Positions 1-64,000 of a stretch of 64,000 bases of DNA are shown in pieces. The stretch is from Polyangiaceae bacterium. GTDB taxonomy: Bacteria > Myxococcota_A > Polyangia > Polyangiales > Polyangiaceae. Each line of letters begins with the position of its first letter. Position 1 is the first letter of the stretch. The position numbers and the translations under genes are program-made. A model generated the notes under the pieces. It worked only from the letters and a program-made list of their open reading frames with translations, was not told the origin of the DNA and did not search any database. The DNA lies in contig CANJMI010000001.1 of NCBI GenBank assembly GCA_947475525.1, positions 1 through 64,000 on the forward strand, given 5' to 3'.

Positions 1-1470
1 GGCGACTGCGGTGGCGCGTGCAGCTGCAACGCCGAGGGCGCGTGCGACAGCGGACTTGGCGAGACCTGCACCCTCGACAAAGATTGCGTAAGCGGCCACT
101 GCGCCGACGGCGTCTGCTGCAACACCGAGTGCACGGGCAATTGCAACACGTGCGTAAAATCACTCGGCGCGAGCCAAAACGGCACCTGCACCGCGCTCGT
201 GAGCGCTCAGCTCGCAGGCAGCTGCGACGCAAAGCAGGGCTGCGGTGGCGGGGCTTGCGCTTGCAACGCGACGTCCGTCTGCGCACTGAAAAACCCAATC
301 CAATCGATCGGCGCCGGCAGCGATCACACCTGCGCGATCCTCAAAGACGGCGCGCTGAAATGCTGGGGCCGCAACCATGTCGGCCAGCTCGGCCTCGGCA
401 ATACGACCAATCGTGGTGATAAACCCGGTCAGATGGGCGACACGCTCCCGGCCGTCAACCTCGGTCAAGGAACCAACTCCATCGGCCTCGGCGGCAATTA
501 TAGCTGCGCCGTCGTCGAGGACGGCAGCGTGAGGTGCTGGGGCAACAACGAGGCTGGCGAGCTCGGCCTCGGCACGACCACGAACGCGCTCGCGCCGAGC
601 GAGGCCGTCCCCCTCGGCTTGGCTCAAAAAACGCTCGGAAACGGCGGCCTCGGCAGCTACGCGTGCGTCCAGTTTCCAGTCGATGGGCGCCTCGCGTGTT
701 GGGGCTACGGCGGCTTCGGACAGCTCGGGATCGGCAGCACGACGAACCGTGGTGACAAGCCCAACCAACTCGGTGAGCAACTCCAGCACGTAAACCTCGG
801 AGTGGGCGTCAAAGCCACCTCGGTCAGCACCGGGAATTTCCATACCTGTGCGGTTCTCGACGGCGGCTCGGTGAGATGCTGGGGTTACAACTACGACGGA
901 CAGCTCGGGACCGGGAACAACACAACCCTGAACACACCGGGCGCGGCCGTCGCGTTCGCCGTCGGCGAGAAGGCCGTCGCGCTTTCACTCGGAAGGTTTC
1001 ACTCTTGCGCGCTTCTCGACGGCGGCAAGGTCAAGTGCTGGGGCGACAACTCTCGCGGCCAGCTCGGGACCGGGAACAACACAGCCCGGAACACACCGGG
1101 CGCGGCCGTCGCGTTCGCCGGCGGCGAGAACGCCGTGGCGCTTGTGTCGGGCGCTTATCACGTCTGCGCGCTCCTCAACGGCGGCAAGATCAAGTGTTGG
1201 GGCGACAACGTTCGCGGCCAGCTCGGCCTCGGTTCGAACGTCAACCCGCAATTGGCACCGACGACCGCCGTCGACCTCGGCCTCGCGCACAAAGCCGTCT
1301 CCATCACCTCCGGCTACAACCACGTCTGCGCGCTCCTCGAGGAGGGCAGCCTCAAATGCTGGGGCGACAACGGCGAGGGCCGCCTCGGCCTCGGGGACAC
1401 GACGAGCCGCGGCACGAGCGCTTCCCACATGGGCGACAACCTGCCCTACGTGAAGCTCACCGGCCTTTGA
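1..1470 (+). CDS. RCC1-repeat surface protein, 5' end outside window
   Basis: The reading frame is open from base 1, so the N-terminus and any signal peptide lie upstream; 489 residues are visible. Residues 1 to about 95 are Cys-rich, with clusters such as DCVSGHCADGVCCNTEC, a style common in exported myxobacterial proteins. From about residue 100 to the end there are seven RCC1-type repeats, each with a core like HTCAILKDGALKCWGRN followed by GQLGLG. RCC1 repeats fold as a beta-propeller; the paired Cys in each blade suggests an oxidised, extracytoplasmic protein. A binding role on the cell surface is inference. Two neighbouring repeats are almost identical at the DNA level (901-960 and 1060-1119). 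Confidence 0.88.
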   Translation, partial: GDCGGACSCNAEGACDSGLGETCTLDKDCVSGHCADGVCCNTECTGNCNTCVKSLGASQNGTCTALVSAQLAGSCDAKQGCGGGACACNATSVCALKNPIQSIGAGSDHTCAILKDGALKCWGRNHVGQLGLGNTTNRGDKPGQMGDTLPAVNLGQGTNSIGLGGNYSCAVVEDGSVRCWGNNEAGELGLGTTTNALAPSEAVPLGLAQKTLGNGGLGSYACVQFPVDGRLACWGYGGFGQLGIGSTTNRGDKPNQLGEQLQHVNLGVGVKATSVSTGNFHTCAVLDGGSVRCWGYNYDGQLGTGNNTTLNTPGAAVAFAVGEKAVALSLGRFHSCALLDGGKVKCWGDNSRGQLGTGNNTARNTPGAAVAFAGGENAVALVSGAYHVCALLNGGKIKCWGDNVRGQLGLGSNVNPQLAPTTAVDLGLAHKAVSITSGYNHVCALLEEGSLKCWGDNGEGRLGLGDTTSRGTSASHMGDNLPYVKLTGL

Positions 1471-1554
1471 CGAGACAGCTTACGCGAGGGGCCCCCGCCC
1501 GCGCGCACAACCGGCCTCGAATCACGCGCGACGAGGGAGTAGACTCCGCTTCTG

Positions 1555-2334
1555 ATGAAACGCGACGAGCTGCGCAGGCTGACGCGAGACGAGCTTCTGG
1601 CGCGTGCGGAGGCGCTCGGTGTCGGGCGCCCCGCGGTACTCACACAAGCCGAGCTGATGGACGAGGTCGTCAAGCGCACAGGATCGAGCGCGAGCGGCAT
1701 GCGCGGTTGGCTTGGGCGCGCGCGCGATCTCGTAGCCCAGGTCGTATCGAAAGGGCTGCACCTCCCCGACGCCGCAAAGCTCTTCCGCGGTGAGCCGCCG
1801 GAGCCCCTGCCTGCTCCCCCTCCGCCGCTGCCCACGGTGACGCTCGCGGAAATTTACGCGGCGCAAGGGCACCTCGCGAAAGCGCTGAGCGTCCTCGGTC
1901 AGGTGCTCGAGCGCGAACCTTCGCACGAGGTCGCGAAAGACATGAAGGCAACGTTCGAGCTGCGACTCCCGGTTGCCGCGACAACCATCGAGGCGCTCGC
2001 ACCCAAGGTCGAGCCCTCCTTCCGTGATGACCTCACGTTGACGATACTCGGTGGAGCTCGTGCCCAAATTGACTGGGAATTGCGGCCCGTTCGTCTCGCA
2101 CGGCTCGCGGCAACGGCGCCGCACGGCGCGCTCGTCGTACGGCTCTATGCCGTCTCGACACAAGGTGGCGCCGTCGCAACCAAGACCGAGGACGTTGCCG
2201 TTCACGGTGTCGATGGCCGCGTCGTCACGGATGCGCCTCCCTCAGGAGGCCACCTGCGCGCGTGCCTCGCGTGGAAGACGGACGCCGCCTTCTTGCCGCT
2301 CGTTGTCGGAGCTGCGGAGCAGGTTCACGCGTGA
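1555..2334 (+). CDS. Uncharacterised protein: Rho-N/SAP-like helix, TPR, DUF4912-like end
   Basis: 259 residues. The first 45 residues (MKRDELRRLTRDELLARAEA) resemble the short helical Rho-N/SAP-type module. A Pro-rich linker lies near residues 80-92, then one TPR-like pair of helices (IYAAQGHLAKALSVLGQVLE). The C-terminal 100 residues are beta-rich, ending in a pattern similar to DUF4912 (a strand with DWELRP, then LVVRLYAV, then GHLRACLAWK). A Rho-N plus DUF4912 arrangement is known in other bacteria, but the similarity here is judged by eye and is weak. No signal peptide is seen, so it is probably cytoplasmic. Function unknown. Confidence 0.75.
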   Translation: MKRDELRRLTRDELLARAEALGVGRPAVLTQAELMDEVVKRTGSSASGMRGWLGRARDLVAQVVSKGLHLPDAAKLFRGEPPEPLPAPPPPLPTVTLAEIYAAQGHLAKALSVLGQVLEREPSHEVAKDMKATFELRLPVAATTIEALAPKVEPSFRDDLTLTILGGARAQIDWELRPVRLARLAATAPHGALVVRLYAVSTQGGAVATKTEDVAVHGVDGRVVTDAPPSGGHLRACLAWKTDAAFLPLVVGAAEQVHA

Positions 2335-2406
2335 CGCGCCGTTTGTTTTTTTAAAACGAAACGCAAAGCGCGCTCGTGGCGACAAGGTCTGCAGGAGGCC
2401 TCTCGC

Positions 2407-3345
2407 ATGTCGAACCGTTTTTCGAACACCCTTCTCGTGGCTCTTTTCGGCGCAGCGCTGAGCACCACGAGGCCTGCGTCGGCAGAGCCGCAGAATGAAC
2501 GCGCGACCGTGTCCGTGAGCCTCGGTTGGCGCGGCGACGGAACCCAAAGCGACGTGAGCGCCGGCGCTCGGCTCTCGCTACCGTGGGACGAATGGCTGGC
2601 CCACTCCGATCCGCCACGCGGGCCCGGCGAGCGGAACTCGAAACACGCACCCGTGAGCGACAAACACGCGACGACGGAACGTACGAACCTCCTGCCCGTT
2701 GCTGCCGAACGAGCGCCACACGCGACGAGCACGACCAGCACCTCGGCACCTCCGAGCGTGCACGAGCGGACCCTTGCGCGGTGGCTCAATCTTCGAGGCG
2801 AGGATGCGAGCGCGGCGCTGGCCGCGGGTATGGACCGCGAAGGCTTCGCTCTCGTGGCGCTCGAACTAGGCGACCTTCGGCAGCGAGCTCGACGCTCCGC
2901 GGCGCTGCCGCAGCTGCGCTTGCGAGCGATGCGCTTGACGAACGAGTCGGCCGCGATGATGCCGACCTCGTACGATCCGTTTCGTCAGACGATCTCAGGC
3001 GGGGCAAGCCTGTGGCTCGAAGCGCGGGCAACGTGGAACCTCGACCGAGCGGTGTTCGCACCCGAAGAGCTACGCATCGCAACGCTCGAGCGCGAGCTCC
3101 GCGCCACGAAGGAGCGAGCCGAACGGCGAATTCTCGACACCCTCTACGGATGGCAGGCCGCCGTGGCCGAGCGCCTCGATCCGAGCGCGTCGTTTCGCGA
3201 GTGCCGGCTCGCGCATATCAAAGAGCTGCAACTTGGCGCCGAGCTCGAGCGCCTGACCGGGGGCTGGTTCACGCGTTTTCGCGCGGAAAGGCCGCCGCTT
3301 CCCGAAGCCGATTGCATAGCCGTGGCGGAGCGCGTCGAACGGTGA
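2407..3345 (+). CDS. Secreted protein of unknown function, TolC-like helical pattern
   Basis: 312 residues. The start is supported by a strong AGGAGG ribosome site 8 bases upstream. Residues 1-26 form a signal peptide ending in RPASA, so export to the periplasm or beyond is expected. A low-complexity Ser/Thr/Ala linker (about 70-120) precedes a region of about 180 residues with alternating Leu and charged residues (for example RIATLERELRATKERAERRI), which looks like long amphipathic helices. An earlier strand-like part (GGASLWLEARATWNLDRAVF) recalls TolC-type outer membrane proteins, but the protein is shorter than that family and I do not assign it. Function unknown. Confidence 0.7.
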   Translation: MSNRFSNTLLVALFGAALSTTRPASAEPQNERATVSVSLGWRGDGTQSDVSAGARLSLPWDEWLAHSDPPRGPGERNSKHAPVSDKHATTERTNLLPVAAERAPHATSTTSTSAPPSVHERTLARWLNLRGEDASAALAAGMDREGFALVALELGDLRQRARRSAALPQLRLRAMRLTNESAAMMPTSYDPFRQTISGGASLWLEARATWNLDRAVFAPEELRIATLERELRATKERAERRILDTLYGWQAAVAERLDPSASFRECRLAHIKELQLGAELERLTGGWFTRFRAERPPLPEADCIAVAERVER

Positions 3346-3404
3346 GATCGGCCAAAACTCGCGACAATTGAGCCCGATTCGTGCGCTCGTGCTATGAGCG
3401 CCAG

Positions 3405-3719
3405 ATGAAGCACGAGATGGCGCACAACCTCGGCCAGGACCTCGCTCGTAAGGTCGCCGAGCGTGCGTTCGAGAGCTACCGCGCGAAGTACGCGGAGTTC
3501 GCGCCGACGCTGACTTGGGTCAGCGAGACGGCAGCGCAGGCCTCGTTCTCGGCCAAAGGTCTCGCGCTCAGGGGCAAAGTGGAGCTCGCGCCCGGCAAGA
3601 TCAAGCTCGAGCTCGACGTGCCGTTCATGTTGAGGATGTTCCAGGGCAAAGCCGTCTCGATCATCGAGCGCGAACTCTGCGCCTGGCATGATCGAGCGAA
3701 GCGCGGCGAGATCAGCTGA
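3405..3719 (+). CDS. Small PHA_gran_rgn-like (polyhydroxyalkanoic acid system) protein
   Basis: 104 residues from ATG 3405; an upstream GTG at 3381 would add eight residues, but the homologous part starts at MKHEMAHNLG. The pattern fits the family annotated as putative polyhydroxyalkanoic acid system proteins: an N-terminal HxLG-like helix, then a region with FSAKGLALRGKVELAPGKIKLELDVPFML and a final short helix. No signal peptide or membrane segment. It ends three bases before the convergent ECF sigma gene. A role in polyester granules is only the family label; no phaC or phasin gene is present in this window. Confidence 0.65.
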   Translation: MKHEMAHNLGQDLARKVAERAFESYRAKYAEFAPTLTWVSETAAQASFSAKGLALRGKVELAPGKIKLELDVPFMLRMFQGKAVSIIERELCAWHDRAKRGEIS

Positions 3720-3722
3720 CGC

Positions 3723-4292
3723 TCACGCCGCGAGGCTCGGGCCGGCGACGAGGCTTGCAGCAAGCCGCTTACGGGCGCGATGCACGCGACTCATGATCGT
3801 GCCGACAGGGACGCCGGCGCATTCCGCCGCGTCGCGGTACGTGCGCTGATCGAGATCGACGAGGGTGACCGCCTCACGGTAATTGGCGGGCAGGTTCGCT
3901 AGCGCGGCCGCGGTCTTCGCGGGCAACTCGCAAACCATCGGGGCATCGTCACGCTGCGACCAAGCGCACGGATCGCAGGCGAGTCGCTCGAACGCGCGGC
4001 GCTCACGCTGCTGGCTGCGGCACTGGGTAAGAAATACGCGCATCAGCACCTGCCAGAGCCAGGCGCGCAAATTGGTCCCGCCTTGGAACTGGTGCTCGAA
4101 CCGAAGCGCACGGAGCATCGTCTCCTGAACGAGATCGTCGGCCCGGGCTCGCGAATGCGAGAGCCGGAGGGCGCGAGCGAAGAGCTCTCGGCGCAAGGGG
4201 GCGAGGCCGCTACGCACCTCGGAGCGGGGCGAGGGATCGGGGCTCGAAAGAGGAAGAGCGAAGGCTGCGTGGGTCGTCGGCTGGATGGTCAT
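3723..4292 (-). CDS. ECF-type RNA polymerase sigma factor
   Basis: 189 residues if the start is the ATG at 4292; the frame stays open to 4334. Region 2 is visible as RRELFARALRLSHSRARADDLVQETMLRAL followed by NLRAWLWQVL, and region 4 as LPANYREAVTLVDLDQRTYRDAAECAGVPVGTIMSRVHRARKRL, with the helix-turn-helix around GVPVGTIMSRVHRAR. This is the normal domain order and size for group 4 sigma factors, which steer RNA polymerase to extracytoplasmic-stress promoters. No anti-sigma gene adjoins it: one side is the convergent small PHA-type gene, the other is nnrD in the same orientation. Its control and regulon are unknown. Confidence 0.92.
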   Translation of the reverse strand: MTIQPTTHAAFALPLSSPDPSPRSEVRSGLAPLRRELFARALRLSHSRARADDLVQETMLRALRFEHQFQGGTNLRAWLWQVLMRVFLTQCRSQQRERRAFERLACDPCAWSQRDDAPMVCELPAKTAAALANLPANYREAVTLVDLDQRTYRDAAECAGVPVGTIMSRVHRARKRLAASLVAGPSLAA

Positions 4293-4350
4293 CGGTGGCA
4301 CTCCTGCCGGGAGTCGTCGCAAGCCGAGTGCCAAGCGAAGCGCGCTTAGT

Positions 4351-4370
4351 TTCCCTGTGATTTACGGGAA
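4351..4370. promoter_or_regulatory. Inverted repeat in the leader of the ECF sigma gene
   Basis: TTCCC and GGGAA are separated by 10 bases in an AT-richer patch 58 bases upstream of the ECF start codon. A second partial copy (GGGAATTTAGGGA) overlaps the right half. It could be an operator or part of a promoter. The evidence is symmetry and position only. Confidence 0.25.
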
Positions 4371-4457
4371 TTTAGGGACATCAACACGCCCAACCGTGGC
4401 ACGGCTCCCGCAACCGCGTGTCCCAGCAGACGCAGGTCAACCGCACGCGCGACGCGC

Positions 4458-6038
4458 TCAGAGACTTGCCATTGCGCGCGGAAGCTCGCTCACGAGATCA
4501 CCGGCGAGGAGACCGCGATCCGGAGCGCGCCCATCGACGGTCATCCGCTCGCGCCATGAACGTGCGGCAGCGAGATGCACAAGCACGCCCGCGCACGCGA
4601 GCTCGAACACGCGTCCAAGCTCGCCCGCCGGCGAGGCGGCGTCAGACGGAGAGCCGGAGCTGCCGGCCAAGAGCGCCGCGAGTAGCCCGGCGAGCACATC
4701 GCCCGAGCCGGCCGTCGCGAGGAGCGGCTCGGCACCCTGGACGAAGCGAACCGTACCGTCAGGGTGCGCAACCACCGAGTGGGGCCCTTTGAAGACCACC
4801 ACCGCGCCCGTCTCTTGCGCCGCGCGAGCCGCCGCCGCGAAACGATCGCATTCGAGCTCGGCCGCCGTCACGCCGAGGAGTCGCGCAAGCTCGCCCGCAT
4901 GCGGCGTGAGCAGGCGAACTCCCGGTGCCGCCCGAAGCTCACCTGCCCGTCCCGCAAAGTGCGTAAGCGCATCGGCATCGACGACGACCGGCCCCTTCCA
5001 CCCGAGAACAACCCGCTCGACCGCTTCGCGCGCCACCGCATCGAGCCCAAATCCCGGACCGATAACCACGGCCCCGCGACGCTCCAATGCGCAGTCGAGC
5101 GACACACCGAGCGCACCGCGGTCAAGCGGCGCCATCATCACTTCGAGCACGCGCCCGTCGAGCCGGGCGACCACTTCGGGCCAGCTCGCGATCGTCGCAA
5201 GTCCGGCGCCTGCACGCAGGGCGGCGGTCGCGGCGAGCAACGCGGCCCCGGTTTTTCCCGCGCTTCCCGCAAGAACGAGGACGTTGCCCGCCTTGTATTT
5301 GTAAACGTCTGGGGCTCGCCATCCGCGTGCGACGAGGGCATCCGCCGAGTCGATCGCCTCGGCCGTGAACCCAACCGCATCGAGCACGGCGGCATCGGGG
5401 ATGCCAAGCCCGACGACCCGCACCTCGCCTGCGTGGCGCACGCCTTCACCCTGCAGGAGTCCGGTCTTCAACTGCGCGAACGTCAGCGTCGCGGCCGCGT
5501 GTACCGCGACTCCATGTACGGCGCCGGTGGTCGCATCGATGCCCGATGGCACGTCGAGCGCGATGACCGGGCGAAGTCCCGCGTTGACAAGCCGCACCGC
5601 ATCACGCGCAAGCCCTTCGACCGCACGTGAAAGCCCCGTCCCGAAGAGCGCGTCGACCACGACACTCGCGCGATCGAGCGCCTCTTCGAACACGCCGAGG
5701 TCCCCATCGAGCTCGTTCACTTCGATGCCGAGACCGAGGAGTGCATCGAGGTTCGTCTTTGCATCGCCGACAACGTCCGCGCAGTTCCCCAGCAAAAACA
5801 CTTCCGTCGCGAGACCGCTTGCCTCGAGATGCCGCGCGACGACAAAGCCATCACCGCCGTTGTTTCCTTTGCCACACAAGATGACCGCGGGCCCCGTAGC
5901 GTTCGCCATCCGCAGAGCAAGTTCGGAGGCCGCGCCGCGCCCCGCGTTTTCCATCAAGACGAGGCCCGGCACGCCGCAGGCTTCGATCACAAAACGCTCA
6001 TACGCGCGCAGCTGTTCGCGGGTCATCGCCACGGTCAT
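4458..6038 (-). CDS. nnrD: Bifunctional NAD(P)H-hydrate epimerase / ADP-dependent dehydratase
   Basis: 526 residues from ATG 6038, chosen because GAGAGGAAG lies just upstream; the frame extends to 6086 but those codons overlap acpS. The N-terminal YjeF_N epimerase part carries GLVLMENAGR and CGKGNNGGDGFVVARHL. The C-terminal ribokinase-fold dehydratase part carries AGSAGKTGAALLAATAALRAGAG, IGPGFGL, VVDADALTHF, LLTPHAGELARLLG and the terminal ATAGSGDVLAG loop. Together they repair hydrated nicotinamide cofactors, epimerising the R form and dehydrating the S form at the expense of ADP. It follows acpS by 31 bases and is probably in the htpG-pdxJ-acpS operon. The fused two-domain form is the usual one in bacteria. 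Confidence 0.95.
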   Translation of the reverse strand: MTVAMTREQLRAYERFVIEACGVPGLVLMENAGRGAASELALRMANATGPAVILCGKGNNGGDGFVVARHLEASGLATEVFLLGNCADVVGDAKTNLDALLGLGIEVNELDGDLGVFEEALDRASVVVDALFGTGLSRAVEGLARDAVRLVNAGLRPVIALDVPSGIDATTGAVHGVAVHAAATLTFAQLKTGLLQGEGVRHAGEVRVVGLGIPDAAVLDAVGFTAEAIDSADALVARGWRAPDVYKYKAGNVLVLAGSAGKTGAALLAATAALRAGAGLATIASWPEVVARLDGRVLEVMMAPLDRGALGVSLDCALERRGAVVIGPGFGLDAVAREAVERVVLGWKGPVVVDADALTHFAGRAGELRAAPGVRLLTPHAGELARLLGVTAAELECDRFAAAARAAQETGAVVVFKGPHSVVAHPDGTVRFVQGAEPLLATAGSGDVLAGLLAALLAGSSGSPSDAASPAGELGRVFELACAGVLVHLAAARSWRERMTVDGRAPDRGLLAGDLVSELPRAMASL

Positions 6039-6069
6039 CTCGAACTTCCTCTCGCCCAGGCAAAACCAC

Positions 6070-6465
6070 TCAGCGCCACGGCTCACCCGTCGGCTCGCCT
6101 TCTAAAATCACGACCGCCGCAGCCACCCCGGCATCGTGCGTTATCGACAAGAGCACGCGCGACACTCCGACGCGTGCAGCGAGCGCCTGCGCGGGACCAT
6201 GCAAAATGAGCTCGGGTTGCCGCTTCGGCGCGCCGCGCACCTCGAGGTCGTGCCAGGCAACACCAACGGCCCCCTGCATCGCCTTGGCGAGAGCCTCTTT
6301 CGCGGCAAAGCGACCCGCGAGTGCCGTCGCGCGATCCGTCCGGTTCGCAAGCGCCGCGCGCTCCGCCTCACCGAGGATCCGGTTCCAAAAACGGTCGCCC
6401 CAGCGCGTGAGCAGGCCATCGATTCGCTCGATCGAACACACATCGATGCCGAGGCCGAGGACCAC
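6070..6465 (-). CDS. acpS: Holo-[acyl-carrier-protein] synthase
   Basis: 131 residues, the normal length. It begins with the conserved MVLGLGIDVCSIERI and has the FAAKEALAKAM motif that binds Mg2+ and coenzyme A; a C-terminal SITHDAGVAAAVVIL strand completes the fold. It transfers the phosphopantetheine arm of CoA to acyl carrier protein for fatty acid synthesis. It begins 5 bases after the pdxJ stop codon, the common pdxJ-acpS pairing. Confidence 0.96.
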   Translation of the reverse strand: MVLGLGIDVCSIERIDGLLTRWGDRFWNRILGEAERAALANRTDRATALAGRFAAKEALAKAMQGAVGVAWHDLEVRGAPKRQPELILHGPAQALAARVGVSRVLLSITHDAGVAAAVVILEGEPTGEPWR

Positions 6466-6470
6466 GCTCG

Positions 6471-7196
6471 TCAGCCTCGCTGGGCCACGCCACGGTTCAC
6501 GGCCGCGTGCATGTCGCGCACGGCCTGGGGCAAGCCGACCATCAGCGCGTCCGCGATCACCGCGTGGCCGATGTTGAACTCAACAATGGTCTCGAGCCGC
6601 GCGACCTCGATCACGTTTTGCCGCGTAAGCCCGTGGCCCGCCGCGACCTCGAGGCCGAGCGCGTGAGAGAGCGCCGCCGCCACGCGTAGCCGCTCGAGCT
6701 CGTGCGCGGTGGGCGCATGGCAATAGTCACCGGTATGCAGCTCGAGTTGCTGTGCACCGAGCTCACGCGAGAGACGCACCGTGGCTTCATCCGGCGCGAT
6801 GAAGAGGCTCACTTTGATGCCCGTCGCTCGCAGCCGTGCGATCGCGTTCTCGACGACCCCGCGCATTCCTTGGACGTCGAGACCACCTTCGGTCGTGCGC
6901 TCCTCGCGGCGCTCGGGAACGAGCGTGACGACGTCCGGCCTCACGCGCTCCGCGATGGCGAGCATCTCCTCGGTGGCCGCCATCTCCATGTTGAGGAGGG
7001 TCGTCACCGACGCGCGCAATCGGTGCATGTCCTCGTCGCGGATATGCCGACGATCTTCGCGCAGATGCGCCGTGATTCCGTCCGCGCCCGCCTGCTCACA
7101 GAGCTGCGCTGCGAACACGGGATCGGGGTAGCGCGTACCGCGTGCGTTGCGGATCGTGGCAACGTGATCGATGTTGATGTGAAGCCGGATCGCCAA
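6471..7196 (-). CDS. pdxJ: Pyridoxine 5'-phosphate synthase
   Basis: 241 residues. The N-terminus MAIRLHINIDHVATIRNARG and the following segment GADGITAHLREDRRHIRDED are the PdxJ hallmarks, including the phosphate and substrate loops; later ELHTGDYCHA and VAAGHGLTRQNV match the TIM-barrel family. It condenses 1-deoxyxylulose 5-phosphate with 3-amino-2-oxopropyl phosphate to make vitamin B6. It lies 17 bases downstream of htpG and 5 bases before acpS, all leftward, so co-transcription is likely. Confidence 0.96.
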   Translation of the reverse strand: MAIRLHINIDHVATIRNARGTRYPDPVFAAQLCEQAGADGITAHLREDRRHIRDEDMHRLRASVTTLLNMEMAATEEMLAIAERVRPDVVTLVPERREERTTEGGLDVQGMRGVVENAIARLRATGIKVSLFIAPDEATVRLSRELGAQQLELHTGDYCHAPTAHELERLRVAAALSHALGLEVAAGHGLTRQNVIEVARLETIVEFNIGHAVIADALMVGLPQAVRDMHAAVNRGVAQRG

Positions 7197-7213
7197 TGTT
7201 TTGCCGCTCTTTC

Positions 7214-9154
7214 TCAGGTCTTTTGCGCGGCGAAGGGCGCGGCGGCCTGCTGCGCCGATTCAGCTATCAAGTCTTGGAGCCGACGCACAAGCCCCGCTGG
7301 ATCGTCGACGACGCCCTCGCTGAGGCGCGCCAGGTCGTACAGCATCTCCGCATAGAGCTGGATGCGCGAAGACTGCGGGTCGCGCTGCGCCAGCAGACCG
7401 AGGCTGCGAACGATTGCGTGGTTCGGATTGACCTCGAGGATCCGCTTCTTCGCCTCGACCTTGTCCTCGTCGAAGGCCTGCATCAGCCGCTCGAGGTTCG
7501 CGCTCGGATCACCCGCGCGCGAGACGAGGCAGCTCGCGGTCTCGGTCAAACGACGCGAGGCCCGCACGCCTTGCACCCGATCGGAAAGCACCTTCTCCAA
7601 CGCCTCGACCGCGGCCTTCACCCCGTCTTCGTCTGCCGGCGCCTCGGCCGCTTGCTTCGGCGCGGCGACCGCATCGAGATCGAGCTCCCCGTGCGCGACG
7701 CTGACGAGCTCGCAGCCCTCGAACGTACGCAAGCCATTGACCATCCACTCGTCGATAGGATCGGTCAGCAACAAGACGTCGAGGTCTCGGGCGCGGAAGG
7801 CCTCGAGCAGCGGGCTCGACGCGAGCTGCGCGCCATCGGTCCCGGTGAGGAAATAGATGGCCTTCTGCGCTTCGGGCTTCGCCTTGAGGTAAGCCTCGAG
7901 GCCTATCAGCGCTCCACCCACCGCGCGCAGCGACTGGAACCGGTAGAGCTTGGCCAGCGCGTCTTTGTTGCGGAAATCGGTCGAGACGCCCTCCTTCAAG
8001 ATGACGCCGAATTCCTTCCAAAACGTGAGGTACTTCGCGGGTTCCTCGGCGGCGAGTGCCTCGAGGGCCTTGAGGGCTTGCTTGGTCAGCTGCTGCTCGA
8101 TCGCTCGAACCGTGATGTTTTCCTGGAGCGTCTCGCGCGAGACGTTGAGCGATACGTCCTCCGAGTCGACGACGCCGCACAGGAAACGCAAGTACGTCGG
8201 CAAGAGCTTGTCGCAGCTCTCCATGATGAGGACGCGCCGCGCATAGAGGCGCAAGCCGAGCCGCTCGCGCGACGTGAAGAGGTTCATCGAGGCCTTCTCG
8301 GGCACGTACATCAGCGCCGAGAACTGCACCGGCGCATCCACCGACCAGTGAACGGTCGCGAGCGGAGCATCGCCGGCCACGCCATTCGATATCAGCTTGA
8401 AGAACTCGACGTGCTGCTCATGGGTCACCTTGGCGCGCGGCATCCGCCAGAGCGCAGACGAGTGGTTCGCGACCTTTCCGCCGATGCGAATGGGGAACAT
8501 CACGAAGTTCGAGTACTTCTCGATCACGTGCTCGACGCGCCACTCCTCGGCGAACTCGGCGGAGTCTTCTTTCAAGTGCAGCGTGATGCGCGTACCGGGC
8601 TTGGTGCGCTCGCCGGCTGCGACCGTAAAGGAGCCATCCCCCGCCGAACGCCACACGACCGGGGCCTCACCAGCCTTCAGCGAGAGCGTCTCCACTTCGA
8701 CGCGCTCGGCAACCATGAAGACGGCATAGAACCCAACGCCGAACTGCCCGATGAGCTCGAGGGCGCGATCCTTGTCGCCGCCCTTCGAGACCTCGGCGAA
8801 TTTTTCGAAGAACTCTGAGGTGCCGGAGCGAGCGATCGTGCCAAGATTCTCGACGACTTCGTCGCGGGTCATACCGACGCCGTTGTCCTCGATGACGAGC
8901 AAACGGTTGGGGGCGTCGAGAGTGAGGTCGATTCCTGGCTCCTCTTCGGTGCGGACGACCGCGTCGCTCTCCGTCAACTGGAGGAAGCGCGCTTTATCGA
9001 GTGCATCGGACGCATTCGAGACGAGCTCGCGAAGAAAAACCTCGGGGTTCGTGTAGAGGGAATTGATCACCAAGGACAGGACGCGCTGAACCTCGGCTTT
9101 GAAGGCGAATTGCTGCGGCTCGGTGTTCGGTTCGATGGTCGGTTCGATGGTCAT
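7214..9154 (-). CDS. htpG: Hsp90-family molecular chaperone
   Basis: 646 residues from ATG 9154, chosen because GGGAG lies upstream; the frame continues to 9274 but would run across the divergent gene. The N-terminal GHKL ATPase domain shows ELVSNASDALDKARF, DNGVGM, GTIARSGTSEF and LIGQFGVGFYAVFMVA. The middle domain carries the catalytic-loop region with VSRETLQEN, and the C-terminal dimerisation domain ends near residue 640. The length and domain order are normal. It is the first gene of the leftward run with pdxJ, acpS and nnrD and faces the hydrolase gene across a 37-base gap. Confidence 0.97.
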   Translation of the reverse strand: MTIEPTIEPNTEPQQFAFKAEVQRVLSLVINSLYTNPEVFLRELVSNASDALDKARFLQLTESDAVVRTEEEPGIDLTLDAPNRLLVIEDNGVGMTRDEVVENLGTIARSGTSEFFEKFAEVSKGGDKDRALELIGQFGVGFYAVFMVAERVEVETLSLKAGEAPVVWRSAGDGSFTVAAGERTKPGTRITLHLKEDSAEFAEEWRVEHVIEKYSNFVMFPIRIGGKVANHSSALWRMPRAKVTHEQHVEFFKLISNGVAGDAPLATVHWSVDAPVQFSALMYVPEKASMNLFTSRERLGLRLYARRVLIMESCDKLLPTYLRFLCGVVDSEDVSLNVSRETLQENITVRAIEQQLTKQALKALEALAAEEPAKYLTFWKEFGVILKEGVSTDFRNKDALAKLYRFQSLRAVGGALIGLEAYLKAKPEAQKAIYFLTGTDGAQLASSPLLEAFRARDLDVLLLTDPIDEWMVNGLRTFEGCELVSVAHGELDLDAVAAPKQAAEAPADEDGVKAAVEALEKVLSDRVQGVRASRRLTETASCLVSRAGDPSANLERLMQAFDEDKVEAKKRILEVNPNHAIVRSLGLLAQRDPQSSRIQLYAEMLYDLARLSEGVVDDPAGLVRRLQDLIAESAQQAAAPFAAQKT

Positions 9155-9191
9155 GGTGAAACTCCCGCGGGTCGTATAGTCACGGCTTGCG

Positions 9192-10064
9192 ATGGCTGCC
9201 ATGCCCCAGATGCTCGAGTTGGACGTCGGCGACGCTCGGTTGACCATCCTGGTCGAAGGCGAAGGCCCCCTCATCGTCCTCTCGCACGGATTTCCCGACT
9301 GCCATCGAACGTTTCGGCATCAGACCGGACCGCTCGTGCAGGCGGGGTTCCGAATCGCGCGAGTCGCCATGCGCGGCTACGCCCCGAGCACCCCCTCCTC
9401 GCAGGGCAGGTACGACGCCGCCGCGCTCGGAAGCGATCTGGTCGCGGTCGCGGACGCCCTCTCGCCCGAGGCTCCCGCCGGGCTCCTCGGTCACGATTGG
9501 GGCGCTATCGCGAGCTACGCCGCAGCCGCCCTACGCCCCGACCGCTTTGCCTGCCTCGCGACGATGTCGGTTCCCCACCTCCGCGTCGCCCTGCCCCGTT
9601 TCCTCGGGCCCTCGCAACTCGGACGCTCGTTCTACATGCTGCAATTTCAGCCTCGTTCAGCGGAATCCGCACTGCGCGCCCGCGATTTCGAGCTCGTCGA
9701 TACGCTCTGGCGGCGCTGGTCACCGGGCTACGCAGCCCCGGCCGACGAGCTTCGGGCGGTGAAGGCCGGCCTCGACCCTCACCTCGAAGGTCCGCTCGGC
9801 TACTACCGCGCGCTCTTCCGACCGCGCATCGAGGCGCTGCGTCTACTCGGTGCGAAGACGAAAATCCCTGCGATTTATCTGCATGGAACGGACGACGGGT
9901 GCATCGGCGTCGAGCTCGCACGCGGCGTCGAGCGGGCCTACGAGCAAGGCTGCGAGGTCGCGCTCATCGCCGGGGCTGGGCACTTTCTCCACCAGGAGCG
10001 TCCCGAAGCCGTCAACGGGCGCTTGCTGCCGTTCTTCGTTCGCGAGCTCCCCGGGACAAAATGA
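9192..10064 (+). CDS. Alpha/beta hydrolase, epoxide-hydrolase-like
   Basis: 290 residues with no signal peptide. The oxyanion motif is HGFPD, the nucleophile elbow is GHDWGA with Asp instead of Ser, and the final motif GAGHFLHQERPE supplies the His. Asp nucleophile with HGxP points to epoxide hydrolases or haloalkane dehalogenases. Lid tyrosines are plausible around FYMLQF and GPLGYYRALF, which favours epoxide hydrolase. The substrate is unknown. It is divergent from htpG and stands alone. Confidence 0.85.
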   Translation: MAAMPQMLELDVGDARLTILVEGEGPLIVLSHGFPDCHRTFRHQTGPLVQAGFRIARVAMRGYAPSTPSSQGRYDAAALGSDLVAVADALSPEAPAGLLGHDWGAIASYAAAALRPDRFACLATMSVPHLRVALPRFLGPSQLGRSFYMLQFQPRSAESALRARDFELVDTLWRRWSPGYAAPADELRAVKAGLDPHLEGPLGYYRALFRPRIEALRLLGAKTKIPAIYLHGTDDGCIGVELARGVERAYEQGCEVALIAGAGHFLHQERPEAVNGRLLPFFVRELPGTK

Positions 10065-10212
10065 AAAACACCGCAGCAAGCCAGGGGGGGAAGTAGGCTC
10101 ACTGCGGCGTAACTTGAGTAGGACTATTCTCGACAACCTCGACTACGGCAAGAAAGAAACCATCAAAAACATCAAAAAATTCAAGCACTAAGCTTTCAAA
10201 CATGAAATCAAC

Positions 10213-10230
10213 CATTGCAGATCTGCAATG
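10213..10230. promoter_or_regulatory. Perfect 18-base palindrome in an AT-rich gap
   Basis: CATTGCAGATCTGCAATG reads the same on both strands. It lies in a 243-base gap (10065-10307) between two genes that converge, in a patch far richer in A and T than the rest of the window and containing a doubled CATCAAAAA. Perfect dyads of this length are typical of homodimeric regulator sites, but here no gene start is nearby, so a transcript-end or replication/recombination role is also possible. No further gene is seen in the gap. Confidence 0.35.
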
Positions 10231-10307
10231 CCGCCAAATAGCGCAACAAAGTAGCGACCTTGCACGCGCGTCCCGTCGCCTCGCCCGAACCTGCAGGTCG
10301 CCTTCGG

Positions 10308-11615
10308 TTAGCCGCGCCAGGCACGAACGAGCAGCCACGCGACCGCAATCAGGCGGCCAAGCCCGACTCCGTACTCGGCGGCCACGGTCACGAGCAGCGT
10401 TCGGGTCACCGGATTCGATAACGCGGAGCGCATCGACGTGACCTCACGACCGACACGCGCGCCATCCTCGGGGGAAGGCACGCGAAGTGCGGCTTCGAGG
10501 CCACCGAGGACGCGGCTCGCGCTGCCCGGAACGAAGGCGAGGAGCGGGGAAGCAACGGCGGACACGAGCCACGTCTCGATGCGGGCCCGAGCGGCAAGGA
10601 GTAAGAGCGAAGCGCCGACGGCGGTAGGTCCGACCCACGCGACGAAGAGCGCGCCCGGTGCCACGCCACGGGCCAAGGCAAAACGCACGGCGACCGCCGC
10701 CAAAAGGACTGGCGCCCACGGGCGCAGCCGCGCCGCGAACGAGGGCATCGGGACGACCTCTAGCGCCGATCGATCGACGGAGTTTCCGAGGATTTTCAGC
10801 ATTCCGTCGACGTGACCCGCTCCGACCACGGCCACCACGGTGTTGCCCGGCGCCTCGACGATGTGGCTGACGAGGTACTGGTCGCGCTCGTCTATCAGCG
10901 GCACTTTGACTTCGGGGAACTTGCGGCCAAGCTCGGTCATCATGTCCGAGATGTGTTCGCGTCGCTTGAGGGCTTCGACTTGTTCTTCGTCGAGCTCGTC
11001 ACCACCGAATGCGCTCGCGAACAGCCCGATGAGCAAGACCACCCGCTTGACGATGCCGAGGTTTCCCCACGTGCGCTTTAGGGTTGTCTGAACGTCCCTG
11101 TCCGCGAGCACGACCGCCGCACCCACGCGCTCTGCCGCCGCGACGGCTGCCAAGAGCTCCGCACCGGGGCGAACGCCAAGCCGAGCGCCCATGCGCGTCT
11201 GAAAAGCCTGGAGGGCCAGCGTCGCGAGCGTGAAACCCGCGCGGCCTTCGCGAACGATGGCGGGGACGTCGAGTGCACGGAAGCGGCTCGGATCGGTGAG
11301 TGCCGCGTAGCGCGTGGCGCAGAGCTCGACGCAGACGGTGTCGGGGCGGAGCGATTCGATCGCAAGCGTGACCTCCTCGACGCTTTTTTTCGAGATGTGG
11401 GCGGTACCGATCAGATGAAACGTCTGCTCCTCCCCCGTCGCTCTCGAGCGGCGGATGAAGGTTGTAGCGTGGGGGCTCACAGGTTCGGCCGTAGCGGGGG
11501 CGGGTTCGTTCACGTCGGTCACGGGGCGCGTGATGATAGTCACGCCCGGAGAGCGGGAAAGCACTTCTTCCCGTTGAGGACCCGAGCGCGCTGCGGTACG
11601 TCCCTGATCGAGCAC
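10308..11615 (-). CDS. TraB/PrgY-family membrane protein
   Basis: Up to 435 residues; the exact start is uncertain because the first ATG (11615) abuts the divergent glyQ start, and GTG codons about 24 to 35 residues in are alternatives. The TraB domain is clear: [17 protein letters not shown] near residue 65, [14 protein letters not shown], then [10 protein letters not shown] and a terminal [13 protein letters not shown]. The GTAH, E and GxGH motifs are those shared by TraB, PrgY and GumN, thought to be metal-dependent proteases. The C-terminal 150 residues hold several hydrophobic segments, so it is a membrane protein. PrgY limits peptide pheromone activity in enterococci; whether a peptide signal is involved here is unknown. 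Confidence 0.88.
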
Positions 11616-11617
11616 GC

Positions 11618-12574
11618 ATGCACTTCCAAGACATCATCCTGACCCTGCAGAAATTTTGGGCGGACCGCGGTTGCCTTATCGTGCAGCCGTACAACTCGGA
11701 AGTCGGCGCCGGCACCTACAACCCGGCCACGTTTTTGCGCGCCCTCGGCCCCGAGCCATGGAACGTGGCGTACGTCGAGCCGTCACGTCGTCCTACCGAT
11801 GGTCGCTACGGTGACAACCCGAATCGGCTCCAGCAGTTCCACCAGTTCCAGGTGCTCCTCAAGCCGAACCCGCCGGACATCCAAGACCTCTACCTCGAGT
11901 CGCTCGCCGCTCTCGGCACCAAACCCCTCGAGCACGACGTACGCTTTCTCGAAGACGACTGGGAGTCTCCGACACTCGGCGCCTGGGGCCTCGGTTGGCA
12001 GGTCTGGCTCGACGGACTCGAGATCTCACAGTTCACGTATTTCCAGCAAGTCGGCGGCTTCGACTGCAAACCGGTGTGCGGCGAGCTCACGTACGGAATC
12101 GAGCGCATTGCGATGTACCTCCAGAACGTCGACGACGTGTACGCACTCGAGTACGGGCCGGGCGTCCGCTACGGCGACATCTTCAAGCGCGCCGAGTGGG
12201 AGTGGTCGACCTACAACTTCGAGGAAGCACCGATCGCCGAGCATTTTACCGCATTTGATCACCTCGAAGGCGAGGTTAAACGGCTGCTCGAGCGCGGCGC
12301 CACGACCCGCGAGGTCGAGAAGAAGGGCAAAAAAGTGCAAGAGCTCGTCGTCTCACCCGAGCAGGCATTGGTGCTCCCGGCCTACGATGCGCTCGTCAAA
12401 GCCGCCCACCGCTTCAACGTCCTCGACGCACGCGGCGCCATCGGCGTGACCGAGCGTCAGCGCTTCATCGGACGGGTACGCGTGCTCGCGCGGCAAGTGG
12501 CCGAAGCGTGGATGGCGCAGCGCGAAGCCGCCGGATTCCCGCTGGTGAGAAGCGCTACCAAAGCCGCGGAGTAA
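11618..12574 (+). CDS. glyQ: Glycyl-tRNA synthetase alpha subunit
   Basis: 318 residues. It starts [19 protein letters not shown] and contains [67 protein letters not shown] and [23 protein letters not shown], covering the class II catalytic motifs of the alpha chain of the heterotetrameric enzyme. It forms glycyl-adenylate and acts only together with the beta chain. No glyS gene follows: the next gene is on the other strand. The partner must therefore be elsewhere in the genome. Confidence 0.97.
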
Positions 12575-12608
12575 CGGCGCGCTCGCGGTTGGTGTCGTCC
12601 GCAATGTC

Positions 12609-12968
12609 TCACGTGAACGCGGCGTCGTACGCGTCTTCATCGAACCCGACGAGCACGGTGTCGCCACTCACGAGCACCGGGCGCTTGACGAGCTTGCCGT
12701 CTTTCGTGAGCGCGTCGAGCCACTCGGTCTCGGTGGCCTTCGCGACGAACGTCTTGTCGAGCGCGCGGTAGCTCTGCCCACTCGTATTGAGCCATTTACG
12801 CACGGGCTTGCCGCTCTTCGGGAGCCATGCCGCGAGCTCAACTTTTGTCGGCGGCTCCGAGGTGATCGGGCGCACAGTCACCGCGAGACCACGCCTATTC
12901 AGCCAATTTAGCGCCTTTTTGCAGGTGCTGCAGCCGGCGTACGAAAGAAAGAGGATGGGCTTGAGCAT
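12609..12968 (-). CDS. ArsC/Spx-family thioredoxin-fold protein
   Basis: 119 residues. The N-terminal strand is followed by YAGCSTCKKALNWLNRRG, a CxxC motif in the position used by ArsC, Spx and YffB proteins, and the C-terminal RPVLVSGDTVLVGFDEDAY matches the family end (RP(V/L)...VGF). The family holds glutaredoxin-coupled arsenate reductases and the regulator Spx; Spx-like members usually keep CxxC as here. No arsenic genes are adjacent. Which role it has cannot be told from sequence alone. It lies 33 bases downstream of the TPR lipoprotein in the same direction. Confidence 0.85.
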   Translation of the reverse strand: MLKPILFLSYAGCSTCKKALNWLNRRGLAVTVRPITSEPPTKVELAAWLPKSGKPVRKWLNTSGQSYRALDKTFVAKATETEWLDALTKDGKLVKRPVLVSGDTVLVGFDEDAYDAAFT

Positions 12969-13001
12969 GGTCCCCGAGGGTAGTGCGCCGCGCCAGGTGC
13001 G

Positions 13002-13784
13002 CTACTTCTTCGCGGCCTTGACCACGAGGTCTTTGAAGCGGGCATCTTCGGCAAGCGGCGCGAAGAGCGTGTCTTCCGCGAGCTTGTCAGGATTCGGCAA
13101 TTTTCGGTCGATCGCCTCGGAGAGCTTCGCCAGCGCCTTGTCTTTGTCGCCTCTCTGCGCCGCGACGAGCGCGAGACCGTACGGGCACGACGCCGCATTG
13201 GGCACCACCTCGCCGAGGTGCGTGAAGGTCTTCTCCGCATCGTCGAGCCGGCCCGCGACCGCGTAGATGCGACCGAGCGTGAAGAGCACATCCTCCGAGC
13301 CACCGCGAAGGCGCGCCGCGGCCTCGGCGTGCTCCAAGGCACAGGCGTTTTCCTTCGTTTGCAGGCACACCCGAGCGAGGTTCAGGCGGGCATCGGCATC
13401 TTTTGCGTCGAACGAAACGAGCGTCTCGAACTCGCGGCGGGCCTCGGTCGGATCGTTCTCGCGGAGCGCGGCCATCGCAAGCCCGAGGTGCGCATCGGCA
13501 AGGGAGCGGTCATCCGACGGGCTCGCCGCGATGCCCTCGCGGTAAGCCGCACGTGCGTCGGGGTATTTGCCGAGCTCGAAGAGCGCCTTGCCGCGCATCA
13601 CGAGGAGCGACACGTCTTTCGGACGCTTCTTAAGGCCGGCATCGACCTCTTCGATGGCCTTCTGCGCGTCACCCCCGCGAAGGTACGCATTCGCGCGTAC
13701 GCGGTGCTCGGTCGCCGGATCGATGCAGGCCGCCGTGGTTACGGCGAGCGCGAGGACGGACACGAGCGAACGTAGTGAAATCAC
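13002..13784 (-). CDS. TPR-repeat lipoprotein
   Basis: 260 residues from GTG 13784. The frame is open to 14042, but this start gives a clean lipoprotein signal (MISLRSLVSVLALAVTTAAC) and avoids running through the divergent lipoprotein gene at 13864. At least five TPR-like units follow from residue 35, for example AYLRGGDAQKAIEEVDAGLKK, LFELGKYPDARAAYREGIAA and LGRIYAVAGRLDDAEKTFTHL. It is probably anchored to a membrane and makes protein-protein contacts; the partner is unknown. Confidence 0.85.
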   Translation of the reverse strand: MISLRSLVSVLALAVTTAACIDPATEHRVRANAYLRGGDAQKAIEEVDAGLKKRPKDVSLLVMRGKALFELGKYPDARAAYREGIAASPSDDRSLADAHLGLAMAALRENDPTEARREFETLVSFDAKDADARLNLARVCLQTKENACALEHAEAAARLRGGSEDVLFTLGRIYAVAGRLDDAEKTFTHLGEVVPNAASCPYGLALVAAQRGDKDKALAKLSEAIDRKLPNPDKLAEDTLFAPLAEDARFKDLVVKAAKK

Positions 13785-13863
13785 AGGGTCGGTCCTACTC
13801 CGCGGATCGGGCTCGGTCAAGTCGAGGGGGCCCGCCGCGAGGTCTGCTACCTTCGAGGGCAGG

Positions 13864-14316
13864 ATGCTCAAGCCGTCGACCACCCCTTCCTTTGCAAGCC
13901 TCGCGCTCCTCGCCGCGAACGGCTGCTGCTCGAACCCCGAAGCGCACGCCGTCAAGGCGACGGCCGACCACAAGACGAGCGCCGAAGCGTTGGCACCGAG
14001 CGACGCCGCGGAGGCGGGGCGTGAACCACAAGGCGAACGCAAGCCGCACCTTGTCGGCGGTTATGCCCCGCGCGCCGTGAACGACCCGGAGATCGGTCTG
14101 GTCGCAAAGACGGCCGTGGAGCTCCTCGGCGCACACGAGCGCGACCAAACCCTCGCCCTCGTGTCGATCGAGAGCGCCGCGTCCCAGGTCGTCGCGGGGA
14201 TGAACTTCGCGCTCGGGCTGAAGGTCAGAGGCAAAGCCGGCGAGCGCACGCTCGAGGTCATCGTGTACCGCGATCTGAAAGACCACTTCGCCCTGACGCG
14301 CGCCACGGCGAAGTAG
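13864..14316 (+). CDS. Cystatin-like lipoprotein, putative cysteine-protease inhibitor
   Basis: 150 residues from ATG 13864, preceded by GAGGGCAGG. The first 21 residues form a lipoprotein-type signal (LALLAANGCC). After a linker rich in Ala and Glu, residues 64-150 read like one cystatin domain: LVGGYAPRAVNDPEI, a helix GLVAKTAVELLG, and then QVVAGMNFALGLKV, which contains the exact QVVAG loop that cystatins insert into papain-like proteases, followed by a strand TLEVIVYRDL. The glycine pair before the helix also matches the N-terminal trunk of cystatins. Inhibition of a protease is inferred from the fold only. It is divergent from the TPR lipoprotein and stands alone. Confidence 0.78.
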   Translation: MLKPSTTPSFASLALLAANGCCSNPEAHAVKATADHKTSAEALAPSDAAEAGREPQGERKPHLVGGYAPRAVNDPEIGLVAKTAVELLGAHERDQTLALVSIESAASQVVAGMNFALGLKVRGKAGERTLEVIVYRDLKDHFALTRATAK

Positions 14317-14391
14317 CGTCCGGCGGCCCTCTCGCACCCTCTCGCACCTTCTCACCGCCGGTCCCTTGACCCGAACGGCAAGCCGGGCTTT

Positions 14392-15723
14392 ATGAAGAGC
14401 GTGACCCATTTAAACCTACGCTTCGCTTCGCACGCGTTCCCGTTCGCCTCGGTGCTGCTCCTCGGTGGAATGCACGTGGCCTGCTCCTCGGTCGATGTCC
14501 CTTCAACGGGAACGGGCGGCTCGGGCGCGGGCACGATGCTCCTTCCGTGTGACGTCGGCGTCGTCCTCGACGCTCACTGCCAAAGCTGCCACGGCGAGAA
14601 GCCCTCGTTCGGCGCGCCGATGCCTCTCGTGAGCTATGCCGATCTCGTCGCGCCCGCCAAGAGCGACCCGACCAAGGCCGTGTACGAGCTCGTCAGCGCA
14701 CGCATTCACGACGACGCGAAGCCGATGCCCCAGGCGCCCAACCCGCGTCTCGATGCCGACGCCACCGCAATCCTGGACGCGTGGCTCGCGGCGAAAGCGC
14801 CGGCGGCAACCGAGTCGTGCGCAAACCCGACGTCGACCACCGCCACCTCGGGCGCCGGCGGCAGCGCTCCGGCATGCACGCCCGACCTGAAGCTCCACGC
14901 CGAGCCGTGGACGATGCCGAAGGACACCGGGGACGCGTACGTGTGCTTCGGCGTCGACGTGACCGTCGCGAAAAAGCAGCAAATCATTGGGATTTACCCC
15001 GGAATCGACAACCCCACGATCGTGCACCACATGCTGATGTTCGATATGCCGAAGGCGGTCAGCCCGACCCCGACGCTCTGCGACGGCGGCAGCATGGGCG
15101 GCAGGCTCGTGGGCGTCTGGGCACCGGGCGGCGCGGGACTCGACTTCCCCGCGGAGGCAGGCCTGCCGCTCGAAGGGACGCGCCACTACATGGTGCAGGT
15201 CCACTACAGCAACTTGAATCACCTCGAAGGCGAGAAGGACGCGAGCGGCTTTGACCTCTGCACGACGAGCGAGCTGCGTGCAAACGACGCGGACATCGTC
15301 GCGTTCGGCGGGATGACCTTCACGGTCCCCGCGCAAGGCAAACTCGACCTCACGTGTGACCTCCTCCTCCCGAAGGGCACCGCCGACCTGCACGTCTTCT
15401 CGGGGATGCCGCACATGCACAGGCTCGGCACGGGGATCTCGGCGACGCTGCTGCCGACGAGCGGGCCACAGGTGGATCTCGGTACGCGTACGCCATGGGA
15501 TTTCGACGCGCAATATTGGAGCGCGAACGTCGCGACGCTGAAGGCCGGCGACACGGTGCGCACGCGCTGTCAGTGGGAGAACACCACCAGCACGAACGTC
15601 GGCTTTGGGCCGAAAACTTCCGACGAGATGTGCTTCGCGTTCGCGGCCTACTGGCCGAAGGTCGACAGCCTCTCCAACTGGGAGCTCCCGGCCTTGCTCG
15701 CAAAGTGCGCAAAGACGCAGTGA
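14392..15723 (+). CDS. Exported cytochrome c / PHM-like copper monooxygenase fusion
   Basis: 443 residues with an N-terminal export signal, possibly lipidated at the Cys of HVACSS. A single haem-binding site CQSCHG near residue 64 sits in a small domain with a late Met-Pro pair (KPMPQAPNPR) as possible axial ligand. From about residue 165 a copper type II, ascorbate-dependent monooxygenase-like part follows: IVHHMLMF (double His), MVQVHYSN, MPHMHRLG and SDEMCF line up with the CuA (three His) and CuB (His, His, Met) ligands of peptidylglycine hydroxylating monooxygenase. The haem domain could feed electrons to the copper centres, which is inference. The substrate is unknown and no accessory gene is adjacent. 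Confidence 0.85.
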   Translation: MKSVTHLNLRFASHAFPFASVLLLGGMHVACSSVDVPSTGTGGSGAGTMLLPCDVGVVLDAHCQSCHGEKPSFGAPMPLVSYADLVAPAKSDPTKAVYELVSARIHDDAKPMPQAPNPRLDADATAILDAWLAAKAPAATESCANPTSTTATSGAGGSAPACTPDLKLHAEPWTMPKDTGDAYVCFGVDVTVAKKQQIIGIYPGIDNPTIVHHMLMFDMPKAVSPTPTLCDGGSMGGRLVGVWAPGGAGLDFPAEAGLPLEGTRHYMVQVHYSNLNHLEGEKDASGFDLCTTSELRANDADIVAFGGMTFTVPAQGKLDLTCDLLLPKGTADLHVFSGMPHMHRLGTGISATLLPTSGPQVDLGTRTPWDFDAQYWSANVATLKAGDTVRTRCQWENTTSTNVGFGPKTSDEMCFAFAAYWPKVDSLSNWELPALLAKCAKTQ

Positions 15724-15770
15724 CCTTGAGCGGCAGCTCCGAGGGCGTTGGAGGGCGCGTCTTTTCACCG

Positions 15771-15798
15771 TTGCCGCTTTCCGGGACGCACATAAACT
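15771..15798 (+). promoter_or_regulatory. Possible sigma-70-type promoter for the vgrG module
   Basis: TTGCCG (15771-15776) and TAAACT (15793-15798) are 16 bases apart and lie 31 bases ahead of the vgrG start codon, in the 105-base gap after the monooxygenase gene. The match to the consensus is partial, so this is a weak call. Confidence 0.25.
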
Positions 15799-15802
15799 GA
15801 CA

Positions 15803-15825
15803 TAACCAGTCGTTGGAGCTGGTTA
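15803..15825 (+). promoter_or_regulatory. Hairpin that presents the vgrG ribosome site in its loop
   Basis: TAACCAG and CTGGTTA form a 7-base stem around a 9-base loop containing GGAG, the ribosome site, with ATG at 15829. The structure ends three bases before the start codon and could tune translation of the first gene of the secretion module. Confidence 0.35.
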
Positions 15826-15828
15826 ATT

Positions 15829-17328
15829 ATGGCGTCTTTTACGGTCCGAATCGATGCAAACAGAGCGCCGGTCGCAGGCGTCTTCGTGCGTAAGCTGACC
15901 GGCCGTGAGGCCATCTCGGAGGTTTACCGCTTTGAGGTCGAGGTCGTGTGCGCCGCGTCGACCGGCCTCCCGGAGGAGCTCGCGCCCAACGCCCTCGTCA
16001 GCCTCGTGTTCGTTGAAAACGACCTCGACGTGCGTCGAATCCACGGCTTCGTGCTCGAGCTCGACGCGGAGCTCGAGGTGTTGGGGGACCATCACGCCTA
16101 TCGCCTGGTGGTCGTCCCGCGGCTGCACCAGCTGACGCTCGGCAACTATCCATCGGTCTACGTGAACACCACCGTCGAACACATGCTCGAGGCCGAATTC
16201 GCGTTGCAACACTTCGAACCTGCGCGCGACTACACGGTCAATCTCGATTGGAAGCCGCCAGCCCGAGCGTTGATGATCCAGCACGACGAGACCGACTTCG
16301 GCTTTGTCTCGCGGCTAACCGAGCACTACGGCATAAGCTACTTATTTGACGAACTCGATGGTCACGAGCGCGTCATCTTTACGAACTACTTCGGGGGGTT
16401 CCCGCGCTGCGAAAACGCGGAGGAGGTTATCTTCAACTCGAGCGGCAGCACGAGTGGGGTCTACGCACTGACCGAATCGACGAGGCTCATCCCGAGCGTG
16501 TACCAGGTCACCGACTACAACTACCGCCTGCCGCAGCTGGCGCTGGGGGCAGAGCACCTTCTCCAAGGCGACGGGCTCGCCGGCAACAGTGTCGAAGGCG
16601 ACACCAACACGATGTCGCCGGATGAAGCGACCATGCTCGCGCAGATTCGAGCGGAGGAGCAGCACTGCCGACAACTCCGCTACCGCGGCAAGAGCACGCT
16701 CGCGACGTTCAGTGCCGGGTACCGCACGACCCTTACCGAGCACGCGCGACTCGGAGAGAGCGGGCGCGCGGAGTTGCTTCTCATCGAGGTCGTGCACACG
16801 GCGGAGCTGGCAACGCCATGGCACCCGACAACGGTCTCGAGCTACAAGAATGAGTTCGTCGCGGTCCCGGCGGCGCGGCCCTTCCGCCCCGCACGGAGGA
16901 CCCCACGGCCGCGCATGCCGAGCGTCGTGACCGGAACGATCATGCCGTTGAGCCCGAGAGCTTCTATCGAAGCCGCCGAAGGTAGCCGCCCCGTGCTCGA
17001 CACGGACGGCAGCTACGAGGTGCGGTTCCACTTCGATCTCGAGAAGGGTCGCGAGCGGACTCGCTGGTCGTCCCCAATCCGCATGGCGCAGCCGTTCGAA
17101 GGCGGAAACTACGGCATGCACTTCCCCCTGCGACCCGGAACCGAAGTGCTGATCGCTTTCGAAAACGGCGATCCCGACCGTCCCATCATCATCGGCGCTT
17201 TGCCAAACGCAATCCAACCGTCGCCAGTCACGTCGACGAACGCCAACTTCCACCGGCTGCGGTCGCCCAACGGCATCGTCGTCGAGTTCGGCGCACTCCA
17301 CACGAAGGAAGAGAACGCTCCGTCATGA
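15829..17328 (+). CDS. vgrG: Type VI secretion tip protein VgrG (core without spike extension)
   Basis: 499 residues. Residues 1-360 match the gp27-like hub: FVRKLTGREAISEVYRFEVE at the start, DFGFVSRLTEHYGISYLFD in the middle and SSYKNEFVAVPAARPFRPAR before the OB fold. Residues about 365-480 are the gp5-like OB domain with YEVRFHFDLEKGRERTRWSSPIRM and RPGTEVLIAFENGDPDRPIIIGALPN, followed by the usual RSPNGIVVEF turn. It stops there, without the long beta-helical needle that VgrG proteins normally carry; the needle-like sequence is in the next gene, which overlaps by ATGA. VgrG trimers tip the T6SS tube and carry effectors into target cells. No T6SS sheath or baseplate genes are in the window. 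Confidence 0.95.
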   Translation: MASFTVRIDANRAPVAGVFVRKLTGREAISEVYRFEVEVVCAASTGLPEELAPNALVSLVFVENDLDVRRIHGFVLELDAELEVLGDHHAYRLVVVPRLHQLTLGNYPSVYVNTTVEHMLEAEFALQHFEPARDYTVNLDWKPPARALMIQHDETDFGFVSRLTEHYGISYLFDELDGHERVIFTNYFGGFPRCENAEEVIFNSSGSTSGVYALTESTRLIPSVYQVTDYNYRLPQLALGAEHLLQGDGLAGNSVEGDTNTMSPDEATMLAQIRAEEQHCRQLRYRGKSTLATFSAGYRTTLTEHARLGESGRAELLLIEVVHTAELATPWHPTTVSSYKNEFVAVPAARPFRPARRTPRPRMPSVVTGTIMPLSPRASIEAAEGSRPVLDTDGSYEVRFHFDLEKGRERTRWSSPIRMAQPFEGGNYGMHFPLRPGTEVLIAFENGDPDRPIIIGALPNAIQPSPVTSTNANFHRLRSPNGIVVEFGALHTKEENAPS

Positions 17329-18971
17329 CCGACCCCGCCGAAACGATCGTCGACCAGGTTTATCGGATCCACATTCCGCAGCCGCACACCGAGTTGACCC
17401 TCGGCAAAGACGAGCGCGGCTACATTGGGCTCTACGTTTGCGCCGACGTCCACGGCAAGAGCCTCTACCAACGCGTACCGTTTGGCATTGGCGAGCACGT
17501 CGCCGACGTAGCCGAGTTCGCCTCCGAGTTCTTGGTAGGCCAGATCGTAGACGGCTTCAGTGGAATCTACGGGCGCGCCGGCTCGGGCAGCGTATTTATG
17601 GGCGCGGGCGGCGGAGTGTTCGGACTCAGCGAGTACGGCGACATTACGAAGTCGCTCGCCGGGATGTCGCTCGCCATCGGCAGCACGATGGCCATAGCCA
17701 ATTTCGTGGACAATCTTCGGAGGGGCTGGAGCGACCACTCGACGGTCACTCAGACCCTCGCGGTGGGCAAACTGGTCTTTGCAGGAGCCAAAGATATTTA
17801 CACCGGTGTGACGGGAACCACGCCGGGCGCCGGGTATGTCCAAATCTACGGAGACACCAGCGTCGATCTCTACGCGCCGGCGACCGTCGCCATGACCACC
17901 CTTGGCATGGCCTCGGTGAACGCGGGCCTCTCCGCATCGCTCGGCGGCATGGTCAGCTCGAGCGTCGGCGGGGGAATTTTCGCTTCATTGTACGCGCTCT
18001 ATTCGGCGTCGGTCAGCGGCGAAAAAGTGTCGGTCGTCGGCAACGCATCGGCAACACTCGCCGCGCGCAACGGCAAGGCCATCATCGAGGGCCATGAGGT
18101 TCTCGTGGGCGTCGCGAGCACGGGTCTCGACGGTGAGCTGAGAGCAAAGGGCCCGGCTAACTTCAAACAGCAGGCGACGCGGTCCGTACAGATAAGCGCA
18201 GACGAAGAATTCAACGTCTCGCTCGGACCTACGCCGAGTGGGACCCTCCCCGTCACGCGGATCCGTGCGTCCAAAGCGTCCGTGCGCCTCGACACGAAGG
18301 ACGCGTCGCTCACCGTCGGGGAGACGACACGAATCGTCGCCGGAAAGAGCGTTGCCGACGTTGCGCCTGACGGCATCAGGCTTGCGCGTTTTGCAACAGC
18401 CCCCAAGAGGACCTTCGAACTCTCGATCGAAGCCGCACACGTAGCCTACGACGGGGCCGTTGAGCTGGCGAACGCAGCGGCAATGCCCTCGCTCGTAACT
18501 GACGTCCTCGAGGTCAACACAGCTACGTTAACAATTGTCGGTCTGCTGAGTGCCGCGACTGCGCTGACAGGCACGATTGTCGGAACCGCCGGCAAGAGCG
18601 ACGGCACGCGCGCGGGCGCCGCAATTGGCGCGTGGGTCGGAGCTGGATATGGTGTTGGCCTCGCAACGGCGGCCGTGCTCCTTCTCGTGAAGAAGAAAGC
18701 GAGAGCGGCCTTGATCGCCACGCAGATTGAAGCGGCGGCCGAAGCGCGCGCGACAGCGATGCAAACGGCGGAAACCGCGCTCGCAAACGCAACCTGTGAC
18801 GACGCCAAACCACAGATCAAGTTAACCGATACCGAGATCATCCTCTCGGTCGGCGAAACCATGCTGAGCCTCAACAAAGATGGCTTCATCTTCAGTGTGC
18901 CGCCACAAGCTCGATTTGTTGCGCCGGGGATCGACAACGTGGATGGCGGGCTGATTCAGTTCGGTGAATGA
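17325..18971 (+). CDS. Separate VgrG spike-extension protein with hydrophobic segments, possible effector
   Basis: 548 residues. Its ATG overlaps the vgrG stop codon, so translation is probably coupled. Stretches such as VSVVGNASATLAARNGKAII and IKLTDTEIILSVGETMLSLN have the short alternating-strand rhythm of the beta-helical needle at the end of ordinary VgrG proteins. Between them are hydrophobic, Gly/Ala-rich segments: about residues 90-125, 185-230 and 400-450, the last with GAAIGAWVGAGYGVGLATAAVLLL before a KKK. Such glycine-zipper-like helices can insert into membranes, so a pore-forming effector fused to a needle is one reading; a structural spike is the other. No catalytic motif is recognised. 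There is no adjacent obvious immunity gene. Confidence 0.75.
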   Translation: MTDPAETIVDQVYRIHIPQPHTELTLGKDERGYIGLYVCADVHGKSLYQRVPFGIGEHVADVAEFASEFLVGQIVDGFSGIYGRAGSGSVFMGAGGGVFGLSEYGDITKSLAGMSLAIGSTMAIANFVDNLRRGWSDHSTVTQTLAVGKLVFAGAKDIYTGVTGTTPGAGYVQIYGDTSVDLYAPATVAMTTLGMASVNAGLSASLGGMVSSSVGGGIFASLYALYSASVSGEKVSVVGNASATLAARNGKAIIEGHEVLVGVASTGLDGELRAKGPANFKQQATRSVQISADEEFNVSLGPTPSGTLPVTRIRASKASVRLDTKDASLTVGETTRIVAGKSVADVAPDGIRLARFATAPKRTFELSIEAAHVAYDGAVELANAAAMPSLVTDVLEVNTATLTIVGLLSAATALTGTIVGTAGKSDGTRAGAAIGAWVGAGYGVGLATAAVLLLVKKKARAALIATQIEAAAEARATAMQTAETALANATCDDAKPQIKLTDTEIILSVGETMLSLNKDGFIFSVPPQARFVAPGIDNVDGGLIQFGE

Positions 18972-18986
18972 GGCGCGGAGACCCAC

Positions 18987-21227
18987 GTGCACCTCCTCAA
19001 CGAAACCCCCTTCGCGGCTGCCGTCATGCCGGGGCCAACGCCAACGGGCGGCGGCCTCACGATGGTCGTCAAAGGCACGTTCGCCCTTGAACACGATGGG
19101 CAAACCGCGCGAACGAGCGTCGTCAAAGGGGCTCTCCTCTCCGCAGAGCGGGCGTGGGACGAGCCGACGATGCCGGGGTGCAAGTACCCGTCGGACCTCG
19201 TGCCGTACAAGCCTTGTGCCGATGTCCTCGTGCTCGGAACCGTGGGCCCCTCGACGCACACGGCCAACGCGCGCGTTCAAGTGCGCATCGGGACACTGAC
19301 GAAGATTGTCGAGCTGAAGGGGCACGCGGTCGGTCGACGCGTTGCGAGCCTCACGCCCCTCGCGGCTCCGAACGCCCAGCGACTCGCCACGAGTGGAACT
19401 TACGACGAGGCGTGGCTCACGCAGCGCTGGCCATGGTTCCCCAAAGATTTCGATTGGTCGCTTTTTAACGCGGCCCCCGCCGATCAGCGGGTCGACGGCT
19501 ACCTCCGCGGCGACGAGACGCTGATCGTCGACGGTTTCTCCAACGAACGGCATCGCACCGTGTTGCCGGCGCTGCGCCCGCGCGGATTTTTGCGGCGACC
19601 GGGCTCCGAAGCAATCGAAGAGATCCCGCTCGCGCTCGACACGCTGTGGCTCGATCTCGACACCAACCGCCTTGTCCTCGTTTGGCGCGGCGTCCTCGAG
19701 GGAACGCTCCACGAACGAACACGGGCGCTCGTCGCCGTCGAGTCGCTCGCGGAGGCGCCGCGCCCAGCGAACGAGTACCACCCCGAAGCCCGTTGGACGC
19801 GAAACCGAGCGGCTGCGTCAGAAGGCCAACGTGACCACGATAGCGTGCCCGACGAGACCCCACGCGCAGCGGCTCGCGAGAGTGAGCGAACCTCGAGCGC
19901 CGCGCAAACGAGCGAAGCCGAATCGGTCGGCGAATGCCTCGCCCTCCTACGCGAAGGCAAGGTCCCGCCCGAGGTGTTGGCGCGCGCGGAACACGCGACC
20001 TCGCTCGCGGCGTTGATCGCAATCCTCGATGCCGAAGTCCAGCCGCCCGCGGCACTCACGCCGGAGTACGCGTCGGAGTTAGAGACGGCGAAACAAGCCC
20101 TGAAGGACCTCGGTCTCGATGCATCGCTCCTCGACGACCTCGATCCGAAGCCGCCCGCAACCGTAGCCGTGCCCGAAGGCTCCCAAGACGCGCCGCTCAC
20201 GCGTGAGCTCGTCGTCAGTCACGTCGCCGCGGGAGAAAGCCTCGCGGGCGCTGACCTGCGAGGCCTCGACCTCTCGCACCTGAACCTCTCACACGCGTTG
20301 CTCGCCGGCGCGTGCCTCGACGGCGCGGACTTGACCGCAACGAAGCTGAATCATGCGGAGCTCACCTTTGCCTCGCTCAAACGAGCGCGGGCCGACGGCG
20401 CGAGTTTTGACGATGTGACCGCGGAAAATGCGGACTTCGACGGCCTCTCCGCGCGAGCGGCAAGCTTCGCACGAGCGAACCTCGCACGTGCACGCATGCC
20501 AAACACCACGCTCATCGCGGCCTGCTTCGACGGGGCCGAGCTGTCGGGCGCGCTCCTCACGGGTGCGAACCTCGAGCACGCTTCGCTGCGCGACGTCGAC
20601 TCCAACAAAGCCGAATTGCAACTCGCGGTCTTGCGCGGCGCGAACGCGACAGGCGCCAATTTTCGCGCGGCGGACTTCACAGGGGCCGATTTGACGGGCG
20701 CGGTTCTCGACCGCGTGAACCTGACCTTGGCCGCCCTCACGCATGCCAAGCTCGAGGGTGTGAGCGCCATCGAGGCGCGCTTCGAAGGGGCCCGCGGCGA
20801 TGCGGTCAGTTTCGTTGGAGCGAACCTTTCACGGGTGCGCGCCGGCAATGGCTGCGCCTTCCCCGACGCCGATTTTCGCGACTCGAAAGGCGACGGCGCA
20901 AACTGGTCCGAGGCCGCGCTCGAGCGGTCACGCTTCGACGGTGCGTCTCTCTGCCGCGCTCTCTTTCGCGGAGCCGTGCTCGAGGGCGCGAGTTTTCATC
21001 TCGCGAAGCTCGAACGCGCGGACTTCAGCCACGCGAACCTCGCCCGAGCGAAGCTGACGAAGGCCAACGCCTACCAATGCCGATTTCCCGGCGCGGATCT
21101 GACCCTCGCCGACTGCCGCGCGAGCAATTTTTTCGAGTGTGAGTTCTGGCAGGCAACGACGAGCGGCAGCCGCTTCGAGGGGAGCATCCTCAAGCAGACC
21201 AAGCTCGATCCGGAGAAAACCAAGTGA
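18987..21227 (+). CDS. DUF2169 protein with C-terminal pentapeptide repeats (T6SS adaptor type)
   Basis: 746 residues. Residues 1 to about 280 are a DUF2169 domain (MHLLNETPFAAAVMPG, LTMVVKGTFAL, VLVLGTVGP, RWPWFPKDFDWSLFNAAP, LDTLWLDLDTNRLVLVWRG). A linker and an acidic helical segment follow; from about residue 414 to 735 there are pentapeptide repeats of the A(D/N)LXX kind, which fold as a right-handed beta-helix. DUF2169 proteins occur beside VgrG and PAAR genes, and one (Atu3641 of Agrobacterium) is an adaptor that helps load a T6SS effector. A loading role here is inferred from that and from the position, 15 bases after the spike-extension gene. Confidence 0.9.
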   Translation: MHLLNETPFAAAVMPGPTPTGGGLTMVVKGTFALEHDGQTARTSVVKGALLSAERAWDEPTMPGCKYPSDLVPYKPCADVLVLGTVGPSTHTANARVQVRIGTLTKIVELKGHAVGRRVASLTPLAAPNAQRLATSGTYDEAWLTQRWPWFPKDFDWSLFNAAPADQRVDGYLRGDETLIVDGFSNERHRTVLPALRPRGFLRRPGSEAIEEIPLALDTLWLDLDTNRLVLVWRGVLEGTLHERTRALVAVESLAEAPRPANEYHPEARWTRNRAAASEGQRDHDSVPDETPRAAARESERTSSAAQTSEAESVGECLALLREGKVPPEVLARAEHATSLAALIAILDAEVQPPAALTPEYASELETAKQALKDLGLDASLLDDLDPKPPATVAVPEGSQDAPLTRELVVSHVAAGESLAGADLRGLDLSHLNLSHALLAGACLDGADLTATKLNHAELTFASLKRARADGASFDDVTAENADFDGLSARAASFARANLARARMPNTTLIAACFDGAELSGALLTGANLEHASLRDVDSNKAELQLAVLRGANATGANFRAADFTGADLTGAVLDRVNLTLAALTHAKLEGVSAIEARFEGARGDAVSFVGANLSRVRAGNGCAFPDADFRDSKGDGANWSEAALERSRFDGASLCRALFRGAVLEGASFHLAKLERADFSHANLARAKLTKANAYQCRFPGADLTLADCRASNFFECEFWQATTSGSRFEGSILKQTKLDPEKTK

Positions 21228-23320
21228 ACGTCCAGAATGACGCGCTCCTCGCGCGGCTCCGCAGTGGCGTGAAGCTCGACTTTCCTATCGTGAGCGGAGA
21301 AACGCTTACGGGGGGCGATCTCCACGGCGTCGACCTTACGGACGTCACGTTTTATCGGAGCGAGCTTGCAGGCGTGAACTTTCGCGGAGCAACGCTTCGC
21401 GGCGCAAGTTTCATCAATACGGATCTCACGGGCGCCGATTTTCGAGCCGCCGACCTTACAGCTGCGCTTTTCTCCGCGCGTGATTTCAGGGTCGATCCGT
21501 CAAAGTCGAAGACGCTCACGGCCGCTGAGCTCACGGCCGCCAATGCCGACGAACTGGCCGAGCAAGCAGGGATGGTCAGCGAGCACGGAGCGCTCGCACT
21601 CGCGGGGGCCGATCTAAGCTCCGCGGTCCTTGACGGCGCGATGTTCGACGGCGTCGATCTGACGGGCGCGAACCTCACTGGTGCGAAGCTCGAGCGGGCA
21701 TTTTTTACGGAGTGCGTGCTCACGAACGCGACCTTCGCGCAGGCGACGCTGACGGGAGCCTCGTTCATGCGCTGCCCGTGCCCGAGTGCCACGTTCGAGA
21801 AGGCACTCGCCGATGGCTGCCGCTTTATCGACGCGGACCTTTGCGAAGCGCGCTTCATCGCGACGAGCCTTACCGGCGCCCGCTTCGAGCGTTGCAGCCT
21901 CCAAGGCGCACACTTCGAGGACAACGCCCTCGACCGCGCGCTCTTCCGCGATACCGTGCCGAGCACGCTCGCCCTTGGCACGCCTCGAAGCTCCGCTCAC
22001 CTCGGAGTGTCCGGCCTTGCACTCACGGGTGTGCTGTCCGGCGAACAAGCGGAGGGCGACCTCAGCCGCTGCGATTTGACCGGGCTGGATCTACGGGGCG
22101 TCAAGCTCGCCCGGACGAAGCTCGCAGGCGCAAACCTCACGGGCGTGAACCTCGCGGAGCTCGACCTCTCCGGCGCGGATCTATCGGGTGCCGACCTCAC
22201 CCGCGCCACGCTGACCCGAGCCAATCTCGCGGGGGCGAAGCTCGCGGGGGCAAACTTGCGAGGCGCGGTTGCGACCGGCGCGATCCTCACCAACGCCGCT
22301 CTCGCCGGTGCCGATCTCACGGGCGCCGAGCTTTGCCGGAGTGATCTCTCGGGCGCAACCTTGACCGACGCGCGGCTCGTGGGGGCGATGCTCGAAGGCG
22401 CGAACCTCGAGCGCGCATCGTTCGAGAGAGCTTCACTCTGCGACGCCAACCTCTCGGGCGCGAAGCTCGACGGGGCCAACGGACGCTCGGCGGATCTCGG
22501 CGGCGCCCGTCTCGAAGCGGCGTCCCTCGACGACACCGATCTTAGCCTCGCCCAATTGGGCGGCGCGCACCTCGATCACGCCGTGATCCGCCGAGGAAGC
22601 CTCGCCGGCGCAACGCTCGACTACGCCTCGCTTGTCGGCGTGACGATCACGGGCTGTCGCATGAGCGGTGCTCGCTTGGCTCGAGCGAATCTCGAAGGTG
22701 CCGCGTTGATTGGCGTCGCCCTGCGCGGTGCCGACCTCTCGACAGCCACACTCCGATGCCGGAGTCTCGAACGAAGCGACCTCACGGGCGCGAACCTCAG
22801 CGGAGCCGAGCTCGTCGGTTGCGAGCTTCGCGCCACCGAGTTCAAAGGGGCCAAACTCATAGGAGCCGCGCTCAGCGGCGCCAACGCCGTGAGCACCAAC
22901 TTCGAGGGCGCCGCGCTCGACGGCGCGAATTTGTCACGGGCGTGCGCAACCACGGCAAACTTCGGTGGGGCGTCACTCGTGGGTGCCGACCTCTCCGCGG
23001 GCGACTTCACGCGCGCCTATTTCGATGGCGCAAACCTCGAGCGCGCCAGCCTCACGGGCGTCACGTTGAATGAAGCCGTCCTCACTCGTGCAAACCTTGT
23101 GAGCGCGCGCGCCACGCGGGCGAGCCTTCGTTACGCGAACCTGTCGCACGCCGACCTCCGCCTCGCAAACTTCAGCCAAGCCAACCTTTTCGGCGTGAAT
23201 CTGCACCGTACCAAAACCGACGGCACCGTGTTCGACGGCGCCGACGCCCGTGAGTCGAAGCCGACGGATGCGGATCGCGCGGCTGCCGAAGATTGGCAAC
23301 CCTCCTCGGACCCGCTTTGA
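21224..23320 (+). CDS. Giant pentapeptide-repeat protein of the T6SS module
   Basis: 698 residues starting at GTG 21224, which overlaps the preceding stop codon (GTGA). Almost the whole length, from about residue 28 to 675, consists of pentapeptide repeats such as ANLTGVNLAELDLSGADLSG, broken by one non-repeat stretch near residues 85-115 and another near 245-275. The repeat predicts a very long square beta-helix rod. No enzymatic motif, signal peptide or membrane segment is seen. Pentapeptide rods can mimic DNA (as in MfpA and Qnr), or serve as rigid scaffolds; with DUF2169 and PAAR-like neighbours a spike-loaded rod or cargo is plausible but unproven. Confidence 0.9.
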   Translation: MNVQNDALLARLRSGVKLDFPIVSGETLTGGDLHGVDLTDVTFYRSELAGVNFRGATLRGASFINTDLTGADFRAADLTAALFSARDFRVDPSKSKTLTAAELTAANADELAEQAGMVSEHGALALAGADLSSAVLDGAMFDGVDLTGANLTGAKLERAFFTECVLTNATFAQATLTGASFMRCPCPSATFEKALADGCRFIDADLCEARFIATSLTGARFERCSLQGAHFEDNALDRALFRDTVPSTLALGTPRSSAHLGVSGLALTGVLSGEQAEGDLSRCDLTGLDLRGVKLARTKLAGANLTGVNLAELDLSGADLSGADLTRATLTRANLAGAKLAGANLRGAVATGAILTNAALAGADLTGAELCRSDLSGATLTDARLVGAMLEGANLERASFERASLCDANLSGAKLDGANGRSADLGGARLEAASLDDTDLSLAQLGGAHLDHAVIRRGSLAGATLDYASLVGVTITGCRMSGARLARANLEGAALIGVALRGADLSTATLRCRSLERSDLTGANLSGAELVGCELRATEFKGAKLIGAALSGANAVSTNFEGAALDGANLSRACATTANFGGASLVGADLSAGDFTRAYFDGANLERASLTGVTLNEAVLTRANLVSARATRASLRYANLSHADLRLANFSQANLFGVNLHRTKTDGTVFDGADARESKPTDADRAAAEDWQPSSDPL

Positions 23321-23341
23321 GCCCATAAGGAAAGACGGCCT

Positions 23342-23752
23342 ATGTTCCCACTCTCAACGTTGCTCGGTGGCTCCGGCACGGCGATGCCCGACGTCTGCAA
23401 CACGCCGGCGCCCCCCGCTCCACCGGTGCCGATGCCTTACCCTTGCATGATCGATCTCGCGCAGGCGAACCCGAGCACGTGCTCACAAAAGGTGAAGGCT
23501 GCCGGTGGTGCCGTGCTGACCATTCAGAGCGAGATCACCGCGACTTCGGGAATGGAAGCGGGCTCGATTGGCGGCGTCATCTCGGGGATGACGATGGGCC
23601 CCGCCCGTTTCACGATGGGCTCCTCGAAAGTCACGATCGAGGGCGCCGCTGCTATCTACCAAACGTGCCCCATCGACGCGAACGGCAGCAACGCCAACTC
23701 GAAGGGCGTGCAGGCCGAGCCGTCGCAAGACAAGGTGCTCGTCGCCGGCTGA
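23342..23752 (+). CDS. PAAR-like protein (DUF4150)
   Basis: 136 residues. The pattern MPDVCNTPAPPAPPVPMPYPC, then SIGGVISGMTMGPARFTMGSSKVTIEGAAAIYQ, is that of DUF4150 proteins, which resemble PAAR caps that sharpen the VgrG spike and dock effectors. No extra C-terminal toxin domain follows, so this is a bare tip. It lies 21 bases after the pentapeptide gene and closes the module begun by vgrG. Confidence 0.92.
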   Translation: MFPLSTLLGGSGTAMPDVCNTPAPPAPPVPMPYPCMIDLAQANPSTCSQKVKAAGGAVLTIQSEITATSGMEAGSIGGVISGMTMGPARFTMGSSKVTIEGAAAIYQTCPIDANGSNANSKGVQAEPSQDKVLVAG

Positions 23753-23830
23753 ATGCGACCCGCCCGATTGGCGCCGCTCATGCGCCGTCGGCGATTGCGG
23801 TGAGGCTCAGCCTCTGGCAACGCTCTCCAC

Positions 23831-25297
23831 GTGCAGAAACGCGGGATTGAGCTCGTATGGCCGGGAAAATACGACGACGGTGACCCGGCCGAGGCCGCCC
23901 GCATCACGCTCGTCCCCGCCGAACGGCACGGCGATCCCGCGAGCGAGAACGTACTCGTCCACGGTGACAACCTCGGCGCGATGACGGCGCTCTTGCCCGC
24001 GTACGAAGGCACAGTCGACCTCGTGTACATCGATCCGCCTTTCGCGACGAACCTGCGCTTCTTCAGCCAAACGAACGTAGGCGACGGCGAGATCGAGCGC
24101 GACGCGTACCGGGATCCCGGCGGCAACAGCATGGCGGATTACCTCTCGGCGATGCTGCCGCGGCTGCGCTTGATCCACCGGCTACTCGCACCCGAGGGGA
24201 AGCTCTTTCTCCACTGCGACTGGCGCGCGAATGCCCTCTTGCGAGTCGTGCTGGACGAGATCTTCGGACCGGAGTCGTTCCGCAACGAAATCGCCTGGCG
24301 GCGCGCGCCGAACCTCGGACGACAAGCCGCCTCGCGCCAACTCGGCCGCGTGCTCGATACGATCTTCGTTTATTCCAAGAGGCCGGGCGCGCTCTTTCGG
24401 GGCGAGGCCCCCCGCAAGTCGACGCCGGTCGCGCTCGACCGCAGTGGCAAGCCAAAAGGCGCGCGTTGGGACGAGCTCGCGCAGTGCTTTTTCACCACGG
24501 CTCCCCGCGGCGACTACACCGACAAGAGCATCGCCGAGTTGCGCACGAAGAACCGCGTCTACGACTCGAGCGCCGGGAAGGTCTACATCAAGTATTTCCT
24601 GAGGAAGGACGACGCCGGCCGCTGGGTGAAAGACCAGCCCGTCGACACGTTATGGGATGACTACGACGTCCGGCCGCTCCGTCATCGACCGAAAGGCGAG
24701 GAGATGGGCTACGACACTCAGAAGCCCGAGGGCCTGCTCGAGCGGATCATCGGCTGGGCCACACGCCCAGGCGATCGCGTCGCGGACTTCTACGCGGGCT
24801 CAGGCACCACGCTCGCGGTCGCCGAGGCGATGGGACGGCGCTGGATCGGGAGCGACGTAGGCCGCCCTGCTATCGACATCATCCGGCGGCGGCTGCTCGC
24901 CCGCCCGACCCCCGCGTCGTTCGTCCTCGTGACTGCGGACAACCCGAACCACAGCTCCGACATCACAATCGCGCCGCCTGCTGTGGAGGTGGCGCTGCAC
25001 CGCGAGGGCGAGGGCTTGCGGCTCGAGCTCACTGGGCTTGCCTGCGCGGCGCGTCCGTTGCGAGGTCGCGCAACCGCGCTTGCGTGGCCCGAGCAGATCG
25101 AATCCTGGATGGTCGACTGGGATTTTGGCGACGTGCTCGCGCCGAGCTTCGTTGCCCATCGCGCAGCCGGCGGGACCTCTGCGCTGACAACGCCGACGAT
25201 GCCGCGCACCCAAGCCGGTCGCATCGCGAAAGTCGTCGTGCACACCGTCTACGGCGACACCGCGACGCGCATCGTGCCCTTGACGGAGGCCCGATGA
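23831..25297 (+). CDS. Orphan beta-class DNA methyltransferase (N6_N4_Mtase)
   Basis: 488 residues. The only possible start after the in-frame stop at 23801 is GTG 23831. The catalytic motif DPPF (VYIDPPFATN) comes near residue 66, before the S-adenosylmethionine motif FYAGSGTT near residue 322; this order defines the beta class, as in Mod proteins of type III systems. HGDNLGAM and YDTQKPEGLLERII fit as well. The last 100 residues form a domain I do not recognise. DPPF favours adenine-N6 methylation, though beta enzymes can be N4-cytosine. There is no restriction gene on either side, so it is an orphan; its stop overlaps the next start by ATGA. Confidence 0.92.
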   Translation: MQKRGIELVWPGKYDDGDPAEAARITLVPAERHGDPASENVLVHGDNLGAMTALLPAYEGTVDLVYIDPPFATNLRFFSQTNVGDGEIERDAYRDPGGNSMADYLSAMLPRLRLIHRLLAPEGKLFLHCDWRANALLRVVLDEIFGPESFRNEIAWRRAPNLGRQAASRQLGRVLDTIFVYSKRPGALFRGEAPRKSTPVALDRSGKPKGARWDELAQCFFTTAPRGDYTDKSIAELRTKNRVYDSSAGKVYIKYFLRKDDAGRWVKDQPVDTLWDDYDVRPLRHRPKGEEMGYDTQKPEGLLERIIGWATRPGDRVADFYAGSGTTLAVAEAMGRRWIGSDVGRPAIDIIRRRLLARPTPASFVLVTADNPNHSSDITIAPPAVEVALHREGEGLRLELTGLACAARPLRGRATALAWPEQIESWMVDWDFGDVLAPSFVAHRAAGGTSALTTPTMPRTQAGRIAKVVVHTVYGDTATRIVPLTEAR

Positions 25298-27024
25298 ACA
25301 CTGTTTCTCCAATGAATTACCTGCCCGAACGTTATCGAGCACGCTCACTTAGCACGCTCACCCATTCGCTCGTGGTCGCGCTCGCGTGCCTTCTCGGCTG
25401 CAAGCGCTCGACCTCGGACGCCCCGCTCCCGAGCACGAGCTCCACCGTGCTCGCGCCCGTACCCACGCCGCCCGCGCTCGCCGCAGAGTTCATCGTTCCA
25501 AACCCGGATGGCGCGTGGAGCGCACTGCGCGACACACTCGGCGGCGATGCCATTCTCGCCCCGCGTAGCGTCGGCGGACTCCTCGTGAGCCTGTTCGGCT
25601 TGCCGCTCAGGGCAGCACAGGAGTTCGATGAAACGCTGCCGGCGGTGGGGGCGCTTGCCGGCGAGAAGGACGCTCGCGTGGCCATCGCTTTCCACGTGCG
25701 CGGCGGAGGCACGTTCGTCACGCTGCTGACGTCAGGGGCCGACGCGACCTTCGACGCGGCCCACGCGGACGGCCTTGCCAAGCTCATCCCGCGCGCGACC
25801 GCACGAAGCGGCCTCGTCCCGGGAGCCGCGCTCGCAATCATTGGGAATTACCTGGTGATCGGCAACGGCTTCGACGCGGTCGGTCTGCTCGGCCCCTACC
25901 TCGTTCGTACCTTGGCCACCCGTCCCGCTGCCGCGCATGCAGGCACCGGCACGTCAAAAGCGCAGGTCGCCGTTCATGCGGAGGGCGCCGCCTTTGGACA
26001 GCTTTTGGGTCGATGGCTCGACGCCCGAGTGGCTGAACTCGATGGGGCCACACGGACCAAGCTTGCTCCGTTCTTCGATGTCGCGGCGGCGGCGACGGCA
26101 CTCGGGGCGACTCTCTCCAAAGCCGTCTCGACCGACGCAAGCGTCACCTTCGGCAAGGAGGGTGCGCACCTCGAAGCAACAGCGCGGCTTTCCGTGCCGG
26201 ACGCACCGGACGCACCGGACGCGCGACCGCTGACCGCCGGCAAGACGCTCGCCACGCTCCCCGAGGACACGTTCGCCGCGATCGCATTCGCCAACTCGTC
26301 AACTGAACGCAAAGCCTACGCGCGCACGCAGGCCGACGGGCTTTCGCTCGTCATCCCCGCGATGGGCAAGGGCGCGAGCCTCGATGGCGCGAAGCTCGCC
26401 GCGGCGCTCTCGGCCGTCGCCGACGGGCGGGGAGATCGGACGACCATTGGTGCGCGCTGCACTGGGGCAGGCGTGACCGGCTTCGCCGCAGGAGACGTGC
26501 GCGATCGGAAGACTCTCGAGCGCGGAGTGAGCGACCTTCTCGCGCTCCGAAGCGAGCCCGCCATGCAAGCGCAACTCGACGGCGCCGGACTCGAAGCCTC
26601 CCTCGAAAAAGGGCGCCTCGAGCTCGTCACCGACGACGTGTGGCTCGTGCGCTTCGCACCGAAGAAAAAAGACGACCCTCGCGCGCCTGTCGATCTTCGC
26701 TTCACGGTGTCCGAGGCGCGTTACATCATCGGCGCCGGCGTCGAGACGGTGGAGACGCTGCAAGGCTTCTACCGACCCGACCCCAGTCGTACGCTTGGCG
26801 CGATCGCTGAGGTTCGTTCCGCACTCGATGCCGCGGCGGCGCCTACGTGGTGGACTCTCTTTGTCGATCCGGTCGGGTTCGCAGCCTGCCAAGGCGGTAA
26901 GCCCGGAGCGAAGTCGGGAGCGCCCGTCGTTGTCTCATTTGGACCGACAGCGGGCGGACTCCACTTGCGCATCGACTCCGCACGGGCCGCCCTCGCGTTT
27001 GCCGCTCGATCGCTCCTTCAGTGA
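25294..27024 (+). CDS. Lipoprotein of unknown function coupled to the methyltransferase gene
   Basis: 576 residues from ATG 25294, which overlaps the methyltransferase stop (ATGA). The signal ends in a lipobox (VALACLLGCKRS), so the protein is a lipoprotein exported by Sec. The rest has alternating strands and helices with segments such as AEFIVPNPDGAWSALRDTLGG, KTLATLPEDTFAAIAFANS and YIIGAGVETVETLQGFY, a style like the DUF3352 family of exported proteins, but I would not assert that. A 4-base overlap between a cytoplasmic DNA methyltransferase and an exported protein is odd and may just be compact packing. Confidence 0.8.
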   Translation: MNTVSPMNYLPERYRARSLSTLTHSLVVALACLLGCKRSTSDAPLPSTSSTVLAPVPTPPALAAEFIVPNPDGAWSALRDTLGGDAILAPRSVGGLLVSLFGLPLRAAQEFDETLPAVGALAGEKDARVAIAFHVRGGGTFVTLLTSGADATFDAAHADGLAKLIPRATARSGLVPGAALAIIGNYLVIGNGFDAVGLLGPYLVRTLATRPAAAHAGTGTSKAQVAVHAEGAAFGQLLGRWLDARVAELDGATRTKLAPFFDVAAAATALGATLSKAVSTDASVTFGKEGAHLEATARLSVPDAPDAPDARPLTAGKTLATLPEDTFAAIAFANSSTERKAYARTQADGLSLVIPAMGKGASLDGAKLAAALSAVADGRGDRTTIGARCTGAGVTGFAAGDVRDRKTLERGVSDLLALRSEPAMQAQLDGAGLEASLEKGRLELVTDDVWLVRFAPKKKDDPRAPVDLRFTVSEARYIIGAGVETVETLQGFYRPDPSRTLGAIAEVRSALDAAAAPTWWTLFVDPVGFAACQGGKPGAKSGAPVVVSFGPTAGGLHLRIDSARAALAFAARSLLQ

Positions 27025-27070
27025 CGCGCGCTATCGAGGCGCGCACGGGCCTTGCCGAGTATCGGCTCGG

Positions 27071-28240
27071 CTACTTCACGTTGAACGATTTGGTGACCGA
27101 CTGAGCGCCGCCCGAAAACGCCGGGACACGCGCACCGCGAAACGCGGCGACGGCACAACTTCCGACGGGCGTTCCCGCGAACGGCGGATCGACCTGGGCA
27201 TTCGCGACCGCGCCGCTCGGCGCAAACGTCACCGTCGCGCGACCCCGACCCGTCGGCCCGTTCGGTCGCCCACACCCCGAAGCCCCACCCGCAGCAGAGG
27301 AAAGCGCGGAGCGCGCAGCGTTGACGTTGAACGGCTCGAGATCGGCGCCCCCCTTGGTCTCTTTCTTCGGCTCGTCCTTTTTTTCGGGGGCGGCGCTTGT
27401 CGACGCGGTGTCGGCTCGCACAGCCCCCCGCTGCTGCAACGCTGAGGTCGCCGTCGCGCCCTTCTTGGCGTCTTCCGTAGGCGCGGCCGTCGCAGCTTCG
27501 GGAGCCGCGCTCACGACCGGCGCGGCTCCGCCCTCGGCCACCGGATCCACGGCAACCGCAGACGATGCACCGGCAACAGGGTCGATCGTTGCCGACGGCG
27601 CCAGGACGGCGACTCCGGCCGACGACGACGCCCCGGGGGCCGGCGCTCGCGTGAGCAAAAACGCCGCGATACCGGCGATGCTCAGCACACCGAGAAGACC
27701 TCCGACGATGAGGCCGCTCTTCACTGCGCTCGACCTCTTCGCGGGCGCGGCCTCGGCGGCCAGCGCTTGAGGCGCAAACTCGGGCGGCGGCGCGTAGCTA
27801 GGCGAGGGCCCACGAAGCGGGGACAGCCCCGACGAGAGCGCGGCGGGCGCAGAAAATTGCACCGATATCTGAGGCGGGCGCGGGGCCGGAGGAGCGAACG
27901 AGGGCGTCGGCGCGAACATCGGCCCGGGGAGCGGGTTGTGCGGCGCCGCAGACACGCGGAGCGGCGGCGGGGTGATCGAGCGCTGGCGCTGGGCTTGAAA
28001 CTGCGCGAGTACCGGGATGAGCTCCGGGCAGACGCCGAGCGGCGCCCATTCGCGCATGCCCTCGCGCCACACGAACGTGTCGTTCGCGTCGAGAACACCG
28101 CGACCGTACTCAAAGCCGATCTCGACGGCGGTCATCGTGCGCGTATCGGCCTCGGACACGTTGACCTGCCACGGGGCATCGAGTGCGGGGTCATTGCCTC
28201 CGAAGATGTGAGTGGCTTCGTCGTCGTTTTGCCAGGTCAT
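27071..28240 (-). CDS. GYF-TM-AgmX/TonB-like protein (GltJ-like architecture)
   Basis: 389 residues. Residues 23-78 form a GYF_2-type (DUF4339) domain (PWQVNVSEADTRTMTAVEI and FVWREGMREWAPLGVCPELIPVL). A Pro-rich stretch to about residue 150 follows, then one membrane helix near 180-205 (LIVGGLLGVLSIAGIAAFLL) and a long Ala/Pro periplasmic linker. The last 85 residues match the AgmX/PglI or TonB-type C-terminus (GRGRATVTFAPSGAVANAQV, GSCAVAAFRGARVPAFSGG). In Myxococcus, GltJ/AgmX has a cytoplasmic GYF domain, one helix and periplasmic TonB-like domains and couples gliding. This protein lacks the GltJ zinc finger, so it is a relative, not a clear orthologue. Confidence 0.82.
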   Translation of the reverse strand: MTWQNDDEATHIFGGNDPALDAPWQVNVSEADTRTMTAVEIGFEYGRGVLDANDTFVWREGMREWAPLGVCPELIPVLAQFQAQRQRSITPPPLRVSAAPHNPLPGPMFAPTPSFAPPAPRPPQISVQFSAPAALSSGLSPLRGPSPSYAPPPEFAPQALAAEAAPAKRSSAVKSGLIVGGLLGVLSIAGIAAFLLTRAPAPGASSSAGVAVLAPSATIDPVAGASSAVAVDPVAEGGAAPVVSAAPEAATAAPTEDAKKGATATSALQQRGAVRADTASTSAAPEKKDEPKKETKGGADLEPFNVNAARSALSSAAGGASGCGRPNGPTGRGRATVTFAPSGAVANAQVDPPFAGTPVGSCAVAAFRGARVPAFSGGAQSVTKSFNVK

Positions 28241-28364
28241 GGGTGCGCCACCTTGGAGTCTAGCCAGTTCGCGAGACTACGATCAAACTTGATGCCTGGA
28301 TTTTGCCGCAATTGTGGGTGTCCGCCACGACGAAAGGAGCTGGCCGAAGAAGGGATAAGGCCAT

Positions 28365-28676
28365 TCAGTGAAGCGCCGCAAGCGTACTCGAGTCTCGGGC
28401 GCACACCGTTCGCTCACGCGTGTAGCGCGCTCCGCAGGTTGGGCAAATTGCCGCCGCCTCGAGTTCCATCCCAACGTGAACCGGAGACACAGTACCAATC
28501 AAATCATTGGAAACCCGAACGTCTACCGCGCGCCCGACCGTCGCCATCGGTGGCGAAAGACGCGCACGCTCCCTGCGCCGCGAAACCCGAAAACGAGCCG
28601 CGAGCATCCCCACGACGACAAGGCCGCACAGCACCGTGACGCTTCCCAGCAGCCACAAGAAGCCGACGTGCGTCAT
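28365..28676 (-). CDS. Small membrane protein with C-terminal zinc ribbon
   Basis: 103 residues. An N-terminal helix (about 8-28, LLGSVTVLCGLVVVGMLAARF) is followed by a basic RRRERAR stop-transfer patch, so the C-terminus is probably cytoplasmic. The end carries CPTCGARYTRERTVCARDSSTL, four cysteine/aspartate ligands in the arrangement of a zinc ribbon found in many myxobacterial proteins. It is in the same direction as the GYF gene, with a 124-base gap between them. Function unknown. Confidence 0.7.
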   Translation of the reverse strand: MTHVGFLWLLGSVTVLCGLVVVGMLAARFRVSRRRERARLSPPMATVGRAVDVRVSNDLIGTVSPVHVGMELEAAAICPTCGARYTRERTVCARDSSTLAALH

Positions 28677-28768
28677 CCAACGACGCTAGCAGGCGCAGAG
28701 TCTCCTGCACGAGAGAAGGAGCCGTGGGCACGGATGCAGCGGGAAGCGAGCTGTGCGATGAGAGCGGC

Positions 28769-29236
28769 ATGCGTGGGCTCCTGGTTTTTTCGCTTTTCGT
28801 CGTCGGCTGCATCAACACCGACCCTGCCGTATTTGTCGAATCGTCGATCGCATCGCCGAGCATCGCGGTTCAATCGTCTGCGCTCGCGACCGGGATCAAC
28901 GGGAGCTTCGTCCTTTCGCTCCACCTCGGGGCACGCGCGTCCGGACCCAGCACGACGAGCCTCGCGGCAGCCTCGCTTGTCGACGAAGACGGCGAGGCGA
29001 CCCTGGCCTCGACCCTCGGCTTTACCGCCATGCCCCCGCTCCCGACGAGCGTCCCGGTCGATGAAACACTCGCGATCACGGTATCGCTCGCGGCCATCGA
29101 CAACCAGCTTCCGGCCGACCAACGGGCCGCAATTTGTGGCACAACCTTGAGGATCCGCGCGCTCGTGGAAGATTCTCTCCGCGGCGTTCCGATGGCGACC
29201 GATTCGGCACCGTTCACGGCGAGCGGGTGCAACTGA
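28769..29236 (+). CDS. Small lipoprotein of unknown function
   Basis: 155 residues from ATG 28769; an upstream in-frame start at 28724 would push the signal away from the N-terminus. MRGLLVFSLFVVGCINTDP is a clean lipoprotein signal with lipobox VVGC. The mature part is beta-rich (ALATGINGSFVLSLHLGARA) with two further cysteines near the end, possibly a disulphide. It lies 33 bases upstream of the mutase gene, but functional coupling is not evident. Confidence 0.75.
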   Translation: MRGLLVFSLFVVGCINTDPAVFVESSIASPSIAVQSSALATGINGSFVLSLHLGARASGPSTTSLAAASLVDEDGEATLASTLGFTAMPPLPTSVPVDETLAITVSLAAIDNQLPADQRAAICGTTLRIRALVEDSLRGVPMATDSAPFTASGCN

Positions 29237-29269
29237 GCCGTATCGAATAGAGTGGGAGGCGGTAAATCC

Positions 29270-31033
<1,764 letters not shown>

Positions 31034-31084
31034 GCGCAAAAATTAACGCGAAAACCCTGGCGGAGTTGCTGTCCGCGCGATGCC

Positions 31085-32458
31085 ATGGGAGTCTTGAGGG
31101 CTGTCATGGGGGATGGGGGAGAACGAATCGGCGTCGGGCTGCTGCTCGAAGGCACCCCTTATCGCCTCGTTCGTGCGCTGGGACGCGGCGCGAGCTCGGT
31201 CGTGTACCGAGCAGAGCACACCGACCTTCGCACGCCGGTCGTGGTCAAGGTGATGACCGCGACGGTGGACGCGGCCCCCGAACTTGCGGATCGAATGCGC
31301 CTCGAAGCCCAGGCGCTCGCCCGGCTCGCGCATCCGAACCTCGTATCCGTTATCGACTCGGGCATCGCAGACGGTCGCATGTTTTTCGTGATGGACGACG
31401 ACGGCGGCATTCCTCTCACCGATGCTCTCGGCGCATCGGGCCGCATGACGGAGCGTGACGCCGTGACGGCAACGACTGAGGTGCTCGAAGGGTTGGCCTT
31501 CATCCACGACAACGGCCTCGTGCACCGGGACATTCATCCAAACAACCTGCTGGTGTGTACGCGACCGGACGGCGGAAGAACGGTGCGCATCCTCGATCTC
31601 GGACTCGTCAAGGTGCTTGGCGGGCACGACAAACACCGCCTCTCGCCGCTCGCCAATCCAACGGCAGAGGGCACGAGCCTCGGCACGCCCAGGTACATGT
31701 CACCCGAGCAGGCACGCGGCGGCGCCGTCGACGGACGGAGCGATCTCTACGCCCTCGGCTGCGTGCTCTATCGCTTGCTTGTCGGCCAAGATCCGTTTGC
31801 CCATCACACGACCACAGGACAATTGCTCGCGGCGCAGCTCGGCGAGGCGATCACCCCTCCGTCGCAGATTGCACCCGATGCTCACATTGGCTCGGCCGTC
31901 GAAGACGTCGTCATGACCGCGCTCGCCAAACGCGCGGACGAGCGCTTCCAGTCGGCCCGAGCCATGCAAACCGCTCTCCACGCCGCCCTTGCCCAGAGCG
32001 GCCCCACCGAACAACTCGCGGAGCCGACGGTGGCCGGCGATCGGGCGAGCTATTCACGTACGCAGAGCCTCGACGAGCATGCGCCGCCGGACGCCCACGC
32101 TGTCGGCGCTCCGCCTTTCGGACGCGTACCATCGAACGCTCCGTCGCTAGGCGCGAGGCCTCTCGGAGGCGAGCCCGCGGCTGCCGCGACCCTGGCCCTC
32201 GATTCCGCTTCGGAAGAAAGCCTCGATGGGGCGACGCAGCCGATCGAGCGCGCGCATCAAGCCGCCGTCGAGCCGAGGCCGCGAGCGCACGGACGCGCGA
32301 CGTCGTCAACGAAAGCCACCGTCGGAGTGTTCACTGCGGGGTGGCTCGCGGGGCTCGTGCTGACGGTCGTTTCGCTGGTCGCAGCAAAGAGCTGCGGTGC
32401 CCCCGCGGCGCAAACGGAAAGGGGACAGGTTCATGGCGAGCGTCTTTCGACCCGGTGA
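31085..32458 (+). CDS. Eukaryote-like Ser/Thr protein kinase with altered catalytic loop
   Basis: 457 residues. The kinase domain (about 20-300) has the Gly loop LGRGASSVVYRAE and the ATP lysine in VVVKVM. The catalytic loop reads VHRDIHPNNLLV, with His where nearly all kinases have Lys. The metal motif is DLGLVK (DLG rather than DFG) and the activation end is SPEQARG. A membrane helix lies near residues 417-440 (VGVFTAGWLAGLVLTVVSLVAAK), with a short outside tail, and a Ser/Ala-rich linker joins the two. HRD and D of DLG are intact, so activity is possible. It overlaps the next kinase gene by 26 bases. Confidence 0.92.
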   Translation: MGVLRAVMGDGGERIGVGLLLEGTPYRLVRALGRGASSVVYRAEHTDLRTPVVVKVMTATVDAAPELADRMRLEAQALARLAHPNLVSVIDSGIADGRMFFVMDDDGGIPLTDALGASGRMTERDAVTATTEVLEGLAFIHDNGLVHRDIHPNNLLVCTRPDGGRTVRILDLGLVKVLGGHDKHRLSPLANPTAEGTSLGTPRYMSPEQARGGAVDGRSDLYALGCVLYRLLVGQDPFAHHTTTGQLLAAQLGEAITPPSQIAPDAHIGSAVEDVVMTALAKRADERFQSARAMQTALHAALAQSGPTEQLAEPTVAGDRASYSRTQSLDEHAPPDAHAVGAPPFGRVPSNAPSLGARPLGGEPAAAATLALDSASEESLDGATQPIERAHQAAVEPRPRAHGRATSSTKATVGVFTAGWLAGLVLTVVSLVAAKSCGAPAAQTERGQVHGERLSTR

Positions 32459-33890
32459 CCGCTGCGGGCCCTACGAGGTCGTTCGGCAGCTCGGCGAGGG
32501 CGGTATGGGGGAAGTGCACCTCGTCCGCAACGCCGCCGGCGAGCTCCGCGCGCTGAAGGTCCTGTCGCCGAGCGCGCAGCAGAACCGCGAGATCGTCAAG
32601 CGTTTCATGGGCGAGATCCAAGTCTTGAGTTACCTCGAGCACGCGCATGTCGTGCGCTTCTTCGAGGCCGGGATGATGGATCGAGATGGCGCCTCCGTGT
32701 TGTGGCTAGCGCTCGAGTACTTGCAGGGTCGCACGCTTCGCGAGATCATCGAAACGCAGCCCGGAACGCTGTCTGAAGACTCGATCCTTCGTTGGGGCCG
32801 ACAAGTCGCGCAAGGCGTGAACGAGGCGCACAAGCTGAAGGTGGTGCACCGCGACCTGAAGCCGGAAAATGTGGTCATCGTGGCTGACGACATGGCGAAA
32901 GTGATCGATTTCGGCATCGCGAAATTTCGCGATTGGGGCGACACGCGCAGCCGCACGAGCGGTGCGAAAGTGGGCACGGTGCTTTACATGGCGCCCGAAC
33001 AACTCGACGACGCGCTCGGAGTGCCCATCGACGAACGGGTCGACGTCTACGGCCTCGGCGTCATCCTCTACGAGCTCGCGCTCGGGCGAAACCCGTACGT
33101 GGCCGAGGGCCGCTCACCGGACATGGCGAGCTTGCTCATCGGAAAGCTCACGCAGGATCTTCCCCCGGTGCGGACGATGGCTCCGCGGCTCTCGCCGGAG
33201 CTTGGCGAGGTCATCGACCGCGCCTGCCAGCATGACGCCGCACGGCGCTATTCGAACATGAGCGAAGTCCATGACGCCCTCAGCGCGGTGTGGCGCCGTC
33301 ACATGGATGAGCGTCGCGGGCGCATGCTAGGCGAGGCCGCGCCACCTGCGCCCCGCGCCTCGAACCCGCCGACTCCGGTCGAGGCCACTGCGTTGCCCGC
33401 GCCGCCTGTGGGGCAATCGTCGCGCTTTGAAAGCGTGCGCACGCTACCGGGGGTCGAGGTCCCGCGGGAAGTCCGTGGACACCTCCGCAACGTCGCGTTG
33501 TTCGGTGCGGTGGTGGGCGTGGCGAGCGGCCTCGTCCTCTTCCGAGCCGTGCTCGAGCCGCGCCTCCGCGTTGCAACGCAGACGCAAAGGCAGGCATCGA
33601 CAGCCGCGCCCGAACGAAGCGCAGCCCCGAGCGATGCGCAAGAAACGACGCCGCAGGCGACGCGCGAGATCGCAGCCGCAGGCCAAGGCTCATCGAGACT
33701 TGTAAGTTCTGCGGCGCCACCGAGCCCACCCGCCTCGCCCGACGCCTCGACCCCAAACCGCTCCGGTGAACCCCAGCGGCGGGCTGTAGCGAGCGCGCCA
33801 GCTCCGAGCCCGCAGCCCCTGCGAACACCAACGCCAGCACCCGCGCCCGCACACCCCCAATCCGTACTGCTCCACCCAAGTCCGCGCTGA
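32433..33890 (+). CDS. Eukaryote-like Ser/Thr protein kinase
   Basis: 485 residues from ATG 32433, with GGGGACAGG upstream and 26 bases inside the previous gene. The kinase domain is canonical: LGEGGMGEVHLVRN, LKVL, VVHRDLKPENVVI, VIDFGIAKF, GTVLYMAPEQLDD and DVYGLGVILYELALG. After a Pro-rich linker there is one membrane helix near residues 360-385 (NVALFGAVVGVASGLVLFRAVL), then a 110-residue outside tail rich in Ala, Pro and Ser. It is a membrane-anchored kinase with cytoplasmic catalytic domain. The overlap with the preceding kinase suggests that they are expressed together. Confidence 0.94.
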   Translation: MASVFRPGDRCGPYEVVRQLGEGGMGEVHLVRNAAGELRALKVLSPSAQQNREIVKRFMGEIQVLSYLEHAHVVRFFEAGMMDRDGASVLWLALEYLQGRTLREIIETQPGTLSEDSILRWGRQVAQGVNEAHKLKVVHRDLKPENVVIVADDMAKVIDFGIAKFRDWGDTRSRTSGAKVGTVLYMAPEQLDDALGVPIDERVDVYGLGVILYELALGRNPYVAEGRSPDMASLLIGKLTQDLPPVRTMAPRLSPELGEVIDRACQHDAARRYSNMSEVHDALSAVWRRHMDERRGRMLGEAAPPAPRASNPPTPVEATALPAPPVGQSSRFESVRTLPGVEVPREVRGHLRNVALFGAVVGVASGLVLFRAVLEPRLRVATQTQRQASTAAPERSAAPSDAQETTPQATREIAAAGQGSSRLVSSAAPPSPPASPDASTPNRSGEPQRRAVASAPAPSPQPLRTPTPAPAPAHPQSVLLHPSPR

Positions 33891-33979
33891 CGCCGCCGGG
33901 CGCGACGCTTTCGGGGTGGTGGCTCGCCGCGAAATGGGATTCAATAAGAAGTCCGGCCCTCACGCGCGCCCGAACGATA

Positions 33980-34723
33980 ATGACCGACGACCCCTCGCGC
34001 CGCGCCCCTGTGCCTCCGCCGCCGGCCCCCGCCGGCGATTCGCGTCCGTCCGACGCGCGCCGCGAGCACGCGTACGCCGCGCCGGTAAAGTCGCATCACG
34101 CCGCGGCGGGCGAACCCAAGGTCCAGATCGCCCCGAAAGCACGGGACCGACGGCGCCACGAACCAACCGTGCGAATTCAGCGCGACGCCTCGGGGCGCCC
34201 TATGATCGTCTCGCCGATGGGGGTCGATTCCGGGTATCCACCGCCCGCAGCGGACCCGTACGGGTCACCCTCGACTCCGCCCCCGAACGCGTACGTCTCA
34301 ACGCACCCCGTACCGATGTCGCCCCCAGAGGCCCCTGCGCCACCGGCCGCGAATCAGCGCGGCATGACGCTCGTGCTCGGCATCGCAGTTGGCGTCATCG
34401 TCGCTGGCGCGGCGATCGGCTTCGGAATTTCGGCCTCCGGCGGACGCTCCGGCACCGCTGCGAGCGCCACGACCGCGACGGCAACCGCGACCGCAACCGC
34501 GACGCCCGCGATCGCGACCGCGCCTGGCACCGCGCCGCCCGAGCCCGCGGCCACCGGCTCCGCAACGGTACCGCGAAAAAGCGACTCCCTGCCCCCGAGC
34601 ACCGCGCGCGTCGGCGTTGGCAAACTACCCCCAGCCACCGGACCGACTGCGACCCCATCGTCCCCCCCGCTCGCGAACCCGTTTGCGGTGCCTGGGACTT
34701 CGCCTCATGTGAAAATGTACTGA
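33980..34723 (+). CDS. Pro-rich single-pass membrane protein within the kinase cluster
   Basis: 247 residues. A cytoplasmic Pro/Arg-rich segment of 127 residues includes HEPTVRIQRDASGRPMIVSP, followed by one membrane helix (about 129-152, MTLVLGIAVGVIVAGAAIGFGI) and an Ala/Thr/Pro-rich outside tail with a run of alternating Thr and Ala (about 160-175). No domain is recognised. Sitting between two kinase genes, 13 bases before the last of them, it could be a phosphorylation target or signalling partner; this is position-based inference. Confidence 0.65.
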   Translation: MTDDPSRRAPVPPPPAPAGDSRPSDARREHAYAAPVKSHHAAAGEPKVQIAPKARDRRRHEPTVRIQRDASGRPMIVSPMGVDSGYPPPAADPYGSPSTPPPNAYVSTHPVPMSPPEAPAPPAANQRGMTLVLGIAVGVIVAGAAIGFGISASGGRSGTAASATTATATATATATPAIATAPGTAPPEPAATGSATVPRKSDSLPPSTARVGVGKLPPATGPTATPSSPPLANPFAVPGTSPHVKMY

Positions 34724-34736
34724 GGAGGCGCGACTC

Positions 34737-36080
34737 GTGAGCGCCCGCTGGTTTAACCCAAAAAACGGAGACGTCTTCGCTGCGCGCTACCGCATCGAGG
34801 GCATCGTCGGGCGTGGCGGCTTCGGTGCCGTCTACCGCGCAAGTGACCTCGTCGACGGCGGCTCGGTGGCGCTGAAGGTGATGCTCTCAACCTTCAGTGC
34901 GGACGACACGGATCTGCGGCGCTTCAAACGCGAAGCCGCGCTCGTGAAAGAACTCGTCCAACCCAACATTGTTCGAGTAACTGACTTCGGTCAAGACGAA
35001 AAAGCGCGCGCTTTCATCGCGTTCGAGTTGCTCGAGGGCTGCTCCCTCGCAGAGGCCCTCGAACGAGCAGGGCCGCTCGAGCTTGGACACGTCATGCGTA
35101 TCGGCATCGATTCGCTGCACGCGCTTATCGCGGCGCACGAATGCGGAATTATCCATCGCGACATCAAGCCGCAGAACGTGTTTCTGCTCGACGCGCATCC
35201 GTGGACCAAGGTGCTCGACTTCGGCGTCGCGAAGGCGTTGAACCGCGAAGGCCGCGCAACGACGGAGCTGACCGAGGCTGGCCAGGCCGTCGGGACACCG
35301 CAATACATGGCTCCGGAACAAGTTCGCGGCGAGCAAGTGCATCCGTCCACCGATCTCTACGCGCTCGGCCTCGTGCTCACCGAAGCGCTCACCGGCGAAC
35401 GCGTCGTCGTAGGCGATTCCCTGATCAGCGTGTACCTCACGCACGTCTCGCCCGACCGCCTGCCGCTCGATCCTCGCGTGCTCGCCTCGCCGCTCGGCCC
35501 CATCCTCTACCGCGCGACGAGCAAACCTCTGGCGGAACGCTACACGTCGGCGCGCGAGATGCTCGCCGACCTCGAGAGCCTCAGCGTCGACTCAAGTTGG
35601 CGCGTGCCGAGCCCGTTCAAGACGCGGCCGCTCGCAGCCATTGCACTCGGCGGGTCCGCCACCATTCTGATGGAGGATGCGGACGAGGACCTCCCGAGTA
35701 GTCGCTCCGCGAGCACAGGGGCGCGCGCATTCGGAGCCATCAGCGTCGCCCCGGCGAACGTCGCGAGCACGCGAAGTCGGAGCTCATCGCAACGCGACCT
35801 GCTCGTGGCTGAAGCCGCGGCGCAGCCCGCCCCCGCGGGGATTTGGCTTCACACCCCGGCATCAACGCCGAGCGAGGGATCGCCGCGCATCACGACGGCG
35901 CCAGTGTCGGTTTCGCGTCCCGCGCACGCGTTCGCCGATGTCCCCCAACCGCCCGCGCTCGCCCCCGCCTTTGCCCCGCAGTCGCACGGGCGCCTGCGCG
36001 GCGCCGTCGTTCTCGTGTTCGCCCTTGTCGCCGTCGCGATAGGCGTGGGGCTTTGGCTGCACTTGTCCGGCGTTCTCTGA
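34737..36080 (+). CDS. Eukaryote-like Ser/Thr protein kinase
   Basis: 447 residues from GTG 34737. Canonical motifs are VGRGGFGAVYRAS, ALKVML, IIHRDIKPQNVFLL, VLDFGVAKAL, GTPQYMAPEQVRG and STDLYALGLVLTEALTG. A membrane helix near 420-443 (RGAVVLVFALVAVAIGVGLWL) ends the protein, so the kinase is anchored by its C-terminus with almost no outside part. A 130-residue Ser/Ala/Pro linker joins the two. It is the last of three rightward kinase genes. Confidence 0.94.
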   Translation: MSARWFNPKNGDVFAARYRIEGIVGRGGFGAVYRASDLVDGGSVALKVMLSTFSADDTDLRRFKREAALVKELVQPNIVRVTDFGQDEKARAFIAFELLEGCSLAEALERAGPLELGHVMRIGIDSLHALIAAHECGIIHRDIKPQNVFLLDAHPWTKVLDFGVAKALNREGRATTELTEAGQAVGTPQYMAPEQVRGEQVHPSTDLYALGLVLTEALTGERVVVGDSLISVYLTHVSPDRLPLDPRVLASPLGPILYRATSKPLAERYTSAREMLADLESLSVDSSWRVPSPFKTRPLAAIALGGSATILMEDADEDLPSSRSASTGARAFGAISVAPANVASTRSRSSSQRDLLVAEAAAQPAPAGIWLHTPASTPSEGSPRITTAPVSVSRPAHAFADVPQPPALAPAFAPQSHGRLRGAVVLVFALVAVAIGVGLWLHLSGVL

Positions 36081-36087
36081 GCTCCCG

Positions 36088-36636
36088 CTACCGCCTTGCT
36101 CGAATACGACGAAGCGCGCGCGCCACGGACTCGTCGCTACCGGCAAGCTCTCGAGCATCATCGGCGACCCAACGAACCGCCTTCACCTCGTCGCCCGCTC
36201 GGACATCGAGCGAGCGCGCTCGAAACAAGAATCGCACGTCGAAATGCTCGTGAGCCGGAGCCTTCGGCGAGCCCGGAATCGCATGGATGTCGACGTCGAA
36301 GAGCCCCTCGCTCGCGACCTCCAGGTCACTCACGCCGACTTCTTCCAGCACTTCGCGGCGAGCGGCCTCCAGCACCGAGGCATCTTCCGGCTCGACATGA
36401 CCGCCAGGCTGCAACCACAGACCGAGCTTTCCGTGAAGGATCAAGAGCACGCGCGACTGATCGGGACTGACGACAAAGGCGCTCGCCGTGATGTGCCCTG
36501 GCGCATAGTTTTCGCGGTTAAATGCAGCCTCGCCGTACAAAGTGAGCGCGCGGATCCGCTCGATGAACCCCGCCTCCCGAGCGTCGGACGGGCGGTGCGT
36601 GTCGAGCAACTGTCGGAGGTCTTCGAGGCGGTTCAT
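36088..36636 (-). CDS. NUDIX hydrolase
   Basis: 182 residues. The NUDIX box is complete: GGHVEPEDASVLEAARREVLEEVGV fits GX5EX7REUXEEXGU. Flanking strands HITASAFVV and LWLQPGG match the fold, with an N-terminal 45-residue helical extension. Members cleave nucleoside diphosphates linked to another group; the substrate cannot be told here. It ends 7 bases from the convergent kinase gene. Confidence 0.93.
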   Translation of the reverse strand: MNRLEDLRQLLDTHRPSDAREAGFIERIRALTLYGEAAFNRENYAPGHITASAFVVSPDQSRVLLILHGKLGLWLQPGGHVEPEDASVLEAARREVLEEVGVSDLEVASEGLFDVDIHAIPGSPKAPAHEHFDVRFLFRARSLDVRAGDEVKAVRWVADDARELAGSDESVARALRRIRARR

Positions 36637-36773
36637 GAAGCGGCCCGAAGCCGAAGGTGAGGCCCGCGGCTTCTCTCAGGAGGGGGATTCTGTTACGCAC
36701 GAGCCCGTAACGCCGCAAGCGTACACGCGCCCAAACCGCAAACGGGGCGCGGTCGTCCGAGGAGAGCACGGTC

Positions 36774-38315
36774 ATGCGTTGGTTGTGGTTCATAGGTCCG
36801 CTTATGGTGCTGGGCAGCTACCTCTCGGTGGTGCTCGGTGGGACGACCGAAGACGTGCGCCGGAAGCTCTACCTGAACCGCTGGGTAGATGAGTTTCTCG
36901 GGGCGCTGCTCGACCGCGACAAAACAAAGCTGAGCCGTCGCGTACGCGCTCTCCCCGAGGCGCTGCTTGCCCTCGTCGAAGACGCAGGCGCCGGCGCACG
37001 GGTGGCCGACATCGTGCTCGTGCCTCAACAGGCCTACCTCGCGGTGCGCGCAGCATCCGGCGAGACGCTCTCTGCACAACACACCGTGGTCTGCCGCCTG
37101 AAGAAGGCGGCGCCGTCGCTCGTCGTCCGCCCGCTGCCGATCGTCGATGGCCGCCCGCTCGATAACCGCGGCCTCGTCATCGACGACGCCTTCGGCGAAG
37201 CGTTCATCGTCGACGGTGACAACGCAAAAACCGCAAAAAAATGGCTCGATGACGAGGTTCGCGCGGCGCTCCTCGAGCTTCCCGAAGTCTGGCTTCGTAC
37301 TCGCGGCGACACGCTCGCGTTGACGCTTTACGGCGCGCTCGACGCGGACCGCATCGACGAACTCGTGGCGACGGCTGACGCGCTCTTCGCCCGCCACGGC
37401 TCGAGCCACGCCTCCTTGCTCGGCGATGGCACGCGCCTCGGCTCGAACACCGAGTCGCCGGAGAGCCGCGTTCGCGAAACCCGCCGCGCAGCGAGCGCCC
37501 TCGACGTCGCCGAAGGTGAGATCGCGGCGCCCGCTCTGCGCCTGAAAGCCGCGCTCGTCGACGCCCTGCTCTACGGCGTCGCTGCGTTCTTCGTCGCACT
37601 GACGAATGGTTGCTTCACCAGCTTCCACCCACTCGCGCTGTTCAACAATCCGGATGTCGTCGTCACCGAACCCTGGCAAGGCGGCTTCACCACGAAGGGC
37701 ATCGGCGCATTCACCGCCGCGCTCGGACTCCTCGTGGGTCTCTTCGCTTATCAGACCTACCAGGCGGCGACGCATGGCCGCTCGATAGGCAAGAGTCTCG
37801 TGGGTCTCCGCATCGTCCGCACCGACGATCGCCCCGTCGACTTTCTGCATGCGGTGCTGCTCCGCCAATGGCTGAGCGGGGCGGCCGTCATCGCCGTCGC
37901 CGCGTTCTTGACCAAGCCTTTCTCGAGCGGCGCCATGTTCGCTCGCTTGCTCACCACCGGCCCTCTGGCGCTTGGAGCGGGCCTCGTGGCGCTCGGGATA
38001 ACCACGCTCGCGCGGGACCGCGATCAGCGCGGATTTCACGACAAGTTCGCCGACACGAAGGTCGTCGAAGCAAGCGTGGCGGCGGTCCCGGGAATTCAGC
38101 TCGCGGCCACCAAAGGCATGGACCCGATCGCCTTCGGGCAAGCGATGAGCGTCGTTGGGCTCGCCCTGCTTTTGCTGGTCGCACTCGGCGTCGTCTACGG
38201 CTTCGATATCACCGTGAGCCAGGTGCCACAGGAGGCGCTCGCTCTGGTCGTGTTTCTACCCGTCTCGATCGTGCAGATCGCCCGACGCGCCGCGAAGCCG
38301 AAACCGAAACCCTAA
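36774..38315 (+). CDS. RDD-family membrane protein with N-terminal soluble domain
   Basis: 513 residues. An N-terminal helix (1-22) is followed by a soluble part of about 230 residues rich in acidic and basic residues, then an RDD domain from about residue 255: LRLKAALVDALLYGVAAF, GRSIGKSLVGLRIVRTDDRP and QRGFHDKFADTKVV carry the family's conserved Arg and Asp pairs. Three to four membrane segments lie in the RDD part and two more near the C-terminus (about 450-500). RDD proteins have been linked to ion exchange in some bacteria; no specific substrate is indicated. The start ATG 36774 has a GGAGAG ribosome site. Confidence 0.88.
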   Translation: MRWLWFIGPLMVLGSYLSVVLGGTTEDVRRKLYLNRWVDEFLGALLDRDKTKLSRRVRALPEALLALVEDAGAGARVADIVLVPQQAYLAVRAASGETLSAQHTVVCRLKKAAPSLVVRPLPIVDGRPLDNRGLVIDDAFGEAFIVDGDNAKTAKKWLDDEVRAALLELPEVWLRTRGDTLALTLYGALDADRIDELVATADALFARHGSSHASLLGDGTRLGSNTESPESRVRETRRAASALDVAEGEIAAPALRLKAALVDALLYGVAAFFVALTNGCFTSFHPLALFNNPDVVVTEPWQGGFTTKGIGAFTAALGLLVGLFAYQTYQAATHGRSIGKSLVGLRIVRTDDRPVDFLHAVLLRQWLSGAAVIAVAAFLTKPFSSGAMFARLLTTGPLALGAGLVALGITTLARDRDQRGFHDKFADTKVVEASVAAVPGIQLAATKGMDPIAFGQAMSVVGLALLLLVALGVVYGFDITVSQVPQEALALVVFLPVSIVQIARRAAKPKPKP

Positions 38316-38396
38316 CCGACCGGCCGGCCGAAATACGTAGCTTCGCGGTTTGACACTCCGCGTCAGCATCCCTATGGACTCGGTCACCGAGGATTC

Positions 38397-39697
38397 ATGG
38401 GCAAAAGCAACGAGAACAAGGGTGAGCGCGTCGCGATCGTCGCCGGTCTACGGACGCCATTCTGCAAAGCTGGAACCGAGCTCAAGCGGCTGCGCACAGT
38501 CGATCTCGGCAGCGCGGTCGTCAAAGAATTGGTGCAGCGCAGCGAGATCGATCCGCGTGAGATCGGCCTGCTGATCTATGGGCAGGTCGTTCCGAGCGTC
38601 GATTGGCTCAACATCGCCCGCGAAGTGCTGATCGGCGCAGGACTCCCCCGAAACATCGACGCCTACAGCGTCTCGCGTGCCTGCGCGACCTCGCTCCAGG
38701 CGATGACCGACGTGGCTCAAGCCATCCAACTCGGCCAACACGATGTCGGCATTGCCGGCGGCGCGGACAGCACCACCGACGTGCCTCTCAAGGTCAGCCC
38801 ACGCCTGCGCGATGCCTTGATGAACCTGCAAAAAGCGAAAACACTGCAAGCGCGCCTGAAGGCGATCGCCTCGATTTCGCCGAAAGATCTGCTCCCAAGT
38901 CCTCCCGGCTTCTCGAAAGAGCCTTCGACCGGCGAGCAGATGGGCGAAGCCGCCGAGAAGATGGCGAAGATGAATGGGATCACCCGCGAAGAGCAGGACC
39001 GGATCGCGTTCGAGTCGCACCGCCGCGCCGCCAAGGCGTGGAACGACGGCGTCTTCAAAGATGAAGTGATGACCATGCTCGCGCCGCCGTTCGATACCGC
39101 CGTCGAGCGCGACAACGTCGTCCGCGAATCGACGACCCTCGAGGCGCTCGCGAAGTTGAACCCGGTGTTCGATCGCCGCCACGGGACGATCACCGCCGGC
39201 AACGCCTCTCCGCTGACCGATGGCGCGAGCGCGCTGCTGATGATGAGCGAATCGAAGGCAAACGCGCTCGGCTTCGCGCCGCTCGGGTACCTGAAATCGT
39301 ACGCGTATGCAGCCGTCGATCCCGCATGGCAGCTGTTGATGGCGCCCGTCTTCGCGGCACCGAAGGCGCTCGATCGCGCGGGGCTCACGCTCGCCGACAT
39401 GGACATCGTCGAGGTGCACGAGGCGTTCGCCGCGCAGGTGGCCGCCAACCTGAAAGCACTCGCCTCGAAGGAGTTCGCGCAAAAGCACCTCGGCCGCAGC
39501 GAAGCGGTGGGCGAGGTCGATCCCGCGAAGCTCAATGTCAACGGCGGCTCAATCGCGATCGGCCACCCGTTCGCCGCCACCGGTGGCCGCTTGGTCACCT
39601 CCGCGCTCAATGAGCTCAAACGGCGCGGCGGCAAGCATGCGCTCCTCACCGTCTGTGCCGCCGGTGGCCTCGGCGCCGCTATCGTCCTGGAGGCCCC

Positions 39698-39701
<4 letters not shown>
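38397..39701 (+). CDS. fadI: Acetyl-CoA acyltransferase (3-ketoacyl-CoA thiolase)
   Basis: 434 residues. The nucleophilic Cys is in SRACATSLQAM (near residue 98), the general-base His in VEVHEAFAAQV, the second His in GHPFAATGGR and the second Cys in TVCAAGGLGAA. It cleaves 3-ketoacyl-CoA to acetyl-CoA and a shortened acyl-CoA in fatty acid beta-oxidation. Its length and the middle insertion agree with FadI rather than the shorter AtoB/FadA type. Its stop overlaps the fadJ start by ATGA, the usual thiolase-multifunctional pairing. Confidence 0.94.
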
Positions 39702-41872
<2,171 letters not shown>

Positions 41873-41875
41873 CTG

Positions 41876-42874
41876 TCAGCGGTCGCGCGACAAGAGCCGG
41901 CGCAGCACCTCGAGCGGATCGAAACCGAGCGACTCTTCAAAGGGTCGCCCGGCGCTCACCGCCTCGCGCACCCTACTGAGGACGGGATCGAGCATGCCCG
42001 TCGGGTCGATACGCGCCGCAACGCTACGGAATGCACGCCACGCCGCGCGACCTACGTCGAGCCCAATCGGCACGGCCATTCCGGGCGGCGCCGGGTAGAG
42101 CACGATGTCCCGCACAGCCACGGCCAGCGCCCACGCGCCCGGCGTCGGATCCACCTCGAGCCGCCGGAACGTGTGCACATCGGCGTAGCAGCCTAACGCC
42201 AGAGGGCCGACGCGGTTCGATGCCGCGCGCGCGAGATGGCGATGGTCGCGCCTAAAATCACCGGACAAGAGACCGAGCTCCGAGCGAATCGCCTCGGGGC
42301 CCATGATCCAATCGAAGCCGTCTTTTTGCCGCCGAATGCACAGGCTCGTCCACAGTTCGTCGCGGTCGAAGAGGCCGAGCAGCATCGCTTTCCCTGGGGG
42401 GCAGACCGAATCGAGCATCCGGTCGACGGTCGCCGCGCGTGGGATTGGCACGCCTGCCAGCCGCCGCGGCCAGAGCTCGATTGCGCCGCGCTCAACCTGC
42501 TCGCGACCGAGCGTGAGCAAGGCGAGTAACTGCGTCGTCAGGTCATCTCCGGGCCCGAGGCGCCCACCGAGTTCCTCGAAAATCCACTCGAGGGCGCCGC
42601 TCTCGAGGACGATCGCGTGACTCGCCTCATGACGACGAGCGAGCGCCTCAGCGGACATCGGCCAATCGAGCGCGACATCTTCGAGTCGCAGCCTCCCCGC
42701 CTGGGAGTGCAGCAATTTACGGAGTTTTCCGCGCGCGTGCACGGCGATGATCGTGCCCTGCGGCCGGTCGGGATCGCGCAGTTCACCGGTGGGGCGAATC
42801 GGGTGAAAGAGCTCCAGGACGCGCTGCCAATCACGGCAGCTGAAGCCTTCGAAGCGTACGTCTGGCGCGAGCAC
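41876..42874 (-). CDS. Uncharacterised protein with a possible HEASH motif
   Basis: 332 residues from a GTG start; no signal peptide, membrane segment or recognised domain. A stretch near residue 82 reads RRHEASHAIVLESG, which has the HExxH form of zinc proteases, but no convincing third ligand pattern is seen and chance cannot be excluded. Hydrophobic and charged residues alternate as in a globular cytoplasmic protein. It begins 47 bases after the next uncharacterised gene and runs the same way, so the two are likely co-transcribed. Confidence 0.72.
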   Translation of the reverse strand: MLAPDVRFEGFSCRDWQRVLELFHPIRPTGELRDPDRPQGTIIAVHARGKLRKLLHSQAGRLRLEDVALDWPMSAEALARRHEASHAIVLESGALEWIFEELGGRLGPGDDLTTQLLALLTLGREQVERGAIELWPRRLAGVPIPRAATVDRMLDSVCPPGKAMLLGLFDRDELWTSLCIRRQKDGFDWIMGPEAIRSELGLLSGDFRRDHRHLARAASNRVGPLALGCYADVHTFRRLEVDPTPGAWALAVAVRDIVLYPAPPGMAVPIGLDVGRAAWRAFRSVAARIDPTGMLDPVLSRVREAVSAGRPFEESLGFDPLEVLRRLLSRDR

Positions 42875-42921
42875 GGCGTGAGGTTACAAGCTCGCGACGA
42901 CCGCCTCCAGTGCGATCGGCC

Positions 42922-43878
42922 TCAGCGCCCCGGACCCCACCAAAGCAGTTCGTGCCGCTGCTCTCGACCGAGGACCGGCACCGTCACGGCCAGCGTGTCG
43001 CCATCGACCTCGAGCCGATGGGGCGGGAGGGCATCCGCCGGGAAAAAAACCGAACCCGAGAAGCCGCTCGCATCGAGCCAGAAGAGGTGGACGCCGTTCG
43101 CGCTCGGGCCGTGGACGAGGAGCATCCGACCGCCGCCGAGCAGCATGAAGTCGAGCCAATCGAAGCCGAATTCGGCGAAGCGCTCAGCCGTCGGGAAGTG
43201 TTCGCCCACGTCGCGAAGCTCGGGGATATGGGCCTTCAAGTGTTGATAAAACGTGTCGTAGCGAACCTTCGACAAGCGCGGCAGCTTGCGGTCCGGCGGG
43301 GCGATCACGGGTAGCTCTTCGGGGCGTGCCGTCGGAACTTCGACGTTCATGCGGTAGCGATCCCCGAGCCGCGGCTCACCGAGCTCCTCGTCCGAGAGTG
43401 CCTTCAGCCACCACTGAAAAACCGCGAGATCGCCGGAGCCCGCGCGGGAGTCGAGCCGCACGAGCGACTCCCACAGCGGATTGCGCAGCTGCCAGACGCC
43501 GCCGTGGTTCTTCACGACACAGGCCCCAACGTAAACCGCGCCGTGGGTGACGAGATGAACGAGCGGCGGAACGAAACCGGCGTCCTCGATGGCCGGCAAG
43601 AGGCGGTCGCGCGCCTCGCGGGTTATCGCGGCGGCGAGCCTGTGCACCGACGCGTCGGAAAAATCGAGGTCGAGCTCGATGCCGAGAGCCTCGGGGGCGA
43701 GCTTCGCGAACGCCTCGGCGATGTCTTGGGCCGCATCGACGAGTCGAGGATTTTGGGCCGGATTCGCGTCGGTGGTGCGCGCACGCGCGAGGTCACCCCG
43801 AAGCTCGGGCGGGTAGAGCGGCAAGAAGTACCGCTCGAAGAGGGCCTTGGGACTCCAGGTAGAAATCGCGTTCGTCAT
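42922..43878 (-). CDS. Uncharacterised globular protein
   Basis: 318 residues from ATG 43878; the frame is open to 43908, but the first 10 residues are Arg-rich and unlike a start. There is no signal peptide. Aromatic-rich segments such as WQLRNPLWESLVRLDSR and GEHFPTAERFAEFGFDWLDFMLLGG suggest a folded domain, and beta strands near the end (SGSVFFPADALPPHRLEVDGDTLAVTVPV) another. I do not recognise it. It is the probable first gene of the two-gene unit with the 332-residue protein downstream. Confidence 0.72.
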   Translation of the reverse strand: MTNAISTWSPKALFERYFLPLYPPELRGDLARARTTDANPAQNPRLVDAAQDIAEAFAKLAPEALGIELDLDFSDASVHRLAAAITREARDRLLPAIEDAGFVPPLVHLVTHGAVYVGACVVKNHGGVWQLRNPLWESLVRLDSRAGSGDLAVFQWWLKALSDEELGEPRLGDRYRMNVEVPTARPEELPVIAPPDRKLPRLSKVRYDTFYQHLKAHIPELRDVGEHFPTAERFAEFGFDWLDFMLLGGGRMLLVHGPSANGVHLFWLDASGFSGSVFFPADALPPHRLEVDGDTLAVTVPVLGREQRHELLWWGPGR

Positions 43879-43945
43879 CGTGGGTCGCCGAGAGCGGACT
43901 CGTATCATCCGCCCGTGCGCGCTGCCAGCGCCGACGCTTTCCGCG

Positions 43946-44446
43946 TCACTGCCCGATGCAGTCGAACCCGCACTTCAACGTGCGGCAATTCACGAGCGAG
44001 GACCACGCTGGCTGATTCCAGTTCGTGTTGCACTTCGAGTAGCAACTCTGCTGCTGCGCCACCGTGCACGCGAGCACGCAGGCGCACGCCACGTCACCCG
44101 CGCAGGCGTCGAGCTCCGCGCAGCACGTCCCCTTGATGCATTTACTGCACTTCGAATCGTTGTCCTTCGGCAGGCACAAAGTCTCGTTCATGCCGCCGGT
44201 GGACGCGCTCGACGACGACACGCTCGACGAGCTCACGCCGCTGACGGTGAACGCTCCGCCGACGCCGTTCTCGGTGGACGCGCCGCCCTGCCCCGTTGTT
44301 GCGGCCACCGCGGTGCTGCCCGACGCCGACGCCGACGTCGCCGCATCAGAGCCACCCGCTGCGGCGTCACCGAAGAGCTGCTCGCCCTCGATTCCGCACG
44401 CCGTCAGGACAACTCCAACCACAAGCCAAACTGCCACTTGCCGCAT
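43946..44446 (-). CDS. Cys-rich lipoprotein of unknown function
   Basis: 166 residues. The signal ends VVLTACGIEG, a lipobox. A Ser/Gly/Ala linker (25-80) spaces the C-terminal part from the membrane; that part has 14 cysteines in about 80 residues (for example SKCSKCIKGTCCAELDACAGDVACACVLAC), a pattern common in exported myxobacterial proteins and likely disulphide-bonded. No enzymatic motif. It lies 15 bases downstream of rpoN in the same direction. Confidence 0.78.
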   Translation of the reverse strand: MRQVAVWLVVGVVLTACGIEGEQLFGDAAAGGSDAATSASASGSTAVAATTGQGGASTENGVGGAFTVSGVSSSSVSSSSASTGGMNETLCLPKDNDSKCSKCIKGTCCAELDACAGDVACACVLACTVAQQQSCYSKCNTNWNQPAWSSLVNCRTLKCGFDCIGQ

Positions 44447-44461
44447 GATGGGCCTCCGCGC

Positions 44462-45955
44462 TCAGTAGAGCTTCTTCCGCTTCGCCGAGGACAAGATCCC
44501 TAGCATTTCACGGTATTTTGCGACGGTGCGCCGCGCGATCTTCACCCCGTGGTCCTCCTTCAGCTTCTTGACGATCGCCTGGTCGCTCATCGGCCGGCCT
44601 TTGTCCTCGGCGGCGCAGATCACCTTGATCGCCTGCTTCACGCTCTCGGACGCGATGTCCTCCTCGCCGACGCGCGAGATCGAAGAGTTGAAGAAATACT
44701 TCAGCTCGAAGAGCCCTTGCGGGGTGTGAACGTATTTGTTCGAGGTCACCCGCGAGATGGTGGACTCGTGCATGCTGACCGCCTCCGCAATGTCCCGGAG
44801 AATCATCGGCTTGAGATAGGCGACGCCCTTCTCGAAGAACTCGCGCTGCTTCTCGACGATGCACTCGGTCACCTTGATGATGGTGCGGCGGCGCTGCTCG
44901 ATCGCGCGGATCAGCCACTGCGCGCTGCGGAGCTTCTCGTTGATGAACTCTTTCGCCTTCGGATCCCGCAGCATCCGCTTGATCAGATCCTCGTTGATGT
45001 AGAGGCGCTGCATTCCGCGGTCGTTGTCGGTGACGAGGAAGCGGTCATCGTCCTTCACGACGAAAACGTCGGGGGTGATGGCGATCGAGCGTTCGTCAAT
45101 ATCGGAGAAATTGCGCGCCGGGATGCTCTCGAGCTTCTGGATCTCCTGCACCGCGTCGATCACGTCTTCGAGCGGAATCTCGAGCGCCTTGACGATCGCA
45201 TTGAGATTGCGTCGCTCGACGTCTGGCAGGTGGTTTCGGATCAGCGTCTTTTCAATTTCATCGAAGCCAAGGACGTCCGCCTGAACGAGCAAGCACTCCT
45301 GAAGGCTGCGCGCAGCCACGCCGACGGGATCGAACCGCTGGATCATCAGGAGCACATCCTCGGCGTCATCGAGGTCGAGCTCGGCTTCGCGGGCGAAGTC
45401 CTCGATGGTGAAGTCGGGACGCGCCTCGCCGTCGGGACCGATCCCGCCATTCAGGTCAAGGTAGCCTTTGTCATCGAGGTTGCCGATCACCAGCAAAGCG
45501 AAGCGGCGCTCGTTGTCGACGAAATCGCCCATCTGGAGCTGCCAGAGGAGGTGTTCCCGAAGACTGGAGGGCTTCGTCAGGTTCTGGTCGATCGGCGGCA
45601 GCTCTTCGAACCCCGAGCGCGACGCGCCGAGGGGCTGACGAAGCTGCTGGTTCTCGAGGTAGCTCGCCCAGTCGATGTCCTGATTCTGATCCGGCTCGCG
45701 GGCGCGCTCGGCCTCGGCTTTGCTTTCGAGAGCCGCGTCATTCGGCGCCTCGTCCGTCCGGTTGCCCGCGTCCGGATCCTTCGGCTCAACGTGGTCATCG
45801 GCCAACACGGGGTTGCCGTCGAGCTCCTTGCGGACTTCATCCACGAGCTCGAGTCGCGACAGCTGCAGCAGGCGGATCGCCTGGACGAGCTGAGGCGTCA
45901 TGACAAGCTGTTGGGACAGCCTGACCTGTAGCTTCATCTCCATCCCAAACGCCAT
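44462..45955 (-). CDS. rpoN: RNA polymerase sigma-54 factor
   Basis: 497 residues. Region I (MKLQVRLSQQLVMTPQLVQAIRLLQLSRLEL) binds activators; an acidic region II (about 60-90) follows; the core-binding region and the C-terminal DNA-binding region end with the RpoN box ARRTVAKYRE near residue 478. GAGGAAGC precedes the ATG. Sigma-54 needs AAA+ activators and recognises -24/-12 promoters. Myxobacteria use it in developmental genes. It is not flanked here by the usual lptB, hpf or ptsN genes. Confidence 0.97.
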   Translation of the reverse strand: MAFGMEMKLQVRLSQQLVMTPQLVQAIRLLQLSRLELVDEVRKELDGNPVLADDHVEPKDPDAGNRTDEAPNDAALESKAEAERAREPDQNQDIDWASYLENQQLRQPLGASRSGFEELPPIDQNLTKPSSLREHLLWQLQMGDFVDNERRFALLVIGNLDDKGYLDLNGGIGPDGEARPDFTIEDFAREAELDLDDAEDVLLMIQRFDPVGVAARSLQECLLVQADVLGFDEIEKTLIRNHLPDVERRNLNAIVKALEIPLEDVIDAVQEIQKLESIPARNFSDIDERSIAITPDVFVVKDDDRFLVTDNDRGMQRLYINEDLIKRMLRDPKAKEFINEKLRSAQWLIRAIEQRRRTIIKVTECIVEKQREFFEKGVAYLKPMILRDIAEAVSMHESTISRVTSNKYVHTPQGLFELKYFFNSSISRVGEEDIASESVKQAIKVICAAEDKGRPMSDQAIVKKLKEDHGVKIARRTVAKYREMLGILSSAKRKKLY

Positions 45956-46117
45956 TCAGCTTCCTCTTTTCCGCTACGCCGATTCCCCCTGGCGTCAAAA
46001 GGCACTCTAACACGCACTATTTCGGACGGCCCGAGATTTGCTTCAGCCGTTCTCGAGCGGGCGGCGCTGCGGCCCGGTGACCCCCACCGAAGGATCGAAC
46101 TCGGCGCCGAATGGAAC

Positions 46118-47176
46118 TTAAACGCGGATCTCTCGAAGGGAAATTGCCGCGCGGTCAAACACGCCGAGGCCGAGGTCACCGGCGACCCGTATGTAGGTTG
46201 GCTCCCGACCTGCCTGAGCCAAGGTCGGCAGGCCGTTCTCTTTTCGAAGCTGTTCGATCAGTTCCCAACCCACGACGTCGAGCGCGACGGGATCGGTCGA
46301 GGCGTACACCGAGTCGTGGGGGACACGCCGCCGCGGGTTCATGTCGATGGGGCCTTCGTCGTAGATCACCTGGAAGGCGTCGATGAGATGCAACGCCACG
46401 CGGGTCCGCACCACCTCTTGGGAAAAAAGGTGGGCTATCTGCGGCGACGCCGTGTGCGCGTGAAACGCGTGCGGATTGATGCAGCTACCGTGGGTGATGT
46501 TCTTCATCGCGCCCGTGAAGCCGCAGATCGAATGGTCCTTCATCTGACCGACGTTGATCACCGCCGTAGCCGAGGTGAACGGCGTCACGAACTTGGTCAG
46601 CACGCCGCCAACGGCAAGCTCACCCATCTCGGCGTCTTTGTTGAGATGCACGGCGTAGCGGATCCCCGCGGGCATTTCTTTGGCGGGTTTGAGCGTCTCT
46701 TTCTCGGTGATGCAGCGCGTAGCGAACAAAAAGTCGCGGTATTGCTCGTAGACGGTGATTTTCTCGGGCGGAACGCCAACGTCGAGCACCGCCTGCACGA
46801 CGGCTGCCAAGAGCTCGACACTCGTGGCCATCTTCATCGTCTTTCGACCGGCGATCCCGTTCGGCTTGATGGCCACGACGTCATCCTTATGGATCACCAT
46901 CGCCATCGCCTCGCGAAGCGTCTCCTTGCCGGTCAGCCCGGTCATCGCCGCTTGAAGGAGCGCCTGCGCCGCTTCGGGCTTCGGGTAGGCGCCATTCGCC
47001 TGCCGCGAATCGGGGCGTGTCGCACGGACGACCTTGCCCGGGATCGACAAGCGCGTGAATCCAGCCGGCGGCCTCGCAGCCCAACGCTTCGCGGCGGCGT
47101 CGGCTTCGGCGGAGCCTGCGACGGCTGCCGCAGCCGCGCCCAAGAGCGAGCGGCGAGTCAGACTTGTAGGGGACAT
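46118..47176 (-). CDS. DUF362 protein with Tat-type signal
   Basis: 352 residues. The N-terminus MSPTSLTRRSLLGAAAAAVAG has a twin-arginine motif and a hydrophobic stretch, so folded export is expected. The rest fits DUF362: VVAIKPNGIAG, VQAVLDVGVPPEKITVYEQY, INVGQMKDHSICGFTGAMKNITHGSC and DSVYASTDPVALDVVGWEL. Many DUF362 members have Fe-S clusters, but I see no CxxCxxC ferredoxin motif here. The role is not known. It is divergent from the glutaredoxin-like gene. Confidence 0.9.
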   Translation of the reverse strand: MSPTSLTRRSLLGAAAAAVAGSAEADAAAKRWAARPPAGFTRLSIPGKVVRATRPDSRQANGAYPKPEAAQALLQAAMTGLTGKETLREAMAMVIHKDDVVAIKPNGIAGRKTMKMATSVELLAAVVQAVLDVGVPPEKITVYEQYRDFLFATRCITEKETLKPAKEMPAGIRYAVHLNKDAEMGELAVGGVLTKFVTPFTSATAVINVGQMKDHSICGFTGAMKNITHGSCINPHAFHAHTASPQIAHLFSQEVVRTRVALHLIDAFQVIYDEGPIDMNPRRRVPHDSVYASTDPVALDVVGWELIEQLRKENGLPTLAQAGREPTYIRVAGDLGLGVFDRAAISLREIRV

Positions 47177-47424
47177 CGACGGGGGACCTTTACGAGCGGA
47201 TGCTACTCCGCAGCGGTAAGACGTCTAGCCGCGATCGCCGGACGTCGAGAAACTCTTCGGCGCGCGTGGCCGATACGCCGCGCACCCCCAAGCCTTGTCG
47301 ATCCTCGGCGCCACTGCTACGTCGTTACCACAACACCACGAGAAGAATCTCCGCACGCAAAAAGGCGCGTCGCGCTTCTCCTCGCGAAGTCGGACCTTCT
47401 GGTCCGAGCGGAGAACACCATTCG

Positions 47425-47790
47425 ATGAGTCGCCCAATTTTAGTTGAAGAAAAGCTGCACCCTGCGATCCGCGAGAAGGTCGCGAACCAGCACGGCGGCA
47501 TCGTTGACGAAGTAAAAAGCGCGATCACCTCGAACGCCGTCGTCGTCGTGGGGATGGCGCAAAACCCCGTGGTGAGACGCGCGCGAAAAGCCCTCGACCA
47601 GGCGGGAATCGCGTACGCCTACTTGGAATATGGCTCGTATTTGAGCGAGTGGCGGCGGCGCAACGCCCTGAAGATGTGGACGGGCTGGCCGACCTTTCCG
47701 ATGGTGTTCGTCAAGGGCTCCCTTATCGGCGGCCGCGACGATCTCGACAAGCTCATCGCGTCGGGCGAGCTCGCGAAGCTGCTCGGCTGA
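47425..47790 (+). CDS. Cysteine-free glutaredoxin-fold protein
   Basis: 121 residues from ATG 47425; the frame runs back to 47200 without a plausible start. The second half is plainly glutaredoxin-like: AYAYLEYGSYLSEWRRRNALKMWTGWPTFPMVFVKGSLIGGRDDL has the WPTFP turn and GG glutathione-binding turn of monothiol glutaredoxins. But the segment VVVVGMAQNPVVRRARKALD puts AQNP where CGFS or CPYC should be, and the whole protein has no cysteine. It cannot act as a thiol redox enzyme or bind Fe-S through Cys; a scaffold or glutathione-binding role is possible. It is divergent from the DUF362 gene across 248 bases. Confidence 0.8.
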   Translation: MSRPILVEEKLHPAIREKVANQHGGIVDEVKSAITSNAVVVVGMAQNPVVRRARKALDQAGIAYAYLEYGSYLSEWRRRNALKMWTGWPTFPMVFVKGSLIGGRDDLDKLIASGELAKLLG

Positions 47791-47856
47791 GCCTCGACGC
47801 CGAACGAACCACCCGCGCGGTCATGACGCGCCTGAGGCTCCTCCAACCGGGCGCGG

Positions 47857-48858
47857 TCAGGGCTTGTAGATCGTGGCTTGACCGCCGAAGTCGGTCTGCC
47901 ATCTCTGTGTGAGCGACGTGAAGTCCGTCGACTCGACGAGCCCCTTGGCGACCAGCGCCGCGAGCGGCTCGAACACCGTGGCATCGATGGTGCTCGGACC
48001 GTCTTTCGCCACGATCGCGCTGGGTTCGATATTCCAGCTCGCGGTGAGCATCTGGCCGGGCTTAACGGTGCCGTCGGCGTAAAGCGCGACGAGCTCTTCG
48101 ACGCCGGCTACCTGGTCGTGCCACGCGCCAAAGGCGACGATGTTGCCGGCCGGAGCGTCGTCGAAATAATGGTCGCGGTCCTGGGGTCGCCATGCGCCAC
48201 TGACCAGCGGGTCATTCACGTGGTTGGGCGTGCCGGCACCGATCAAGATGTCGCCTCGCCAGAGCGCGGCCGGGAACTTCATGCCTGCGAGGGGCACTCG
48301 AAAACGATCCCATTCGGCGAACTCGGGCAGCGAAGGATCCCAGATGTGACCGCCGATGACGGTGCTGCCTCCGACGCCGAGTAGCTCGAGCAAGTGCGCG
48401 ACGTCGGTGTAGTTGTAGCCACCCTTCTCGTGGGAGTGAGGATCGATCGCGACGCCGAGATCGTCGCGCAAATGAACGAAGAGATTCTTGCCGTTGGTGC
48501 TCGCCTTGAGCGCATCGTCTTCGTAGAGCCGGGCGGCCTCGAGGTATTTCCAGTCGGGTTGCAGCACCCACGAAAGCTTGCGCGCCTTTGCGAAAGTGGC
48601 CACTTCGATGAGCGCGCCGCGTAGCCCGAGATACGAAGCCTTGCTCGGGGCACTACCGAGCTCACCTACGGGAGACTGATCCTCGATGTGGGTGAAGAGG
48701 ACGACCTCGACGACGGCGAGCGTAGCGGCGCCACCTCCCCCCGCACCGCCGGAGGAGGAGGAGGATGCCGCCGAGGAAGGCGCGACGGCCGCCGCGTCAC
48801 CACAGCCTACGCACGCCAGGAGTACGCCGAACGCAAAGGAGAAGAGTCTATCGTTCAC
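47857..48858 (-). CDS. Lipoprotein, deacetylase/hydrolase-like beta/alpha barrel (tentative)
   Basis: 333 residues from GTG 48858, chosen because it gives a lipoprotein signal (RLFSFAFGVLLACVGC); the frame is open to 48933. A Ser/Gly linker follows. The main part has VVLFTHIEDQSP, FVHLRDDLGVAIDPHSHEKGGYNYTDVAHLLELLG and IGGHIWDP, with D-x-H-S-H and spaced His residues, which recalls the NodB-like or related deacetylase barrels acting on polysaccharides. Metal-ligand assignment is not secure. It follows the 50885 gene in the same direction after 44 bases. Confidence 0.7.
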   Translation of the reverse strand: MNDRLFSFAFGVLLACVGCGDAAAVAPSSAASSSSSGGAGGGGAATLAVVEVVLFTHIEDQSPVGELGSAPSKASYLGLRGALIEVATFAKARKLSWVLQPDWKYLEAARLYEDDALKASTNGKNLFVHLRDDLGVAIDPHSHEKGGYNYTDVAHLLELLGVGGSTVIGGHIWDPSLPEFAEWDRFRVPLAGMKFPAALWRGDILIGAGTPNHVNDPLVSGAWRPQDRDHYFDDAPAGNIVAFGAWHDQVAGVEELVALYADGTVKPGQMLTASWNIEPSAIVAKDGPSTIDATVFEPLAALVAKGLVESTDFTSLTQRWQTDFGGQATIYKP

Positions 48859-48902
48859 GCGAGCAAGTGTAACCCGAACACGAGGGACCCACAACGCCTG
48901 GC

Positions 48903-50885
48903 TCAATTGGGCGTGCAACCATCGCCTCCACACACGTCGACAATCTCACCGGTGCGCCAGAACTGCACCATCTGGTGGTTGTGCGACTCGAGCTCCCGCG
49001 GTAGCGCGTGCGGGTCACCGACGGAGTCGAACGGCGGCAGGTTGCCAGGCGCGGGCCACGGATTGCCAAACTCGTAATTGACGATGCCGGAGCCGTGATG
49101 CGGGTAGCTGCCCGGTGTGACGAGCGCGACGTCTTTGCCGTAACCCGGCATGAGCTCGATGCCGAGCTTGGAGCGCGCGACGACTTCGTTCGTCAGCAGC
49201 GCGACCTGCCAATCGCCTTTGGCCGAAGCGAGGAGAACGTCATGGGCAGGCGTGTGCGGATGGGGCTCGACCGAGAGGTGCCGATAGTGGCTTACGGGAT
49301 CGACCGAGTCCCACAGGCCTTGGATGGCGGACAACAACACCAGGCGGTCGTGGGGCGACGGATAGATCACACGGAGGAGGAGGAAGAAGCCCGCAAAGTC
49401 GGTCGAGCGTTGCAGCAGTGTCGAGTAGTTGTTCCCGGGCACGCCGAGGTGTCCGCGCTCGATGTCGGTACTCAGCGCCATGTGGGTCGCCCCAAAAATG
49501 CCACCTTGTGAAATGCCGTTGTAGAAGAGCTGACTCTCGTCGATGACGACGCCGCGTGACCCGAGCGCGGGAAGTTTGCCGAAGCCGCGCTTGAGCGCAC
49601 GAGCGAGAAAGACGTGATTGAGCGCGCCCTGGTGAAGCCTGTCGGAGAGCGCAGGAAAATCCGATAGATCGCTTAGGAGCGCGAGGATTGTATCGACGTC
49701 CTCGTGACTCATGCCGAGCATGTCCGTGCCCACGATGACGAACTTCTCCTTGTTGGCGAGGCGATTCATCCAACCTGAGCGCACCTGAGTGTAGCTGCCA
49801 TTCAAGCCGTGACCGTGAAGGACGGCGCCGTGCGGTGCGCCCACCACGGCCGGTGCAATTGGGAGCGCGCTCCGCGGCACGCGCATGAGAAATCCAGCGT
49901 CGATCATCCCGGTTTTTTCAGGCAATCCGTTCTGACCGAAGGTGAGCTTGTAGGCCTTTTGGCTGCCGACCTTCACTTCGTGCAAGTAATGCGGAACGGC
50001 AAACGTCCCTTCGAGCTCGAAGGCGATGTCGGGACTCTCGGCCACCGTAAACTCCGTCACAGTCTTGACCGTAACCGCAGGCGAGGCGTCACCGAGACTC
50101 GCGAGGGCGTCATCGCGCATGTGAAGGAGCGGCCCGTGCAGCGCTTCGCTCGAAGCCGTCACCCAGTCGAACGCGAGGGTCAGCTCACCGCGCGCGAACC
50201 CTTGCGCTTCAAGGCCGGCAAAGAGCCCATCGAAACGCTCCTGGCGGGATTCGACCGGGGTGCCCGCACTGCGGTGATCGCGCAGCGCGAGGAACGCGTC
50301 ACTCGGCGCAATTGGGCTTCCGTCGCGGGAGACGAGACCCCGGAGCGCGACGACGTAACGCGTAGCCTCCTCGAGGAGCACCGCGGGACGCACGACGAGG
50401 GCGCGCTTCTCGACATCGGGCTCGGTGAGGTCGAGCTCCGCCCAGCAGGGAATTCGCTCGAAGGTGGCGTCGCCGGTGACCTTGAAAAAACCAATCGGCG
50501 AGGTGTTTGCGAGCGAGTCCTCGATGCGCGTCTCGTCGGGTATCGAAGCGGCGTCGAGTCGCGGGAAATAAACGACCGCGGGTTGGCCGACGCCGAAACC
50601 GTCGAGGCGGCGATAGGGCGCTGGATCGACATGAACGCCGGCCTGATTCGCGGGCAAGGTGGTGGGTCCGTACGCGAGCGTGTACCCGGTGACGCGCGTC
50701 TCATCCTTCTCGAGGTAGCGACTCGATGGAAACGGCATCGCGCAATGCTCGGGGACGAGCGGGTCGCAATCCGGCTCGTCGGGAATCGACAACGGTGGAA
50801 GCTCGACGGGGCTCTGGCTGCAACCGGAGAGCGCGGCGAGCGACATCGAGAGCGCGGTGAACCAACCTGCGAGCGGAGTGACCAT
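48903..50885 (-). CDS. Large lipoprotein with alpha/beta-hydrolase elbow
   Basis: 660 residues from ATG 50885; the frame stays open to 51011, but this start puts the lipobox (LAALSGCSQSP) at the right distance. Residues 20 to about 350 form a beta-rich region with several DxxE and Pro turns. Further on, VLHGHGLNGSY gives an oxyanion-type HGxG, and YNGISQGGIFGAT gives GxSxG with Ser as nucleophile. A His near the end (PHHGSGIVNYEFG) could complete the triad. This suggests a secreted esterase or lipase-like hydrolase, with the substrate unknown. Many myxobacteria have such large lipoproteins. Confidence 0.78.
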   Translation of the reverse strand: MVTPLAGWFTALSMSLAALSGCSQSPVELPPLSIPDEPDCDPLVPEHCAMPFPSSRYLEKDETRVTGYTLAYGPTTLPANQAGVHVDPAPYRRLDGFGVGQPAVVYFPRLDAASIPDETRIEDSLANTSPIGFFKVTGDATFERIPCWAELDLTEPDVEKRALVVRPAVLLEEATRYVVALRGLVSRDGSPIAPSDAFLALRDHRSAGTPVESRQERFDGLFAGLEAQGFARGELTLAFDWVTASSEALHGPLLHMRDDALASLGDASPAVTVKTVTEFTVAESPDIAFELEGTFAVPHYLHEVKVGSQKAYKLTFGQNGLPEKTGMIDAGFLMRVPRSALPIAPAVVGAPHGAVLHGHGLNGSYTQVRSGWMNRLANKEKFVIVGTDMLGMSHEDVDTILALLSDLSDFPALSDRLHQGALNHVFLARALKRGFGKLPALGSRGVVIDESQLFYNGISQGGIFGATHMALSTDIERGHLGVPGNNYSTLLQRSTDFAGFFLLLRVIYPSPHDRLVLLSAIQGLWDSVDPVSHYRHLSVEPHPHTPAHDVLLASAKGDWQVALLTNEVVARSKLGIELMPGYGKDVALVTPGSYPHHGSGIVNYEFGNPWPAPGNLPPFDSVGDPHALPRELESHNHQMVQFWRTGEIVDVCGGDGCTPN

Positions 50886-51011
50886 CGTGAGGGGACGATA
50901 GCGGACGTCGCGCGAAAAGGCCGCGTGCAAGGCGGAGGGGTGGCGGACCGACGGCGGGCGGGTGGCGGCCGCCACCTGAAGAAGGCCGACGACGCGGAGA
51001 GGCTGCGCCAA

Positions 51012-51045
51012 TAAGCAGCATATTTACGTTAATTATTGAGTTCTA
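51012..51045. promoter_or_regulatory. AT-rich island between two divergent genes
   Basis: AAGCAGCATATTTACGTTA followed by ATTATTGAG stands out in a GC-rich window and lies between the large lipoprotein gene (leftward) and the HhH gene (rightward, ATG 51067). It may hold promoters for one or both. The -10/-35 boxes cannot be fixed by eye. Confidence 0.3.
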
Positions 51046-51066
51046 ACGCCTGGCACGCGGCTCGCT

Positions 51067-51618
51067 ATGTCGGGCGCCATGAGCGTTATGAACGAACGGA
51101 CACAGACCACCGCCGGGCCACTCGCGCGGCGGCTCGGAAAGGGCCTCGGGTGGGCGGCCGCGCTCGGCTCGCTGCTTTGGGTAGGCTCGCGAACCGTACC
51201 GCGGGTGTTCGCGCCACCTGTCGAAAGGGCAAAAGCGGTAGCAGAAGTCACCCCCCTGGGCGTCGCCACGGTGCCCGCAACCGTGTTGGCCGCGCTGCCC
51301 GCCACGGGGCTGGTCCCACCGTGCAAAGACGGCATGCGCGTCGAAGGCGGGGTGCTCGCGGACGGTCGTGTCGTGCTCAATCGCGCCGGCATCACGGATT
51401 TGATGGAGCTGCCGGGCGTTGGCGAGAAACGTGCGCGGGCGATAGTCGCCTTGCGCGAGCGTGTGGGGAAGTTTCGGAGTCTCCGGGACCTGCTGCGCGT
51501 GCGTGGGATCGGGGCGCGTATGTTGCGGCGACTCGAATCCAAAGCGGTGCTCGACGCGCCGAGCGAAGGGGTTGATGAGCACGCCAAGGCGCCCGAAAAC
51601 GTAGGGAGGGGCGCGTGA
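51067..51618 (+). CDS. Membrane-anchored ComEA-like helix-hairpin-helix protein
   Basis: 183 residues. One membrane helix lies near residues 27-43 (GLGWAAALGSLLWVG), with the rest outside or periplasmic. From about 103 to 160 a double helix-hairpin-helix DNA-binding unit follows: VLNRAGITDLMELPGVGEKRARAIVALRERVGKFRSLRDLLRVRGIGARMLRRL. The layout matches ComEA-type DNA receptors for uptake of DNA, although no competence gene is near. DNA uptake is an inference from the fold. The start could also be the ATG at 51079 or 51088. Confidence 0.85.
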   Translation: MSGAMSVMNERTQTTAGPLARRLGKGLGWAAALGSLLWVGSRTVPRVFAPPVERAKAVAEVTPLGVATVPATVLAALPATGLVPPCKDGMRVEGGVLADGRVVLNRAGITDLMELPGVGEKRARAIVALRERVGKFRSLRDLLRVRGIGARMLRRLESKAVLDAPSEGVDEHAKAPENVGRGA

Positions 51619-51641
51619 CGGCGGCGGTGTTTCTTCTCGGA

Positions 51642-52958
51642 TCAGCGGGATGGCAGCGGCGACGCGCTCGGACTCGCCGATGGGTGAGTCGGTGCCGAAG
51701 CCTTGGGCGGGTAGGTGACCTTCATGTCCACATCGATGAGCACGGTCTGGCCGGAGATAAGCTCGATCGAGCGCGTTTCATCGGGAGCCGAGGGATGCCG
51801 CAAAATCACGCTGTGCTTTCCGGGGGAGACGGCGAGCGGCGCGCCGATCGGCGTCACGTCGATGCGCCTGCCATCGACGATGAGCTCTGCCCACGGCCGC
51901 GCGAGTACGCGAAGGTGGCCCGACTCATCGAGAACGCCGCGGGCCCCGGTCGGACCGTCCTCGGCGGCATCCCCGCCAAGGCGCCAAACGAGCGCCCCAA
52001 CGAGGACGAGCGCCCCAACGCCAGCGAGCAGAGCGAGCGAGCGCGGCACCTGGAGCGCGGGGAACGCAGAGCCGCGCACGGCCTTTCGATCGAGCGGTTC
52101 GGGGAGCCCTTCGCCAAGTCCGATCTCCGCGAGCACCCGCGCGACGAGGACGTCCGACGGCAGCGAGGTCTCTTGGCGCAGCGAGCGCGTCAGCCGGGCC
52201 GCAACCGACGCGAGATCGGGGAATCTGTCGTGGCGGCGCTTCTCGAGGCAACCCATCACGATGGCCTGCAACGAAGACGGAATGCGCACTGCTTTTTCGC
52301 CGAGAGGCAACGGCGGCGCGTGGCGGACACGCTGGCTTACGCCCTCACGATCGCCCTCGAACGGGCTCCTGCCAGTCAGCATCCGATAGAGAAGCCCACC
52401 GATGAGGAAAACATCGCTCCGAGCATCGGCCTCGTCCCCGATGATCTGCTCCGGCGACAAGTACTCCGGCGCATCGAGATCGCTCGGACCGGGCTCCGCC
52501 GCGACGGGTGCATGAAGGCAAACGCCACCTTGGGCCGTGAGCTCGACCATCGACGGACGCCACGCGGCGTGCGAACCCCCAACCCGGTGCAGCGCACCGA
52601 GCCCGAGCGCGACCTCAATGGCGATGGCCATCGCAGACGAAGGCGCGATCCGCGTCGCTTGCCGCAACACCGCGTCGAGGCGATGCCCCGCACGATCGAC
52701 GAGCACGAGCGCAGGAGTGGGCCCGTCACGCAGGACCTCGATCAAGGTCGGCCAGGCCGGGTGTCGAAGGGCCCCGAACACCTCGATCTCGCGCTCGAGG
52801 GCACGCGCCGCCGGAGCCACGTTCGTCAGTCCGGGCTTCGCTGTCTTGATAAGCACGCTCGGTTCACGACCGCGTCGCGCCCGGAGCGTTACGACGAGCC
52901 GCTCGACGGAGACCGTCTCCAGGACCTGATACGGACCGACGGCTTCGTTTTCCATCAT
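51642..52958 (-). CDS. PEGA-domain pseudokinase
   Basis: 438 residues from ATG 52958, which overlaps the gpmI-like stop (ATGA); the frame extends to 53000. Residues 1-270 have a protein-kinase fold: a lysine in VLIKTAKPG, then LSPEQIIGDEADARSDVFLIGGLLYRMLTG and FPDLASVAARL. But there is no Gly loop, the HRD region reads SHAAWRPSMVEL without the catalytic Asp, and there is no DFG. It is therefore a pseudokinase. A membrane helix (about 325-342, LALLAGVGALVLVGALVW) and an outside PEGA domain (AELIVDGRRIDVTPIGAPLAVSPGKHSVIL) follow. It may sense or scaffold rather than phosphorylate. Confidence 0.9.
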   Translation of the reverse strand: MMENEAVGPYQVLETVSVERLVVTLRARRGREPSVLIKTAKPGLTNVAPAARALEREIEVFGALRHPAWPTLIEVLRDGPTPALVLVDRAGHRLDAVLRQATRIAPSSAMAIAIEVALGLGALHRVGGSHAAWRPSMVELTAQGGVCLHAPVAAEPGPSDLDAPEYLSPEQIIGDEADARSDVFLIGGLLYRMLTGRSPFEGDREGVSQRVRHAPPLPLGEKAVRIPSSLQAIVMGCLEKRRHDRFPDLASVAARLTRSLRQETSLPSDVLVARVLAEIGLGEGLPEPLDRKAVRGSAFPALQVPRSLALLAGVGALVLVGALVWRLGGDAAEDGPTGARGVLDESGHLRVLARPWAELIVDGRRIDVTPIGAPLAVSPGKHSVILRHPSAPDETRSIELISGQTVLIDVDMKVTYPPKASAPTHPSASPSASPLPSR

Positions 52959-54586
52959 CCCCGAATGAGGAGTGACCGGCCGGTCATCTCTTGGGGGCAC
53001 TCGAGTGCAAGCACGTCGAGGATCGTCGGTGCGACGTCAGCGAGACCGCCTCCCGCTCTCAGGCTTGCGCCGTCGAGCCCATCGCAGACGAGAACGAACG
53101 GAACGGGATTCGTCGAATGGGGACCCTGGGATCGACCCCGGCTATCTTGGAGCGCTTCGCAACCTCCGTGGTCGGCGGTAACCACGAGCGCCCCGTTTGC
53201 GGCAGCGGTAGCCTTCACGATCGTACCGAGCGCCACATCGAGGGCTTCGAGCGCGAGCTTCGTCGCGTCCCGATTTCCGGTCCCCGCAACGCGTTCCGCG
53301 CTCCCGAGGTGGACGAAGATGACGTCATGCTGCCCAGCTTCAATCGCAGCAACGGCGCGCTGCGCAACCCGCGCGATGTGGAGCTCGGGTTTTTCATCGT
53401 AGCGTTCGATGAGCTTCGGCGACGGGACGCTCTCGCGGAACTCACCCTCCACGGGAAGTTCGCGACCACCACCGAAGAACGTGGTCGCGTGGTCGATGCG
53501 ATCGGACTCAAAGATACGAAGCTGCGTGCAGTGAGCACGCGCGAGCACCTCGCCCAAGCAAGCCGCACTCGGCGCACGCGGGAACGCGACCGGAAGCGAG
53601 AGCGCGCTCGAACTCCGCGCGAGCGTGCCGAGGCAATGCTCACGAAACGCACGAACCGGGTGATGCCGATCCATCAATAGATCGCTCACAATTTCGTCCG
53701 GCAAGCCGTCTCGGCCGAGGAGCTGCGTCAGCTGGCGGAGGCCATCGCCTCGATGGTGGAAGACGAGACCGCAATCCTCACCCGTCCACTCCCACACGGG
53801 CGGCGTTCCGCTAAAATCGCACAAGAAGTCGCCGCGCAGCCCTTGGTACTCACCGATTCGCGTGGGCTCGACGTACGCATCGGTAATGCCCTGCCCGTAG
53901 GCGAGGCTCAGCGCATCAAACACCGTCTCGGACCGCTGTGCCGTCGGGCCGAGTACGTTGTCCCGAACGATCGCGTGGAACGCACAGTGGACGCGATCCC
54001 AACGCCCGTCGCCGTCCATCGCATAGTGGCGCCCCGAGACCGTGCCGACAACCGCGTTCTTGCCCTCGAGATGCAGCTGCAACCGATCGAGGAGCGAGGC
54101 CGCGCTCTTCGGCGGAGTGTCGACGCCATCGAGGACCGCGTGAATGACGACCGGTATCTCGTGGAATGCAGCGAGATCGACGAGGGCGAGCAGGTGCTCG
54201 AAGGAGCTGTGTACGCCCGCGGTCGACACGAGTCCGATGAGGTGGAGCGGGGAGGCGTCGTAGACGGCGAGTTGCATCAAGCGGTCGAGCTCGACGTTGT
54301 GGCCATGCTTGTTGGCGGCAATGGCGTCGTCGATGACCACGCGCGTGCTTTTGACGATGCGCCCCGCGCCAAGCGTAAGAAGGCCGGCCTCTCCAGAACC
54401 GCGTGCTCCCTCGGGCAGTCCGACGCTCACGCCGCTCGCCGCAAGCGAAGTCGAGAGCCCCCGAGCGCGCAGCTCGACGAGCACGGGCATCCGGGCCGCC
54501 AGAACCGCGTTGCCCTCAGCTGGCTCGGCGACACCGATCCCGTCGAGCACGGCGAGCACGAGCGGGCGGGGTCGAGGAGGGGTCAT
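52955..54586 (-). CDS. Phosphoglycerate mutase (iPGM)-like protein with degenerate active site
   Basis: 543 residues, close to the usual 510-540 of 2,3-bisphosphoglycerate-independent phosphoglycerate mutase. Family landmarks are clear: VLAVLDGIGVAEP, GLPEGARGSGEAGLLTLGAGR, GVHSSFEHLLALVDLA, AMDGDGRWDRVHCAFHAIV, PSPKLIERYDEKPE and VVTADHGGCEAL. But key sites are changed: the catalytic Ser of GNSEVGH is Gly (GSGEAGL, Ser one place earlier), the FANPDMVGHTG metal site reads LGSAERVAGTG (Asp to Glu and His to Gly), and the ETEKYAH lysine is Arg (ESDRIDH). The DH of TADHG and the final His remain. Mutase activity is thus doubtful. It may be a pseudoenzyme or have a new activity. Confidence 0.9.
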   Translation of the reverse strand: MTPPRPRPLVLAVLDGIGVAEPAEGNAVLAARMPVLVELRARGLSTSLAASGVSVGLPEGARGSGEAGLLTLGAGRIVKSTRVVIDDAIAANKHGHNVELDRLMQLAVYDASPLHLIGLVSTAGVHSSFEHLLALVDLAAFHEIPVVIHAVLDGVDTPPKSAASLLDRLQLHLEGKNAVVGTVSGRHYAMDGDGRWDRVHCAFHAIVRDNVLGPTAQRSETVFDALSLAYGQGITDAYVEPTRIGEYQGLRGDFLCDFSGTPPVWEWTGEDCGLVFHHRGDGLRQLTQLLGRDGLPDEIVSDLLMDRHHPVRAFREHCLGTLARSSSALSLPVAFPRAPSAACLGEVLARAHCTQLRIFESDRIDHATTFFGGGRELPVEGEFRESVPSPKLIERYDEKPELHIARVAQRAVAAIEAGQHDVIFVHLGSAERVAGTGNRDATKLALEALDVALGTIVKATAAANGALVVTADHGGCEALQDSRGRSQGPHSTNPVPFVLVCDGLDGASLRAGGGLADVAPTILDVLALECPQEMTGRSLLIRG

Positions 54587-54616
54587 GGGGCCGGCGACGT
54601 TAGCACGGACGAGCCC

Positions 54617-55375
54617 TCAACCTTCAGGGGCGGGTACCGGAGCGCGAGTGCGCGGCATCACCTTTCGCTGCGAACCACGGTGGGATATCGAGTCCCGTGC
54701 GAGCACGTCGGCGCGCTCGTTGAGTTCGACACCCGCGTGACCCGGAACGTAGCGAAGCTCGACCTTGCGACCGACGATGCTGCGACGAAGCTCAGCCACA
54801 AGCTCGGTGTTCGCTTTGGCTTTCCAACCTTGCTGAACGACGCCGATCGCGTAGCGACTGTCGGTATAAACCACGAGGGGCATCGCAGGATCGATAGCCT
54901 CGATCGCACGGAGCACGGCGGTCAGCTCGGCCACGTTGTTCGTCGCGTGGCCAAGGTACTCGGAGAGCTCGATGCGCTCGCCTTCCGTGACGACAACGAC
55001 ACCGAGGCCGGCGGGACCAGGATTTCCCGAGCAGGCGCCGTCGCTGTACGCGAGTGCCGAATTGGGCGCGGGGCTCGTCGGTGGCTTACCCGATGGCGCG
55101 GTCGAACCTTTGGCGGCGCTTGCCGAGCCGCCTTCACGAACCGCGGGAGCGCCTTTCGGTGCGTCGCGCTTCACTTCTTCGGCGGGGTTGCACGTATCCT
55201 CCGGAAGCACCGTCGGATCGAGGATGACGACGTTCGAGGTGACCGCGCGGTAGAGTCGCCCGTCACGCTGCTGGTAGCGAATCTCGACGCGCCCGCCGGC
55301 GCTGACGAGGCCGCCGGCTTCATCCACTCTCGCGAAGACCTTCGTCCCTCGCACGTTGGCACGCACCCACGGCAT
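54617..55375 (-). CDS. rnhA: Ribonuclease HI with extra N-terminal domain
   Basis: 252 residues. The catalytic part, residues about 105-235, has all four acidic residues: YSDGACSGNPGPAG, NNVAELTAVLRAI, VYTDSRYAIGVVQQGWKAKAN and PGHAGVELNERADVLAR. It cuts RNA in RNA-DNA hybrids. The first 65 residues (MPWVRANVRGTKVFARVDEA, VEIRYQQRDGRLYRAVTSN) form a small beta-rich domain that does not match the hybrid-binding domain of eukaryotic RNase H1; an acidic and Ala-rich linker follows. It lies 2 bases after bolA and 30 bases before the gpmI-like gene. Confidence 0.94.
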   Translation of the reverse strand: MPWVRANVRGTKVFARVDEAGGLVSAGGRVEIRYQQRDGRLYRAVTSNVVILDPTVLPEDTCNPAEEVKRDAPKGAPAVREGGSASAAKGSTAPSGKPPTSPAPNSALAYSDGACSGNPGPAGLGVVVVTEGERIELSEYLGHATNNVAELTAVLRAIEAIDPAMPLVVYTDSRYAIGVVQQGWKAKANTELVAELRRSIVGRKVELRYVPGHAGVELNERADVLARDSISHRGSQRKVMPRTRAPVPAPEG

Positions 55376-55377
55376 CG

Positions 55378-55608
55378 TCAGGGGGTCCGCGCGACGATCG
55401 AGTCGATGGCGTGCACGGGGGCGGCGTCGCCAGCCATCAATGCTTTAAGCGCGCCGAGCACCATCCGGTGCCGCTCGAGCGTGCTCTTTTGCTCGAAAGC
55501 CGTGGACACGACGGTGAGCTGAAAATGGCGGCCATCCCCGGTCACACCGACCTCAGCCCCCGCAATCGCGTGTTCGATCGCTTCGCGAATGGAGTCTCCG
55601 ATCAGCAT
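55378..55608 (-). CDS. bolA: BolA-family protein
   Basis: 76 residues. MLIGDSIREAIEHAIAGAEV, then GDGRHFQLTVVSTAFEQKSTLERHRMVLGALKALMAGD, match the BolA fold with the conserved His of RHRMV-type loops. BolA proteins pair with monothiol glutaredoxins in Fe-S handling; the window's own glutaredoxin-fold gene lacks cysteine and lies 8 kb away, so a link between them is only speculation. It shares the leftward unit with rnhA. Confidence 0.93.
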   Translation of the reverse strand: MLIGDSIREAIEHAIAGAEVGVTGDGRHFQLTVVSTAFEQKSTLERHRMVLGALKALMAGDAAPVHAIDSIVARTP

Positions 55609-55675
55609 TCCGCATCTATAGCGCCTGCCGTGCCGCTCGTCACGAGTCGTGGCGACGACCCAAGAGCCGGACGGC

Positions 55676-56665
55676 TCAGCGGGAACTGACGTGAGCCTGG
55701 ATGCGACTCGCGTCCGTTAGCAACGCCTGATGCTGCGCCGCCGTGAGCCCAAGAGCGGCGAGCGCGGCCGGCACCTGATCAGGATCGAGCTCGTCACACG
55801 CCGGAAAGCCAAGCGAGAAAGCCAGCCCATCCGCGAGCGCCACGACAGCGGCGAGCGACGACGGCTTTCGGGCCGGGCGAACATCGTGGTGATGGGCAAT
55901 CGCCTCCGTGAGCATCGGCGGTAGCTTCCAGCGACCACAAAGCCACTCGGTCGCGCGCTCATGGACCGGGCGGATCGTCGGCCAGAGTTCCTGCCACTCG
56001 GTTGGCGCTGGGGGTACGGGAGCCGCTGGCGCTATCGCGGAAGGTACCGCGGAAGGTGCCGCAGAAGGTGCCGTCAATGGGCGAGATAGCGAGACGGAAG
56101 GCGCCGTGATCTCGGTATCCCCGTAGATCATCAGCGCAGCGGTGATGCCGACGTCGTGGAGCAACCCGCAGGTGAACGCCACTTGCGAATCGACCGTCGT
56201 GTGACGGCTCGCGAGGCGGGCGAGATGCGCGACCGCGGTCGAGTGAGCCTGCACTTGCACCATCGGCGGCATGTAGGACCGATTACGAAAGATCCGCATT
56301 TTTGTGCTCGCCGCGAGAAACATTGGGCCGAGCGTCGCCTGACCGAGTCGGGTCACCGCTTCGGCGAGCGACGTGACGGCGCCTCCTCCGCTATGGACCG
56401 GCGACTGCGCCACCTGCATCACCCGACCGGCAAGGAAGGCGTCGCGCTCGAGGAGCGCAATGGCCTCGGTCGGCTTGAAAGGACGACGAGAGAGCTCAAC
56501 CAAGCGGGCCGCGACGTCCGCAACGAGCGGGGGCTGGTAGGCCGAAGATTGAAAGCGCTCGATGAGCTTCTGCGCGAGGCTCTCCGTCGGCGGCGGCTCC
56601 GGTGCGAGGAGCGACGCGAGCGAAGGGCTGGTGGTCGGCGGGCCTGTAACTGATTTGAGCGACAT
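55676..56665 (-). CDS. HDOD-domain signalling protein
   Basis: 329 residues, soluble. HDOD motifs run from about residue 40: PPLVADVAARLVELSRRPF, LLERDAFLAGRVMQVAQSP, LAEAVTRLGQATLGPMFL, VAFTCGLLHDVGITAALMIYG and LTEAIAHHHDVRPARKPSSLAAVVALADGLA. A poorly conserved, Ala/Pro-rich insert lies near 195-225. HDOD proteins are related to HD hydrolases and act in signalling, often without catalysis; the HD pair of GLLHDVG is present here. It is the first gene of the leftward HDOD-bolA-rnhA run. Confidence 0.9.
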   Translation of the reverse strand: MSLKSVTGPPTTSPSLASLLAPEPPPTESLAQKLIERFQSSAYQPPLVADVAARLVELSRRPFKPTEAIALLERDAFLAGRVMQVAQSPVHSGGGAVTSLAEAVTRLGQATLGPMFLAASTKMRIFRNRSYMPPMVQVQAHSTAVAHLARLASRHTTVDSQVAFTCGLLHDVGITAALMIYGDTEITAPSVSLSRPLTAPSAAPSAVPSAIAPAAPVPPAPTEWQELWPTIRPVHERATEWLCGRWKLPPMLTEAIAHHHDVRPARKPSSLAAVVALADGLAFSLGFPACDELDPDQVPAALAALGLTAAQHQALLTDASRIQAHVSSR

Positions 56666-56811
56666 CGTTGGCTCAGTCGGAGTCAGTCGGAGTACCTGGC
56701 CCTAACTCGGTCAACGGCCCCGGTCCAGCCTCGCGATTCGCGCGCGACTTCTGCCCCGTGCGGTCGGGAACGCAATGTTGTAAACGAATCGTCGTGTCTG
56801 AAGTCGATTCG

Positions 56812-57621
56812 ATGTTTGTGCCTGGGCTCTTCGAAGGGCAAGTCGTCTTGGTGACGGGGGGCGGAAGTGGCATCGGCCTCGCGACCGCGAAGGAGCTGCG
56901 TGAGCTTGGCGCCCGCGTCGTCATTTGCGGGAGAAACGAAGCGAAGCTCGTGACGGCGACCGAAGAGCTTTGCGGACTTGCTGGACCCGAGGAGGGGGTC
57001 TTCGCCGCACCGTGCGACATCCGCGAACCGGAACAGGTAAGTCGGCTGATAGACCAGGTCCTCGAACGTTTCGGCACGATCGACGTGTTGGTCAACAATG
57101 CCGGTGGGCAGTTCCCGGCGCCGGCCGAGGTGATGTCGCCACGCGGCTGGGAAGCGGTCGTCCGCAACAACTTGAACGGCACCTTCTACATGACGCGCGA
57201 AGTCGCCACGCGCGCGATGATCCCGCAGAAGCGCGGCCGCGTGGTCATGGTCACGGCCACCGTTGTTCGAGGCTTCCCAGGCATGGCGCACACCGGGGCC
57301 GCACGCGCGGGAGTCGAGAACCTGACGATGTCGCTCGCGGTCGAGTGGGCGCGCCACGGCATCCGTCTCAACTGCGTCGCCCCGGGCAACAACATCCGAT
57401 CGAGTGGCACCGCGCAATACGGCGAAGGGCCACTCGAGCTCGCTCGCAAAGCCACGCCGCTCAAGCGCCTCGGAAACGTAAACGAGGTGGCACGGGTCAT
57501 CGTGTTTCTCGCGAGCGATCGCAATGATTTCATTACGGGAAGCATTTGCCGCGTCGACGGCGGGCAGGCGCTATGGGGCGACATCTGGCCGATCGACGAG
57601 GAGCCGGACGGGGCCGTGTGA
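56812..57621 (+). CDS. SDR oxidoreductase, peroxisomal-enoyl-CoA-reductase-like
   Basis: 269 residues from ATG 56812; the frame is open to 56668, with a GTG 15 bases upstream as another option. The cofactor motif is VTGGGSGIGLATA, with NNAGG and IDVLVNNAG. Where classical SDRs have YxxxK, this reads AHTGAARAGVENLTMSLAVEWARHG, the version seen in peroxisomal trans-2-enoyl-CoA reductase and related bacterial proteins. A likely substrate is an acyl-CoA, but this is inferred. It overlaps the next gene by GTGA. Confidence 0.88.
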   Translation: MFVPGLFEGQVVLVTGGGSGIGLATAKELRELGARVVICGRNEAKLVTATEELCGLAGPEEGVFAAPCDIREPEQVSRLIDQVLERFGTIDVLVNNAGGQFPAPAEVMSPRGWEAVVRNNLNGTFYMTREVATRAMIPQKRGRVVMVTATVVRGFPGMAHTGAARAGVENLTMSLAVEWARHGIRLNCVAPGNNIRSSGTAQYGEGPLELARKATPLKRLGNVNEVARVIVFLASDRNDFITGSICRVDGGQALWGDIWPIDEEPDGAV

Positions 57622-59837
57622 GCGCGGAGGTTCGGCCCGAGCTGCCGGCAGCGTCAACTGTGCCCATGAAGCGCACAGTCCTTTGGCGCATCGGCGCGGC
57701 GACGCAGCGGATAGCACGCGCGATGGTGGCGCACGTGCGCGACAACGATCCGCACACGCTCGTCGCGCTGATGCCGTTCCTCTTGGTGGCGCTGGTGCTG
57801 TTCACTCGACACCCAGCGACCAACTACATTTTCGACGAGCAAGAAGCGTTGCTCGCGAACCCCTACGTCACCGGTCGTCTTGGACTCGCGTATGGCGACG
57901 CCTGGTACCGCGATTTCTGGGGGCTGCCACCTGAGGCGAGCATCGGCAGCTACCGGCCGATCCCGAACCTCATTTGGCGCGCGCTCTGGAGCCTGCACTG
58001 GCGCTTGCCGACGAGCCTCGCGCATCTCCCAAAACATCCCTTTTTCCACCATTTGGTGAACGTGGTGCTGCACGCCCTGAACGGCGCGTTGCTCGCCTCG
58101 TTCGCGTTCGCCGTCACCCGCCGGCGAACGTTGGCTTGGCTCGCGGGGCTCACCTTCGTGACAACGGCGCTACTCACCGAAGCCGTCAGCGGGATCGTCG
58201 GCCTCGCGGACGTACTCGGCGGACTCGGGGCGATGCTCGCGCTTGGCGCACTCCGCCTCCCGGGATGGGGCATGCCCTTCGGGGTGTTCGCTGCGCTGCT
58301 CTTCGGCCTCTTCGCGAAAGAGAGCGCACTCGTCTGCGTGCCGCTCGTCCCCGTCGCGGCGATGCTCACCGCCCCGCTGCTCCACGGAGAGCGCCCCGCC
58401 CGCTGGACCCGCACCTTCCTCGCCCTCGCCGCCGCAGTCGGCGCATTCGTTCTCTACGTCGAGCTCCGCAAAGAGTGGTTCCCTTCGCCGCTACCCGAAG
58501 CGCTGCGCACGGAGCTACCGGCGCACGCGACCCGGGCGGCGCGCCACTACCGAACTTTCCTCGTGTGGTTTCATCAGGCGCCGCTCCCAAAAGATCCGCT
58601 GAACAATCCGTTTGTCGACGCCGACACCCCGCACCGCATCGCCGGAGCACTGCGCGTCTTCTGGCGCGGCCTCGGCCAGCTCGTCCTCCCGTGGCACTTG
58701 AGCGGTGATTACTCGTACCCTCAGGAGCCGGTGCCAGAGACCCTTCGGGGCTGGGAGACGCTGGCCGGCGGAGCGATGATGGTGCTCTCGCCACTCGCCG
58801 CGCTCGCGCTCTGGCTGCGGGGAATCCTGCTCGAGCAACGAGCCGAAAAGCTCACGATTCGGAGGGGCCTCCACCGACGTTTGAGTCTGATCGACGGGGG
58901 CGTGATCGCGCTCGTCGCAGGCGTCGTCGCCATCGTAACCGAAGTCGAAATGATCGGCCTGGATTCGGATGCCGGAGGTGTTCGCACGTGGCCCTTCGGA
59001 GCCGCTCTCGTGCTCCTCGGCATCGGGCTCCTCGTCGAGGGCAGGAAAGGGAAACATCCCACTTTTGCGGCGCGCGAGGCCGCGCCCTGGGCTCAGGTTC
59101 TCGCGTCGGTGGTGGCGCTCGGCTTCGTGTGGGTTGTGGTGAGCTATTTTCCTCACTCCAACATCCCCGTCGTTCTGCCCACGGTGCGAGCGGAGCGCTT
59201 CTGGTACTTCCCCGTGATTGGAAGCTCGCTCGTCCTCGCGAGCGCATTCGCATGGAGCGTGGAGCGTCTTCCCGTACGCGTGCCGCGGTTCCCTGCGTGG
59301 TCAGTCGCCCTCATGCTCGGGATCTTCTTCGGCTTTCAAGGGGCGCGCGCGTACCTCCACGCGATGGATTACCGAGACGACGTGTCGTTCTGGTGCGCGA
59401 CGAAAGAAGCGGTGCCGAACAGCGCGAAGGCGCACCTCAACTACTCGGTGATGGTAGGCGCACGCGGGGACCTCGAGACGCGCCTCGCAGAGAGCCACGT
59501 CGCACGGAGGCTCGCCCCAAAATGGCCGATGGCCCACATCTACACGGGCGACACGCTATGCCGCATGGGACGCGCCGAAGAGGCGTGGCCGCATTACGCG
59601 CAAGGCTTTGCGATTGGCCCGAACGACAAGTCGCTCATCTCGCTCGCTTTGCAGTGCATGTACGACAAAAACATCTTGCTCGCCCACGAGAACGAGCTGC
59701 GCGCGATCGCCGAAAAACCAACGGGCAACAGCTGGATCGCCTACCTCGTGACCGATACGCTCACGCACCACGAGAAGAACAAGGGCGTCGATCCGCAGCA
59801 CCGCCCACGCGGCTACAACGAAGGCTCCAAGGACTAA
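57618..59837 (+). CDS. TMTC-like membrane mannosyltransferase homologue with TPR tail
   Basis: 739 residues from GTG 57618 (overlapping the SDR stop) or 723 from ATG 57666. Residues to about 590 hold 9-11 hydrophobic helices. Loop motifs match the TMTC family of O-mannosyltransferases: WYRDFWGLPPEASIGSYRPI, HALNGALLASFAFAV, TEAVSGIVGLADVLGGLGAML and FAKESALVCVPLVP. The C-terminal 150 residues have TPR-like helices (SAKAHLNYSVMVGARGDLE, GDTLCRMGRAEEAWPHYAQGF). TMTC proteins are known mainly from animals, using dolichol-phosphate mannose; bacterial members have not been assigned substrates. Protein or glycolipid mannosylation is therefore inferred. Confidence 0.85.
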   Translation: MSAEVRPELPAASTVPMKRTVLWRIGAATQRIARAMVAHVRDNDPHTLVALMPFLLVALVLFTRHPATNYIFDEQEALLANPYVTGRLGLAYGDAWYRDFWGLPPEASIGSYRPIPNLIWRALWSLHWRLPTSLAHLPKHPFFHHLVNVVLHALNGALLASFAFAVTRRRTLAWLAGLTFVTTALLTEAVSGIVGLADVLGGLGAMLALGALRLPGWGMPFGVFAALLFGLFAKESALVCVPLVPVAAMLTAPLLHGERPARWTRTFLALAAAVGAFVLYVELRKEWFPSPLPEALRTELPAHATRAARHYRTFLVWFHQAPLPKDPLNNPFVDADTPHRIAGALRVFWRGLGQLVLPWHLSGDYSYPQEPVPETLRGWETLAGGAMMVLSPLAALALWLRGILLEQRAEKLTIRRGLHRRLSLIDGGVIALVAGVVAIVTEVEMIGLDSDAGGVRTWPFGAALVLLGIGLLVEGRKGKHPTFAAREAAPWAQVLASVVALGFVWVVVSYFPHSNIPVVLPTVRAERFWYFPVIGSSLVLASAFAWSVERLPVRVPRFPAWSVALMLGIFFGFQGARAYLHAMDYRDDVSFWCATKEAVPNSAKAHLNYSVMVGARGDLETRLAESHVARRLAPKWPMAHIYTGDTLCRMGRAEEAWPHYAQGFAIGPNDKSLISLALQCMYDKNILLAHENELRAIAEKPTGNSWIAYLVTDTLTHHEKNKGVDPQHRPRGYNEGSKD

Positions 59838-59920
59838 CCCCCGCGCAACGCGTCAACCTCGAGCCGAGCGTCGGTGGAAACCGAGACGCGTCTCGCCCCG
59901 CAGTGTAAGAGTAGCCCCCC

Positions 59921-60580
59921 ATGTCCGACGCTCAAACTCCCGCTCCCGCAGAGGCCTGCGAACGCTGCGGCAAGCCCCCTTCTTGGTGCGTCTGCGATCG
60001 CATCGAGACGCACGCGTCCCGCACCAAAGTGGTCATCCTCCAGCACCCGCAGGAAATGGACATGTCGCTCGGGACCGCGCGAATCACCGCGCTTTCGCTG
60101 CCCGATGCCGTCACCGTGCGACCCGGCCTCTACTGGGCGAGCCTCGGACGCGCTCTTGACCGCAGCGAGGTCGAATCAAAACGCTGGGCGATCCTCTACC
60201 CGCACTCGCTCCCCCGCGCGCTTACGCCGACGGAGCAAAAGGCGGCACTCGTGGTGATCGAACGCAAAGGCACGCGCATGAATCTGCGCGAGTCGCCACT
60301 CGAAGGCATCATCGTGCTCGATGGCACGTGGTCACAAGCGAAGACCCTGTGGTGGCGCAACCCGTGGATGGTGAAGCTACCGCGCCTCGTCTTGCACCCG
60401 ACCGAGCCCAGCGCTTACGGGAAGATCCGGAAGCAACCGCAGCGGGGCTTTCTCTCGACGCTCGAAGCCGTCGGCGAGACGCTCGATGCGCTCGGCGAGG
60501 ATCCGGCCATCTTGAAGTCGCTCAAGCGCACCTTTCGCACGCTGCTGCAGCGCGTTCGATCGGACTCGCCGCCCACCTGA
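59921..60580 (+). CDS. DTW-domain protein, tRNA-uridine aminocarboxypropyltransferase-like
   Basis: 219 residues. The N-terminal CERCGKPPSWCVCDRIE has the four Cys that bind zinc in this family. VVILQHPQEMDMSLGTAR, IIVLDGTWSQAKTLWWRNP and RKQPQRGFLSTLEAVGETL match the DTW fold related to SPOUT methyltransferases; DGTW stands for the family's D-x-T-W motif. Characterised members (TapT/YfiP) add an aminocarboxypropyl group to uridine in tRNA. It stands alone, convergent to atpE across a gap that holds a terminator. Confidence 0.9.
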   Translation: MSDAQTPAPAEACERCGKPPSWCVCDRIETHASRTKVVILQHPQEMDMSLGTARITALSLPDAVTVRPGLYWASLGRALDRSEVESKRWAILYPHSLPRALTPTEQKAALVVIERKGTRMNLRESPLEGIIVLDGTWSQAKTLWWRNPWMVKLPRLVLHPTEPSAYGKIRKQPQRGFLSTLEAVGETLDALGEDPAILKSLKRTFRTLLQRVRSDSPPT

Positions 60581-60621
60581 GCGACCACCACCGTTTTTGT
60601 TGCGCGCTCGATATCCCCGAC

Positions 60622-60661
60622 AAAACGAAAAACCGCGATCGACTTTTGGTCAACCGCGGTT
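60622..60661 (-). terminator. Intrinsic terminator downstream of atpE
   Basis: Read on the minus strand, AACCGCGG and CGCGGTT form a stem of about 13 positions with two mismatches and a 5-base loop, followed at once by TTTTTCGTTTTG. It lies 70 bases after the atpE stop codon and is the clearest intrinsic terminator in the window. Confidence 0.8.
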
Positions 60662-60731
60662 CTAGGTCACCGCAGAGCGGTGATTCGCTGCAAGCGCGTC
60701 AGCCGAAGAGTCAGCTGACGCGCGCTCGCCC

Positions 60732-61082
60732 TCAGGTGTTGACGATCTTCGCCTGAAGGAGGTACGCGACGACGAACGCGAACAGCACGAGCGACTCAAT
60801 GAGGGCCAGGCCGAGGATCATCGGGGTCTGGATGCGGCCCGACGCGCTCGGCTGGCGGGCGATGCCCTCGAGTGCTGCCGAGGTGGCACGGCCCTGCGCC
60901 GTAGTACCAGCGGTGGCTGCGATCGCAATAGCGAGCGCAGCGGCAACGCCGAGCCACGAGTTGGTGTCGAATTTGTTCGACGGGGCGGCAACGGCCGCTT
61001 GCTGCGCCATGGCGAGCGCCGGCGACAGAACGAGGCCGGTGAGAATCGCCACGAAGAGCGACACCTTCTTCTTCAAAGTCAT
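60732..61082 (-). CDS. atpE: ATP synthase F0 subunit c
   Basis: 116 residues, longer than the usual 75-85 because of a signal-peptide-like N-terminus ([20 protein letters not shown]). The two-helix hairpin follows: helix 1 ends [20 protein letters not shown] with the ARQP loop, and helix 2 contains [19 protein letters not shown] with the ion-carrying Glu. Gln of AQG and Ser of ES are at positions that bind Na+ in sodium-type rings, but the usual Thr and Tyr there are Leu and Phe. It is the last gene of the leftward unit and ends before an intrinsic terminator. Confidence 0.95.
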
Positions 61083-61213
61083 CGAATCTGCTCCTTCAAT
61101 TTCTATCTTAGTGCGGATGCGCCGCTGGAACGTGGCGCCCCGTGTAATCCGTCTTTGGGTCGTTGACTAGCCCCTCGTTGCATTTCTCAGTCTCGCCGCC
61201 CCGCACCCGAACC

Positions 61214-61996
61214 TCAGTGGTGTTCGGCGTGGGCCGTAGCGAGACCGATGTAAATCGACGAGAGGAGGCAGAAGACCATCGTTTGAACCACGATGACGAT
61301 GATGCCGAGGAGCATCACCGGCAGTGGCAGCGCAATGGCAAAGAGGCCCATGAAGATGCTGACCAACAGGTGGTCGACAGCGAGGTTGAGCATCAACCGA
61401 ATCGCCAGCGTCAACGGGCGCACGCAGGTCGAGATGACCTCAATGGGAAACATCAGCAACGCGAGCAGCAGGTTCGGCAAGAGGCTCGGGAACATGCCCC
61501 AGCCCGCCATGTGCTTTACGTAACCCATCCCGTTTTCCTTCAAGCCGAAATAATTGAAGGCGAGAAAGACGAGAAACGCGCAGCCGAATGTGACGTTGAG
61601 GTTCGCGGTCGGCGGCATCATCCCGGGGATGAGGCCGATGGCGTTCGACGTGAAGATGAAGATGGCGCAGGCCCCGATCAGCGGGAAGTAGCGCTTCCCG
61701 TTCTTCGGTCCCATGACGTCTTTGGCGATGGTGTAAAACGTCTCGAAGAAGACCTCGAAGAACGTCCGAAGCGTCAGCTCCTCTTCAGGAATTACCGCTT
61801 CTTTCGTGTTCTTGATGATGCCGCGCACCTCGCTCGCGAGGTAGACGAGCATGAGCATCAGCACGAGCGCCATCGCGAGCGGCTCGTAATCTCGGTAGCC
61901 GAGTTCGTGCCCCTGCAACGACTCCGCGTGTGCGTTCAAGCGCAGCAGGTCGAAGCGGTAAAGCAGGTAATGCAGAAGCGATATGTGCTCAGGCAT
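61214..61996 (-). CDS. atpB: ATP synthase F0 subunit a
   Basis: 260 residues with six or so membrane segments. The essential Arg of helix 5 lies in LTLAIRLMLNLAVDHLLVS, and IFTSNAIGLIPGMMPPTANLNVTFGC and TMVFCLLSSIYIGLATAHAEHH match the family. Together with the c ring it forms the ion half-channels. It stands 131 bases before atpE and 17 after atpI. The b, delta and F1 genes are not next to it. Confidence 0.96.
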   Translation of the reverse strand: MPEHISLLHYLLYRFDLLRLNAHAESLQGHELGYRDYEPLAMALVLMLMLVYLASEVRGIIKNTKEAVIPEEELTLRTFFEVFFETFYTIAKDVMGPKNGKRYFPLIGACAIFIFTSNAIGLIPGMMPPTANLNVTFGCAFLVFLAFNYFGLKENGMGYVKHMAGWGMFPSLLPNLLLALLMFPIEVISTCVRPLTLAIRLMLNLAVDHLLVSIFMGLFAIALPLPVMLLGIIVIVVQTMVFCLLSSIYIGLATAHAEHH

Positions 61997-62013
61997 CGTC
62001 GTTGGAACCGAGC

Positions 62014-62499
62014 CTACTCAGGCTTGTGCTCGGATTCTGGCGTGGCAGGTACCAGGTTCCCGTCCGGAAGGCCAGCAACATTGACGTCCGTGTCCGCAGG
62101 AGGCTCGACGTCGTATCCGCTTCGCAGAAGCGAACCGATCATGATGCCGAGAGGCAGCGCGCCGTAGCCGACCGCGAGCGTCAATGGCGAGGTGAGCCCC
62201 GACTTCATGAGAAGCCAGGCGCCCCCGAAGAGCAGGAGGATCTTCAGCACCGCGATCATCGCCCAGTAACGCGAGCCGGGTCCGCCCGACAGGACGCCGC
62301 GACCGACGTACGCGAAGAACCACAAGTTCAACGTGGCGACGAGTCCACCGACCGCAACGCCGAGACCAGCTGCCGGACCACCGATCGCGAGAGCGGCAAC
62401 GGCGAACACCACCGCGACAGCGCCGACGGCGGTCAGCGAAAAAATGATGTCCGCTTCGAACGGTTTGACCGGACTCGCTTTGGTCGGCAGCTTAAGCAT
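62014..62499 (-). CDS. atpI: ATP synthase subunit I (AtpI-like)
   Basis: 161 residues from ATG 62499, which has GAGGAG upstream; the frame is open to 62589. Four hydrophobic segments are visible (SLTAVGAVAVVFAVAAL, GLGVAVGGLVATLNLWFF, YWAMIAVLKILLLFGGAWLL, PLTLAVGYGALPLGIMIG), the last two being typical of ATP_synt_I proteins that aid assembly of the c ring. An acidic C-terminal tail follows. The assignment leans on position before atpB. The start overlaps the atpZ end by 8 bases. Confidence 0.85.
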   Translation of the reverse strand: MLKLPTKASPVKPFEADIIFSLTAVGAVAVVFAVAALAIGGPAAGLGVAVGGLVATLNLWFFAYVGRGVLSGGPGSRYWAMIAVLKILLLFGGAWLLMKSGLTSPLTLAVGYGALPLGIMIGSLLRSGYDVEPPADTDVNVAGLPDGNLVPATPESEHKPE

Positions 62500-62878
62500 C
62501 GGGCTCCTCGCGTGGCGTCTGAGTCGCCCCAGGAGCCGGTCCGCTCGCGGGCTTGGGAAGGCTCTCTTCCCGAATCGCGGAGCGCTCACGGCTCGCCGCC
62601 ATCCGTTCGCTCATCGCGAAGCGTGCGCTGCGGCCGACGTCCGCGGCGCGAAAGCCGTCAGTCTCGGTCTCGTGCTTCATGCGCATCGTCGCGCGGTAAA
62701 GCGAGCGAAAGCCTGCTGCGACGCCGAACGCGAGCCCGAGGATCGCCAAGACGGGCTCCGTTGCGAATTTGGCGTCGAGCCAACGACCACCGAAAAAGCC
62801 AAACAGCACCGAGAGGGTGAGCTCAATGCCGACGGTCGAATAACTCACGGCCCTCAGCGATTTCCGGTCGAACGCCAC
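62492..62878 (-). CDS. AtpZ/AtpI-family F0 accessory protein
   Basis: 128 residues from GTG 62878; the frame is open to 63061, but those codons lie within the overlapping rdgB gene. Two membrane helices are seen near residues 15-35 and 40-60 (VGIELTLSVLFGFFGGRWLD and PVLAILGLAFGVAAGFRSLYR), the normal AtpZ pattern with Gly-rich second helix. A soluble Arg/Glu-rich tail follows. AtpZ-type proteins are linked to Mg2+/Ca2+ handling or ring assembly in some bacteria. It is the first ATP-synthase-related gene of the unit. Confidence 0.85.
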   Translation of the reverse strand: MAFDRKSLRAVSYSTVGIELTLSVLFGFFGGRWLDAKFATEPVLAILGLAFGVAAGFRSLYRATMRMKHETETDGFRAADVGRSARFAMSERMAASRERSAIREESLPKPASGPAPGATQTPREEPDA

Positions 62879-62910
62879 GATCGACCGCTTACTCGCGATC
62901 CCCGATCCGG

Positions 62911-63606
62911 TCAAACCGTGCGGCCCAGTTGGAGCGCTTCCCGGGACGTCGCGAGGCGCGCCAAGACGAGGCTCTCGAGGATCGGGCGCAGCGCGGCGAG
63001 GGCTTGGCCGCGATGGCTGATGGCGTTTTTGGCTTCGTCCGAAAGCTCCGCCATCGTGCACGGAGCGCCACCGTCACCCGCGCCCGCGACGACGAACAGC
63101 GGGTCGTAGCCGAACCCGCACGAGCCGCTTGGGGCCATCGCGATGCGGCCCTCGCACGTCCCTTCGACAACGTGCTCGTTGCTGCCGGCGACGCCCCACG
63201 GATCGACGAGAACGAGGGCGCAGCGAAACCGCGCCGCACGACCGAGCTCGCCGACCTCACGGAGCTCACCGAGGAGGTGCGCGCAGTTGTCGGCATCGGA
63301 CGCGCGCTCGCCTGCATAACGGGCGGAGCGGACACCGGGCCTGCCACCCAGCGCATCGACCTCGAGTCCGGAGTCGTCCGCGAGGGTGAGGTGCCGAGAA
63401 GCCGTGGCGATCGTGCGGGCCTTTTTCTGAGCGTTGGCGACGAAGGTGTCACCATCCTCTTCGACGTGCGGCGGCGCGAGCACCTCCGAGACACCGAGGA
63501 CCTCTAGGGGCAGCCCACGCAAAATTGCCCGTATTTCAATGAGTTTGTGCCGATTTCCCGTCGCAACGACGAGAGTCAACACGGGCGCCACGCCTCCCTC
63601 GTGCAC
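62911..63606 (-). CDS. rdgB: dITP/XTP pyrophosphatase
   Basis: 231 residues from GTG 63606, or 223 from GTG 63582, which has a better-placed GAGGGAGG and begins directly with LTLVVATGNRHK. Motifs LTLVVATGNRHKLIEIRAIL, FVANAQKKARTIA, LADDSGLEVDALGGRPGVRSARYAG, GFGYDPLFVV and AISHRGQALAAL are those of the RdgB/HAM1 family, which removes deaminated purine nucleotides. It follows rph by 3 bases, the common rph-rdgB pair. Confidence 0.95.
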   Translation of the reverse strand: MHEGGVAPVLTLVVATGNRHKLIEIRAILRGLPLEVLGVSEVLAPPHVEEDGDTFVANAQKKARTIATASRHLTLADDSGLEVDALGGRPGVRSARYAGERASDADNCAHLLGELREVGELGRAARFRCALVLVDPWGVAGSNEHVVEGTCEGRIAMAPSGSCGFGYDPLFVVAGAGDGGAPCTMAELSDEAKNAISHRGQALAALRPILESLVLARLATSREALQLGRTV

Positions 63607-63609
63607 GGT

Positions 63610-64000
63610 TCAGCGCTCCGCCTTTTTCATCAAAATACGCAAGTCCGCGCCAGCGCCGTCGAGCGCGCTTTTCTGCACGTCGCCGAGGCCGCGAATTGCA
63701 ACGAGCGCCGCATCGAGCATCCGATCGAAATCGCTTCGCGGAAGCGCCCGCCCCTCGGCGGTGCCTTGAACCTCGATAAGCTCACCTTCGAGAGTCGCCA
63801 CGACGTTGAGATCGACGCGCGCGCGGCTGTCTTCGGAGTAATCGAGGTCGACCAGCACCTCGCCATCGACGAAACCCACGCTGACCGCGGCAACCTGATC
63901 GCGAATGACACGTGCGAGCCCGCGCGAATGAAGTGCGAGCGCCGTCGCAATAAAGCCCGCCGTCACCGAAGCGGTGCGCGTGCCGCCATCGGCCTCGAGC
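63610..64000 (-). CDS. rph: Ribonuclease PH, 5' part outside window
   Basis: The C-terminal 129 residues are visible and the frame is open to the window edge. It begins LEADGGTRTASVTAGFIATA, the RNase PH motif EADGGTRTA, and continues VSVGFVDGEVLVDLDYSED and VQGTAEGRALPRSDFDRML, matching the rest of the family. RNase PH trims the 3' ends of tRNA precursors with phosphate. It leads the leftward rph-rdgB-F0 unit. Confidence 0.96.
   Translation of the reverse strand, partial: LEADGGTRTASVTAGFIATALALHSRGLARVIRDQVAAVSVGFVDGEVLVDLDYSEDSRARVDLNVVATLEGELIEVQGTAEGRALPRSDFDRMLDAALVAIRGLGDVQKSALDGAGADLRILMKKAER

Follow-up and report, generated by a model that had tools for sequence, protein, structure and literature searches.

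A GpmI-like gene and a PEGA pseudokinase gene, both with degenerate catalytic motifs, form a conserved pair in a myxobacterial family

The gene pair and its two products

The window (the whole stretch of DNA analysed, 64,000 nucleotides) contains a GpmI (iPGM)-like gene and, downstream of it on the minus strand, a gene for a Hanks-type pseudokinase (Table 1). The stop codon of the former is a TGA at 52957-52955 and the start codon of the latter is an ATG at 52958-52956 (GGGATGATGGAA), which is immediately followed by a second ATG. This recomputed geometry bore out the two open reading frames and the overlap described in the original prediction. The RNase H-domain gene is a co-directional neighbour in the genus of the window species and may lie on one transcript with the pair. 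On the other side, a helix-hairpin-helix (ComEA-like) gene (51067-51618, plus strand) converges on the pseudokinase gene, a position conserved within the genus.

Table 1 Features of the gene pair and associated genes. Positions are those of the window, except for the LysM protein, given as genome:contig:positions.
Feature	Position	Strand	Basis
RNase H-domain gene, about 30 nt upstream of the mutase-like gene	54617..55375	-	PF00075, spacing
GpmI (iPGM)-like CDS, 543 aa, catalytically dead by motif	52955..54586	-	TIGR01307, PF06415, PF01676, AlphaFold, VIA-align, residue table
Degenerate nucleophile motif ARGSGEAGL replacing QMGNSEVGH; S62 position is Gly	54380..54406	-	
Degenerate metal motif LGSAERVAGTG replacing YANPDMVGHSG; D403 to E, H407 to G	53276..53308	-	
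ATGA overlap of mutase-like stop and pseudokinase start	52955..52958	-	Sequence, geometry recomputed
Hanks-type pseudokinase, one TM segment and PEGA-like domain, 438 aa	51642..52958	-	PF00069, motif table, PEGA-profile orthology
HAAWRPSM replacing the catalytic HRDxKPxN motif	52548..52571	-	
Predicted transmembrane segment, residues 307-325	51984..52040	-	Hydropathy maximum 2.31 over 19 residues
PEGA-like domain, PWA..DG..TP..G.H..HP.A..R	51717..51914	-	Orthologue profile, invariant columns
LysM protein of the window genome, single-copy; orthologous to the gene after the PEGA kinase in outgroups	G000:C13:51869-52696	-	

The mutase-like protein scored 394.1 bits on the NCBIfam GpmI equivalog TIGR01307 (cut-off 330.65) and also matched PF06415 and PF01676. 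Its AlphaFold model, built from 44 sequences, had a pLDDT of 88.9 and was aligned by VIA-align to 1EJJ with Z 49.8 and rmsd 1.7 over 501 residues at 35% identity; 1o99, also in the structure comparison, is an S62A mutant structure. Fifteen residues were then tabulated with the numbering of 1EJJ. Seven were changed in the window protein (S62G, R153V, R191G, R264G, K336R, D403E, and H407G), and eight were kept (D12, H123, D154, R185, R261, D444, H445, and H462). The serine and the metal residues of GpmI are required for mutase activity. In the window protein, the two-metal site formed by D12, S62, D403, H407, D444, H445, and H462 is incomplete owing to the three changes S62G, D403E, and H407G, and the nucleophile S62 is likewise Gly in L034 and L035. 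All 15 residues were kept in 77 of the 79 GpmIs of other bacteria and archaea among the matches listed, the remaining two showing one single change and one sequence read in pieces; the S62 position was Ser in every readable control outside the family among these matches. Judged by its motifs, the window mutase-like protein is catalytically dead. Since its equivalog score exceeds the cut-off, automatic annotation would call it an active mutase, and annotations of phosphoglycerate mutases can therefore be in error in these genomes.

Alternatively, the protein might still be enzymatically active within the alkaline phosphatase superfamily and have acquired a new substrate, as D12, D444, H445, and H462 remain. 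However, it has neither the nucleophile serine nor the original residues at D403 and H407, and the serine next to the nucleophile position in its motif is absent from the close relative L035 (ARGNGEAGH), which makes this reading extremely improbable.

The kinase fold of the second product was recognised by PF00069 (42.3 bits, cut-off 31.7, E 7.6e-11), and PknB models matched too. The HRD motif is replaced by HAA and the DFG region is deleted, so that both catalytic aspartates are absent, whereas the VLIK lysine and the alpha-C glutamate are kept. A single strong hydrophobic stretch begins at residue 307. The most invariant part across relatives is the PEGA-like C-terminus, which in the window protein fits the orthologue profile at 116.9 bits; Pfam PEGA (PF08308) matched 11 of 26 orthologues (best E 3.8e-4) and did not match the window protein by itself. 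No PASTA domain was seen in the kinase. An AlphaFold model of the pseudokinase, built from two sequences, had a pLDDT of 36.9 and was discarded. By motif, this protein is also catalytically dead; the earlier description of the two products as a pseudo-mutase and a pseudokinase thus agrees with the residues missing from both.

Conservation of the pair and loss of the mutase active site

In 31 of the 34 genomes of the window species' family in which gene order could be judged, the kinase gene directly followed GpmI downstream on the same strand, three further genomes having been set aside because GpmI was at contig ends. The linkage was missing in G015 and G056, where GpmI is present without the kinase, and in G020, where GpmI is unlinked. 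In the 31 pairs, the kinase start was found from -8 to +36 nt relative to the mutase stop, often as ATGA or GTGA, and the overlap of the window is one such variant. From genus to genus, neighbouring genes such as those of the SDR, RNase H, and TPR types change position or orientation or are absent, whereas the order and spacing of mutase and kinase hold. As a control, genome contigs, mostly of unrelated bacteria, were scanned with a profile of the GpmI alignment. A kinase stood beside GpmI in none of the 79 loci of other organisms within the fetched flanks, among the matches listed; the sole pair among these matches was that of Polyangium sp. 6x1, whose mutase is likewise dead. The family includes Polyangium, since L099 is closely similar to L048 and L046. 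The second, distant GpmI type (type-B) of the same family had no adjoining kinase. On this evidence of gene order, the pair is a conserved syntenic, operon-like unit inherited by descent in the family containing Polyangium, and the window genome carries it in a degenerate form. The question raised by the original prediction, whether the two genes are neighbours in related genomes, is therefore answered in the affirmative for this family; across Myxococcota the expectation held in part, the kinase alone being class-wide and the adjacency of GpmI being found only in one family.

In many genera of the family, the motifs of both partners are kept and both proteins look active. An intact mutase accompanies a degraded kinase in six genomes (G048, G007, G022, G021, G059, and G011), a dead mutase accompanies a kinase retaining HRD and DFG in G017 and G058, and both are degraded in other pairs, including that of the window genome. 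In G053, the kinase beside an intact GpmI (L054:9153-10127, plus strand) ends after the kinase domain; its motifs are intact, the TM segment and the PEGA end are gone, and the genome has no LysM protein.

The state of the linked GpmI was compared with the presence of another phosphoglycerate mutase (GpmA or a second GpmI). Such an enzyme was found in 13 of 13 genomes with a dead linked copy versus 1 of 23 with an intact copy, namely G048 (Fisher about 1e-8, phylogeny being ignored in the test). Of the 13, ten encode a GpmA that scores above the TIGR01258 cut-off; in the other three, G027, G033, and G050, the additional enzyme is the second GpmI type. The GpmA of the window genome scored 362 bits and carries RHG and AAHGN motifs. 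Furthermore, GpmA or a second GpmI is present and the linked GpmI absent in many other genera of the family. On starred branches of the RpoB tree, the intact G048 is nested in a dead group, and the intact G007 and G022 group with the dead G033, G035, and G042 and the Polyangium-like G017 and G058. This nesting indicates at least four separate losses, if active sites were not regained. The lost catalytic residues differ between lineages, H445 alone of the 15 being kept in all dead copies. In the GpmI tree the dead copies grouped together; a single origin was not adopted, because the RpoB and kinase trees split these copies and the grouping can be read as a possible long-branch effect. Taken together, the motif and tree comparisons show that, where another mutase was present, the linked GpmI either disappeared or had its active site degraded, on at least four separate occasions. 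In the window lineage, the loss came after other enzymes took over the glycolytic step. As a separate observation, G030, which also has a GpmA, encodes a circularly permuted GpmI in one open frame (L074:4776-6389, plus strand), in which residues corresponding to 206-506 of 1EJJ are followed by those corresponding to 1-212 and the GNSEVGH and DHG motifs are kept.

We also considered whether the dead copies are useless relics in slow decay, as in the genera already without this GpmI. Family members with another mutase have indeed often lost the linked GpmI completely, and the dead copies evolve faster, as seen in branch lengths of the GpmI tree and in dN/dS values above those of most intact pairs (0.06-0.09, one pair 0.40). 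However, all 13 dead copies are full-length without stops, and all five species of the window's genus keep the gene. The dN/dS between the window species and relatives with the same losses was 0.11 (closest pair) and 0.24, well below 1, and that among three Polyangium-like genomes with a dead copy was 0.25-0.43. The equivalog score and the high-confidence predicted fold also speak against decay, which we regard as distinctly improbable. The reading frames and substitution ratios show the dead GpmI genes to have stayed open and under purifying selection after the loss.

The original prediction suggested a signalling pair, in which a phosphoglycerate-like metabolite bound by the mutase-like protein would pass its state to the pseudokinase. 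In favour of this idea, the window protein retains the fold, H123, D154, R185, R261, and part of each metal site. It is weakened, however, because half of the substrate residues are gone: R153, R191, R264, and K336 are changed together with S62, and other losses occur elsewhere. Since substrate or metal residues were lost differently between lineages, with H445 the only common survivor, no common ligand site is kept, and we consider a ligand-sensing pair very unlikely.

Pairwise distances of mutase and kinase correlated with r 0.72 (31 genomes), while those of mutase and kinase against a flanking gene gave 0.22 and 0.39 and those of two flanking genes with each other 0.81. Flanking genes served as controls in place of RecA, whose paralogues may be mixed. 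With outliers removed and the neighbour gene controlled, the mutase-kinase correlation fell to 0.25-0.42 in small subsets; a shared tempo of the two proteins is thus suggestive. A strict co-decay was rejected, since kinase motifs are degraded also in many genomes without linked GpmI, so that kinase decay does not track the state of GpmI.

These data also bear on the possibility that the two products are co-regulated without contact, the operon being shared by ancestry and the dead GpmI moonlighting separately. In favour of this explanation, some genomes have the kinase without GpmI or GpmI without the kinase, and shared ancestry can account for linkage within a single family. On the other hand, the order and spacing of the pair stay while its neighbours rearrange, and the distances of the two proteins correlate better mutually than with those neighbours. 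We judge co-regulation alone to be unlikely.

The older kinase system and the LysM protein

When genomes were searched with a profile of the PEGA end, nearly every family member, with or without linked GpmI, yielded a single match that stood out, and many families of the class yielded single matches of lower score. In 20 additional loci, taken from outside the family but within its order and class, the kinases have intact HRD and DFG motifs, and no GpmI was found near the kinase. By these matches, the kinase is older than the gpmI linkage and is a class-wide, single-copy protein. In family genomes without linked GpmI, the kinase often stands beside the same upstream genes, which indicates that gpmI was probably lost from the site. 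Many genomes that no longer have the linked GpmI still carry the kinase at this site, so the kinase does not need GpmI.

The next gene after the kinase encodes a periplasmic LysM protein in most of the 20 outgroup loci and in several family members. LysM is a peptidoglycan-binding domain. The protein is single-copy in 50 of 54 genomes and is missing from G015 and G056, which have no kinase, from G053, whose kinase has no PEGA end, and from the less complete G025. In the window genome, its gene is at a separate locus (C13), away from the pair. The co-occurrence of the PEGA end and the LysM protein, together with their adjacency in most outgroups, points to an envelope-sensing module that gpmI joined later; we infer from these patterns that gpmI was joined to a LysM-PEGA-kinase envelope module in the family.

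Proposed mechanism and comparison with known systems

Neither window enzyme can act, judged by motif, and a complex is the most likely remaining role; that both genes are intact and side by side despite dead sites suggests a pair that is now non-enzymatic. In the ancestral state, the LysM protein and the PEGA domain would provide information on the cell wall, and the kinase domain would phosphorylate its co-translated neighbour GpmI, thereby tuning lower glycolysis (PEP supply). By analogy with PrkC-Pgm and Pkn4-PFK, described below, the ancestral kinase probably phosphorylated its GpmI. With another mutase present, the linked GpmI disappeared or lost its active site, as the sequences show, and in an inner clade the kinase lost its catalytic motifs too. 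At present, the mutase-like protein would be a non-catalytic subunit docked on the kinase-like cytoplasmic domain, and the wall-facing PEGA domain would control a protein-protein output (scaffolding or sequestering) and not phosphorylation or mutase flux. The explanation as a whole, from an ancestral wall-sensing kinase acting on GpmI to a present non-catalytic mutase-kinase complex, is the best we can offer and seems to us evenly balanced between right and wrong. Against it weigh the retention of the kinase in genomes without linked GpmI, the decay of kinase motifs irrespective of the GpmI state, the occurrence of GpmI without the kinase in G015 and G056 and unlinked in G020 and other families, the drop of the distance correlation in the controlled subsets, and the separate locus of the LysM gene in the window genome. 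That a class-wide LysM and PEGA-kinase module took gpmI as a dedicated cytoplasmic partner, and that the complex was kept as both became pseudoenzymes, is a tentative proposal to which we give somewhat less than an even chance.

If the proposal is true, signals would pass through a complex of two catalytically dead proteins, the enzyme docked on the kinase. The pair may connect the envelope with lower glycolysis in myxobacteria. One syntenic unit offers a natural series that runs from two intact partners, through an intact mutase with a dead kinase and a dead mutase with a kinase keeping HRD and DFG, to two dead partners; the non-catalytic contribution of a glycolytic enzyme to its kinase can thereby be tested. 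The descent from active enzymes, the covering of the catalytic step by another mutase, and the LysM protein as the older partner of the kinase are points that the original prediction had missed.

Our literature search found no relevant paper on PEGA kinases or pseudokinases in myxobacteria. The GpmI/iPGM of Geobacillus stearothermophilus (1EJJ) has the same two-domain fold over the whole length of the window protein; in contrast to 1EJJ, the window protein has a changed catalytic serine, two changed metal ligands, and several changed substrate residues, and the window genome has GpmA. In the part of Foster et al. 2010 (PMC2964296) available to us, iPGM is displaced by dPGM, the distribution of GpmA and GpmI is patchy, and two iPGMs are given for Sorangium. 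The patchiness through gene displacement resembles that seen here; a retained, catalytically dead GpmI and a link to a kinase are not described in that part of the paper. Pkn4 of Myxococcus xanthus phosphorylates PFK (Nariya and Inouye 2002, as listed in PMC6213207). It likewise ties a Hanks kinase to a glycolytic enzyme in a myxobacterium, although the enzyme is PFK. We know of no pseudoenzyme form of Pkn4-PFK. In Bacillus spores, PrkC is reported to regulate Pgm by phosphorylation (PMC12029333). In both systems, a wall-facing transmembrane Hanks kinase is tied to a phosphoglycerate mutase. Unlike PrkC-Pgm, the present system has PEGA and LysM where PrkC has PASTA, its two genes are adjacent, and both partners in the window are dead by motif.
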